Assembly: GCA_037043015.1 (NCBI GenBank)
Contig: CM073323.1
Location: forward strand, 992,001-1,056,000
DNA from: Bryum argenteum
Taxonomy: Eukaryota; Streptophyta; Bryopsida; Bryales; Bryaceae
DNA: 64,000 nucleotides
Direction: 5' to 3'
The number at the start of each line of letters is the position of its first letter. Positions within the stretch are counted from its first letter, which is position 1. Position numbers and translations under genes: made by a program. A model generated the notes under the pieces. The model saw only the letters and a program-made list of their open reading frames with translations, did not search any database and was not told where the DNA came from. Below, piece after piece: positions 1 to 64,000 of the stretch.

Positions 1-787
1 CTCCATGGGAAATTGATACCAAATTCGGGGGTGAAAGAAGCAGAGGAGGAAGGACAATGCGAAATGGGGACAAAGCTAGGCAAGGCGAGTCCCAGCGCGC
101 GGGCGCATGGGAAGCACGCACATGCGAAGGGAGGAAAGAGAGTGCGAGCAAGGTGAAGGGCAGCTGCGTTCCGGGGGGAGAAAGGGATAGGCAAAAGAGC
201 ATCCCAATGGCTGGGGCGGACTCGGTAAACTGCTGCGCCCTCTTCAGCCACGACGGCGACGACAAACGAACGAACGATAAATTAGCCTGCCTGTCGGGGC
301 AACGTGTCTGCGCCCTTGCCTGAGTGAGTTTGTCGCCGTTCGTTGCAGTTCCGTTGGCTCCCGTGGCTCCCCAACGGCGCTGGGAGTCGGTACTGCCGTA
401 TTCGAAATCAGAATTCGCAATATGCCCTACCAGAATGGGTTTGCCCTTTCTCATTGGAGGTTCAACTTGCGTTTTCTGAACCCTTTGAAACGCCCATGGG
501 GTCTGAAACGGGCAGCCCAAAATTGGATCACAGCATGTTTTGGACTTGGGGCACTTTCTGAACTTGGGCACCATGAATGAACCAATCAATGATGAGCTTG
601 CAACCTCCTACAAGGTTACAAGGTCATGTACAACCCCAACCTACGTACCACAATCCTTTCAAAGCACAAAATCACTCATACAAATTGTGATTCGAATTGT
701 AAAATTTTACTTTTTGAATGCATCACAAGAAGGTGACTAGTTTGACATCAAAATGTAAGTGACAAGTTGAGTACAGTAAGAGCTACA
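1..787. other. Intergenic; GC-rich first 400 bp, no supported gene
   Basis: The first 400 bases are clearly more GC-rich than the AT-rich DNA that follows. Short open frames here have no recognisable domain. The segment could be the promoter or 5' leader of a gene lying to the left of the window, but nothing in the sequence proves it. Confidence 0.4.
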
Positions 788-789
788 TA

Positions 790-1086
790 TGGTAGAGGCA
801 CCTATACCCGACCATTTAAGGATTTTAGCAAATGATATTAAGGTATATATTTTTTTTTAAGAATTTTTCATGTGTGCAAACATAAGGTTCTTGTTGAATG
901 CAAAAAAGTTTTGTGGTTTTATTTGCATTATTCAAATGGTTATAATTGTTTAAAGTGAAAAGTTGCTTGGAACCTAAAGTCGATCACATGCTCAAATATA
1001 CAAATGAGGTATATATGTTCTTTCAAAATCTAGGAATTGGGCTTGATCGGGTATTGGTTGCCGGTCGGGTATAGGTGCCTCTACCA
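790..1086. mobile_element. TA-target MITE, mariner-like, copy 1
   Basis: A 297-bp element with terminal inverted repeats of about 25 bp; both ends read inward as TGGTAGAGGCACCTATACCC. A TA dinucleotide lies immediately outside each end (788-789 and 1087-1088), the target duplication expected of Tc1/mariner-type insertion. There is no coding capacity. A diverged relative sits at 31414-31696 and shares internal sequence near its right end (a stretch like TATACAAATGAGGTA), so these are two copies of one family. Confidence 0.85.
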
Positions 1087-1088
1087 TA

Positions 1089-1572
1089 GCTTGGAAAAAA
1101 GCCCCCTGTGGCTTGCTTGGGTGTTTAAGGGTTAAAAGATTACAATTGCATCTTCCTGCAGAAAATCTAGATATAGTAAATTTGGACTAATTGACAAACA
1201 TAAAAATGCAATATCTGCAGTACTATTTCAAAGACATGAGAGTTGACCCAGTCTTAAAGGTGTCAAAATAGGCTCAACACCAAATACTTAATGAATTTAT
1301 TTCAAGTCCTCGGAGGACTACAGTAGCGAGCTTACAATTAGTTTATTACAGAAGTGGTTAACAACGTTCTCTTTTGCTAATTGCTACCAACAACTAACAT
1401 ATCTTATGATACATATAATAGTGTGTTCAATGAGTTGAAGCATATTAGTTTCAAATTCCAATTTTCATATTTGTACGTGATACCGCAACTCTAAGAACTG
1501 ATTAAACTGAAGAAAGCATAGATGACATGAAGGAGGGGTGAGTGTTGCAAAAATGCACTGATAAGTCCTGTA
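1089..1572. other. 3' flank of the exporter gene; nothing else seen
   Basis: AT-rich DNA downstream of the minus-strand exporter stop codon. It probably holds that gene's 3' UTR and polyadenylation signals. No other feature is supported. Confidence 0.4.
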
Positions 1573-3138
1573 TCAAGCATCAGAAACTTTCTTTGAGGTA
1601 AAGAAGCGCAAAATACGCCACATAAACATGGACAAAAGAAAGAGCGCAATACCAACCAAGATGGCTTCCCGAACACCTACACTTACCACCAGATTTACCA
1701 ACACGCCTGCCAATAAAACACCTACAAAATTTGCTGACAAAGATTCCCAGAAGGACATCCCCAGTATCGAAGCTGCAAAAGCACCAGTCCACGCCCCTGT
1801 TCCAGGAAACGGAACTGCAACAAATAACATGAGCCCTATCCATTTGAATTCTTCTATGGGCTCGGCCTTCTTCCTTGTGTTCGTGATGATTTTCTCTACC
1901 AACTTCCGTCCCCACTCACCACTCGATGCCACATAGTTGAAGAATTTCTCCAAGTACAGTGCTATAAACGGCACAGGTAACATATTTCTGCACATTCAAA
2001 AATCAACATTTCACATACTCTTTCGATGTATCGCCATGTGAATCTAAACCACATGATGCAGAATTAGAAATATGCTGTTCATTACTTGACGTCAGAGAGT
2101 TCTGAGAAGGAACTTACCCAATGACAGCCAGCACATAAGTACTTAGAGGGGATAACTTCATCCAGTAACCAACTGGAATTGCTCCACGAAGCTCAAGAGC
2201 TGGAAGGCTAGCGATTGCAACCACGATAGCTTCATCACCTAGACCCGATTGTCGTAAGAATGAAGCCACCTTCAAACCTAGACCTGAAGATGCGATCGAG
2301 TGTTCAGCTGCCGCCGCAGATGCAGTTGCCTTGCCAAACAGCACTCCAAATATGAACAAAACCGCCACCAAGACATCTCGAATCATTCTTGTGTTGAGCA
2401 ATTTCGAAGAATCACCTGCTCAAACAAATCCAAGGAAAGGTCAACAGCGGCATCTGTGACGCAAGGGAAGTCACTGACAAAGAAGCGTCAGAAAACATCG
2501 TTTGCAATATCCACGTAATCAGATTCTATTCAGAACTCTCACCCTTACTGACAACGTCGCTTGCTTCGTTCACGGAGGCTCTCCCAAATCTTAAGTACTG
2601 GGACAACTTCATGGGAACGTGTGCACTCTCCTGTGCCTTTGGCTGAGCCACAAGCCACAACATTCAAGTCACACAAATCAGGTTAATTGGAAATTTTTCT
2701 GGAATACACTGCTGCAAACTAAGAAAAATTCTCCTCACAAAATCATACCTCCACAACTACAAATCTGAATCACTTGGAAGCTACAAACCCTAATTCTGAC
2801 TCGATTAACGTCGTTCATGAGCCATTTGCAATATTGAGAAGAATTCGTAGACGACTATTTTTCCAGGCAGACCGAAACACGAAGAAGAAAAGCATTGGTG
2901 GGAGGAGGCTCACCTCCGCGCTGGCTGTGACCAAGAATGGGATCCCGCGCCCACGCATCGTCCAGTGTGAGGCGCCACTGCGGGTGAGCGGCAGCATGGT
3001 AGTGGCGACGCCATACAAGGAGCGGCACAGAGGCAAGGATTTAGCGAAAGAGGGAGGATTGCCGCGTGCTGTTGCTGCGCCACAACCAACGACGCCCAGC
3101 GGTTGTATGTGCATACGGGAGCTGAGCAAGGTGGCCAT
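1573..3138 (-). CDS. Plastid-targeted putative small multi-drug export protein
   Basis: A four-exon gene: 3138-2914, 2642-2543, 2415-2118, 1987-1573. All introns are GT-AG and the phases agree, giving 345 residues. Exon 1 starts MATLLSSRM and is rich in Ser, Arg and small residues with few acids, like a chloroplast transit peptide. The body has hydrophobic segments (about residues 120-140 and several in the last 140) and the family hallmarks LELRGAIPVGYW, IGNMLPVPF and PFPGTGAWTGAFAAS of the small multidrug exporter family (Pfam Sm_multidrug_ex), known in plants as a putative plastid membrane protein. The ELRGAIP and GNMLPVP motifs are joined across the last intron, which confirms that splice. 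The substrate is unknown. An upstream in-frame ATG at 2663 could give a shorter form without the transit peptide. Confidence 0.85.
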
Positions 3139-5970
3139 GGCAATATATTTATTGCTTACACCAGCAATTGAGACGAGTCGATCAGCAATCCTGGCAATGC
3201 AGATCCGGCACCGACGCCCTCAGCTGAATATCTGCTGCTGCTCAATCCACTTCAGTTACAGGATGTTGAGTTATCATCACCTCGGCGTTGCCCAAGTCAG
3301 AAAAGCGAATCCCTCACTTTCTCATCTGCTCATGCTTACGTGCATCATTCTTATGATAACTCTTTTTTAATGTGGAGAATTTTTCTTCGAATTCCCGACG
3401 GCCAGGAGGAATTTCAACCTTCATTAGATTTGCCTTGCAGTTGGAGTTAGATTATTGCTATATATTCTAACCAATAGATTTTACCCCCACTATGTCTTCA
3501 GACATAACTATAAACATGTTGGCGAACTTTCACAACTGACAAAGTGAGGCAAGATACACGATCCATGTGACCAAATTTTCCATCCGATCTTTTTTTATTT
3601 GAACAAGTAAGCATTCACGAAGGGGCCTTTCCATACAGATCGTGTCATAAACTAATTTCTGCTTTTTCTTACAACTGTTCTAAATCCACCAAGTTGGTAG
3701 AAGTTCACGAATTGGCAAAACTTTTTAGTGATAAGGTCTTTGATAGAAGCATTTTAGAATTGTTCTATAGTAAACAAAAATTTGACTATTTAAGATTTGT
3801 ACACTTAAAATTGGGTTTTAGTGATTCTAGACAACGTACTCAAATCACGAAACTTATATATCTTCTTCAGTTTTTTTATAGTGGGTGGAGAAGGGAGAGA
3901 TAACTCTATGATATTCATTTCATAGCAACATTATCTTTGTGTAAAAGGATATGCAAGATCTCTTTATACCCAAATTATGCACTTTTGACATACTTAAAAG
4001 GCCAAGCACGTGAACTTGAGAGAAAAGCCAATTTTAAGTGTTGCCGCAAAGGGGGCAAAGGGATCAAATAGCACGTGTATGATAGCATGATAATGGCACT
4101 CGCTATAATCTCTTTAGACCAATTGAACATGTTGGCGTGACCCCGCGTTCCCATAGGAATATTCCAATTTTGGTAAATGCCATTTCTTCATCCCTATTTG
4201 GTGCCGAAAGAAGTTCAGTGTTCTCAAGAAATCTATGCAGCCCCGTGTCTGATTTTAAATCGTGCTCCTATGTTCCTATCACATTTCCGTTTCAAACCCT
4301 CTGCTTTCCACTTCATTCTCTTGGCTACTTCATCTGCTCATTATTTAACTCCTAGAGCACTTTGATGGTTTTGGAACTTAATTAGTGATATAGTTATGAA
4401 CATATTCCCAGAAAAAATTCAAAATTCAAATTACTTTTTTGAGCTGCTTCATTTCAGCTTCGAACCCATGGAATGTCCTAGAAATTCTACGATATAATAA
4501 AATTGGAATTCAACTTTGCAAATTTTACCACATATACTTTGGAGTATATAAGGAGCATCCAATAAAAATTGAGCAAAAATATTACTTCTAACCTCTTCAT
4601 CTAAGTTGCTCGAAATTCCCAAAACCCATTTCCGGTCTAAAGGAGCTTCAACAGTTTAGCTTCTTCATTCTTCATTTGCTTTCCAAATCATGCCGTTCAT
4701 GTTTCATCTACTATCTACTTTTCGCTTCATCTGCTTTATAATCTTCTTACTACTTCCCTACTTCAATCACTTCTCGCTTCACATTGCTTCTTACTTTTCC
4801 ATTCACCAACTTCTCGATTCATCTACTTTATCCGCTTCCACTTCATCTACTTTGTCCTCACACACTACATCTACTTCATCCACTTCCTATTTTATTTCCT
4901 TCCTCACCTCCATCCACTTTCCTCTACTCACTTTCTTTCTTTTGTTTATTTTTATGTTTAAAAAGTATATTTATTGTGCCCAAACATATAACTGGTTGAA
5001 TTGATCTTTCCCACATATATCACAAGTTCATTTCAGTATAGTAAGTTGATTTACTTTAGCTAAATTATATAATTTTTAATTTGTTAATTACTTTGTTTTT
5101 CCGTTGGTTGGTCGAATTATTTTGTACATATTTGCTTGTTTGCGTTATTGTGCTTGGCTGGAAGGGTGTTTGTCACTTATTGGCCCTGCTTTCATCATTA
5201 GGTTGATCTTGATATTAGACTTCACATTACTTAATGTTTACATTCAGTATTTGAAGAGCTTTGTTTATTATTTATAAAGTGATCTTGTAAGAGGGAGTGA
5301 TGTAACGTATGAGTTTCCCTACATGGCATGCACAAAAGGTACAGTTTCATTAAGAACCAATTTATAATTGTTTGGTTATGATGAGAAATACACTACGTTG
5401 ATATATTTATAACTTCACTTTTATATATAAATGATTGATTGTACCTTCCATGTAGGTATAACCGTATAAATCCTATAGTTGTCATTGTCTTGTTTAGGAT
5501 TTATATTACAGTTTTCAATATAAGATCAATAATAAGTTCACATCACCTTGCATATCAAGCCCATTAGATTCATATTGTGAATTATTATGATAAAATACAA
5601 TATTTTTTGCTTCCTAAAACTATGGTACTATTGTATATTTGAAACCCTATTCCAATTATATTCTAAGGACTTATGTTAAATTAGATTAGAATGAGAAACA
5701 CTCTATCATCCTTTTTAAGTTGGCATAAATCATATGTGCATAAGACCTATTCTTTATCATATGCTCGCATGATGAAACACCAATACTAATATTTTCTTGA
5801 AGTATAAAACCATAATCTAAAAACTAAAAAGCAAAAACATAAAATCTAATAAAATAGAAAGTTACATATTTATCATCATTTTTAGCTTGAAATTTCCTTC
5901 CTCCTACCAAGGTGGTGTCCTTGCGGACCCCATTGGCTAGTTCAAATGTCAAATACTTAAGATCACATCA
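3139..5970. other. Intergenic; upstream region of the exporter, then AT-rich DNA
   Basis: Positions 3139-3400 are presumably the exporter promoter. The remainder is AT-rich without a supported gene. Positions 4680-4960 form a pyrimidine-rich stretch with repeated CTTCATCTACTT-like words. Positions 4530-4640 weakly resemble 44199-44330, so an old transposon end is likely. Confidence 0.5.
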
Positions 5971-6193
5971 CTACACTAGATTTGATAATTAGTGTTAGAT
6001 ACACTAATTTACATAAACATGTTATAAGTTTTTACTGTTGTTCAATAATTTTACCCACAATATTGGCCAAGATGGGGGTCCTTATATAGTATGAGAATCA
6101 ATGCTCTTGGTAATTTTTTTTAAACAAAAGTAAAAACTTCTAGCATTTTCAAATCTTATAATAATCTAACACTAATTATCAAATTTAGTGTAG
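5971..6193. mobile_element. Foldback MITE, 223 bp
   Basis: Inverted ends of about 30 bp: the left end reads CTACACTAGATTTGATAATT and the right end, reverse-complemented, CTACACTAAATTTGATAATT, both continuing into AGTGTTAGAT. The complementarity continues inward (AAGTTTTTACT opposite AGTAAAAACTT), so much of the element can fold on itself. I could not identify a clear target duplication, so the superfamily is open. Confidence 0.75.
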
Positions 6194-8526
6194 CTGAAAA
6201 GAAGATGAAAATAGAACCTAATATGTGTATGCCACCAGATAGCAAAATATCATAGATCAAAGTCTTTTTCCTTTCTTTATTGGTTCATTTTGTGGGGTTC
6301 AGAGTATAAAAACACCTTTGCTTGGTGTTGGCTTTCAAAGAACAAGTTTTTGTGCGAATAACTTTTTTTTTTTTTTTTACCATTTTGTAACTTTGACTTC
6401 ATATTGTAACTAGCGGAGAATTATGATATTGATGAAGGTAATCAAGAAAGAATTCTTTGCTAATTCTTTTGCAAGATGGTTTTAACAACCAAATCTTTGT
6501 GCTCAAAAAGTATGTTCACATATTTGGGCAATCTTCACTTTGTAATGCCGGCATCGCTGAGTAACACTTATTTTTCTATTCTATATATTATTATCTAGCA
6601 AATGTTTGCAAACCCAAAAACAAAAGTTGCCTTCACTGAAATGCATGGCATTTATTCATATTTTACTGTAAGAGTCTCCAATTTCTACCACACAAACAAA
6701 ACTTGTTATGTGACCCAACGAGAGTGATTTTGTCCAAAGTAGAGTTTGACCAAAGATGTTATGGCTCTTCAAAGTTATGGCCCTTCATCCATAATGTCTA
6801 TTTTTGACACTATAGACGTTTAGGGGTTAAGGTAGCAAATCAACCATGAAGAGGAGGAAGCTAATAGCTTGCAAGCATCTTGATTAGTGACAAGCCAAAA
6901 GTGAATCCAACTACTCATGAATGAGCTTGGTTGTAGAACAATGTAAAGTGCATGTGAATAAGTTTGTAAGTTGGCCATTGAGCAAGACTTCATACACAAA
7001 GAAGAAATTGCGATATAACAAGACAATCAAATCATTTGTATATTGTTTGAGCACTGGTATTGGTTTGATCGTACCCAATCATACAATACATGTGAGAAAA
7101 ATGAGTGGTAAGAAACATTTGTGGATGAAGTACACACCACTCATGTAATTCAAGTTGAAGTCTGCATAGAAGGACAACTGAAAATTGGCAATCTATCCTG
7201 AATGACGGTGTGAAAGGGATTGAGGACGCTGGCAGAGTGACGCTGAGAAAGAACACGTGGGTGACGCCAGCCTTCCAGAATAGGACATGAGGGGTGGAGG
7301 CACGCCCATCTTGGCCAAGATCGCGCCTTGTCCGTGGACTCCTCGGTTGTAGCAAATTAGCAATGTGACCTTCCTTGGTAATATCTCACACTCCGAAGCT
7401 TCGCTGTCCAAGCAAGCGCCTCAATTTCGTCGTCGCACGCAAGCAAGTTAACAAGCAATTCATGTTGCTGCAGCCTCCAGCCCTCCGTCCACCACGTCGG
7501 TCAACTCGTCGACTTGACCTCGCTCTTGTCCTCTTGCATTCCTCAACGCTTCGCTTGCCCTCCCCGCTAATGTACCAGCCCGCCATCACACAAGCTGCCC
7601 CTGCGCCTCCCTCCTCATTCCATTTCGCCCCCTTCTCAGAGTTCGTGCTCTTGCCAAGACGTGAGGGAGCATTTGCGCCTCGCATCGCACTTGGGTATGT
7701 AACTTTCTTTCTCCGAGGACTGTACGTTTGGAGTTGATTATCAGCCATTGCTGCCCCAATTTTCATCAACGGATCTCTTCAATCGATTCCGCATCTTTAC
7801 TTTGTTTTAGAGCCTATTTGTATTTTATACCCGCCTCGACCTGGCGTGGTTCTTGCAAGCAGGAGGAGCGCGTGTTTGTACAATAGTTGCACTGATAGTA
7901 TTGTAAGCAGTAATTGCTCTGCCTATTGTAGTGTACACGCACAAGGGACTGATGTGAATTTTGCACGGAACTTAGTAAATGCTCTGAACGTGTTGTGTGT
8001 ACACGAAAATGGCGGATGAATTATTCACAGGGTTAGTTATTGTATTAAAAGCAGCCCCTGTCAGCTTTATTTCAGTCGATGCAATTTTGTTGAGTAGGTA
8101 CAGAGAAGTGTTCATTCATTTTTTCTCGTCTGACCGCGTCATTTGTGTCTCCAGTTGCTGAGTTGATCCTGACTGTCGAGTGCTTGTGGCTGTCAATCGT
8201 TTGCGAGCTTCATGTCATTACCATTTCTAGTGGACTCGAGTAGTCTGGTTTCATGTGCGTCCCACATTCGTTGCCCTGTAAGTGCGTCTTAGGACATAAC
8301 CTCAGCTATACCTATCGCGAGCATTGTAACTTGGTGCAGCCCAAGTGCGCTTTCCTAAAAGCCTAACCATCTTTGCGGGCGTAGTGGTGCAGTTTCTGCG
8401 ATGTGAATTTGTTTTTCTACACTTTGGCTTATGTTTGATCATACTCTAAATGCAGAACTTGCGGTAATAGCATACTGGGTCTCGATCGCGCGACTGACTA
8501 TCTCCGTCAACGTCACCATTCACACG
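6194..8526. other. Intergenic, then probable 5' leader of the FSH gene
   Basis: Positions 6194-7190 are AT-rich and include an 18-20-base T run near 6361 and a lone TTAGGGGTTAA motif at 6820-6830. Positions 7375-7740 are GC-rich. A GTATGTAA donor at about 7693 and an AAATGCAG acceptor ending at about 8453 could bound an intron in the 5' UTR of the downstream hydrolase. That is inference; neither strand holds a convincing protein here. Confidence 0.45.
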
Positions 8527-10473
8527 ATGGGCCTTGAGATGGCTTTTGAGCAGGGACGACCACAGAGGAAGCTGAAACTCTTGGGCCTACATGGCTTTCG
8601 AACTAGTGGAGACATCCTTCGGCGTCAACTCTCCAAGTGGGGCCCTTCGTTGCACGAGCTCTTTGATGTGGTGTGTACACTGATGCTGTAGACTCTGGTT
8701 TCTCAAGGAACTTCTATTGTACGAGGATTTCACGCAAGTGCTTATGCTCGCTCGGTGTTAACGTTCGCAACCTTTTGGCAATTGAGAGTTATTATGGGAT
8801 CTTGTGAGTGAGTGGGGGATTCTTTCGTGCTGCTGCCATCTTGAGGTAGGTCTCACGGTGCAAGGGCTAATTCTGTTGCATGTTATGCCGCAGGATTGCA
8901 TCGATGCCCCCCTTCCTTGCGTTGGACCATCGGACGTAGAGGGTATCTTTGATGGTCCATATTATGAGTGGTTCAGATTCAACAAGGTGCAGGTTCTCTT
9001 CTTTTTCTTCCCCTTTATAGATGTGAAGATGCTCTGCTCCGCTAGGCAACTGTTTTCAGAAAAGAGTAAGTTAAGAATGAATGAAGTTTCAAATTTCTGC
9101 TTTAAAACGCGTATTAGTAATCCGAATATCGTAAGACTTCACATGTATATCACTGCACCACTGAATGTGACAACGACTGAGCCTTTGAATCCAGACTCCT
9201 GCCATGATGTCGTAAAGCCAAAGGTCCATCTTATGATTAAGCTTTGGAAAATATTGGTTTAGACCTTACCGTTGTATCGTGGCTGCTTGATTCAGGAGTA
9301 CACAGAATTTTATTACGTGGATGAGATGATTTCCTACGTTTCTGATTACATGAAGTTGCATGGACCCTATGATGGTTTTATTGGATTCTCTCAGGTATGG
9401 AACGCTGTAATTTTCTTTTCTACTTCCGACCGTGTATGCATTTTGCACAGCTTGACTTATTTACGTGGTACCTCTTATTTGCACTTGCTTACTTGACGAT
9501 CTCGCTTTTTGAGCAGGGGGCAGTCATATCTGGATGTCTTGCTGGACTTCAAGAGAAGGTAATAAATCATGTCACGTCCGTGGCGCACGCACTTACATGT
9601 CGAGAGTCTTAAGCCTCATTGGGAATTGCGCATGTTCCTCACATCTTGTGAACGATTCCATGCTTGATGGTTTGAAATTTTGCCATGTTAAGCGTGTTAC
9701 TCAATGTGTTATGTCTTGCGCAGGGACTGGCACTGCAAGATCTACCACCCATACGATTAGTGGTCCTCGTATCTCCTGCCCCGCTCCGAGCGCCCCATTT
9801 GAAGCAAGTCTATGAAGGAGACACCATTAAGTGTCCTACTTTGGCATTTTTGGGTAAATATACAGACTGCTTATTTTCTTAAGGATGCTGCTGGAGATCT
9901 CATTCTGTTGTGTACCTGCAATATTGCTTTATATTTCTTGAGAGTATCAGAACACTCTAGCTTAGGTGTAGCTATTTGGTGTGATTGGATTTTACAATGA
10001 GGAATTTATCAGGTCAACTCATAGACATGCACTTCTGCGACTGTGATTTCAGGAGGCAAAGATTGGCTGCGACCCGCAGGCACCGACTTGCTCAAGTCTT
10101 TCGAGAATAAAGTGATCATAAACCATCGCTTTGGACATACTGTTCCCAGATTAGGTGTGCTTTCTCCCTGCAATTTTTTGCCCCTCTTCAGTCTGCTGTT
10201 TTGATACTAAATATCTAATACTGTTTTGATTTTCTACACAATGACCAGTCATGAACCATTGAATCGTTTGGAAGCTCATCGTGTTATGTTTTCCTAGCAG
10301 ATGACGCACAGACCGCAGTCGCAGCTGACTTTTTTACTTTACAATTAGCTGGTGTTGATGCCAAGGATGCGGCCCCCAAGGATGAGGCTTTTGGTGCCAA
10401 AGACAATATTGACGATGTGAGCACCTACATCGTTACCAACTCACAGTCTGAAGATATATATGTTACAGCCTAG
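8527..10473 (+). CDS. FSH-type serine hydrolase (alpha/beta fold)
   Basis: A seven-exon gene: 8527-8670, 8894-8986, 9296-9394, 9517-9558, 9724-9853, 10053-10154, 10301-10473. Every intron is GT-AG and in phase; the product has 260 residues. It shows the FSH1/DUF341 serine hydrolase pattern: LGLHGFRTSG (about 19-28) with the oxyanion-region HG, GPYYEWFRFNK, the nucleophile Ser111 in GFSQGA (split by an intron right after GFSQ), Asp173 in GGKDWLRP and His198 in GHTVPRL. The triad is therefore complete. Yeast FSH proteins and plant relatives are cytosolic esterase-like enzymes of mostly unknown substrate. The C-terminus after the His is a short, unconserved, acid-rich tail. An upstream in-frame ATG at 8431 exists, but homologues begin close to the HGFR motif, so 8527 is preferred. 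It is convergent with POT1. Confidence 0.9.
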
Positions 10474-12027
10474 TGATAATTATGCGATAACGATCGTGGA
10501 TATTATACTTGCATCCCCTACAGTTTCTATCTAACCAGCCTCAAAATACAGTTTCTTGTTGCCCTGCCCTCGTGGTGCAAGTATGCAGCAAATTAGGTTG
10601 GATAAGCAGGTTTAGAAGCAAGTTTAGAAGCAGATGTCGACTGTTAGCTTCATGCTAGCAGAGATGATGATGAAACTCCTCTCAATTCGACAAGCACCAC
10701 ATGGGCGGGTGACTTGTGGCATTCTTTGTACAAAATGAAAATTAGTCAATTTTAAAAGCAAAGCCCTACGAAAGCATCTTCACTTTGAAACTGGGAACTG
10801 ATTTCTTACGACTGGTGCGATAATTGATGTAACAACCAGAAACATGCAGACCATTTTTTGCCCATTTTTCGCTTGCACCTTCTTCATAGTAGAGCTACAT
10901 GGATAAAATGTAAGGACAAACGATTCGATAGTGGAAGCATGATATTACACATCGTCTTCCTAATCACGAGCGTTAAGAAGGGTTCAAACTTACGAACAGT
11001 TTAGCTCACAGTCCACCTACGCCCTGATTTACCGATGAGGGCTTGTTGGTCACTTTTCTTCATTTGCGTTAATATTAAATAAACCTTACCAACAAATTCC
11101 AATATTTTTTGGCTGGAGATATGTAGTGACTTGTATGAAGGGAACCGACGTAGCGTAATCGAACAGATTCTGATAGAGAATGATCTGAATGTTCAATTCT
11201 GGAAGAGAATGTTGTTTAATGTGCATAACTTAATATGACATCACTGTTCTTATTGTTCTGATAGTCGAGTGCCTAACTATTCCTCCCCTGAGCTCATGTC
11301 AAATGGTAAAAGTTGCTATTTGCAATATCGTAGGTGGTGTGGAGGCAACCACAATTTCAACCACGAAGTCAGAAGAAGAGAAGGCACACTTGAAGTAGTT
11401 CGGATTTCCAGATCTCAATATGGACTCTATTCCAGTAGAAATAGTGCCCATAACTGAAGATCCGAGAAGGGAGGACCCTCAATATTCCAGCCGACCCCCA
11501 TAAAGACCTGAAGTGAGTAATCGATGGCGGTTGAATTCTATCAAAGCCTCGAAAGATGACCCGAAGGCACTGCTGGGACCATACTAGCATTCTGGGCGTG
11601 ATTGACAGGAGAAGGTGATCCCAGAATGCCGATGCAGAAATCTGCTTGTGTTCTAACTACAATCTGCTAAAGACAATCTGCTGTATATCTAACAACCCGT
11701 CCAGACATAGACAAACATGACTCAAAGCGTGACCCGTGCACAAGCTCATCTGAGATGCCTTACAAGGTGACTTTAAGAATATATACAAACAGTAGCGTTA
11801 CCTTACCGCCTCATAAAGCATGCTGAGCTTGAAAGAAAGACTAGCAGTATGTGCATGTCCTGCCTTGGTGAGTGAACTCTAGGCCTCGTCTACCTCAAGT
11901 ACTTTGGAAGCTCAATCAAACTATGTACACTTGCCACCAAGTATATACAACCAACCGTGGACATTAGACTAACATCCTACCAAAAAAGCCTGGAATGAAG
12001 CAAGGTGGCCTTCTATTCCTGGTGGGT
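10474..12027. other. Convergent 3' region between FSH gene and POT1
   Basis: The two genes end tail to tail, so this stretch holds their 3' UTRs and spacer. An AATAAA-like stretch occurs near 11077. No third gene is supported. Confidence 0.5.
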
Positions 12028-15000
12028 TTAACCTGGAAACCGCGTACCAAAAATACGATAAAGGCGTGACTCTCGAGGCCGTTCTTTATCCAGATAGTAA
12101 GACATGAGGCAACAATTCACCCAGGGAGGATCCGGTGGACAACTTTCATTTACTCCCAGAAGACGCTCCACTTTGCGCCTCAAGGCCCCTACTGTGTCTC
12201 CTTGCAGTCTCATATTGCAAGCTGGGTGTCCAACAAAGAAATCGACCTGCACACGGGACCGTCATCAGCAGCATTCAGACGCAATAATGTGCACTCTACA
12301 CACTAAGAAATTACAAACAAAAAAAAACAGTCATCTGGTCCCAGAAGACGTACTGCATCCTGGCCATACAGATAGGCGTGGAGACGAGCAGTTGAATCCT
12401 CCAGTGTGAGTCGTACAACATATACGAAGTCGTCGTGCTTCGGCTGACAAAAATCAAACACATCCAATGGCCAAGTGGCCATGACTCGCACCATGCACCG
12501 GAATTTGTACGTCACCTACAAATCGATAGACACGGTCACATATTATACAAACTGATCCTCCCATCCCACCATTCAAAACTTCACCGAATTGTCAATAATT
12601 CCATTAGTGCTACTCTAGCATGGCTTCGTTGTTTGCAGCAGTTACAATCCATGACTGAGATAATGAAAATTTTGTATCCCCCTAGAAACTGCAGATCATC
12701 TGAAAACTCAAAACAAATAAGGTCAACTAGATTCTCTACTCTGCATTTTCGGCACAAAATGGGCTATGTAACCAAGTCTCAAGCTATGAACTAGTACATG
12801 AACGGACCTGTGGGTATGTGAGGACCTCGCGTAATGAAGAAACCTTGACATGGTCGTAGCCCGTAACTGCAGAAGCAGGTTCCCGTAAGGATTACTCAAA
12901 AAAGCAGTGCCATAGTCCGTACGTAGAACTGAAGAAACAGAAGTTAAGCTCATATTGCTGTTGAGGTAGCATCTCTGCGTGAGTCGAACTAAACTGGACT
13001 GAGACTTGTATGCAGGACAACATACCTGTCATAGATTGAGGAGGCTTTGGACACGAGTGAGGAAGACGAAGTGCGTCTGAAGTAAGGCGCTCTGCATATG
13101 CCCTGTAGCCACGACATTGATACAAGCCTCACACATTTTTCGTACGAAACCAGGAGGTGAAATGTCTGAAACGGTTATGCTTCAACATTTTCTTACAATC
13201 ATACAAATGGACCGCAGTACCTTTCACAGTCGCGTACAGCTGCAGTATTCGGAGAGAGTAAGCCAAGCTTGCTCTCATGAAGGATGACCCCTTCATAGAG
13301 TCCTTTCCGAATACAGCATTTGATGTTGCGCAATTTCACCCAGTCACCTGCCACAACCGGCTCAGCCCCAAGATCATCTTCACCTGCATTTTGAGGAACC
13401 AAAGGCAAGACCGTGCCTAAGGCTGGGAAACTACACATCACATCAAAGGGCACTTCCAGCTCCTTTGAACTCCATAAATCTTGCCCCGGGACTCCGTTCT
13501 CATCCAGCTCCCTAACACATACGACTGATTATAATCACTTAACTGAGTATAATACTTTTCAGCGTACACTTGCGGTGTAACGAGACCACATTCTGAATAT
13601 GAGCACATGGCTAAGAGTGACTCATTACCAGGAAGCACTCCGAGCAAATGGCAAGATGAAATACAACTTCTCTTACAACTGTTCGTCCTTTAACTCTAGA
13701 CTTGAGGCGAATAATTTCTCCATCATCAACTTCTGAACGAGTATCATCGGAGGAGGTGTATTCCCATCCTCAAGATCTAAGAGTACTTGCTCAAGACAAA
13801 ATTGGTTCCCACCGCTACTGTATGTTTCAACGTCGACGAGCTCTAGTAAATAAAAGACTTTCGAGAAGCACAGCGGGGCCTTACAAAGGATACGAGGGAA
13901 CTGGGCTTGCATCAGTTCCATCCCAAACGTAGATGATAACATTATTTTGTGATTCATCTTGATGATTCACAAACAATATCTGCAAAACCCTTACTCTCTT
14001 CACTAAGGCTTCCGGTAATTCCAATATACCATTCCCGACCATACAATTTGAAGTGTCAGCACCAATAAGGGCAATGTGAACAGCAGAAGTCAGTCCAGTG
14101 TAAAGCCATAGGACAAGCATGCGAACGAGGACATATTCTACACAATACAATAACAAGTAGAAACAATCCCAAACATCAAGTCAGGAAGAACAATAGAGTA
14201 CGCACCTTACAAATCAAATCAAAATAAGAGTCCACGTTAATATCTTTGATCTGCTTAATGTATTTGTTAGTTCCTGGAACTGTTAACACGGGACAACAAA
14301 ACCAGTCGGGTATTATTGCTTGCAAAAAGATAAGGCTAAACTAACAAATATGTGTGGTTGGCGACCAGTGAGGAGGTTTCTCATTTCATTCTTTCTTAAA
14401 AAAGACGTGGAGACTTTCAACGCAAAATGTAAAGCTGTTACGAGAGGCCAGGAGATGGTCATACATATGTCGATAGAGTGGCAAGATATCCAATTTCGAA
14501 AATGGTCGACGATACCACGATCCTGTGCCTCCATAGTAAAATTGCTGTGAGACATCTGATAGGGTTCATATCCGTCCCCTTCAAGGCCATGCACCAACAT
14601 GAAGGATGATCCTTTCTTTGGGTTTCCCTGTGCTTGAGGAGCATCCATGTAGTTCTTGATCTGTTCGCCATCCACAAATCTGGAAACTTAAATATTCTGT
14701 GTGCTTTAATATAGATTGCCATCACATTAAGAAGAAAGGCCTTTCATCGATTTCTAATGTGCAAACGACAAAAAACACATAGCCTATCACTAACTACACA
14801 TAAGAAAAACTCAAAGTCTGCACTTTACGCATAAAGTGCAGGCTTCATACACTAGCGGTGCGCAGAGCAAAATTTCGTACCACAAGGCGATGGAAGCGAA
14901 TAATATCACCAAGCTTTCTCACGTGTGGCATGGTATCCCCAGGTGAGAAATAGAGAACCCGAAGGCGCGGGCTGTTCTCAGAGGTATCGATCACCGTCAT

Positions 15001-15265
15001 TGTACAAAGATAATCTGTCCCCACAAACACATCCACCTGAGAAGTATGACACAGAAAAGATCCTCTCTTAAATATGTTACGAAGTTAAACACGATACAAA
15101 GTAGCCTAACGTCCTTGAGAGCGTACCTGTTCCTTGAGTACGCTTGGGCTGCTCGTACTCGACCACAATGCCGTAGAAGTTCACCTTCTGTCCTACACAG
15201 ACGACGGCATCTGCAAGCCCTTTGTAGGTGTATTTCTCTTGCACCCGATGCGCCCCCATCGACAT
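12028..15265 (-). CDS. POT1: Protection of telomeres protein POT1
   Basis: Ten exons: 15265-15127, 15014-14881, about 14679-14465, 14279-14206, 13979-13885, 13511-13228, 13127-13026, 12866-12808, 12515-12354, 12246-12028; about 494 residues, close to the usual plant POT1 size. POT1 binds the single-stranded telomeric overhang through two N-terminal OB folds. OB1 is visible as KVNFYGIVVEYEQPK, DYLCTMTVIDTSE and KLGDIIRFHRLVV. OB2 shows IIYVWDGTDASP, FPALGTVLPLV and WVKLRNIKCCI. The C-terminal OB domain shows YKFRCMVRVMATWPLDVFDF, RLTLEDSTARLHAY and PPWVNCCLMSYY, ending RLYRIFGTRFPG. All junctions are GT-AG and in phase except exon 2 to exon 3, where no pair of canonical sites keeps the frame cleanly. 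That join is unresolved: a noncanonical site, a missed microexon or a one-base error would each explain it. Confidence 0.88.
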
Positions 15266-17565
15266 TATGCTGTGGCACAGGCAATCACGTGGATGTGAGG
15301 TCCAACAAATGCAAACAAGGGCCGAATCAGGTGATTATTCAGCACAGGACGATTATGCATCAATTAAAAACCCTAACCTTCCGTGTCACTGAAATATTCA
15401 CAGTGCATAGTCTCCCAACAATGCATGTGAGCTACTGAAATTCTCATGAAGGAAATGTTCACATTTAAGTGGAGAATACTGCAGACTGAGGACGGCGCTC
15501 CAGCTTCGTCGTCGAGTAGGTTGCCGAGTAGGGTTGGGAAACTATAAGATTATGCGAAATTCTTCAGCTTCCCCTGCCGATCGAGTTCGGTAGTATGGAG
15601 AATTAGAGTTGCAATGCTCGTTCCCCTTGAACTAAAAAATGTCCGTAACTCCTCCTTGGTAGTGCTTGCGACCCCGATCAGCAGAATTATGACCGCACCA
15701 GAAGAAACTCCACGGAATGCGAGTACTACGTGGGAAGCTTGCGAATGCAAACCCTGTGATCGAAGGATACCACGCAATCCATCTGCAGACAGCCCAATTT
15801 TTCTACGGGCGAGTCTGAACAACTATAAGATTCTTGCAGCCATGCGCATGAGTGTGCTCCGCATTCCAAAATGAATGAGCTTCATCACTTTGCAAAAGCT
15901 GCGGACTGCTCCATCCAGATTAACATTCCCCTTTCGCTACAGCACAGCGAAACCTCAATAAGCTTCACGGGGAAGCTACCAATCTAATTTTCATTGACGA
16001 ATTGGACATGAGTGACCATGACATCACGTTGAGCTCGAAGTGTTATGGGGACATTCAACCCCTGTGACCCAAAATCACAAAATAGAAACATTGTAGACAA
16101 CCAAGTCATCCAATATATTCTAGTACTGAAATTATAAAATTAAATTAAAATTAAATTACAAAATATTAAGAACATTCCTACTTGCGGAATTGCCAAGGAA
16201 TGTTGGTAGTTACTTTATATATTTATGAATGTTTTACATTCTACCGTGGGCATTAAAGACAAAGGTATTTTTTTCATTCTTGATATATTTTTAAGTTTTT
16301 CAATTATTTTTGTCACTTGGATATAGAAAAACTCAAAGAGATAGCATTCTATTCCCATGTTTTTACATCAATCTCGATGCTTTACATGAGAAGTCAAGCC
16401 TTTGAGCGATGAACCAATCGAATGAGAGGAATTCTTGCCCTCCTGGGCTCATGATTGACTTGACTTGCAACCATGGTATTACTAGTTTACTCATTTTCAT
16501 ATTGAACCAAAATGACCCTATTCTTGATGTTACACACATAAGACAAATATAATAAACCAAGAATCTCTTAAAACATAAACAATTTGTCCCAAACATAGAG
16601 TACATTGAAAGTATGTACTCCGTTCTCACACATTATCCAATCTCTGCCTCTTGAACAATGCTTGGCATAAAAAATCAATTTATTGTGTCCCAAGCATATT
16701 TGATTTTTCTTACACCAAAATGCACTCAACCATTTCAATAGCAGTTTCCATGAGGACAACACTTTCCTGAAGTTGACACCTAGACATCTAGACACCTAGA
16801 AATGCACACAACTGCAGAAGTTCTGAGTAGACCGGAATATGCAAATATGCAATAACTTGACATGTGGGCAATGCCGAATCTGACGTGCACCCAATCTCAC
16901 AGATTCTCAGAGAATAATGGACACGGCATGCGCAGACAATTTCTTATTGCGCTGATTAGATTAGATTCTGTGGTTAACTTGAAAAACAATGGTTCATGAA
17001 CTTCATCGTTCTCGGCCATATTCAAGACGCCGACCAGTGAACTAATATAGTGAACAAATCTATTACATCTCCAGGAACCGTTTTTGAATAGACTACCGTA
17101 GTAACTTCACGTTCATCATCGCATCACATTCCAACGTGACCATAATTAATGAGCATTCTTGCCTTCGACTCCATCGAGTACCAAAGGACGAAACTGCAAC
17201 AGAGAATGCGAAAATTTGAGGAGATAATATTTCGTGTAGAACTCTGGATAAGTCCGAATCACAGGGATGCAGGGTCAGCCCTTCATTACGCTATGACCGG
17301 CTAGAGATTCTTCGAGTAAGTACACACAGTGTGAAATGAATCGGTATAGGATGGAGCAACGAAGGCAAATTGCTCTCCTAACCTAGCTCATCAAAAACTA
17401 TCATGTTACATATATACAGGAGGTGTGTGCACTGTTCGCAGCCTCATACTAAGTACCTATGAATCTCTCCGTTGTCCTCAATCGGACAGAATAATGATGT
17501 GAAAACTCCAATGATGATGCGAGATCATCGCATCAAGAACCTTCAAATGAGACGCCGCCGATCTT
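15266..17565. other. Intergenic; a 90-codon minus frame between 12-bp direct repeats
   Basis: Upstream of POT1. An open minus-strand frame at 15822-15550 lacks a convincing start; upstream in-frame ATGs are cut off by TAG. It lies between two copies of AACTATAAGATT (15540-15551 and 15821-15832). The rest, 15900-17560, is AT-rich without recognised features. Confidence 0.4.
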
Positions 17566-17871
17566 TCACGACCTCCTGTTCCCGGGTATGCTGGAAGCGC
17601 GAATCTGAACAGGAACGGGCCTCCCCGTGCCAGAACCACCGCAACTGCTACAAGTCATCTTTCCCGAGCCGCTGCACGTACCACAACCGACGTCGTTATC
17701 CGACCATCTCGTGCACATACACGGCACTTTTCGACTTCCATTACAAGTGGCGCACTGCCTCTCGCCCATCATCGGCTTGTGATCTTCGGCATCCAAAATC
17801 GACTTCACCATCCACGCGCCGGCCAACACCGACACACCCTGAACGACCTGAACTACTACTCCCGGAGACAT
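17566..17871 (-). CDS. Small DnaJ-type zinc-finger membrane protein
   Basis: A single-exon frame of 101 residues. Residues 4-22 are hydrophobic and form a probable N-terminal membrane anchor. Four paired cysteine motifs follow, CATC (40-43), CMC (51-53), CGTC (63-66) and CSSC (74-77), two of them in CxxCxGSG context. This is the DnaJ cysteine-rich zinc-binding pattern without a J domain. Plants have a family of such short proteins with the same SPG start, RWSDxDVGC centre and GGSGTGRPVPVQI end; their role is poorly known but thiol/zinc chaperone-like activity is assumed. The length matches the family, so the frame is complete. A GC-rich leader extends upstream to about 18640. Confidence 0.85.
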   Translation of the reverse strand: MSPGVVVQVVQGVSVLAGAWMVKSILDAEDHKPMMGERQCATCNGSRKVPCMCTRWSDNDVGCGTCSGSGKMTCSSCGGSGTGRPVPVQIRASSIPGNRRS

Positions 17872-18925
17872 GTTTGCAACCGAAGTGTACTTCTCTTACT
17901 TCAATTCCACGACAATACGCGAAAACGTGATAAAAGAAGCCTCCCTACGCTCGCACAGCGATCTCCCGTAAAAGCAGAAGTCCTCAAAGAAGTCGGTGAC
18001 ACCTTATTTACGATAAGAGAAAAATTGTTCAAGACAAAACACTTCTGTGGCGAATTTCGAGCTCCCAGCACAGGGTTTGTGTGATACTGAATAAAGGGGT
18101 ATGATACACTTGACCAGAGTTTGAAGCTTTTGAGCAAAACTCTATTGACTATCAAGAGAGAATCTACCAACTTCGGAGACAAAAGCTTCGAGGGAACCGG
18201 AAACAGGCAGAATCCGCCGAGTGAAGTTGGTATGAGAGTGTGCAACACAGCGGTGGAGGATATAAGCGAGTGAGGGAAAAGAAGGTGACCAAGCAAGTGA
18301 TCGGATGGTTGCCGCGACTTGCAGATTCGAAGGAGTAAAGACGGCTTGAAGCAAACAGAGCATGACACCTTCTAAACGCCAAACCCTGGCTCGTTCCAGC
18401 CGTCCGTCCACCCCATCCTGAACCGTTGGATGATCCACTCGCAAGCGGCCAGTAGTCTTGCGTGGAAAGATTCTAGTTTGGTCACGTGGCTTGCGTCGTA
18501 GACCGCTAGATCTCTGCGGCGCAGGGCAGCCGTTGGATGGAGCGTGGTGGCCGTTCGTTAGTGGCGGGCGAGGACCGGACGTGGAGGTCAAGGCACAAGG
18601 GAAGTTGGCGTAACGAGAACCCCCCACATATGACCCCACTCGTCCTTCAACCGGCCTAACCCTTAGAACTGGTTTTTCCGATACTACATGTTCTGGTTTA
18701 GTCGTCTAAAAATCGATTAATTTAGGAGAATATTAATTTAAAAAAATTTCCATTGTGTTTTTCAATACCCACAATTTTGAGGATTTTGATTTTTTTTTAA
18801 CTTATAGTTTGATTTTCATGAATTTTTTTATGGGATGCTTTACATGGGGTCGTTGAAGTGCAAAAATCATGTTGAGAGGATTGGTTTATTTCTTGTAATC
18901 GGTTTGACTTTGTAAATCTCCCCTA
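17872..18925. other. Probable promoter and leader of the DnaJ-type gene, then AT-rich spacer
   Basis: Positions 18330-18650 are GC-rich, as expected of a promoter or 5' leader. A long minus-strand frame there (18639-18142) has no recognisable motif and a composition set by the GC-rich DNA, so I do not call it a gene. No other feature is supported. Confidence 0.4.
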
Positions 18926-19673
18926 GAGCATTTCCAACAAACTAGAAAACGTCCTTTTCCTTTCCCAACGAAATGGTAAAGGACTTGCTACCTTTGGCAG
19001 CCCGCCAAAGAAATGCTTGAGACTTACCAAATGTGGCAGTTCGTCTCACCTGAATCCAAAGGACCCACCCCTGAATCCAAAGGACTTTCAAAGTACTCTC
19101 TTCATGGTTGTTTGAGCATCTTTCATTCTTCATTGTTTTAGCATCTTTTTATTGTTTATATCTTTTTAAAAGTTCATTTTCTTAAGAGTTCATCATTTTT
19201 ATATTTGTTTGTCATCTTTCTATTGTCTTCATTCTTTTAAGCGTCTTTGGACGTACTGAGAATATAGAATATAACATGGTAATATAGCAAGGTCCTTTAA
19301 CTAGTTCATAGGAAAAGGGTGTGGATTCAAAGGGGTGCTACATTTAACAACTAAAGGATATGACTTGCTACATTTAGGAATATAGTTCTTTTTCTTTTCA
19401 GTCACAAAAGACTTGTAATCTCACAAAGGTAGCCGACAAAGATAGCACGGCTTGGAAAGGAAGAATTTCACACCGTCTTTTGAAAAAATCTCAAAACTTT
19501 TGAATTCAAGCACCTCTAAACTCTCCTCATGGTGTAGTGGAAGGCAGATTATAGAAGGGACATTTAACGAGACCCTTGTGAAAAGGTGTGGATTTAAAGG
19601 GATTCCAAATTTAGCTACTAATGTTACATGACTACATCTAGCCACATCCATTACTAGTATGTTGGGGATGCTC
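18926..19673. mobile_element. Non-autonomous DNA transposon, 748 bp
   Basis: The ends are inverted repeats: left GAGCATTTCCAACAAACTAG, right (reverse-complemented) GAGCATCCCCAACATACTAG, 17 of 20 identical. TA flanks both sides (18924-18925, 19674-19675), possibly within a longer target site. The GAGCATC(T/C)CCAACA terminus is a common plant MITE end. The interior contains repeated CAAAGG/AAAGGACTTG words and no protein. Confidence 0.75.
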
Positions 19674-19675
19674 TA

Positions 19676-22107
19676 ATTTCATTAGACTTAACATTTTAGA
19701 AATTTGATCGAGTTATAAACCAACTTCATACTTGTGCTAGAGTAAGTAAAAAAAAACAATGTAAGAAACTCCTAATAATAAACTTGACGATTTCTTTCAT
19801 TCTTATAGTTTTGTAAATATTAATCATCCATTACTTCTCGATAATCTTCTAATTGCCTTGAAGCTTTAGAATTAGAATAAACTATGCATTAATATTTTGA
19901 ACCTGGAGTTGAGAACTTCAAGGCAAGAATGACGGCTAGTGACAAGTTTCTTAAGAAAAAGGGCACCATGATGTGGTGCTACGAAGAATTTATAAGGGGC
20001 CATGGGTTAAACTTCATAATTATGTAATAAGTTTCGCATTCCTAACTCAAAGATTTTCGTATGAAGATAACCCTTTAGTGCCCAAGAGAGCAAAGATAGG
20101 TTCTTGCTCTTTCGGGCACTTAGATGAAGGGTCTAATTATAGTATTTTGGATTATAATTTAGTTTAGCTGTGGAAATATATACATACTATGTGTGGTAAA
20201 TTTTGCAAAAGCCAAATTTGAATTTTTGAATTTTATTACCGATATTTTAGTTTTGAAGCTTGAAAAGGGCAGTAGAAAAAATAAATTAAAATAAAAAATA
20301 ATAAAAAATAAAAAATATATACTACAATATAATATATAATAGATATAGATATATTTACTCATTTATTTTGGGATTATGTTATGATAGAACTACTACTCAA
20401 ATTTTCAAAAATTTCAGGTTGAAACTTCTTCCAATTTACAAGAGCATCCTTCAAACATTTCAACATCAAACTTCAATTTCTGCATCATTTGTGATTGTTA
20501 TAATCTTCCAAATAGTGAAGATTCACCAGTTGAAATTTTCATGGTAGTACTAATGGTAGTTAGCTTTAAAATCTTACAATCAAAAGTAGAAAAAAGCAGT
20601 AAATGTTTTGACAATATCTTAATTCCAACAAGGTGGTCAAAGTTCGCGGATTTTGAAGTTTTGAGACCCATAACATGCCTAGGGCACTTAGGAATTAACA
20701 TAAGATATGCAAATCTCCCATATATTGAAAAAGGAAGAAGTCACTTCAATATTACTAGAAGTCAAATACGTCTGATTTTTATTGAGAGAAAAAAGTGAAC
20801 TCATCATTCATATGTCCAAATGACACTGCTCCTTCCTGATTATGGTCTATGTTTTTAATATATAATGATATATAAACAAATAAGATGGAGATAATGAAAT
20901 GAAAAATGCTTCTTTAGTCTATTTCTCTTTAAATAATTGAATATGAGCCAATCAATGACTGTGATTGAGTCAAGGCATTTCCTTGAACTCAACTATAATG
21001 AAGGATACCATGAAATCATTAGCCACTGTAGAAAATTTAGCATACATTGGGGACCTCAAAGTGGTGATCATATTCCTTTCTCCAAGGTAGTGAAAGCCAT
21101 AAAGGACCAAGAGCATTTAATTCTCCAATCACAGATTTTGGAATTCCTTGATCATGGCTCTTGGTCCATAGTGTAAAGCAACCCTAAATGCTAATGAGAA
21201 GTGTAATGCATTGTGCTTTTGGTATACAACGTATTCTTTTCATATTGCGTGAAAATTAGTGAACTGGGAAGACAAAGAGCAAAATCGGTCTTTTCTTATG
21301 AACTCCAAGGATTCCATATATGTTTGTGTAATACTAAGGGCATACCATTAAGGGTAGTTTGAACGGGCATTTTATTTATTCACGCCAACCTTGTGGGTGT
21401 TCTTATTTATTTATTTATAATGCTAAAAGGATACCGGCAGTCAAGAGTCAAGAGTGGAGGGTAGCCAGGGGCACGCGGTAAGGAGGTGAGTGCGTGGGAA
21501 GGTGGGTGCAGCAGCGGCAGCCGCATGTATCCAGCCACCGCCGCGTGCATGCTCCAGCCTTGCCACGAGAGACCAGCGACCTTCCCTTGCCTCCAACCGC
21601 CCTGCCACACTCACCTGCCTACCCCTTCTCCTACATGGACAACTCCACCCGCTTCTTGCTACTACACTAGTACAGCACTTCACTCTTGGTCTCAGATCTT
21701 CCGGCTCTCACCCAATCGTTTCTCGCGGTTCTTATTCAACTCATCAATGACCACACCAAAAGGAAAAAGTGAACCTTGCCAGCGTGCCATTCAAAAGTGA
21801 TTAAAAGTGCATCATGGTCCTACACTGTGAGGACAGAAAGCGCTGCCACCACTTTGCCCTCGCAGTCAAAAGAAAAGTTTCTGCATTTACTTGTAAGAAA
21901 TTCCGTAAAGTACTGTGAACCACTCTACTATCAGATTCCAGTATCAAAAGAAAGGTCATCAATTACACTCGCATTGAAAATAATGTTACAAGTTGGTATT
22001 TCTCATGCACCTCTGTACCCTTGGATACAGCGCCGTTCAGTATTTGGATTCTAAAAGGCCGATTGATGTGTAATCTGGACGGTTCGGAGAAGTAATCGAT
22101 GTGGGCA
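19676..22107. other. Intergenic, no supported gene; includes a SINE tail and a short hairpin
   Basis: AT-rich DNA with short unconvincing open frames, such as 20937-21176. A 64-nt hairpin lies at 21104-21167 and a SINE 3' tail at 21331-21418. Positions 21430-21720 are GC-rich; together with the following bases to 22107 this is probably the 3' side of the CPR5 gene. Confidence 0.4.
21331..21418 (+). mobile_element. SINE 3' tail fragment
   Basis: The stretch GGGCATACCATTAAGGGTAG followed by a TTGAACGGGCATTTTATTTATTCACGCC-like region matches the 3' part of the 5S/tRNA SINE at 35546-35962 and of the copy at 32641-32770. It ends in a (TTAT)n tail. The copy is truncated at its 5' end. Confidence 0.6.
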
Positions 22108-25100
22108 TCACGGAGCCCAGAGGACTTGGGCAACTTTTTCTAGATATAATTTCAAGGGCAAGTACGCCAGGTTCCAAAGAGTCAGGGCAAGCAACTCCAC
22201 AATCTCTCGAACGTGTGCGAATGGGAGAAGGCCCGTTAGAATCGGCAACACCAGCACGGTGGTTACATGGAACCAGAATTGCCGCCACCAAGGCCTCATT
22301 AGATACGGGTGTCCATGACTTTTGCCTGTGTCACTCGGAAGTGCTCCATGTAAGAAGTTGTACAAGGTTGGCGTGAAGCAGGTTGCGAATGTGTGCACGA
22401 GGCAGAACGTTTCCCAAAGCAGCAGCCAATGATACCCTGAACCTCCTATACTGTCTACTGCAAATTTCCCTGCACATCCGCATATACCGCCTATGACCAC
22501 GATGAGGATAGTTGCCGGAATTGTCTGGCTGTTGCTCGTCACACTCTTCCGCAGCAGAGACGCCGCTACAACACAGATTATCCCCAGTCCCACGAACATA
22601 CGGCCTGCCATGGTGACCTCGCATGCCAACATGTGAAGATGTGATATCAAGTAGTTGCTGGAGTCAACAAGCTTGTTGAATCCAGGCACATATGAGTTGC
22701 TCGGCTCCTGCACAGAAATTGATCCAGGTTTCAAAATTTGCGAGCAGAAGTAAATATTCTCATCCATTGAAAAATTGACAATTGATGGCTCTCCGACATT
22801 CAACGGCAATACGAAATGACGAGGGAACGATAAATGTGAAGCCAAGGTGCTTACATAATAAGTGGGCTCACAAGCAGAGACCATGTCCACCAAACGACCA
22901 TAAGAGTACTTCCAAACAGCAAAGAAGAGGGCACACAGCATCACGAACAAGCCTGCCACCAATTCATCAGCGCATCTCTTGGCAAGCTCTGTGTAAGCAG
23001 CTGTCAGCTTCCGATCCTGAAACTCCGCATCTTTGGACTCAGCGCTGTTCCGACTCAAATCGACCGTCTCCCTCATCAAACTGTTCAAGTTAGATGAAAG
23101 CTCCAACCTAGCCTCTTGCAGGTGGAGGTCACGGAACTTGTAAGCAAGCTCCATCTTTCTGAGATGCATCTCCTGTTGCATCAGCACTATCTTCTGCTGC
23201 TTGTAATGCGACTCCCCTCCAAGATGCGACAAACTCGATTCAGATGTACGCTGACTCCTTGATGTCGGTTGCAACGCAAGGTCTAGCTCTCCCAATATAT
23301 GAGAGACACCTCCATGCTGTTGTTCGCTTCGTGGTGCTTCGTGGTGAGAAGCATCACCCTCTGCACCTCCTCCATTTGCTACTTGTTCCAACACACTCCC
23401 TCCCCAACTAAATCTTCTACCACTCTGGTGGACTTGAGATCTGCCATCACCCGTGGCATTCTCTGACAACCTTTCAGATGCGCCACATTGCAAGCGCGAC
23501 CTTACACCATCTATATCACCAGATGCCTCGTTATCGACACCATAACGAGTACCATCCTTGGCGTATTGTGATGGGACGGTACTTCCGTGCCTGCTGTGAG
23601 CCATTGCTCCAGGACGTTTTGCTGAGAAAGTCAGCCTGCTTAATTCTGCTGCAAGGTCTGATTCAGAGTCGGGTTCCACTCGACGATGCAGTAAAGAGTC
23701 CGATTCAAATACGGGGTCCGAATTAGCAACCCCTGAAGAACTTGTCCACTCGTTGTTGTCATCGTCTTCGTCGTCTGTCCGTCTACGGTATCTTCTAGCT
23801 GAACCTTCGGATCGCTGCTGGGAAAAATCTCCAATGTGGTTCAAAAGTGAAGACGGTGCAGGCTTTCTAGCGGATGCGTTCCGAACACTTCCTAGAAGAC
23901 GATATGTGCTCCTAAATGACTCCTTGAACTGCTCAACAAAACCTGGACATTCTTTACCAATCACCTGCGCAGTAACACAAGTGAGATTTGAGCGAGTTTT
24001 GAAACAAGAAAATATTGAACTACGGTGTAAGCAGAAATAGGACTCGTACTATGCAAGCGTTCCTATAACACTCTAGAAAATTGCTTGTTCTTTTTCTCAG
24101 AAGGAAACTGAAGCAAACCTGAACAGGAAGATATCTAGAAGCACTCAGGAACCTGAAAATGATAACTTACCGGCGAGAGGGATTCCGTCATTGCAGCCTC
24201 GAGGAGCTGGTCAGAACATAGAATTAGTACATGGAAGACTTCCAACTCATCAAAACGAGGAGTGTCACACCACAACAAGGGTACCAGGCAATTCACTGAT
24301 TTAACTTACTTCACCAAGTGCATTTCAGCTACGACATATAACTTTGAAAATTAATCTTGAGACAAACATGAAGAAAATAACACAAAATGCTTGCACTAAT
24401 ACAAGTTTGCCTCCGTAAAATATCACCTGTGACAACTCGTCAGCTGTTCGAGGCGCCCTGTCAACATGCTCTTGCTGCAGCGCCTGCTGATTAGCCATGA
24501 TCATGATTTCAATGTGAGAAATGTTAACATGGCTTATCTTTGGATGCACATCACGCTAGTATGTACAGGCAGTCAAACCTCTAGCTCATCTGCAGCAATA
24601 GATAGCTCAGAAACTCCAGGCCAGCTGCTCTAAAACGAGCATACATACGTAATTCCAGAACAAAGGTGATCCGCACCTCAGCCATGACAGTTGCTATCGC
24701 CGTTCCGAGAGGTTTTGACAAGCTTCCGACTCTCGCTGCGGGGTACTCGCCCTCGGTGTTAGTCGACGCGCCGGCAATCATTGAAAAGCCTGTGGTGGAA
24801 GGGCATGAGTCTTCGACAGCCCCCTCACTCAAAACAGCCTGCTCCTCCTCCTTGCAAGGCCGCAACCGACCTCTCTTCCTCCACATCAGAGCTACAGCAG
24901 CACCAAGACATGCGGCCAGTTTCAAAGCGTCCAACAAGTGCTGCATCCTCTTTGACGAACTCTGGGCCTCCGTGGGCACTTCCGGACACCCAACATCCTC
25001 ATCACACCCACTGTCAAATCTCCAAAGCAGAAATCAGGATCTTAGTGACCAAAAATCATTCAGATTTCAAACTACAATCGACTCAAGCGTCTATTCAAGC

Positions 25101-26170
25101 AAAATTGAGACGCAGAGCTGGAGCCATATCTTCCCAATCGAATAATCGCATTGAGTGCTCAAGATTTTCAATCATAAAGCGTCAAGGGACAACCGTGGAA
25201 GTTGCACTAGGCTCGTTTCTTCAAATCGATTTTAATGGAAAGTACTTAAAAAATCTCGTTTTCGATGATGTTCCACATACCCCTGGTTGAGGTAGTCACG
25301 TGGAAGATGTTTGGGAATTTTAGATTCTCACCTGCTTTCAAGGGATCGCGATTCCTCAGGGACACTAGTAATTTCAGTTTCTCCTTTCGAGCTTGACTTC
25401 CTGGCGTCTAACGCACCTTGAGTATTGCCTTCATCTGGCAATCCAGTGTCTACCGAAGGAATCTGATGGTCAGGGATATCAGGTGAAGCGGAAACACCAG
25501 GTTCTTCAGTATGCAAAACGCTCTCACTTTCACCACCACCACCACCACCAGCTGACGATGCCCCTACTTCTGCTTCTGCTCCAGATCCTTCCTCCTCTAA
25601 CAAAGCAGCATCGTCTAAATCTTGGCCATCGTCTGAGCAAGGACCTTGAGCCATCTCATCACTCACGGATGACTGAGCCCTGTCGGAAATGCCATCGAAA
25701 GTTCCCAAAGTTTGGCTTCTAGCAGAGCCTACCGACAACGGATCGAAAGTATTCATACTACCAAAGTCAGCCCGGATAAACGAGGCGTTCGACTCTGTAT
25801 TGCTGGTAATTGCATCAGTGCTATCCGGCAATGGCGGCGTCGCCTGCGAGGGCTTTACGGCAATCGATGCAACTGGGGCTTCTTCGAGCGACGCTAAACA
25901 ACCCAACCACCGCTCAATAGCATTCCCAGTTTCACTAACACTGATGCACTGCGTGAGCTCATTTAATTTCAGAACCTGCTCATTCCATGCGGACACTATC
26001 TTGCCCGATATATCCGATTCCTCTTCCCGTACCAAATTGGAGCTCTCGATTCCTCCTTGCTCGTCCTCTGCCCCAAGTTTTAGGTCAGAGCTGTTTGCTG
26101 CCGACGATAAATCACTACAATGAGCAAGCAAAAGCACAAGCACAACGACGAGCATGTGATTTAGCTGCAT
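22108..26170 (-). CDS. CPR5: CPR5 homologue with an extended N-terminus
   Basis: Five exons: 26170-25332, 25010-24677, 24537-24427, 24171-24206 (a 36-base microexon), 23964-22108. All junctions are GT-AG and in phase; the product has 1,058 residues, nearly twice Arabidopsis CPR5. CPR5 is a nuclear-envelope/pore membrane protein that restrains plant immunity and cell death. Identification rests on the SLSKPLGTAIATVMAE and LLEAAMTESLSP regions, a coiled segment (about 690-770) and a C-terminal five-helix membrane domain (about 774-791, 893-911, 921-939, 952-975, 1006-1024) with GGICGCAGKFAVDSIGGSG and VLVLPILTGLLPFA, which closely follow Arabidopsis. Residues 1-28 (MQLNHMLVVVLVLLLAHC) look like a signal peptide or anchor, followed by about 250 acidic, low-complexity residues and another hydrophobic stretch near 305-320. 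These are absent from Arabidopsis CPR5. Confidence 0.85.
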
Positions 26171-28275
26171 CTTTCTTCTAAGAATCGGACACCGACCCAA
26201 CAGCTGCCACCCCTGATAAAACCGAACCCGAGGGTCATTCCTCAACGTAGGGGACTATCCAGCTCAACGCCACAGCATCGCCATGGGGGCCACCATAGCG
26301 CATTGAAGTAACACATGGCGCAGGAATCCTCAGAAACTGGAGGCCGGGTGTCAGTGCGACCACAATTCATGGATGTAAGTTGCAGCAATAGAGGGCTGTC
26401 GAACTGTGCTACGCGATGGTCGACTCTCATCATCACTAGGTGGTTGTTTCGAAGTCCAGCTCCCCTCAAGTGCTTTCAGCTATCGTCAGACCGCTCCATG
26501 TCGAATGATATGGGCTAGAACAAGAAAATGCTACTTCAAACTTTTGCGGAACTCCTCGTCACGTTAAAGGAGGAAGTGGGCAGTGCGACTACTTCCATTC
26601 CCATCGGAACGGATCAACGGTTCGAGCAACTACGTAAGTGCAAATCAGCAGGGGCGGGCAGGAGGTAGGAGATTGCACTACCGACACTTAAATGGATAAT
26701 GGACATGGAAACTTGAAATGATGCTACTTGGCATCAAGCAGAATTAGCGAATACCGGCACACCGCTGCCTCTGAAGAGTTTGTTTCTTCAGGGGTTTCCT
26801 ACATCACTGTATGGATGAACTTGAGTTTTGTAGACAAAAAGAGAAAAGTGTTTATGATTCAAACCATGGTTATCAGAGTACAAGAATTATACGTACTTAT
26901 AGAATATATATAAAATTAGAGACTAATTTTTGTACTTGTAAATACCCAACATTCAAAAATTTAAAATACTTTGAGAGTACAAATATATGTATACATGAGA
27001 AAGATTCTTGGAACAAATATGGCATATTTTCTTGTGCTTTGGTAACCATGATTCAAACAAAACCTTTTGAAAAGTCCGAATATATCCCATGTTTATTCCA
27101 CTAATTTCATTTTCAAAATATTTTTTCAGATTTGATATAAATGTTTATCTACTCTGTAAAAAGTAAGCATGAAATGCTACCTTCCAATAATCACAACAAA
27201 ATGATACTACAAACATCATTGTTCAGTGGATTGGTGCTTGTGCATGTAGGAGTTACCGAAGGTGTTTCCTTGCTTCTTTGCATGTTTGTTTGCTTGTTGA
27301 GTTTGCACCCACCCAATTAGTGTGACCTTTGAAGTTCAAGTGCCTGCAAGGAAGTTGGCAGGGCGTGGATGGTTGCAATTTATTTTTGATGAATCACCTA
27401 ATGTCTTTGATATTTTATCCCTGTGCGTGTGAATTTGGATTACAATTTCAAAGCCGCTAGCACAAGGGTTAGGGTTTTCACAGAGGCAACAATACCCTAC
27501 TTACCTTAGATAGTCCTTTATCTGGATGAGAGTGGAAAAGAAGGAAGGGTTTCATGACATTTTACAAGTGTTTTCTACTGACAAACTTCTTCATTGAGAA
27601 GACGATCTCACCAAGTGACAAACTTCTGTCGTAAATTTCATGTTACAACTCTCTGAGAGGGTTGAGACTGTTTTGGATCACTGTTCATGCTTGGACGAAC
27701 ACAAATCCTCAAACACTCTTTACAGTATCGACTTTTATTTATTTATTTTTATTTTTTCGTTTTCACACCCCCTTAGATTGAAACCCCTCCTATCAAAAGT
27801 GGAGCATGAAGCAATCATTCAGAAGCTCTTGCGACTGCGAAGAATGCAGAATTTTTTTGCAAACAAGCCCTGAGCAATGTGACGGCAGAATGGGGACGGT
27901 AGCTTGGCGAGTGACGAGAGGTAGGGCGAGAAACCACAGCAAACGTCAAAACCGCAAAACAAGCCTCGGGGAATGAAACAGCTTGTGGATGAGAAGGAGG
28001 ACGACTCCATCCTCCTTGGTAGCTGCCACGAGCGACTACGCCATCTGTACAGTGTCTTTGCTACATCCGTGCAAGTTTCCAAGTTCGCCATGTCTCTGTG
28101 ACTTCCCTGGCTGCTTGTAAGTCCCAAACACGGCTTATTCGTGGGCGTTTTGTCTTCTGCTGCTGCCACATTCGATCCGCTGTTTAGAGATTACTCTCCT
28201 GCGCTGGAGCGTCGTTTGTCTACCTTGCAGGCGCATCTGACGGGCTCTGGGGCTTCGTCGTCGTCGGCTTCGGGC
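26171..28275. other. Divergent intergenic region between CPR5 and HINT1
   Basis: The two genes point away from each other, so both promoters must lie here. Positions 26800-27150 are AT-rich. Positions 27640-28275, before HINT1, become GC-rich; a GTG-started in-frame extension (28141) is open but the ATG at 28276 fits the family. Confidence 0.5.
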
Positions 28276-28689
28276 ATGGCGTCGGAGGAGGACAAGGCGC
28301 ACGCCGCCGCTGCCGCTGGCGCCCCGCAGGCCGCGGACGGGGGTGCGCCCACCATCTTCGACAAGATCATCTCCAAGGAGATTCCCTCCGAGATCGTCTT
28401 CGAGGACGATTCTGTGCTTGCCTTTCGCGACATCTCGCCCCAAGGTCCCGTGCACATCATCCTCATTCCCAAGGTGCGTGACGGCCTCACGCAGATCTCC
28501 AAGGCCGAGGATCGTCATGAGCAGGTTCTTGGGCATCTCCTTGTTGTGGCCGCTAAGGTCGCTCGCCAGGAGAAGCTCGAACAAGGTTTCCGCCTCGTCA
28601 TCAACGATGGCCCGCAAGGCAGCCAGTCCGTCTATCACCTCCATCTGCACCTCATCGGCGGTCGCCAGATGAAATGGCCTCCTGGCTAA
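28276..28689 (+). CDS. HINT1: HIT-family purine nucleoside phosphoramidase (HINT1-like)
   Basis: An intronless frame of 137 residues. It has the HINT core TIFDKIISKEIPSEIVFEDD, RDISPQGPVHIILIPK and VINDGPQGSQSVYHLHLHLIGGR. The His triad HLHLH (121, 123, 125) with upstream Asn110 and the family end QMKWPPG are all intact. HINT enzymes hydrolyse adenosine phosphoramidates and aminoacyl-adenylates in cytosol and nucleus. The start is set by the family's MASE(E/K) beginning. The coding sequence is markedly GC-rich. An in-frame upstream extension of 45 codons without its own ATG could only be used through splicing or a non-AUG start. The lack of introns is unusual for this family in plants. Confidence 0.95.
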   Translation: MASEEDKAHAAAAAGAPQAADGGAPTIFDKIISKEIPSEIVFEDDSVLAFRDISPQGPVHIILIPKVRDGLTQISKAEDRHEQVLGHLLVVAAKVARQEKLEQGFRLVINDGPQGSQSVYHLHLHLIGGRQMKWPPG

Positions 28690-31411
28690 CTTCCACCCTC
28701 CTCACTCACTTTCTCTATCCCCGCATTCTTCTTGCCTGTTGATCTCCTATCACTCATCCGCTTGGCCATCTCCGTCAGGAAGATGGAGCGTCCCCTGGAG
28801 GTTTCAGGTCTAGGGTATTGTGGAGTCTTCGAAGTGCAGACATGAAAGTCATAGACAAAGCACATAGCAGCTCAAATCGTGTTTCAATTATTGGAGGCCT
28901 ATTTTGCTAGAGCATTGCACATCATGTACTTAATCGGTTAATATGGTTTGAGTTACTTGTAACTATATCTGTGTCCATTTGTTATGAAATTCTTGTTGTC
29001 TCAGACTGGAGTATGTCTGTTGTGAAAATGGTAATGTCCTGCCGCAAGCAGATGATGGTACATACAACCCACCACTACGTCATGAATGGCCTTATCCTAG
29101 TTGCATGTTTTGGTCAGTGCCCTGCTCTCAGTAAATTTTAAGCCGAATTGTAGATACTTCTGATATTGATCGCGTTCTTGTGTTCTTATGATCGCGTCCT
29201 CATGTAGTTGGTAATGCTGGTCAATTTAATAGTGCACCGACTCTTCGAAATAGCACTGCACATGTTTTAATATCGGAAGGCATTGCTACAATGAGCATGT
29301 AACTTAGACATGGGAGATGTTGATGATGAAAATAAGAAAAACAATAAGAAAAACATGTGCCAGAATACGCAGAGCTCAGAGTTCGCGACATGTGAGCGGC
29401 TTGCGATGTGGAGCAGGCGGTTCGAGTCAATTAATGACTTGAGTCAGCAGGGTCAACCGTCGGTAAACAGTGGGGATTCCACTTCTCTGGGCATGGAGTT
29501 GAAGGAAGATGGTCCAGGGCCTTACTTCGTTCGACTTTGTCCATTTCGAGAGCTGATGTGCTCCGCTGAAGCCAATCTGTGTTCTTGATGATCTTGTCAG
29601 ATGTTTTTTGAGAAGTTGATCAATTACGTTAGCAGAAGTTAGATTGTCCCGCTGATCGAATCGCCCATGCTCTGAGTAACCGGTGTTCTTTTGCCAACCA
29701 CCCTTCATTGTGGTCGTCAAGCGAGTAGCATCTGAGTGGAACCGCATGTCCAAAGTGGACCGAAGTTCGGGATTCGATTGAGTAGTAGATATGATTAGAA
29801 AAGAAATTTGAAAAGTTTTCTTCTCTTGCTACGTTTCGAAGTGGTGAACATTGAATCTTGGAGTCTGGCACTAGAAATGTTGGACGATGTAGATATGTGA
29901 GATGTTTTGTGGTAGTTTGAAAATTAGGCTGCTGTAGTCGCTTCATCGTTTACTCCGCAGTGGACAAGCTTAATCGATTTGATGCAGACAACGTGATACA
30001 TGGCAGCCCGGGATATTCTAACCGTGTATCGCTTCACTGCTTGAGCTTTCGAGCGTCTGTCGCATTAGCTTTCCAAGAGCGTGCTCAGTCGACACGCTAA
30101 CGACTCCCGCTACCCACGCTTGACGGAAAGAGACAAACTTTTCCAACCCAATGTAGTCGCAATCGGTTTCTCTAACATCGCGTGACCCGCCATATTCCTC
30201 CAACTCTCGTCAATTCTTGCCCTGTTACTCTCCCGCTACACTGCTAGTCAATCCCTTCGATCATGCGACCTAGTCAACCCTTCCATTATGTGCAAAACGA
30301 CTCTCGGTTGCAACAGAAGACGCGAATGAGCCGCGCGCTCGGAGTCAAATTTGAGGTAAAGTAATTTTTCGGAAGAAAGGTTTCTTGAATTCATCACGCG
30401 GAGTTGAACCGAAAAACTTCAGACTGTCGCAATTGGAGGTACCTCGGTAACTCTCCACACCTTTTTTATTTCATGAATTGAAGTTCTTTAATATGATATA
30501 TCTTATTGCAATTACACAATTCGGCTATAGATCAAATACTCAACTACTCAACTAATACAGATTACTCAAGTCAGTTCAATCTGATTGCAATTACTGAATC
30601 AGAAAATTGAATTCTCCTACTTATGGAGCACTCAGGAATGAGTAAACTTGGGTGCACAAATTTAGAATCACGGATGTGATATCTCGTTCTGAGCGTAATT
30701 GAGTATAATATCATTGAGCATATTTTCTTTGTTTTAGGACTTCTGGAATAGGAACTGAACGCGTTGGAGACGAGGCCGGTCAGCCGAGAAAGGGCCGGTT
30801 TCGCGCAGCTAAAGCATCCAGGCCGCGCTATGACGGAGATAGCGTGAGTGGGTAAGTAGCGTTTACAGAATCAGGATGCTCTGAAGGACGCGGGACTTCC
30901 TGTCCTCCATTGATCGCGAGTCATGATTACCTGGTCCACTGTCAGCCGGAAGCTCACAGCTCCGTGGAGGTGGCTTAGCGTCGGTACGAGTACTTCCCCG
31001 TGATGCGGATATTTTGACGTGAGACTCTCCAGCCAGCGTGTGGGAGGCACTGCAAGCCACGATGAAGCAGATCGATCGACACCCTCGAGCCAGTGTATGA
31101 GAGGCCACACTGCAAGCCATGATGAAGCACATCACTTGACACTCTCGAGCCAGTGCGTGCAGCAGATTGCAGGCCAAGTGAAAAATTTATGTGGTGAATG
31201 CATGCTTTTTGAGAACACAGTACGCTATGGAACACAAAAGATCGAACATTGGAGCACAATTTGGTTAACAATATTGAAGCCTATTGAGTCCAACATCACG
31301 CTGGACCGCCATGGCCTCCTTTTCGTCTCCCTCCTTTTCTTGTCTGGGTTCGGGCCACTAGGTAGAACCTCTCCTGGCACATGAGTATCCGCATCGGTGG
31401 CTTTAGTGTGG
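28690..31411. other. Intergenic 3' of HINT1; no supported gene
   Basis: HINT1's 3' UTR lies at the left. Short open frames on both strands show no domain. A minus-strand tRNA-like B-box word (GGTTCAACTCC) occurs near 30400 but does not fold into a tRNA. A short tandem repeat is listed separately at 31021-31174. Confidence 0.4.
31021..31174. repeat. Tandem repeat, about 57-60 bp unit, 2.6 copies
   Basis: Units begin GA(G/C)AC(T/C)CTC(C/G)AGCCAG at about 31021, 31078 and 31138 and share an ACTGCAAGCCA(C/T)GATGAAG core; the last copy is partial. Confidence 0.8.
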
Positions 31412-31413
31412 TA

Positions 31414-31696
31414 AGGTAGAGTGTCCTAAAAGCGCCACCTTAAGAGATCTGACCTATTTTTAGCACTAGTAAGTTCAAAATAAAATTATGACCACATTCG
31501 AAATAGGTTTTTGGGAGGATTGCAAAAATTTGCAACATGTAATTCGCATTTGTGAATTTTATACAAAATTCCAAAGTGCTAAGTAAGATTTGACCCAAAT
31601 GCGTTATATACATATGAGGTACATCTGTATCTTCACAATCTACAAATGAGGCCAGATCGCTTTTGGGTCCTGTGGCGCTTTTAGGACACTCTACCT
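31414..31696. mobile_element. TA-target MITE, mariner-like, copy 2
   Basis: A 283-bp element with inverted ends of about 27 bp reading inward AGGTAGAGTGTCCTAAAAGC. TA flanks both sides (31412-31413, 31697-31698). The termini share GGTAGAG with the copy at 790-1086, and the right-hand interior (TATACATATGAGGTACATCT) aligns with that copy, showing common ancestry despite heavy divergence. Confidence 0.85.
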
Positions 31697-31698
31697 TA

Positions 31699-32337
31699 GT
31701 GAAATTTTTGATGGAGATCCACGAAAGATGGAAAAAATAAGCTATGCCAAAAATGTGAGCAAAAAATCAGATTCATAGGCAAGAAGTTGCTTTGATGTTT
31801 GGAGAAAGTTTTGAGGAATGAATACCTCTGCTAGAATTGGGAAGCTATCTCTTCAAGAGTTTGGATCTATGTTGTGCAAGTTTTTTATTATGATGAATAA
31901 AGAGAGCGATGAGCATTTCCCTACCAGAATGATTATGAGTATGCTACAAGATTTCAATTATATTCTCTACCATCCTCAAAATGAAAGGATTGTGACGACC
32001 GGAAGTCAAGAGGTGTCTTTTAACATTCTCCCAACATCAATTTAAAGGTTCAATTTATAGAATTTACATACTGTAATGACAGATTCTCACCAGATTCCAT
32101 TGAGAGAAAGATGGAAAAATCCCAACCTCTCATCAACGATATTATTAACAAAGGATTGATAGTTGAACCACTAATAGTATTAACAGCAGGTGCTAGAGCA
32201 TCCACATACATCCCATCTATGAAAATCCTCAAAACCAAATAAACACAATTGCTATACACCATGCCATGTCTATAATACTACACAAAAGAAAAATAGAAAA
32301 TGGAGAAACATTACCAGCTGACATACAACCACCATAG

Positions 32338-32379
<42 letters not shown>

Positions 32380-34437
32380 AGAAGTGATATATTAGAATAG
32401 CAACCTTGTCACAATAACGGGGGCCCAAGCCGTTGGAATTTCCTGCCCACTAGCTCTATAGCGCCAGATGATTGTAAACGATGCTCAAACGAGTTAAACG
32501 AACCCGGACCACCGCTACTACACATCCATGTCTCTTCCAAACAACGTGGTATGTCAACAATGTGACGACCAACAATACCAAACCTTTACTTTTATACAAA
32601 CATAACAACTCACTAGTTCTGGGTCTCTTTTCATGTGGTGTTCACCCTGAGAGGGGTTAGTAGTCCTATACCACTGTTGTTAGGCCCTGTGGGCATATCA
32701 TCAAGGGTAGGTCGAACGGACACTTTATTCACACCAACCCTTACGAGTATGGTGTTCTTCTTCTTCTGTCTTTTAACATAAAAACTCGTCCTTAGTTTAA
32801 AGCCACTACCAGGGATGTTGTGAAATGGAGGACAAATGGTGGTGCCAATAAACCGAGTAAAAAGGTTGATTGCATTACATTTGATCGAGAATGCAAATTA
32901 TTATATCCCACCCTAATCATTTGGCAACTCATGCATTTGGGAGTTCAAAAAATATGTGCATATTATTATATTTGGTTATTCTTGTACGAACTTCTAGTGT
33001 TTGACTTTCAACTCGAAAAGATGAAGGAGGGAAAGATTGTCTTAGGGAAGTATGAAGCTCTAAAATTTGTAAATTTTAAGCATGATATATGCTATATTGA
33101 TATGTTGATATTTATGTTTGTGTAGGTACGAATGTACGATGAAAGACTTTCCAAAAACTACAAAGTGTAGTTCCAAAAACTACTAAGTGTAGTTGAAGTG
33201 GTTTCACCAAGAGTACATGTACTTTCAAAGTGCACTTCCTACAATTGTTTTTCTTTTTCGTTTATTTTTCTGTTTCACAAGACCTATAATTTCCCTCTCA
33301 ACGTCAAGTCGGAGATGATTTGCTATAGAGAGCAACACCATAGGCACCACCACATTATGATACTCCAAGTTAACACGCACATGGACACATTAAATCATTC
33401 ATAAGGCAAAATAATGGTTGTGTAATAATACTAGTTTTATCTTTGAAGTGCCATTCATACAATGTACGAACACCACTACCTATACCTCTCGATCTGCTAA
33501 TAGAGGATATACATCATGGTAAACATCCGATGGCCAATTTGTGGAACAATAATAAAAGATAGTCTTTGGTAAAGCATCTTATGAATTGAAGTTTTAAAAT
33601 AAGGAAATTAATTTGGTTCACAACCCTTGGAGTGCATAGAAATAGAAAATTACATTTTTGAGGTTTCAAGCTACCAGAATCACATAAGGATTTCTAGAGG
33701 TTAATAAATGTAATGATTTAAAAGAGTAGTAACCTAATAAGCCAAGAATATTCTTACCTTTTTTATTATTAGCTAAACACATGCCATTGCCAATCACAAG
33801 CATCATGTTTTATCTTCAAGATGTCTATAAACTCCCCCAAAAGACACACTTGAAGAATTATTTTAAAAACTCTATAGTAGAAAGGTGGACATTCACGCTT
33901 GAAAGGTAACATATGGGGTTGTGAACTTAAAGGATATAATTAAAAAAGAAGGTTCGAACGTTGGTCATAACACATCATCAACCTATCTCCTACAACAACA
34001 GCCACACTTTATGAAAGGCACACACGACCAGTTAGTAACGGAAGAACTAAATTCCGCATTTGCTAAAACCAAGCTTTTTCATTGATGAAAATGCAAAAAC
34101 AAAAGTGTCACATCATCTATTCCACCCATCAACGGCATTTCAACGACCATATCGAGAACTTTGTCACAAAAGTCCCGAAACCAACCAAACATGCATGCCA
34201 TTGGTTCATCATGCCATTGGTTCACCAAATTCTGTACGCCATTTTTGGCCTTGATCGGTGCGTTCGCAATAGTAATATCATATGAATCCAAGCAGCATCC
34301 CAAGTGGACTTATGTTCAAACTACAATGTGGGAAGTTTTACTGACTGGTGACTTTCTTCGCAGTCTAAATAAAAAGGGCCTTTTGCCACAAGTTCCAAAG
34401 CTAGCTTGTGTTTCAATATTTGGGAACCCTAAACCAC
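31699..34437. other. Repeat-rich intergenic DNA, no supported gene
   Basis: Contains a 37-base A run at 32341-32377, which may be the tail of an old retroposed insert, and a SINE tail at 32641-32770. A short palindromic repeat (AAACTACAAAGTGTAGTT and a near copy) lies at 33158-33196. Small open frames such as 31818-32045 and 34303-34079 (-) may be transposon remnants but show no known motif. Confidence 0.4.
32641..32770 (+). mobile_element. SINE 3' portion, second copy
   Basis: Matches the 3' third of the SINE at 35546-35962 in order: CACCCT..GAGAGGGG..AGTAGT, then GGGCATATCATCAAGGG, then CGAACGGACACTTTATTCAC. It ends in a (TTC)n tail where the other copies have TCTATC and TTAT tails. A variable simple-repeat tail after a conserved 3' end is typical of SINEs. 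Confidence 0.65.
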
Positions 34438-34964
34438 TAATATAAGAAACGCGCGAAACGTACAACGCAGCCACAAGAAGAGAGTGCAAGCGGAGCGGTG
34501 GTGATGGTGAGATAAACACCATATCTGCAGCTAAGAACAATGCACAATAGAATGAAGAGGAAGAGCACGACATGTATGGAGAGCTAAGAGCCAATAATGA
34601 GGAAGATGTGCGAGAGAACCAAGCGGCACAACAAGAAACAAAGGCGGCGCAAGAGCAAGAGGAAAACTAGCGTAGGAGCTAGAGAAACTAGAGGCGCACA
34701 AATGAGCTCAGGTGGAAAAGTAAGAGAGAATGGGGGCCAAATCCTAGGGCCCCCCACCTCATTGGCAGCCCGGACTTTTTGGGCTACTTGCCTGTGGTTG
34801 ATCCATACTGCCCGTCCCTGACCTATCTTGTCGTGGCCTAACCAGTCCTGCCCATGCCTGTGCCAGCCTACACAGAGGTGCCCAAGTCTGCCTGTGCATT
34901 TTAATGCATGCCACTAGTATTTGTGTGTAATTTGCTTAGTTTACTTAGAGTAAATTATGTTGGA

Positions 34965-35367
34965 AATGTCAATTCCGTTAAAATGGCACTAGTCCATGTG
35001 CCATTTTAGCGGAGCTAAAGTGCCATATTGTGCAAACATGCCATTTTACAAGCATATTTTTGAACTGAAGTTCAGAAGTACTTATGCCTATAAAATGGCA
35101 TGTTTATTAATATCACACATGTACTCCACAATATCACCAAAATTTCTGTAATATCACTAAAATTTCCATAATATCACACATTTTTATGATTTTTGACCTT
35201 TGGACAGAGTAAAAGGGCAATATTTCTGAACGGCCGTTTAGAAATATTTACCTTATCATGTCAGAACTCGACAAAAACTTGACAAAAACTAGCATCATTT
35301 TTTTCATTTTAAGCACCCCAAAAAGCGACATTTTAGCGGAATAACGCCATTTTAACGGAATTGAGGT
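34965..35367. mobile_element. MITE with CAATTCCGTTAAAATGGC ends, copy 1
   Basis: A 403-bp insertion with inverted ends built on CAATTCCGTTAAAATGGC. TTGGA occurs on both sides (34960-34964, 35368-35372), whereas the undisturbed duplicate has it once (36738-36742). This gives the insertion point directly and a 5-bp (possibly 3-bp GGA) target duplication. The interior contains repeated ATATCAC words and an AACTGAAGTTCAG palindrome, shared with the relative at 49203-49455. Confidence 0.85.
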
Positions 35368-35824
35368 TTGGATTAATATAATTAACGCTTATTGCGCACC
35401 ATAACACTCTACTAAAGTTGATAATTAATGTTTGTTACAATGATTTTAAACCATTTCCCTAGTTCTATTTGTTGAAGACATGTTAGATCAATAAATGACA
35501 ATCCAAACACACTATAAGCTCTATGGTAAAATATAGGCACTTCAAGATAGATAGAAACTCCGGTCCCTTTCTAAGGGGCCGGCGTGAATGAAGTGTCCGT
35601 TCGTAATGCTAATATCCCGATGGCCACCGGACAAGGGGAAATTGGAACAATACTACTTCCCCCTCTCGAGGGTGGACACTATAACTACGCTAGTTTCTAG
35701 CCTAGTTACTAGTGCCTTGAGGATACTTGACATAGTATCCCCCCAAAGGACTTTGAGGTACCCATACAACAAGGTCCAAGGACCCCCCACAATAGTTGGG
35801 TGGACTATAGTGGTGAGCACCACG

Positions 35825-35895
35825 CCGGCATGGGGAATGGAACCCACGACCTCCTCAATGGGGGCCATGAGCCCCAACCACCAAGCCAAGGCTTG
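35825..35895 (-). other. tRNA-like promoter module of the SINE
   Basis: A-box (TGGCTTGGTGGTT) and B-box (GGGTTCCATTCC) words are spaced as in a tRNA gene. A cloverleaf is not preserved, so this is a tRNA-derived promoter and not a tRNA gene. Confidence 0.7.
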
Positions 35896-35903
35896 TGGTG
35901 CCT

Positions 35904-35962
35904 CGCTTAACTTCAGAGTTCTGATGGGATCTGGTGTAGTAGCCTTGGTATGACCGCATCAC
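35904..35962 (-). other. 5S rRNA-like head of the SINE
   Basis: Compared with the plant 5S rRNA consensus recalled from memory, this segment follows the first 57 or so nucleotides with few changes, including the GGATCCCATCAGAACTC and AAGTTAAGCG regions. It stops inside the 5S internal promoter, so it is not a functional 5S gene. Confidence 0.85.
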
Positions 35963-36116
35963 GGCACTTCAACACTATACAAGAGTACATGCAATGTACT
36001 AAAGAAGCAAAATGTGGAAATTGGGTAAATTAATGAATGCTAAATTATTGATAAATTGTTGTATTCGTACATTGATAGTGAAATTGAATCAATACAAGAA
36101 TATAAATTAACTGCTA

Positions 36117-37052
36117 AATATAAGAAACGCCTAAAACATACAACGCCGCCACAAGAAGAGATTACGAGCGGAGCGGTAGTGACGGTGAGATAAACACCAG
36201 AATGAACAACGCGCAACAAAATGAAGAGGAAGAGCACGTCACGTACTCACGTATAGAGAGCAGAGGTGAGAGCCAAAAACGAGGGAGAGGTGCGAGGGAA
36301 ATTGGCGGCACAAAGCAAGAAAATAAAGGCGGCGCAACAACAAGAGGGAAATTCGCAAAGGAGCGAGGGAAACTAGCCGCGCACAAAACAAGGAGGGAGC
36401 AAGGGAAAATGGCGGCGCACAAGACAACGAAGGAGCAAAGAGAAACTGGCGGCGCACAAGACAACGAAGGAGCAAAGAGAAACTGGCGGCGCACAAAATA
36501 GCTCAGGTGGAGAAGTGAGAGAGAATGGAGGCCAAACCCTTGGCCCCCCACCTCATTGGCACCCCAGACTTCTCGCCCTACTTTCGCGTGGTTGATCCAT
36601 ACTGCCCGTCCCTGACCTATCATGGCCGCGCCTAACTTGTTTTGGTCATGCGTGCCGGGGCCTACACAAACGTGCCCAACTGCCCATGCAGCTAGTATTT
36701 GTGTGCAATTTACTTAGTTTACTTAGAGTAAATTATGTTGGATTAATGTAATTAACGCTTATGGCGCACCATAACACTCTACTAAATTTGATAATTAATG
36801 TTCGTTACAATAATTTTTAACCATTCCCCTAGTTCTATTTGTTGAAGACATGTTAGGTCAATAAATGACAATCTAACACACTATTAGCTCTATGGTAAAA
36901 TGGAGGCACTTCAACACTTTACGAGAGTACATGCAATGTACTACAGAAGCAAAGTGTGGAAATTGGGTAAATTAATGAATGTTAAATTATCGATAAATTT
37001 TTGTATTCGTACATAGTGAAATTGAATTAATACAATAATATTTTTTAACCTC
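36117..37052 (+). repeat. Tandem segmental duplication, copy 2 (empty sites preserved)
   Basis: The uninterrupted partner of 34438-36111. It contains a run of about 37-bp tandem repeats near 36365-36500 (word GGCGGCGCACAAGACAACGA), which creates long but meaningless Gln/Glu/Arg-rich frames. Both insertion sites of copy 1 are present here without the inserts. Confidence 0.85.
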
Positions 37053-38061
37053 TTAATATAAGAACATTCTAAATATAAAAATAGTCTAAATAAAACATCC
37101 ATATATTTATACCATAACGTTCCAATATTAATAAAATATGTTCATTAATTTAAATAATATTATCATAACATATTATTTTATCAATATATTAGTGGCTTCA
37201 AGTCACATTACTAACACTAACGCATTATTTTCTAAATAGTCAAGAACAATGGGAGTCAATGTACACATTTTTATATCTAGGGAATGAAGAAATATTATTT
37301 AATTGTCAGTACTAAAGTACTAGTTCTATTTTTAAAATGTTCATATCCTTCTACCCAACAATTATGTAGTAGTATATTACATGTAGATAGTCTTGAAACA
37401 ATCTTGTGGGATAGAAGGTTCGATAGGGCTTACAAGTCCATGAGTATGTTTTGCATCATCTGCATTATGTGGTTGATAGCCTAGCTTTCTCAAGGAATGC
37501 GCAATGCGCGGTCGCTTGACGAAGCGTGGACTTGACACGACCACTAAAGGCTCTTCACATTGCCCCCTCATGGCTCCTTGTCTTCTCTTGTACTAGGGGC
37601 GTAGTCGTGCCATTCTCATCTAGCTACTTGCACAATCTTTTTGATTGGCAAGTCAACTACTAAGTTGATGTCTTCGCTATTGAAAGCCACTAATGATTTT
37701 ATCGTTGGGTATATATCATTTGATTGCAGAACCTGTGCGTTGTTACAAGCTGCCTCTTTCTTGCATTCTTCAATCAAAAAAGAGACCTCGTCAACTCTGC
37801 CCTCCATTGGGCCTTTACTATAACTACTATATTATGACAATAACATTAGAATATAAATAAATTAAATATACTATTATAGCATATTATTTAGTGAATATAT
37901 TATTGGCTATGAAACGCATACAAACACTAATACATTAATATGTGAATAGTCTTCGAGAAGTCTGTTAAAATAGAATGAGAGTCATTGTAGTCATGTTTAT
38001 ACTTCGGGTATGAACAAATATTATTATGAATTGTCAACACCCACATATTGGTTCAACTTTG

Positions 38062-38434
38062 TTAACCCCTAAATTTCCTTGTGTTTTTGGGAGCTTGAAA
38101 CCTCAAAACTGCGATTTTCAACCTCTATGGACTCCCCGGGGTATGTTACAAATTTTTTTACTTTTTTTAGACATCCAACCGTAAGATCTTGTAGAAAACC
38201 CTATTTTTAGGTACTGTTCCAAAAATGGACCGTTGGATGTTTGTCGTTTGTGAGATCGTAATGTTTAAAGTCGCAACAAAAGTTTTTTTGGGCATTGCCC
38301 GGGAGGCATGGTGCAAATGAGCCCAAGGACAAGTTGATGATTGTTACCCCAAACATTTTGCTCATATTTTTTTCCATGTAGGTAACTAAGTTTTGAACAT
38401 TCATGCAAATTTTATTGAAAGGATTTTGCTTTTA
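38062..38434 (+). repeat. Dispersed repeat, copy 1 (starts TTAACCCC)
   Basis: Aligns over about 370 bp with 52150-52554: GAGCTTGAAA, CAACCTCTATG, GGGCATTGC and TAACT(A/T)AGTT words occur in the same order. It begins exactly at a TTAACCCCTAAATTTCC motif that resembles the ends of the TTAA-target MITEs, so it may be the terminal region of a larger piggyBac-type element. Confidence 0.6.
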
Positions 38435-38980
38435 CAAACTTCATCTAAATTACTTAGTGGAGAGGGGTTGGAAACATGTATGGGTGCTTATATTGTGCGA
38501 AGTGCTCATATAATAAAAAATATTTAGATCCAAAAAAATCTAAACGGTAAAAACATGTGTGCATGTGATTATAAATTTTGGGGTGAAATTTTTTCCAAAA
38601 GTTCCATAAACTCAATTACTTATGACTTTTGAAAAGAAAATCATGTAAAAATTAGTAAAAAGAACGAGGGCAGCCATACAATATTGGACTCCTACGTTTT
38701 CTCAAAGGGTCCAATATGTAGGATATGGCAGGGTCCTTTTACACAAAACAAAACATAATATTTATATTGAATATATTCGTTATGCCATAAATGAGACGCC
38801 CCATGTGGCAGGGTCTATAAATGACCTCTCACTTATTGTTTACCTGGCCAAGCTAAAGGACCAGTATGAAAAGACTTTTAAAAAGCAATGTGCCTCCCCC
38901 AATTGATGTATCTTCTGACCGTTGCTCTCGAATATGCCGGAAGTCTACTGCGACTCTGCGAGCTGTCGTAGGGCCTCCCC

Positions 38981-39048
38981 GCCGGCCCATGCCATGTCTA
39001 CGTTGCTTCCCCTTGCCGGCCCATGCCCTGTCTACGTTGCTTCCCTTT
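38981..39048. repeat. 34-bp tandem duplication
   Basis: Two adjacent copies beginning GCCGGCCCATGCC(A/C)TGTC and ending TTGCTTCCC(C/T)TT, within a small GC-rich island. Confidence 0.8.
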
Positions 39049-39427
39049 ACTATACCCTGTCGGGCCTTGTATCTCGCTCGAAGGGCCTCAATCTTCTGAC
39101 GTACCCATGTGCGGGTGATGATCCTCGTTCGTGGGCCTCAATCCTCCTTTGCGGATAAATTTGAGACAGTCCATAGACCCTCCTGGAAGAGTTCTAGCGT
39201 GTTAGTGCTTGTAACCGACCTTCCCCAACCCATAAGAAATAATACATACGTTATAAATTAATACATGAAAGAGAGGCTTATGAAATTTATTGCACACAAA
39301 ATTATCATAAATATTTATGGTTTCGTAAATCATATGACATTCATATATAAACCTCACATGTTTGTGAAAAGACATATTATGTAAAATACAAAATCAAGTT
39401 GACAAAATGAGTTATCCTCACACAATT

Positions 39428-41206
39428 TTATCGACGGCGACGTAGAGCTAATTCTGTATGCCACCTTTCGTAACACCCCTTTTTGAGACACATCCATTTG
39501 TCACCACATTTGTGACAATAAAAATGTGGCTCGCAAACTTTGCACACAACACATTGCCGTCGCATTGAAGTCCATGTTGGTGTACAAATCACCGGTCGAC
39601 GAGGTGCTTCAGGAATATCATTGGGTTGCATACTCCTCATCCTCCAATTTGCCAGAAGTGCTTCACACAAGCCTTCCTTGAATTGAAGATGTGTCATAGG
39701 TGTAACCGCCGCTCTTCCCCGGTTTACATTTGCTACACATTCCATGTAGATAATATACATGTTCACTATTGTGACATCTAGCAAAAGATAAGATATCCTA
39801 TGCCACCATTTGTGACTCCTCGATTGGCAACTATAGGAAGCTCTCAATTGATCGGCAACGTCGACACCACGCATGTGAGTGGTATACTCTAGCAAAACCG
39901 GAGATGTTTGAATAAACTCACACCGGTCCGTTGCAACGAGGAACACTTACTACTTTTTTCTCACATGGTGCTTGAATAGGAAGACTATGAGTAGAAAGTA
40001 ATAATACCGGCCGCTTGTCCTTCCACATGACACAAGAGATTGTTCGGCTTTCATGCATTCTCCACAAGGTAGTACCTTGTGGTGCATTTTTGAATGAAGC
40101 GGTATTTTTGAAAATAAGAGGTAACCCAATACGGTTTTGTCTTATGGTACCACAAGCGTACATGCCTTTTGATAATAGTGTTGTAAAAAGCCCAATGCTT
40201 GTGAAAAAATTGTCCATAGTCACGCAATGCCCTAGTCCCCATAATCCTTCCAATAATCTCAACACTACATTATGCGCTAATCTAGCGTCACCGATTAGAG
40301 GAGGAGGTTGATCGTCATTAGATAAGAGAATGGGAGGCGGAATGCCGGTTTCCTTGCCACAATATATTTCAAAATTCCAAACATACTTGGAAATTGAACA
40401 TGCGACACACCAAACCCTCAAGCCCCATTTTTGGGGCTTTTTTGGCATATATTGGCGTATAGGTGAGTACGTTCCCTTGTAACGTATCATCATCTCATCT
40501 ATAGTCAAAAACTTTCCAAGGAACCATGCCATTTTACATCTCTCTCTTATAGCATCAACCAACCACCGAGTTTGCATAATCTTATCATATCCGGAGTTCC
40601 CTCTTTGAATTCCTTGCATATGAGTAAGATGTAAACATCTTCTCAACTCTATAAATCTAGCTCTAGTTAGAATGCCAGAAATAATTGGGCATTGAAATAA
40701 TGCTTTTTGCATCCAATAAGTCCGATAATTAGGTTGCACTTTGAGCCCCATATAAATTGATAATGCCAAAAACGCTTGTAGTTCAATAACACTCAAGTTG
40801 ACCCATTTTGCACCCCCTTTTGTATTGCCATTGCCATATAGAGGTAAGTTGGCATATCGGTTTGTCTCTTCCACAATAGAGTTCATAATTTGTGAAGTCC
40901 AAAATAGAGTGAAGAGTTGCATAAAGGTCGGAAGAACTCGGTAGGTGGTAGAAGGGCCTCTTCTATTTCCCAAAAAGGGCATGGGCATAGGGTTATAAAA
41001 AATATTGGGGTTGCCCCAAGTTTCATCCCGGAATTCCCACTTTATGCCGGTTTGGTTTTGGTCTATATCCACACCATCTTCTTCACCATCACTTTCAAAA
41101 TCGGAGTCAATCAATGGAATGTTATCACCACCATCACTATCATATGTGGAATCATTACCAATGTCATTGGGACCTACTCCAAGTGCTCCCCAACCAACTG
41201 CAATAT
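39428..41206 (-). pseudogene. piggyBac-type transposase, frameshifted
   Basis: Two overlapping minus-strand frames, 41206-39918 and 39946-39428, together cover a piggyBac transposase (DDE_Tnp_1_7) of about 590 residues. The first frame has the acidic N-terminus, first catalytic Asp in FLTIDEMMIRYKG and second in CVTMDNFFTSIGLF. The second has the third Asp in MRGVDVADQL, the KWWHRISYLLLD helix and the C-terminal cysteine-rich finger (CVVCKVCEPHFYCHKCGDKW). Family members carry these in one frame, so a one- or two-base shift between 39946 and 39918 breaks the gene, although all three catalytic Asp codons survive. An acceptor (TTGCAG) at the left edge suggests an upstream exon that I cannot place. 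A partial echo of the N-terminal coding sequence (TTGAAAGTGATGGTGAA) recurs at about 41383-41399. Confidence 0.9.
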
Positions 41207-41696
41207 AGAAATACAAAAGCTAAAGCATCCAAATACAACAAGCAAATTTCATTATGCAAATGATGCAATTTATGTGAAACGTTATTTTTTCAATTGTAAA
41301 AATGTTGTGAGGGATTACTAATTTATTTATTTTTCTATTAGATTGCTTATGTAGTTTGGCACCCCAACTATGTAATTCACCATCACTTTCAAGATCTATT
41401 GTAGTTTCATAATACATAATTCTTATACAATTTTTCATGCTTATGTCATCCGTGTCTTATATAAAAGAAAATTTACATAATATTCCATAGAAATATCATA
41501 TGTATGCGAATGTTGTATGAAAAAAAATCCCATGTTTATATTTTGTGAATACAAAAGTCATATTTCAATTGAATAATTTCCTTGTAATACATCATGCGTA
41601 TACAAATGACACATGTCAAACGTCAAATGACATAAAAAATTCTCTCATAATTTTTGTATACAAATTTTAAATCATTGAGTATTTGGTAATTGATTG

Positions 41697-43050
41697 TTAT
41701 ATTTTAGTGACAAGTTTTGGAAGCATATCATTACCAGCTGCATACTGGCTTGCGTCCACCCTGGCCTCTCTCTCAATATCTGGATCTATATTCGGATTCG
41801 TGGATAAGTCCGCCCTTTGAGATTTGGCGTTGCTCGGCTGCTCCGCTCCTCCAACAATCTGCTTCCCTTGACCATTGCCGAGATTTGCTCCGCCGCCAAG
41901 CTGTATGCTCCGCTGGACTTCTCTACCGTGCTCGCCGAGTGCCGCATGATCAGCTTCATCGTCGATGTCGCCGTACCTTGTACAGTGTACACCACACATG
42001 CTCCACACATGTATTCGTTATCTCCTCATCGCCTTCACCAGTGGCCTCCCGACTACAACCTGCTCCTCCTTGTCGTTCTTCCCGTCTCCTTGCAATCCGT
42101 TGTACCTGCCACTCTGTAGATCCACTCTTCTTCTTTCTCTGCATGCCATAATTGTGAGCGTGCAAAAGCAATTCCCGTGGCCAGAGAATGTCTTCTAACC
42201 CACCTCCCACTTGTGAGTCATTATCAGAGTCCTCTTCTTCTCTAAACTATTCATAGCTGGAGTACGCATCTTGTGGCACTTCCTGAGAAGTGAGATAATC
42301 GGGATTGAAGTTTTCTTCAATGTCAGGTAGATTGAAGAGTTCCAAACCGGGACCAAGATCAGGAAGTTTTGATGGTGCTCTGTGGAACACAACCTCGTTA
42401 GCAGGTGAAGGCGACGACACAGGAGGTGTGTTCTCACGTGATTCATGATACAACCTTCCACTTCTTCTTATTGCTATCCCAGCCCATTCCATCTGCAATG
42501 TTTTATAGAAAGATATAAAAAGTCATGAGTATAGATCAATTTTTCAAATGCCATGAAAATAAAATCTATTACATTAGAAGTCATGAGATTTATCTACCTC
42601 TTTTGATCTCTTGTGTGACTTGCGTTTCGGCATGTTTACTGTCAGGCCAAATAGTCTTTGCTATGTTCGTGAATTCGTTGTCAAAGACGTGTTGTTCTCT
42701 CCAACCTAAAATATGTGCTGACTGTCGGTAGAAGTGGTGCCTGTAGTTTACTGATTCAGGATTGGTTGGCCAAGCTCTACTCTTCTTACGTACAGGAAGA
42801 CTACGTAGATGATCAAGAGAAAGTAGACTTAAAAGATCATGAACTTGTTGAGGACGCAGGTGCTTTGACTCCCCCCATGCACGCAATCGTGATGCTGGAT
42901 CGAGTGGACTCAGCTCGATGAAGTCTGCATCGTGACTGTTGATGTTGTCCGCATCAACCCTACATCGCTTCAGTTTGTTGTTGCTAACTTCGTTCTGACC
43001 TTCGTGCTGATGTTGTCGACCTTCGGCGTCTTGATCGAAGATCTTGCTGA
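41697..43050 (-). pseudogene. Decayed multi-exon coding region of unknown identity
   Basis: Minus-strand blocks that read like real protein: about 43050-42592 (contains RHHFYRQSAHILGWREQHVF and ends before a GTAGAT donor), 42498-41956 after a TTGCAG acceptor (starts MEWAGIAIRRSGRLYHESRE), and 42008-41697. The middle block has a single in-frame TAG at 42249-42247; beyond it the same frame continues as FREEEDSDNDSQVGGGLEDI and further for 85 codons. The last block is in another frame, joined either by an intron (donor after CTGTACAAG) or a frameshift. I recognise no family. It lies upstream of the piggyBac transposase on the same strand, so it may be an accessory gene or captured host sequence of that element. 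Confidence 0.4.
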
Positions 43051-43194
43051 TGACCTCCTATTTGGCACGCTCTTGGTAATCGATCCTACTGCTGACCGGG
43101 GATGTTCCGATGTTCCAACCTCCTGATTACCGATCTTCGTGCCGACTAACGTCCTGAGTGAAGATGATCCCTGGGGTCCTTGATCTTGCAGTCG

Positions 43195-43400
43195 ATTGAC
43201 CTCGCGGTCAGCACAACCTTCGACCTCGCACTGAGCACTGCTGCCGAACTCGTAGAGAGCACTGCCGACCTCGCACAGAGCACTGTTGCCAACCTCACAG
43301 AGAGCACTACCGACCTCGCATAAAGCACTGTTGCCGACCTGACAGAGAGCACTGCTGACCTCGCACAAAGCACTGTTGCCGACCTCGCACAGAGCCTCGC
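43195..43400. repeat. 21-24-bp tandem repeat
   Basis: About eight imperfect units of GACCTCGCACAGAGCACTG(TT/C)GCC. One minus-strand frame stays open through them, giving a Cys-Glu-Val repeat, but composition alone explains this. A plus-strand reading (STADLAQ repeats) is interrupted by one TAA. Confidence 0.75.
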
Positions 43401-45115
43401 ACAGAGTACCGATGTGTATCTGGATCCCAACTTTGACACACACTTCACAATCAATTCCACATCCGTTAACATGGTTAGAGAGATTACTCTTAATAGTATG
43501 ACTCATGCTGCTCCTAGCTACTGACCTCGTAATATGATCGTGTAAATTGCCTCTTCCACCGTCAAATGCTGCCAACAGTTGTCCTATACTCGAACATGTG
43601 CTCTCATCAAAATGATTGATTGACTATCTGAACTTGCTAAGTTGATGATGTTTTGCTCATAAGCAAGTTTGGTATTATGAACCTCAATCGGTAGCCCTCA
43701 TTCCGCATCAATTCTTCCCACAGTGCCCTTTGGAAGCAATTCATGGAGAGTGTATATCTCTCACTTATCTCAAAAAATGTACCGTTTCCCTCATTGAAAG
43801 ACGATTCAAATTTTTAGGTACCTACATTTGTCATTTGGTAATTGATGTGAAACTGTAAACGTTGCCACCGTTTTTGAATGTGAACGTTTGAACCGCCGCA
43901 TTGAAGAGTGCACTTATTGAGTGGATCAGTAAAAGTGCCAATGGATTTAGCATTAGATAGAGTAGGCGGCTAAACCTCCTGCCATAATCCATTATTAGAA
44001 TCTTGTGTTCGAGCTAAACCCCTCCTAAACCCCCTGTCCTCCACAATTCTTTTCTGCTACCCCTCATGCATGCCCAACTCTGAACCCCACCTCCCATAGG
44101 CCCATTGGTGCAGAAGCTTGCCCGTTCTGCCCCAGTTGGGGTTTAAAGCTTAAAAACCGTCTAAAAAACTCTAAAATATGAATTAACAGTAAAAGTTTTT
44201 ACCACATGTACCTTGTAGTATAGGGAACACTGAGTAAAAATCTCAAGCAAAAATTCCATTTTTAACCCCTCCAACGAAGATGCCCAAAAACGCAAAAAGC
44301 CATTTTGGCTTTTAAGGGCCGTTAGGGGTTAATTCTCATAATCCATAGCCCTCTAGTTGACTATTACTTAATTACATGTAGATAGAAGTTACAAATTGTG
44401 GGTTTGGGTGTTATTTAAACGTTGGTTATATATGATTTCTTCAAAAATACGCAAAGGTCTATGAATATTAGTAGTCATAAATTGTGTATTATTTAATATG
44501 ACTATCTTGTGCAAAAAGAACTAGACGTAGCTATTTTAAAAGAATCATGAGGTAACTATTCCAAGAATGCTTAGGTTCAATCATATCTAAATCATTGGGG
44601 TTGAGTACAAATATGGAAATTTAGGTGTTAATTGAAATAGCCAAATTGTTCATCTATGTTCTTTCAGGTGAAAATTTTGTTGGCCAATGGGAATTCCCGA
44701 GGAACAAGGAAGCCGAAGTGGGATGGATGAAGATGCTCAACTTCCTTATATCATTCTTGGAGAACCACAAGCTTTCCCATGGAGATTCTCTTCACCGACA
44801 AGGTAAAGCCTGTTTACCAGGGAAAACACTACTAGAAGACTGTGACCGAATCAACATAAAATCAACAGATTTTTGTTGTTTGGGGCACTGCATTGATGTT
44901 TTCACTGATTTTTGAGCTTTTTGTAAAAATCAACAGTTTGCTAAATATATTTTGTTGATTTGAGTAGTGTAATGACCGAATCAACAAAATTTCATCAAAT
45001 ATGGAATATTTTTGGAATCTTTTTGGAATCTTATGAAATAATCTAGGAACCTTTTTGGAATCTTTCAGAATATTGGGAATCTTTGGGAATCTTTTTAATC
45101 TTTTTCTGACATTGA
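43401..45115. other. Intergenic repeat DNA; possible piggyBac-type right end at 44280-44332
   Basis: Positions 44290-44332 (..AAAAAGCCATTTTGGC..GTTAGGGGTTAA) resemble the right end of the MITE at 45920-46179. Positions 44840-44990 carry repeated GACCGAATCAACA words. A plus-strand frame at 44625-44915 has no recognisable domain. Confidence 0.4.
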
Positions 45116-45479
45116 TTAAAATGCAAAATGAAAAACGAAGATGCTTTGGGGCATCCTTACTTCTTCAAAAGAAAAAAACTCAAAACTTTTTGATATTTTT
45201 CCTACATGTAGAAAAATACCTGCACGAAATAGAGCATAAAAATATTTTGAAAAAAAATAAATTTTTTACATCGTGAAAAATATTCAAGTCTGCTGGGCAG
45301 TAAAAAGACGCCCCACCCTAAAAATAAAAAAAAAAAAAAAAAAAAAAATTTCGAAATTTTTTCTATATGTAGAAAAATATCTGCATGGAATCGAGCATAA
45401 ATAAATTTTGAAAAAAAAAAATTTTACATCGTGAAAAAAATTCAAAGTCTGTTGGGCAGTAAAAAGACACCCCAGCCTC

Positions 45480-45510
<31 letters not shown>

Positions 45511-45650
45511 CAAAAAATTTCGAAATTTTTTCTACGTGTAGAAATATACCTGCATGAAATAGAGCATAACAAAATTTTGATTTTTTTTTTTTTTTTTTTA
45601 CATCGTGAAAAATATTCAAAGTCTGATGGGCAGTAAAAAGACGCCTCAGC

Positions 45651-45705
<55 letters not shown>

Positions 45706-45810
45706 AAAAATTTCGAAATTTTTTCTATATGTAGAAAAATACCTGCATGAAATAGTGCAAAAAACTATTTTGAAACAAAAACATTTTTACAAGGCAAATT
45801 AATAGCCAAT
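45116..45810. repeat. Tandem array of about 156-190-bp units rich in A/T runs
   Basis: Four units, each with a near-palindrome TTTCTACATGTAGAAAAAT (about 45203, 45359, 45529, 45720), then CCTGCATGAAATAGAGCATAA, then ACATCGTGAAAAATATTCAA and GGGCAGTAAAAAGACGCC. A run of A's of 20 to more than 40 closes each unit and accounts for the changing unit length. The poly-Phe open frame across the array is an artefact. Confidence 0.85.
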
Positions 45811-45836
45811 GGGGCAGTTTTCCTATAAGTAAAAAA

Positions 45837-46293
45837 TTAAATCAATCATGTGCATGCATGGACTTAGGTGGTGTAGTGGCTAAGGACGTGAGTTGGGAGC
45901 CGGGAGGTTGTGGGTTTAACCCCTAAAGGTCCTTGATACAAAATTGTTTAAAGTATCAAAAAGAACCTTCTTCTACTTGAGGTGCAAAGAAACTCAATCT
46001 AAGCATTGATTAGAAGATTCAACCGTAGAATTTTGAAGTTAACTTGACCCTTTTCTCGAATGTCAAATTTGAACCGTTAATTTTTCTCCAATTTTGAGAT
46101 TATAATGGTCAAAGTTGGCTGAATTTTCTCCCTGCGGAAATTCCAAAAAGCGATTTCTGCTTTCTTGGACCTTTAGGGGTTAATCTTGGCCCTCAGCACT
46201 TGGGGCCTCGGGGGGTATGAGGTGGACCCCACTCGTGTGCCGGTCTGGTTTAAAGTGGGCCCCACTGGTTGTTTTAATTTTAATTTTAATCTA
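45837..46293 (+). mobile_element. tRNA-derived SINE interrupted by a MITE
   Basis: The left part has a tRNA-like A box (GGTGTAGTGGCTAAGGACG) and GGGAGCCGGGAGGTTGTGGG running into the B box. The B box is split at TTAA by the MITE at 45920-46179. Removing the MITE restores GTGGGTTTAATCTTGGCCCT, a near-consensus B-box context. The right part continues (CAGCACTTGGGGCCTC) and ends in a (TTTTAA)n tail near 46275-46290. AGTAAAAAA on both sides may be the target duplication. The outer limits are approximate. Confidence 0.65.
45920..46179. mobile_element. piggyBac-type MITE, 260 bp
   Basis: TTAA target duplications (45916-45919, 46180-46183) flank perfect inverted ends CCCCTAAAGGTCC. TTAA targets with termini starting CCC are diagnostic of piggyBac-superfamily insertion. 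The interior is AT-rich and non-coding. Confidence 0.85.
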
Positions 46294-47985
46294 GTAAAAA
46301 AAATGAATTATGCTTGACCGAATCACTTCCTAAATCAAACGAGAGGCTTGATTGTCAGGTATTTCAAGCGTTGAAGACCTTACAAATAGATTGACAACTT
46401 GTAAGTTTTTACAACAACTATCTATTTTGATTGAAAACAATGGACTCACTTAGGGACAAAATGCAGAATGAGAAAAATCTTGAAGCGGCATGGCCGAAAG
46501 AACTAGAGAAACTCCAGAGTAAATTACCCTCATTCGTCGACCTTCTAAACAAACACGAGGTCTGGGAGCTAACAGGCTTCATAGAAGCTGACAACAGACA
46601 TGCTATTAAGTAGCTCGGCTATAAAACTTCAAAGCTTTGAAGTGATGCATACTATCCACCTCTCTCTGAGCAGTTTTGTAACAAGAATTTTTAAAGCTAG
46701 TCCAAGCTTGAATGTCTTTGTGCGTGAATCATCGTCGTTTGCTTTGATGTTTAAAGCATTTTGCAATACACAAATCTGAAACAGATGCATCATTGCTAAA
46801 AGAGATTTTTGCACTGGTGAAGCCAAGCACGTTGTCGGAACACATGTTTTACATTTACCTTCCCTTATACATTTATAATTGTAATAAATGCGTATGGGTA
46901 ACTTGTGTATCCATCTACGACCTCGTACTCCTCATCGCTCTCATATGGATCTGTATCCGCCTCGCTCTCCAGCTCCTCTTTGTCTGAGATGGTGACTCAT
47001 ACCTGATCGTGAAGCTTCTAGGCCGCATGCGACTTCTCTCATTCTTTGGTCGGGAGTTTTTAGGCCACAGAACAAGTGTTCTTGGCCGGAGAGTCGGTTG
47101 GGACAAGCGCTTCTGCTTCCCTCTTCCCCTTGGCCTTGGGGGTGGCCGGATTTGAAGCCCTGCATCCGTCCTACAATATAACTTATGCAATACCCAATCA
47201 AAAAAATAGGCTCCGAGAGCTCGCTCGACATGGTCAAACGGCTATTGACTTATAGTTGAGAAAAAAGAATGAGGATGTGGCAAGGGTTGAGGTGAAAACT
47301 TAGCCACTTGGCCGCCACGTACGTGCCACGTGGGACCGATGACATGGGGGTACCTCAATGGCACGGCAGTACAGGAGCAATGGTAATTATGACTCATTTC
47401 GTATTTTATTTTCGTTTTTATTTTGTTAATCAATCAATTTGAGGCCACTGTCATTTGTGTGTTGACATCGGTCCTTCTCTTTTGCCCCTGCCCCCCTCCC
47501 CTCCTACTTGTTATTTACTTTTAACGCAGAAACTTTAGGGTTGAATTTTCTACTGGCTAGGACAAGTGCAACCAGCCCTAAAATGTGATATAGAAAGCTA
47601 GGCAAACATGAGATAGTGAAGTTTGTTATTACTTATTGCTGACGTCAACATTTGCAGACAACATTTTGTACCTACGAGCTGACCGTATATACAAAAGCGA
47701 ATGTATTCTTTACAAGCAAGGGTCTTGACTTTCAACTTCAAGCTTGTTGTATAGGGTATATGGTCAATTTTACACGCGTAGTTGCTTTAACCCATAGAAA
47801 TCTACACGTTCTTTTGACCTCCAAATTGTGTTTTTCTATCACCTTGTTTGAATTGAGGTGTGGTCAAACTTCTTAACATTTTCTTGTACTTTGAACCGTA
47901 GGATCTTGAACCTCGTTCCTATCACAATGCCCTTGTAAAATTTTAGCTCTTGGATCTATACCACCACAAGAGATTTTATAACTAT
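46294..47985. other. Intergenic, no supported gene
   Basis: Only short frames, for example 46431-46613 (+) with the start MKTMDSLRDKMQNEKN, with no family match. Nothing else stands out. Confidence 0.4.
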
Positions 47986-48252
47986 GGGAGTCATATTGAC
48001 TATGACTAAATAGCATCATATTGTTCAAAGCGATTAAGAATATATGATTAAAAATATGACAATTGATAGTAATCTTATAGCCATATTTTGACAGTTTGTA
48101 GTCACATGTCATTACAAATAGTCATAACATGTGATATGTGACAACAAACTATCATGACGTGACCAGAAAATGATTATCAATATTCATATTTTCAATAATT
48201 TACTTTAGTCGCTCAATATGACGCTATTTAGTCATAGTCAATATGACTCCCC
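47986..48252. mobile_element. Foldback MITE, 267 bp
   Basis: Left and right halves are inverted copies: both read inward GGGAGTCATATTGACTATGA continuing to CTAAATAGC(A/G)TCATATTG, then with more divergence through an AGTTTGT(A/T)GTCACA block near the centre. The transcript would form one long hairpin. Target duplication unclear. Confidence 0.85.
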
Positions 48253-48572
48253 TAATTACAAAGCCTTACATGTGTAGATAATCTTGAAACAAAGCTTGGA
48301 AATAAGGGACAATAATGCATATGAGGGTTTGCATGCAAAATACCCTACTTTACACAACCAATACACCACCTTCCTCATGTGGTGTACCCGTTCAATATAA
48401 ATGCGAACACTTTTCCATTAGTGATTGTTTCTGTAATCACCGTTTCTAATATCAAATCGTTCAAAAACAATTACTCTTATAATCAAAGAAAACGTATTGT
48501 TTTTCTGGCAGATTAAGCAATTTAAGATTTTAAACAGGTTGAGGCTCTTTGTATGATTCGTTTGTAGGAGAG
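48253..48572. other. Intergenic, no supported gene
   Basis: AT-rich spacer between two MITEs; nothing seen. Confidence 0.5.
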
Positions 48573-48576
48573 TTAA

Positions 48577-48801
48577 CCCTTAAAGGTCCCTTGGGGATAG
48601 TATGTACGGTGGCGTATAATTGAGATTTGCTACCAACAAGAAACTCTATATTGAGATCTTAAAAGCTTAGTAGAACCGCATGGATTTATATGTCAACTTG
48701 TTCTTTGAACTCAAATCTATTAAAGGTGTGCACTCATTCCAATACAAACAAAATACGCTGTATTCTAGCAACCAAAATATGGTTGTTCAGACCTTTAAGG
48801 G
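48577..48801. mobile_element. piggyBac-type MITE, 225 bp
   Basis: TTAA duplications (48573-48576, 48802-48805) flank inverted ends CCCTTAAAGGTC. It shares terminal sequence with the MITE at 45920-46179 but not an obviously similar interior. Confidence 0.8.
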
Positions 48802-49202
48802 TTAATATGCATATGATTACACAATTCATACACTCATAGGACTTGGAATGTGATTAATCCGCGAACTGTTGTAATTTAAGGCCATGTACGACCAATATAA
48901 GGATGTTGAAGCAATCCAGTAACAATCAAAACGTACATCTGCTAAATCTTTCTAACTTGTGTACTATATATTGCTACAAAGACGGAGCATCTGGCATCGT
49001 TGGTCCTGTACCTTTTGCAGGTAATGAGCCAGCTGCGCTAAAATTTCAACTCGATCAACTTGGACATAGAGTTCAAATAAATGCTGACCTTCCATGCATG
49101 AGACTACCATTCCAATCAAAAGCTGATATTCCCAATGCTGTTGTTTGTCCAACACCTTTCTTCAGAGGGGGAGGTAGAACCACGGCAGTTACGCAAGTAC
49201 AA

Positions 49203-49455
49203 CCCCAATTCCGTTAAAATGGCACTATGTCATGTGCCATTTTGTCACACTAGATCTTCCATTTGTGCTCATATAAAATGGTATATTCTGTAATATCATA
49301 ATTTTTTTTGTCATATCACTTCTTTATATACATTGTCACTAATTTTCCCTAATATCACCTTAAAATTCTGTTATATCACATGGTTTTTGAACTGCAGTTC
49401 AGAAAGTTGAGGTGTGCCATTTTGCCGGAATAATGCCATTTTAACAGAATTGGGG
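49203..49455. mobile_element. MITE with CAATTCCGTTAAAATGGC ends, copy 2
   Basis: Inverted ends CCCCAATTCCGTTAAAATGGC (left) and its near complement (right) with imperfect 5-bp flanks TACAA/TTCAA. It shares the TTTTTGAACTG(A/C)AGTTCAGAA palindrome and ATATCAC words with 34965-35367. Confidence 0.8.
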
Positions 49456-52149
49456 TTCAACACAATTGCTCCATTAATGACTATGTCAACATGAGCTGAT
49501 AAGTTAACACGAAATGGTAACAGAGCGAGAGTCTTGTGGGGGCAATGCCATGCTTGCAAAACTGCTCCATTTTGCAGCAAATTCTAGAAGACATCGCTCA
49601 AGCACTTGGAGACGACATCATCTCATTTGGACAACCAAGCTGCCTTTTGGGCAGACAATCAATAGTTTTCAACTAGTCTATTTGTAATCTAGAACTCCCT
49701 CTGGCAATTGTGAACTCTTTCATTTGTGAACTCTTTCATTCAATACCTCGATATGAGCTTTCACTGCTTGCAAAACTGCTGGGCCTTCCTGCCCACCACC
49801 ACCACCATCAATAAGTTCCACTGCCCACTCCAGCACTGTGTATTCAGAAAGAGCCATATCCAAGTCCACATTCACATCACTCTGATGAGCCCTTGCCATC
49901 TCTGCTGCATTAGAAGGTGGCTTGCACCAGCTCATCACCCGGCCTCCGACTCTGACCGTGATTGAGCAGCAGCCAAAACTTATCGTACATGACAGATCAG
50001 ACATTGTCCATTGGTGACTGTGCAGCATCCACGGATGATTGACCCCGGATTTGTTCATGCTGGCAATCATCAACAACGTCTTCACTTAATTAAGCATGTG
50101 TTCGATTACTTCCCGTTGTTCTCCCGCTGAACCCTGTAGTCGTTTTTCCATCAATCACCCCGAAAGGGGCTTACCAGCATGTGTTCGATCACAAGATTCA
50201 GAACTTAATTAATAGAAACTTCCGTCCTGCTTTGTCAGCTTTCTCCATGGGGCAGGATGCCTCACCTGTCAACATACTTTGGGGTTTGAGGTGACGAGGT
50301 ACAAGGTTTAGGGTTCGGAACTTAGCCTCGCCGACGAGGTGACAAGCGACAAGAGGCCGATCTTGTACCAAAGTTTGCCATGGAGCTGACGAGATAAGTA
50401 GAGCTGCTGCATGGATCCAGAAGTGATCAGCACTCAACCATTTAGATCAGCGCCTTGCTCCAGTCAATCTCTAGAGTATCTACAAGAAATACTTCATACT
50501 CGCATTGAGAAACTTGTGATACATGCTCTGCTTCTTATGCTGGGAGAAGGGGACATGACTTTCACTGTAGATGCTCTCACAATGAAGTGCACGCGGACGC
50601 AGGAAGTCGATATCAAACAACAGTGTTCGCGATCTACTTAAACTTCAAGAATTCGCAGATAGATCGTATCACAAAATCTCTGCCTGTAGCAGTCCATCAA
50701 CCGGCAGGAGGCTTCAGAGCTTCCATCTAACTCGTCGACCTTCTGGAGCAACCCATCACGAGCAGCATCAACTATAATTCACGTAGGGCTCCATGATTGA
50801 CGGATTTCATGCTAGAATTAATCCCTTAAGGCTAATCACGTACGTACCGCCAAGCTTCCAGAGTCGTTTGAAAATTCTACGATACCAATCTGACCCTCAT
50901 TCTTCAAGAAGGCGAAGATCTGATGAGTAGAGAGCTGCTGCTTCATCCAAGGGCTTCAACAACATCAATGCATTTAGGCCAAACGGACTGCGTAGGTTTA
51001 TCCGTATGCAAGAATGAGGGACGTTCTGCTCACAGGTAATTCATATTGTTATGATCAATGACAAGTAGTTGAAATAGCTCTCACCAATTGAGAATTGTGC
51101 TGCATTCAACTTTCACCATCTAAAGCTCATATGAATCCATGCATGGTCATGGCCGTGTCTATACTCGTCTGTAAGGTGATTTTAAGATTTTAAATCATCT
51201 GTAGGTTACGTAGACCAAATTTTCAGTTCCAAGGCTTCATAATACATTTGCACTCGAAAAGAGTACAAGATTGCATCATTTTTAGAATGGAAAAGCTCTC
51301 AACAAACCTATCACAATCAAAAATTCTCCAATTAGAAAGTTGTTCACCTTTTAATCAAAATTTACCCAAAAAAACTGGATTAAACAATATCTTCGCAATG
51401 GTGAAAACCTTACAAATGAAACATATTCCATTACTAGACCCTTTGCAGTGAAAAGTATGCCATACATCTTCCTCACATCTTGGATTGCGAAAAGATTCTT
51501 ATCACTGCAACTAGTTCATAGTATAAAAATTCATAGGAAAACCTACAACTGACGGTCAACTTCAATCTTTTAGAACTAATTTTGAAAAACTCCCAAAAAT
51601 TTATAATTTCCTCATCATCAATCTTCTAAACATAAAGGAACTTTGCTCCTTCATAACAGAACTTTGCTCCTATGAAATGTGTTGGAAAATTGAGCATGTT
51701 AATTACCTCATATTGAACTATGAAATGTTATGGAAGTGTATAAAAATAGAATAGTGGAATCATAGTGAGGGCATGTGAAGTGGCAGGTGGAAAGTTGGTG
51801 GGAGTCGATATATGGAAATCACAGCCTGGCCAGGTGGCTATCTGCCCCCTCATTGGTTCCTTTGTTGCAAGGGCAGTCTGTAGCCCATGCTCTTTTATGC
51901 TGCCCCCCGCCTCTCTTGCTCTACGGTGACTCCACACATATGGATGGTCATAATTTTATTTTACATTCATATTAATGTCCCTCATAGTAAGTTGCATTTA
52001 AATCATAAATTTTTACAAGTTTTAACTCAGGATTAAAGTGCTTAATCTAGAGATGTCACATACATTAACTTATCACGAGAAGAAGAAATTTATGCATATG
52101 TTGAAGGTGGCATATTGAGAGTGTCGGTATTTGATTTATGTGTTGGTTG
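49456..52149. other. Intergenic; weak coding signals at 49720-50085 (-) and 50411-50641 (+)
   Basis: The minus frame ending at 49720 reads smoothly at its C-terminus (MALSEYTVLEWAVELIDGG) and the plus frame at 50411-50641 (MDPEVISTQPFRSAPCSSQS) is similar in quality. Neither matches a family I know and neither has clear splice partners, so they are noted but not called genes. Confidence 0.35.
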
Positions 52150-52554
52150 TTAAACTCTTATGAATTATTGTGTTTTTTGAGCTTGAAAATCTAACTTGCT
52201 ATTTTCTACCTCTATGTTTGAATATGACATGGTATGCATCATTTTTCAAATCTTTGTAAGATATGTTTAACAGTAGGTTCTTGTGTCTAACCCTATTTAC
52301 AAGTACAATTGAAAATTTCAACCATTGGATGAGCATTTATGAGATAATAAGAGACAATGTTTGTGCATGATGTTTTTGGGCATTGCTTACAAAACATTGT
52401 TTCATTGTGCAAAGGTAGACTTGATAATTATTAGCCCAAATATATTGGTCACAAATTTTTTCTATGTAGATAACTTAGTTTACTTACTTACCATGTACGG
52501 TACTTAGGAGCACTCATGCATAAGTTTAGAGACTTGAGTATGCTTTTATTTTTA
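52150..52554 (+). repeat. Dispersed repeat, copy 2
   Basis: The diverged partner of 38062-38434, in the same orientation and starting at the equivalent TTAA (TTAAACTCTTATGAATTATT). Confidence 0.6.
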
Positions 52555-53439
52555 TTTTTGAGCAATTTATTTTCTAAGAGAAGGTCTTCAAAAATATTTA
52601 TGATTACAATTCTAGTCCAAAATTAGGCAGCGCTTCCGGACTACCCTTTCAAACGGCAAAAGAATACACAAAACTACATTAGGTCACCAAAAAACCAAAA
52701 GAACATGCACAACAATCATCTACAATCCAAGCACAGTTTAAAGAACAACCAAAACTAATGTAAATTACACAATTTTTTTTTGGGTGAGTAGAGCGACAAA
52801 ATTTTAGAACAATGTTCTCTTGTCTAACCACACACACCAAATTAATTGCAAAAACACTCAAATGTGAAGTAATTGAAAAGAGATGTGCTTCCTTCATGTT
52901 GTCGTTGCCACTACTGTTCAATCAGAACATCACCTCCACACCAGTTGCTAGAATGCCTTGTACCGACCTCTAGGCCCGTCACTCGACTATGTAGCACAAC
53001 AACGGTATAGAGGCCTTTGCATTCGATAGGTCTCATCAGCTATCGATGACTGCAACAGAGACTATGGATGGAGCAAATTATGCACTACCCCTTGACCACA
53101 CAAACAATAATAATCTTTTGGCAATATGAGTAAAGGCACTATTGAAAATCTGAAATCACATCTACACTATTACGTGATTTTCTACATGGAGGAGTTGAGC
53201 TACCAACTACTCCCACAATCACTACAATCTGCTGTGCGATAGTATGCCAGTAGTTGGAATGTGATTCAAAGATTCTATTGATGTATATTAAGAAGTTTTT
53301 AAAAAATAAAAAATAAATGATTGATTTGTGGAAGAGGTTGAGCAAAAATGTACATGTCCCATTCAATGCTATTGGTTGCGTTGTATGGAAGGTATAATCC
53401 CAAGTCTTGGCCAACCTTATTACCAAGTGCAAGTACACC

Positions 53440-54582
53440 ATCGATCCTCTACGTGTTGGCACCCTCTCTAGGAGCACCATCAATCCTGTCCGTGTTGGCA
53501 CCCTCCCCAGGAGATCCATCTTTATCTTCAACTTGTCCACCTAAACTTTCACTACGTAGTACATGGAGCAGTTGTTGAACCTGATCTTGAAACTGGCCGA
53601 GGAGTACGTTGTGAAGGATACCGTAACAAATGATAACATCCGGCAAGAAGGTAAAGTGAAATTGAGACTTTAACTGCAACTTCGAGAAAGTTTCTTTTGA
53701 TATTTCAAAAGCATTTTCCGCGACACATCGGCCCCTCCACAACTTGCGCTCAACTACACTGGAACTCGATGCGAGACCATGAGTCATGGGAGCAAGTGGT
53801 ACCTAGAGTCTTCAATCATGAAAGGATCAAATCCATCCACTTCAAACCGATTGTGGAACAAATTATCGTGCATCATCGAATGGTGGAAGGAAGACGTCGT
53901 AACATCATGGAGTCATCACGCGCATACCAACATACAAATCGAGAATTTTTTTTTGACTCTCTATGACGGTCTGGCAATTTATCGTGTATGCCCCTGACTT
54001 GAAGTAGTAGTAATTTGTGGGCCCATTTGTGGTTTAAAGATAGATACATGTGTGCCGTCAATGGCGTCAACTACAACAGAAAGGCTACATAAGCGTTTGA
54101 AATCTGCTTGGAACTAGTTTGTCACCTCCTAGCTAACTAATCTCTTCTTGCATGCTATCATTGATTGCAATTTACAACGTCTCAAAGCAACAAGGAAACA
54201 ATACTCTTCCCTATGGCAAACATCTCGATCACTACATATTAGCATACTAGCACCATGTGTCAACTTAAACAAAGTGCAAGCTATATGCATGAGAACAGGG
54301 ATATCTCTATCTACGGTATTTTGTGTCCCGATGTTGCACATGGGGCTTAAGCAGATATATTAAAGCACTATTGTTTTTGGACATCCTAAACATTTGGATC
54401 CACCTCTCATTATCATAGTGTTCAAGTAAAAATCTACAGAACCAAGTCATTGACCTTGGCTTCACCCAAAATCCTACATCCTCATCAAATAAAGTAAACA
54501 TCGTACGTAAGCTGTAATTCCTGAGCCCTGCACCGAAGAAGGTGTTGGCATCCTCAAGCGACCCCATCAAATTCTCAACCAC
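53440..54582 (-). pseudogene. PIF/Harbinger transposase remnant
   Basis: Minus-strand fragments in several frames line up in the order of a plant Harbinger (DDE_Tnp_4, HARBI1-like) nuclease: VKPRSMTWFCRFLLEHYDNE with ERWIQMFRMSK and HVQHRDTKYRR (54582-54310), then ACTLFKLTHGASMLICSDRD, the first catalytic Asp in AIDGTHVSIFKP (about 54060-54020), the second in FMIEDSRYHLLP (about 53820), and the Glu region VAENAFEISKETFSKL with CYGILHN (about 53740-53620). Stops and frame changes interrupt it throughout, so it is dead. Terminal repeats were not located. Confidence 0.8.
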
Positions 54583-57500
54583 AGTAGACAGCTACTCTGT
54601 ACAAATGTCTTGATCTTCAACAGTGTCGATCATGCCACAGGTGTAATGTGGATTGTTGAGAAGTTGAAGAAGCGGCCACGCCCTGAAAGCAAAGAACGAC
54701 TCCCGTTGCAGAAAGGGATCATTTAAAACGGTGAGGGGACCCTGCAGAGGAATTTGCAAGCACAATATCAGGATGGATAAAACAACATGAATGATGATAA
54801 GAAGATCTTGAATGCTACTTGTCCATTGATTTCTATGTGGAAAAAAGAAAAAAAGAAAAAAGAAAAACCAACTAACTGAAGATGAGTAATTGGGTAGAAC
54901 CGTAGAAGCCTCACATGAGATTCCTGGTTGTCCGGTAGAGTTAGAAAAAGCCTAATTGTCGCGATACCCCTCCAGCATATTGATGTTTTTTTTTTTAGCA
55001 AGCCTACACAAGCCTGGACAATGCTGAAGTGAATTATGAGAGCAAAACAAAAGAGATGAAGGAGAGACCAAAACCCTACCTTTATAGTGAGCAGCTATGA
55101 AACTCCTACATGTTCAAAGCAAAATCCCCTCAACAGCGCACACGCAGTGCCAATGACAGAGAAAAATGAGCCCAAACACACGGTGCAGCAGTGAATTGCA
55201 TCAGATCCAAACATGCGAACCTGCCAAAATGCGAGAGTTACTACATCTTTAAATGTCGAAGTTCCAACTAGTACCTCTCTGCTGTAAGTGCCCAGAGCAT
55301 GAATTCAGTGATTGGGTAGTGGAAGCGATTGATACAAACCATCGAGCTTTGATGGAGCTGATTGAACAGTTTGATCTTGCTTTTGATGGTAGAAAATGAG
55401 ATCACAATAGAGCCGGATTTTCTGTAAATTGCAGATATCTCGCACCTCAAGCACGCGAAAACCACATAGGAGCTCCTCAGTGCATCCTATACAACCGTGT
55501 GAAATAGTTTTGCAAGCGCCACAGCGGAGGGTTCATAGCAAAGGATTAAAAGTGGCAACAATGAAAGAGGGAAAGAATTGCATAACAACACTTCGCAATT
55601 GGGGGTGTACAAGTGCAATTGCAAAGCCAAACGAGGCCATCAACACACAAAGAGAAAATGAAAGCCACTGAAAGATACAATTGAGGCTAAAGACAAAAGT
55701 GAAAGACAAAAGATTCGTGTATCACATCTCCATATGATGTGACCTCCCAATATGATAAGGGCTCCGCTCGAACGACGTGAAAGCTCAATACGTAAATATT
55801 GGTAACCGACTAAATAGCGAGTTTGTATACTCTCCAAAAAAATACAGGAACCACTTTGCCTATCAAGTACAATGTGAACAAAGACGGGATTCTCCATCCA
55901 TCTGACAAGTTTTATCTCTTAAGCGTGAAGATTATGTAACGCCAAGTGCAAACCGAGCATTACTAGTACTGAATCACATGCAGATAACACCTTTCGCAAG
56001 CCGTAGAGTTTTCCTACACCTCTCCAAAAATTCATCACTTGTTTCAATAATTCTTCATACTTTAGGAGATAATCACGGTCAAAGTTTAAAAACACTGTTG
56101 TTTGGCTCTACCCAAGATTGCCCAAATATATGCTCCTTTATTTTCGACTGTGCCCCAAATCAATCAAATTGCAGAAACTTCAAAATTATACCAAAAAATG
56201 AAAATATTGCTTTTTTTCATCCTTTGAATTTTCTAATTGTAAAAGAGGTTGAAAGGCATGACCTCAGTGTTTGGATTTTCATTCATTGATTCTTTAGGGG
56301 CGTTTAGAATTCTTGAAGAATGACCTTTGTATTAAAGTCTCAGCAAACCTTCAGAGGCATTTCTTTAGGTTATATAGGTTGTATGAGGGTAAATGTTGCA
56401 TAGACACATTCCTAACTCACCTAGGAACAAGAATTTGAAGGGCCTCGAGTCAAATTTAGCACCAAAGCTGCTTTTTTTCGCCCTCGAAAGTTGCTCAACC
56501 GCTTTACAAGGAGGGAAAAAAACGTTCTTTTTATCTTTAAACAATATGATGTCACAAATACAATTACTGATGTTACAAATACAAATACACGTGGATGTTG
56601 GGTACTAGATCCTAAAATATTTTATAAAATGAGATTCTCACCTAGCATTCAAGATGAGCAGTTTTGAAATAGCGCACGCAAATAGGGCAAGGGGTTAAGA
56701 GCTGTACATGCAATATTTTCACTGTACAGTACTGTAGTATCATTCCTTCTTGATTTACTCTGCTATGCTTTTCCATTTGCCATAGTAACATGTATTCTCA
56801 TTTACTTCTTGTCATTTGGGCATTGCTAACTCCATCACCATTACTATTAATCTTTTAGGTGAAGGGCATCTGCTTCCAACATGTTTCGGCGACATTTCCC
56901 TCACCCTCCACCACAGTTACGAGAGACTCGACTGCAGTAGTGAGAGTACTATCGATAGAAAGCGCTCCAGCGTCGCCATCTCAATAATATCCGATCGTTT
57001 TTGGATAAAAAGTGTTCCAGCATGCATATGTCATCAGACGATCCACTGAAATTATATATGATGCAATAAAGTGCTACGAAGCATATTCCAGTATCCACAT
57101 TGGACTACTTTACCTTCGCCCATTAAATTCACACTTTCAGATGTGCAACACTATCATCAGCCATGCAACTCTCGGTATGCAAAGCAAACCCTTCGCTGTA
57201 ATACTCTAAACTACATGGTCTGCACCAATCTGCTTCAGGCTCACAACTGTATACCGAAATTCCTCAGGTCTTTACCGTTAGCTGTACAGGCAAATCTTGG
57301 ATAGTACAATGACAGCAATGGTACTGTGTGATGGGTTCCACTTACTCATAGCCTTAAGTGCCTTGCAAGATTCAAAATTCCAGGGCTCCGACACGGATTG
57401 CAAAGTGAGAAGAGAATGAGCACAGACCTGCATGCGCTTTTCACAAAAAATGAACATCAGGCATCTGAGCTTTCCACCCCGATGCCGTTGCCTCTTAAAA

Positions 57501-57608
57501 TTACAATAGAGCGTGGACATGAACACGGTTTATTACAATCTTGCAGCAACCATACGACCAACCAAAGCGGACAAAAGACTACCTACACAAAAGTCATGAC
57601 CCCTTTTT
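54583..57608. other. Intergenic, no supported gene
   Basis: Includes an A-rich stretch at 54839-54866 and several short frames without motifs. The right end is the 3' flank of the LysM gene. Confidence 0.4.
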
Positions 57609-58886
57609 CTACTTAGGAATGGTGATGATGTCTCCAGCGTCGAGAGAGTCTCCAACAACGATGCCATTGGCGGCCTTCAATTGTTCCACCGAGACCTGGC
57701 CATACAACGTGAAAACATCAGATGGTGTAAAAGGATCCACGTATACCATTGTAGCCATCATAATGCAGTAGTACTGATATAGGTCTAAGCATCAATCGCC
57801 GGGTTCAATGTAAAACAGAATCCAAACAATAAAATTGTTATGCTGAGGACATGATGAAAAAGCTGGATTGTGAAGGTGATGTACATTGTATTTCATGGAC
57901 AAGCCCCAGAGCGTGTCCCCCTTCTGCACAGTGACTTGCTTGCCGTCAATGCGCTTCTTGGCCTCCGCAGTCTTTTCGTAGGCGCGGTTTCCAGCATCCT
58001 GGACCTTCTCCTTCTTGTCCTGGGCGAAGCCCTTGATGTTGCTGCCGGCGTCCTTCAAGGCGCCCTTGGCGTCCCTACCAGCGTCCTTCACGGCGCTCTT
58101 AGCGTCCCTACTCTTGTCCTCAATTGTGACCTTGGCGTCTCGGCTCTTGTCCTCAACCTCGTCCTTGGCGTTCTTGGATCCACCATTGAGGAAGCTCCAG
58201 AAGCCCTTGGCCTCCTGCTTAACCTCATTGCCCTTGGCAACTGCAGCATTCTTGGTCTCCTCAGCCTTCCTCTCTGCGGCGGCCTTAGTCTCCTTGGCCT
58301 TCCTCTCGGCAGCAGCCTTGGCGTCCCTAGCCTCAGCCTCAAGTCTCTTCTCTTCCGCTTCTCTCTTCGCCTTCTCCTCTGCTTCGTGCTTGGCAGCTTT
58401 CGCCTTGTCCGCCTTATCTTTCAAGTAACTCTTGCCTTCCTGCGCCTTGTCTTCAACCTCGTGGGCACCCCTCTGGAACGTTCCCTGCACTCTGTGGCCT
58501 ACATCCTCCAGCTTGTGAACCAGATTGCCAGCGGCATCTCTGAGTCCGCCCTTAGCCTCATTGGCCTTGTGGTCCGCCGCGACCTTGCCGTCAAGAGCCT
58601 TGTTCTAATATCAAAAAACGAAAGACTCAAATTCAATTCAATTCAAAAACACTTGATTGGAATCACAACCAAACAACAAAGAGAATGTGAGAAAATTTAC
58701 CTTGGCATTCGCAGCATCCCTCTTGATTCCTGCCTCAGTGTTGACAAGGGGGTGATCCTTGCGACTGAAAGTCTTGTACAAACCCCAGGCAATGCCGGTA
58801 GCCACGACAACACCAGCAACTTTGATAATTATGACCTTCTCATCGTCGCCCTTCTTTCCACCCTTATCAGGCTTGGGAGCTGACAT
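57609..58886 (-). CDS. Membrane-anchored LEA-like protein with C-terminal LysM domain
   Basis: Three exons: 58886-58701, 58604-57885, 57695-57609; all GT-AG, all phase 0, 330 residues. Residues 18-40 (VIIIKVAGVVVATGIAWGLY) form a single membrane segment. Residues 60-285 are charged, Ala/Lys/Glu/Asp-rich and built of 11-residue-like repeats (KDEVEDKSRDAK, KDAGRDAKGALKDAG), as in group 3/LEA_4 proteins and long charged helices. The last 45 residues are a LysM domain (VTVQKGDTLWGLSMKYN joined across the last intron to VSVEQLKAANGIVVGDSLD and ending IITIPK), a fold that binds N-acetylglucosamine polymers. Function is unknown; the LysM suggests contact with peptidoglycan or chitin-like glycans. 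Coding GC is high, with Lys codons almost all AAG. Confidence 0.85.
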
Positions 58887-61137
58887 ATTGAAACGCGAAG
58901 AATCTACACAAAATAAAAACAATAGAAGTGAGCCAAATGGAATGCTCAACGTCGGAGATTCCGAGGAGGCACGAAAAAGAATCCCGATCGCAAATGAAAG
59001 AGCAATGACAAATGGAAGGGGGCGAGACAGACCTGGGGGGGGGGGGGAGGTGGCGATGAGGGGAAGGAAAGTGAGAAGTGGAGGAGGGTCGAAGAGGGAA
59101 TGGAGAGATAAGTGGCAGTGGGGCAGCGAGAGTGGGGTGGAGCGAGAGGGGGGGAGGGGTCGTCGGTCGTCGATTGTGACGATGGGGATGTCCCTTCCAT
59201 TGTTGATAACTAGGAATTGAGCCCCTCTCCGTCCAAGTCCGTCCAAGCCCCGGCACGGGAGGGGTCCTCCCCCGCCACCTGGACAGCCCCGCCACCCTCC
59301 AGCTGGCCATCTGGCGCTGCCCTGTTGGCTGGGGCGATCGCGCTCCCATGACTGGCTCTTTAGGCCGGTGTGAACGGGGGAGGCAGGGCGTGGATGCAAC
59401 GAAGGCCGGAAGAGCTTCTCATTCTGACACTGCATGCACCAGGGCACTGTTCACACCTGCGACGATGCTGCGAGGATTCTGACCCTGACCCGGCTCCCCC
59501 AACCCTTTCCTATCACCCCATATGCCCATTCCTTCACCGGAATCCTGTGGAGTGCCTTCCCCCTATCAACCCCTCTATGTGCTCATTGTATCAGAATGAT
59601 GGTTTGGATTGGTAGGTTATCTTCTAACCTGTATTGAAATTTAGTGTGGTACATTGAAATATATTGTTTTGGAATCATTTGGCTGTGGACATGATCAACC
59701 TTGTAACAAACACTATGGAATTGAACAAAGTTGTGATCTTCGTACAAACTCTTGCAACTCATTCTTAAACTCCAAGGCGACTGTTTTCTTCTTCGAAGGG
59801 ATGTAGAATCGATCCACTCAAAGTGCTTGAAAATTTTCACCTCACCGAGCATCGTGTACAAAAGTCCATTTTGATATTATTGTGAATGGAATTCACATCA
59901 TGGTTATGGAAGTCTGAGAATATTGTCATACTTTCAAATATCAAACACATACTTGTGCGTGAAATCATCAAGTACTACAAGGTTACTTATACTTATAAAT
60001 ACCCGTAATCAGATAGAACAGATAGAACATTAGAATTAGGAAGAAAGACTTATGTAGGACGTAGAGTTTGTTGATAGTATTTCCACTTCAAGTGAAAATG
60101 CTGAAATTTCATAAGCGTTTTTTAGTACAAATACACTACAATCTTGTAATCTATAAGGCCTCATGACTCCAAATTGATCCACATGACCTACACTATGTGT
60201 AATACAAGATTGTAAGGATGATATTAGAGTAACTCACTTTCTTTTTTGTTTAGAAAGTTGTCAAAGAATTATGTTTATTGACAAAAAAATGGCAAGGACA
60301 TCTAGGGGTTAAGGTAAATTCAAACATGTTTACATACTCATACTTTCAGATTGTGTTATATTTTTTGGCATTTAGCATATTGCCAAATGCTATGAGCGAA
60401 CTTGTAGATCCAGATTATTTTTCTTCTCTGAAGAATTCCGATGTACCTCCTTAGGACCCATGGGACTCCAGGATTTAAGTCAAACAACCCCTTTATCCCT
60501 CTCTTAAATCGATTGACAAGTAAATTGCAGGGATTACATTTGCTTTATCAGATGAAGATCAACTTCTCGATGACAAATCAAAGAATCGAACCTCCTTTCC
60601 TGCAGAGGATTTTCACTGGACCTATCACTGATAACTCAGTAGGTAGGCTTGGATCCTTGTTTTTAAAAAGTTGCTGATACCTCTGTTAAATAATGTTGTG
60701 AGAACACTCAAGGACTCGTTGGCTGTAGGGAGCATACATGCAGTCACGATCTAGTCATCAGGAAGAGCTGCAACCTCCAAATGGTTCCACTCATGGAAAC
60801 AACCACTAAGTTTGTCTGTTCCACTCCCATCACTAATGCACGTTCCGTAACAAACCAAATGATGTCCACAAAGTGAAGTCGGCAGAATCCAGCAAATCTT
60901 GCATCATGAGTTGAGTGCGAAAGCTACAGCCAGGCTTACAGTGAAAAGGATGAGGCTCAAGTTGTTAGCTAATCCTATTTGACGCGAGTTGGCTACCAAG
61001 AAGGGCATGAGCAACTTTGCTGTAGATAGGAAGCAGACGGCACCCTAAATGGCAACAGTTTGCCCACGAGAGGAAACCTCAATTCATGTTCTTGACATTA
61101 GACTTCATCAGAATCGATCTGCTGCGCAGAGCCACTA
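58887..61137. other. Promoter of the LysM gene, then intergenic DNA
   Basis: Positions 58890-59480 are GC-rich with a 13-base G run at 59035-59047 and presumably hold the promoter and leader. Positions 59600-61137 are AT-rich with no supported gene; an isolated TTAA-type right-end motif (TCTAGGGGTTAA) is at 60301-60312. Confidence 0.45.
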
Positions 61138-63433
61138 TCATCTCGTTTGCTGGCCATCAGCACCGTAGTACTGCCTTGTGGTTTCCTTCGAAAATTCTGC
61201 GAATGTACAGCCCTCCTTCCAGCGCGATGCCAACAGGGGAATGTGAGTCTTCAAGTGGGCGGCGATTCCCCCAGCTTCCAGCGCCAGTTCTGGCGGAACG
61301 CCTGACGGAAGAGACATCCGTTTATCCCAAGCTGGTTGCAAGAATACTGCCATTGTCTCTCGACTTACATCTTCGGCTGCCGTGGGTCGCACTACACAGT
61401 GTGCTCTAGCCACGAGTACTCCCCCAGTCAGCAGCTGAGCTGCCTCTCCTACTTGAACTATTAGGTAGTCTGACGGAACTACTACAGAGGCGCTTTGCCC
61501 CTGACTGTCCATGGCAATTAAGGATGAGTGCCCATCTGGGGGTGCGCACTCTTGTACATTCTTCAGATCGCAGGCTCCTTGATTTACATCATCTTTGTCT
61601 GAAGGAACACCTCGTGTAGGTTTCAAGAAGAGAGGTGATGTAAGAATAGTGAAGATGCCATAGTCGCAGTGCCACTGCTGCCACCGGGTGGCGGCGGAAT
61701 CAGTAGCCAAACTTGCAACCCCTAATTTTTTACCTCCCCGAGCAGACTTCTGCGAGCACATCGGAAGTATTAGATGAAGACTTCCTACAGCGCTCTACAT
61801 TGTCATAGAACGATTTGAACATCTACTGACATACAATGTGATTATGTGAACCTCAAAGAAGGTTATTTCTAGTGTCAGCATCCGACCTAGATGAACAATC
61901 TCCTTGCTGATGAACATTTCTAGTGTCAGCAACTAATGTATCACTAACGCGGTCATAAGCATTTTGCGTATCCATGTTCCGCATCAGTAGTATAGAGTCA
62001 GCATCGAAGCTCAGAAGAAATATTAAGTTGACAGAGTATGTGATTCCTCACGTTTGGCTTGTGACCTTTGTGCAGGTTCGCGTGCAGAGAGGAAAGAGTT
62101 ATCTGCTCCAGAAGAGAGTGGTAATGGATGAGTCGGCCTTTCGCAGTGCCGGACTCCAAAATTGCGTGCTCAAGCTTTCCTTCACTGCCCAAAATGAAGT
62201 CAACCAAAAAGTATCTAGTTATACAGTTCCTCCTCAGCGAAGTGAATATGCAGAATGCTGATGCCATGTGATATCAAATCTTCAGAATGAGGAGTGACTT
62301 TTTGTAATCCACCCGCCTTTTTTAGTTTTATATAGCTCAGCAAATGAGTCACCAACCAGCAACGCAAGGTTATCATTCAAACGTTAGTTGAACTCACCGC
62401 ATGCTCCCATGAGATTGAGCGGCATCACAAAGCCGAGCAACTAGTAGCCCCACCTCTATCATACACATGCCCAACTGTCCAAACAAGCCGCCAAGATCAC
62501 TGAAGCTATGCTCCTCCACACTCTCCTGATCCTGACAGCGACAATCATCAATTGAAGTCGGCCCAACTTTGTCGAGTTCTGTGTCACACAACACTTTACT
62601 GGTTTGCTCAGAATGGGAAACTTACATGGATGCAAGGAAGCCCTATCTACAGTAGAATCTACAGCGTCTAGGCCACTTAACAAGCAGCCTATAATTGTCA
62701 AGAATCTGAAAGGTACACTTGCTAAAGGTACGTGGTACAATCAATAAGGTAAACCGTGGGTTCCATGGGCTACTTCAACCGAGAGGTTTCAAGCACACGT
62801 CACTGCGTCTTCACCTGAAGGAAATTCAAAGCGAAGCTGCGCTGCAAACGAAGACACCGGTCGACCAGGATCCTTCAATGGCACGTCCGTTCCTAATCCA
62901 TGCTCCTGCACAAAGCAACGTCATCTATGCTGGCCTGCTTACAAATCTTTGAATTTTCCATGCAAGCGGTCGTGTGGACGTCACAGGAAGCAACGACCGA
63001 GACTCATTTGTCGGGACAACCCAGATGACCTCATGCTCATTAAAACGCAATTGAATCCATATCCGTATTACATTGAAGTCGCAAACCCTAAAAAGATGAA
63101 GCGACATCGAGAGAAAAAGGCCCCAATTTGCAAACAGAATTTTATGAAAGACGTTGTTACCTTGAGAATTATCGCACGCTCCGAATTTGGCATGAGAGCA
63201 AGCTTCTGCGCGAGGATTAGCAGCCGGTCTCGCAGGCTTGCATAATTTCTCATCCCGCTTACAGCTACAAAACCATATCCATTCGGTCCCATGGCTTCCT
63301 GACACGCTCTTGCCATCTCCCGATCCCAACCCTCATTGCGACTTGGCTTCTCAACCGACAGCGGAGTGCCATTACTCAATTGATCATGATCCCGCAAATT
63401 CGCTACAAGTTGGTCGTAGTCCAGCACGAGCAT
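61138..63433 (-). CDS. 2-oxoglutarate/Fe(II)-dependent oxygenase family protein
   Basis: Five exons: 63433-63161, 62905-62804, 62531-62398, 62184-62052, 61749-61138; GT-AG and in phase throughout, 417 residues. It belongs to the isopenicillin-N-synthase-like 2OG oxygenase group. The iron ligands are His241 and Asp243 (HCDYGIF) and His331 (RAHCVVRP); Arg344 in SRET sits where 2-oxoglutarate is bound. Family-specific blocks include EHGLGTDVPLKDPGRPVSSF, QLGMCMIEVGLLVARLCD, ESGTAKGRLIHYHS and VFLQPAWDKRM, with TFAEFSKETTRQYYG near the end, matching an uncharacterised plant clade. The substrate is unknown. For exon 2 a donor at CTTCAG (62815) is also present, but the one used here (GACGCA, 62804) keeps frame with exon 3. 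The Cys/Ser-rich linker between residues about 260 and 300 is unconserved. Confidence 0.9.
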
Positions 63434-64000
63434 GCTGGATTGCCGATTGATTGCTGAGCCAATTCTACACGTCTAGAAGTTGAACGGAGCCAGTCGACAA
63501 GCAACACAAACGCGCACGTTTCCCTCCCTTCTATTGCACGCGAAAAAGGACATCGAGTACCCTCGAACCCAAATTTAGATTTTCGTGATCCGATAAGCTC
63601 TTAATTAAGCTCCGACTGTACTGGAGAATGCTGAAGATTCAATACCGACTCAAAAGAAATTCTATGAACACAGTAAGGTGCCGGAACTAGCACCTTGAAA
63701 GTTTTTAGAAGCCAGATAATTTTCGATGAGTCTTTCCAAAGACCGCGACCTGCTCGCAACTCACCTGGGCTGTCTTCTGACATGTACACATATTTCACAG
63801 CTCGGTGCAAAACAACAAAACAGACTCAAAGACATACATTAGGAAATGTAGTCAGTAAGAGTTTGCATTCGTTTCAAACATCATGAAGGAGATTGTTTGC
63901 ACAGTGGAATCGACTCTTAATTGAATAATCATTTGCAAGACAAGAATGCTTGTATCATGGCACCAACTGTACCACTGTCGGGACAAAGTGAAAAATGCAT
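63434..64000. other. Promoter of the oxygenase gene; possible edge of another gene
   Basis: A minus-strand stretch at about 63800-63760 reads AVKYVYMSEDSP and is followed by a strong donor (CCCAG then GTGAGT), so it might be an exon of a gene continuing past the window. This is too short to identify. Confidence 0.3.

Follow-up and report, generated by a model that had tools for sequence, protein, structure and literature searches.

A 417-bp Insert in a Duplicated Locus

The window, i.e., the whole 64,000-nucleotide stretch of Bryum argenteum DNA that was analysed, contains at positions 35546-35962 a chimeric retro-insert of 417 bp whose sense strand is the minus strand, and these coordinates were verified to the base. 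Its 5' end (35904-35962, minus strand) is 100% identical to nucleotides 1-59 of 5S rRNA (Rfam 5S) in sense orientation, which confirmed the start of about 59 nucleotides of 5S-like sequence proposed in a sequence-only reading of this DNA; exact 59-nucleotide matches to this head were found at 11 other loci. The remainder (35546-35903, minus strand) is a complete tRNA-headed SINE of 358 nucleotides with a TATC tail, 99-100% identical to full-length copies that lack the 5S head (headless copies). Within it, an A-box-like motif, TGGCTTGGTGG (35878-35888, minus strand), and a B-box-like motif, GGTTCCATTCC (35834-35844, minus strand), were recognized by eye and their positions checked, using what we take to be the consensus of each box. 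At the 3' end the tail reads TATCTATC (35546-35553, minus strand), while other copies have longer TATC runs. The tRNA-style boxes of the sequence-only reading are thus present as box-like motifs, but ARAGORN, run with the bacterial code, called no tRNA.

The insert is bordered by a 10-bp target-site duplication, GGCACTTCAA, read from the sequence at 35536-35545 (left copy) and 35963-35972 (right copy), both on the plus strand. A diverged direct duplication, whose pieces are 76-94% identical, spans positions 34439-37073; it surrounds the insert and includes, in the adjacent duplicate, the empty site with a single GGCACTTCAA at 36905-36914 (plus strand) and no insert. When the flanks of the insert were joined and compared with that duplicate, 204 of 219 aligned bases were identical, so that the boundaries first drawn from the 10-bp duplication and the empty site hold. 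Since the target duplication flanks the whole insert and the empty duplicate has neither part, the 5S and SINE parts arrived in one event. That a SINE had landed by chance beside an old genomic 5S fragment is hardly conceivable: nothing in the window copy speaks for it, the duplication encloses both parts, and the neighbouring empty site, with no 5S and no SINE, refutes it. An LTR pair around the 5S part, which had been named beforehand as evidence against a SINE, was looked for and none was seen, the repeats found being part of the locus duplication; an origin from Cassandra or another LTR element was rejected for this reason.

The Rfam 5S model matched the minus strand at 35834-35961 with 38.6 bits, vs. 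109.1 bits for a full 5S copy. A full-length 5S in the window was rejected, as the model's 3' half is here aligned with what is in fact SINE sequence. The internal promoter of 5S genes comprises boxes A, IE and C, of which IE and C presumably lie 3' of nucleotide 59. Because the head stops at nucleotide 59, before the positions assumed for these two boxes, it does not hold a complete second polymerase III module, and the two modules in series of the sequence-only reading find no support.

No second SINE or 5S match was found elsewhere in the window at an E-value of 1e-3. For a HIT protein encoded in the window, the best hit with a named organism is from Physcomitrium patens (83% over 64% of the query), which points to a moss. 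Other features of the window are a 432-amino acid open frame on the minus strand (39918-41216) with a DDE_Tnp_1_7 domain (E-value 1.8e-62), which we take to be piggyBac-like, an A-rich tandem array of three copies of units of about 161-174 bp (45167-45688) and an imperfect palindrome (47975-48262; 75% over 298 aligned positions).

The SINE Is Mostly Found without 5S Sequence

The genome searched comprises 258.8 Mb in 25 contigs, with 258.4 Mb contained in eleven contigs of 7.0 to 44.1 Mb each. A search with the insert gave 2803 candidates, of which 40 were scored; the 39 best besides the window copy match the SINE part only, with 99-100% identity, and extend at most 7 nucleotides beyond it. 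The 31 nucleotides at the SINE 3' end occur exactly at 635 places. As a sample, the first 60 of 100 listed places (of the 635) were taken in position order, with heads ignored. A 5S head was present in one of them (L152, the same locus as L020), and the other 59 had no 5S in 641 bases each, contrary to the expectation that most genome copies would begin with the 5S part. Sampled SINEs, either complete or 5'-truncated, start at most 5 nucleotides from a target duplication in 48 of 60 cases. The dispersed copies with target duplications and a simple-repeat tail that had been predicted were found, though for the 358-nucleotide SINE, which together with the A and B boxes recognized by eye has the features of a tRNA-derived SINE. 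The SINE of the window insert (L009) does not differ by a single letter from four headless copies (L002-L005), and that of L024 is likewise letter-identical to headless copies.

We also observed other SINE kinds (L025, L028, L029, L055, L062, L080, and L088) that have in common a core near CGAACGGACACTTTATTCACGCC but are distinguished by their bodies or by their tails (TTC, TA, TTTA, or other repeats).

5S rRNA Is Joined to SINEs in About 50 Insertions

5S 5' ends were defined as the 64 places matching nucleotides 1-30 with up to 3 mismatches, all of which were retrieved as loci; nucleotides 27-57 matched at 50 places. The 5S reference is the sequence common to many copies, six of which score 109.1 bits to the Rfam model, and not a gene from an rDNA array. 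The matches are dispersed, and no tandem 5S array was found among the 64 places, where the only doubled units lie inside single insertions (L030 and L082). In bryophytes, 5S genes are reported inside 35S repeats, according to the available text of PMC6739443, and rDNA missing from the assembly would explain the absence of an array.

A SINE follows the 5S in sense at 51 of the 64 places, corresponding to 50 insertions, as the two 5S units of L030 were counted once; the window insert is one of them. Forty-one fusions were detected by a script (fuzzy search for the SINE core within 560 nucleotides) and 10 were counted by hand (L032, L035, L069, L071, L074, L078, L084, L090, L095, and L098). An antisense SINE core was found behind the 5S at one of 64 places, and the background for the core was 9 in 2000 random draws of 530 nucleotides from the window, with 32 draws that fell on the insert scored as misses. 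A target duplication around the whole 5S and SINE unit was detected by script in 35 of 50 insertions, vs. 3, 0, and 3 in three sets of 50 controls with mismatched ends. In a 420-nucleotide search the script found none for 15 of the 50, or 13 counting L035 and L074, whose duplications lie further out than its reach. The sequence-only reading would have fallen with a tRNA-like part that starts alone and a 5S piece present only here: of the 60 SINE copies sampled, 59 do lack 5S, but 5S sequence precedes SINEs in 50 insertions.

Twelve of the 64 places have no partner behind the 5S (L011, L018, L023, L026, L068, L083, L086, L087, L089, L093, L096, and L097). Four of them, L011, L018, L023, and L026, are full-length 5S copies, 97-99% identical, at which neither a partner nor a convincing duplication was seen. 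At L034 a SINE core lies some hundreds of nucleotides behind the 5S, with the join itself out of view. Of four further 5S places not included in the 64, L077 is apparently joined to a SINE, and L073 (5S 1-58, 86%), L076, and L081 are not.

The partners vary. 5S-joined SINEs include kinds with TATC, TTC, and TA tails, serial 5S-5S-SINE joins occur at L030, L036, L078, and L082, and at L015 the 5S is followed by 666 nucleotides from the 3' end of a LINE, which terminate in poly(A); a 16-bp duplication is present there. No Pfam domain was found in the L015 fragment itself, while L169, a longer relative with 99% identity to it, contains a zf-RVT domain of LINE-type reverse transcriptases. The junctions fall at SINE nucleotides 1-5, 47, 48, 126, 155, 253-265, 273, 277, 279, 297, and 327. 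Such a range of SINE start positions, together with several SINE kinds and serial joins, indicates separate events. As expected of a template-switch chimera, the second RNA lies 5' and in sense, and one duplication surrounds the whole chimera.

The 5S/SINE joins therefore very probably result from recurrent template jumping during reverse transcription, the window insert being one such recent retrotransposition. In the proposed course of events, target-primed reverse transcription would start in the TATC tail of the SINE, and the reverse transcriptase, presumably a LINE enzyme, would copy the SINE to its 5' end or, in other joins, stop early. It would then jump onto 5S rRNA, copying from a 3' end (for the window insert, that of a 5' fragment ending near nucleotide 59) through to nucleotide 1, and the joined cDNA would be inserted between the 10-bp target duplications.

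A true 5S-headed SINE family of the SINE3 type, transposing as a unit, would also place 5S before a SINE in 50 insertions, and some loci do resemble family members: L095 has the same junction as the window copy, L009 (5S nucleotide 59 to SINE nucleotide 1), and L019 and L031 have a linker and one substitution in common. Apart from these two pairs, however, the junctions are independent and vary on both the 5S and the SINE side. No single fixed junction occurs in many copies, 5S being present in one of 60 sampled SINEs, and 5S is also found on several SINE kinds and on a LINE. The letter identity of the L009 and L024 SINEs to headless copies, and a 59-nucleotide window head that ends before the presumed IE and C boxes, also argue against such a family.

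A tree was built from 12 headed and 43 headless full-length SINEs. Of 14 headed sequences entered, two were removed because they are incomplete (L085 and L095); L066 and L084 were left out, and L152 was dropped as the L020 locus. The tree was poorly resolved, with no starred branch, and the headed copies do not clearly cluster on it: the headed/headless label changes 8 times, vs. a shuffled mean of 10.1 (58 of 500 shuffles were as low). A single change, as would result if one branch separated all headed copies from the others, occurred in 0% of 200 bootstrap trees, although one clade of headed copies was not rejected by the AU test (p 0.112) and would suit a family. Altogether we consider a SINE3-like family very unlikely, and a fixed 5S-SINE family was rejected as the main account because of the varied junctions and the letter-identical headless copies. 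The chimeric SINE of the sequence-only reading stands insofar as a chimera of 5S and a tRNA-headed SINE entered the locus as one unit; a class of SINEs whose promoter combines 5S and tRNA modules found no support. Some re-mobilisation of chimeras is possible, judging from their sequences, and L009/L095 and L019/L031 are the best hints of it.

The anatomy of the joins would be the same if the two RNAs had been ligated before reverse transcription and one chimeric RNA copied with no jump, and RNA ligation is named as an alternative for LINE-1 chimeras in the available text of PMC13174262. We compared SINE start positions in 33 headed TATC-type copies, entered by hand with L032 and L092 omitted, and in 59 headless copies. 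Of the headed copies 16 have an intact 5' end, 7 start at nucleotides 253-265 and 10 elsewhere, vs. 37, 9, and 13 of the headless ones (KS p 0.18; p 0.16 for truncated copies alone). Nucleotides 253-265 stand out as a 5' truncation hotspot with and without 5S. The 5S is thus joined to SINEs that start where headless insertions stop, as expected of interrupted cDNA, which argues against prior ligation, and the A-rich linkers described below fit tailed ends or enzyme-added letters better. Ligation before copying is therefore improbable, and we favour a jump of the reverse transcriptase between templates.

Ends of the 5S Units and A-Rich Linkers

The 51 5S units comprise 34 that are full-length or diverged full-length, 15 that end at nucleotides 54-59 and 2 that end elsewhere (64 and 78). 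Hence 15 of 17 truncated ends fall at nucleotides 54-59 (p 5e-16 under a uniform null over nucleotides 31-116), or 15 of 19 if L090 and L098 (70-74% identity), both taken as full-length, are considered truncated. L031, which has an internal repeat, was taken as full-length, and L096, which ends at nucleotide 58 and has no partner, was not counted; three ends were set by hand (L069 from 63 to 56, L079 from 67 to 59, and L091 from 68 to 56). The Rfam structure line shows nucleotides 54-57 as unpaired (columns counted by hand), and a predicted fold does so for nucleotides 54-58, a stretch that we take to be the 3' strand of loop B. The window head, ending at nucleotide 59, stops at the edge of the unpaired loop.

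Linkers between full-length 5S and the partner total 77 nucleotides in 19 joins; 59 of these are A, 10 are T and 8 are G, and C is absent. These 19 of the 34 full-length units were read by hand and found again by script, the omitted 15 being L078 and L020, with longer, A-rich linkers, and 13 with an unclear partner start. At L078 there are 14 consecutive A, of which the final one is already the first letter of the SINE. The A-rich linkers could stem either from tailed 5S RNA or from nucleotides that the enzyme added. The available text of PMC13030794 mentions oligoadenylation of plant pre-rRNA and cites a paper on the tailing of aberrant yeast 5S rRNA.

Taken together, the sharp ends at nucleotides 54-59 and the A-rich linkers suggest a discrete, partly A-tailed 5' half of 5S rRNA as a frequent template. 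We tentatively propose, as a possibility that we hold to be well short of probable, that such a half, cut within or next to loop B at nucleotides 54-59 and often A-tailed, exists in the cells of this moss and is a favoured landing template of the LINE enzyme. The genome would then bear the traces of a product of RNA processing and be supplied continually with new prototypes of 5S-headed SINEs, a part of which may have begun to transpose again. The ends and linkers amount to a testable prediction on 5S decay products.

Comparison with Known Systems

5S chimeras are already known from mammalian L1 and from animal SINE families. AmnSINE1 is a 5S-tRNA chimera, i.e., 5S joined to a tRNA-derived SINE, and the SINE3 elements were reportedly described as 5S-derived SINEs by Kapitonov and Jurka in 2003. 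SINE3 resembles the moss joins in having 5S at the 5' end and a SINE body behind, but the moss window head stops at nucleotide 59, the SINE keeps its tRNA head and there is no fixed junction. AmnSINE1 appears in a table of PMC3747384, and the SINE3 work is cited in PMC3272025. In HaSE3 of Helicoverpa armigera, 5S is again joined to a tRNA-derived SINE, and the authors propose template switching from the SINE RNA to 5S rRNA (PMC3272025, available text). HaSE3 and AmnSINE1 are, however, SINE families with a 5S-headed form, whereas the moss heads differ between copies. The accessible part of PMC5063351 also lists 5S-related SINEs for a fungus, Aspergillus fumigatus.

In mammals, the RNAs that form chimeras with LINE-1 include U6, U3, and 5S, and the 5S/L1 and U6/L1 insertions are like the moss joins in carrying the small RNA 5' of the element, in arising by one insertion, often with target duplications, and in recurrent truncation of 5S (PMC13174262, available text). 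The 27 cases of 5S/L1 given there differ in that their 5S is typically antisense and truncated at nucleotides 46 and 90, while that of the moss is in sense, as in U6/L1, full-length or ending at nucleotides 54-59, and mostly on SINEs. Cassandra LTR retrotransposons are likewise plant retroelements with 5S sequence, although theirs lies in the LTRs, as stated in the available text of PMC10886601, and the moss insert has no LTR pair. The open literature searched, a scope that leaves most subscription papers outside, named no 5S/SINE case in plants, in agreement with the sequence-only reading, which knew of no described plant SINE with a 5S-plus-tRNA arrangement.

Earlier SINEs of the 5S-plus-tRNA type were attributed to template switching, but from finished families, as far as the available text of PMC3272025 goes. 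In the present case, a single plant genome contains about 50 joins between one small RNA and SINEs, which differ in their junctions and are accompanied by target duplications and by relatives that lack the head, and this combination makes the habits of the enzyme measurable.

A preference for 5S over other small RNAs was judged from a comparison with U6, for which 8 of 25 places were examined, and from the 60 sampled SINEs. Rfam detected no other small RNA at 11 sampled SINE loci, namely 10 of the 12 that had no clean 5' boundary plus L154, with L127 and L152 left out. Among the 8 U6 places, one U6/SINE join was recognized by eye (L162, G000:C4:6798728-6799528), where a U6-like 3' part (49.6 bits to U6) is fused to a SINE whose tail reads TTTATTTA, and a possible 8-bp duplication, GTAATGTG, was noted by eye.
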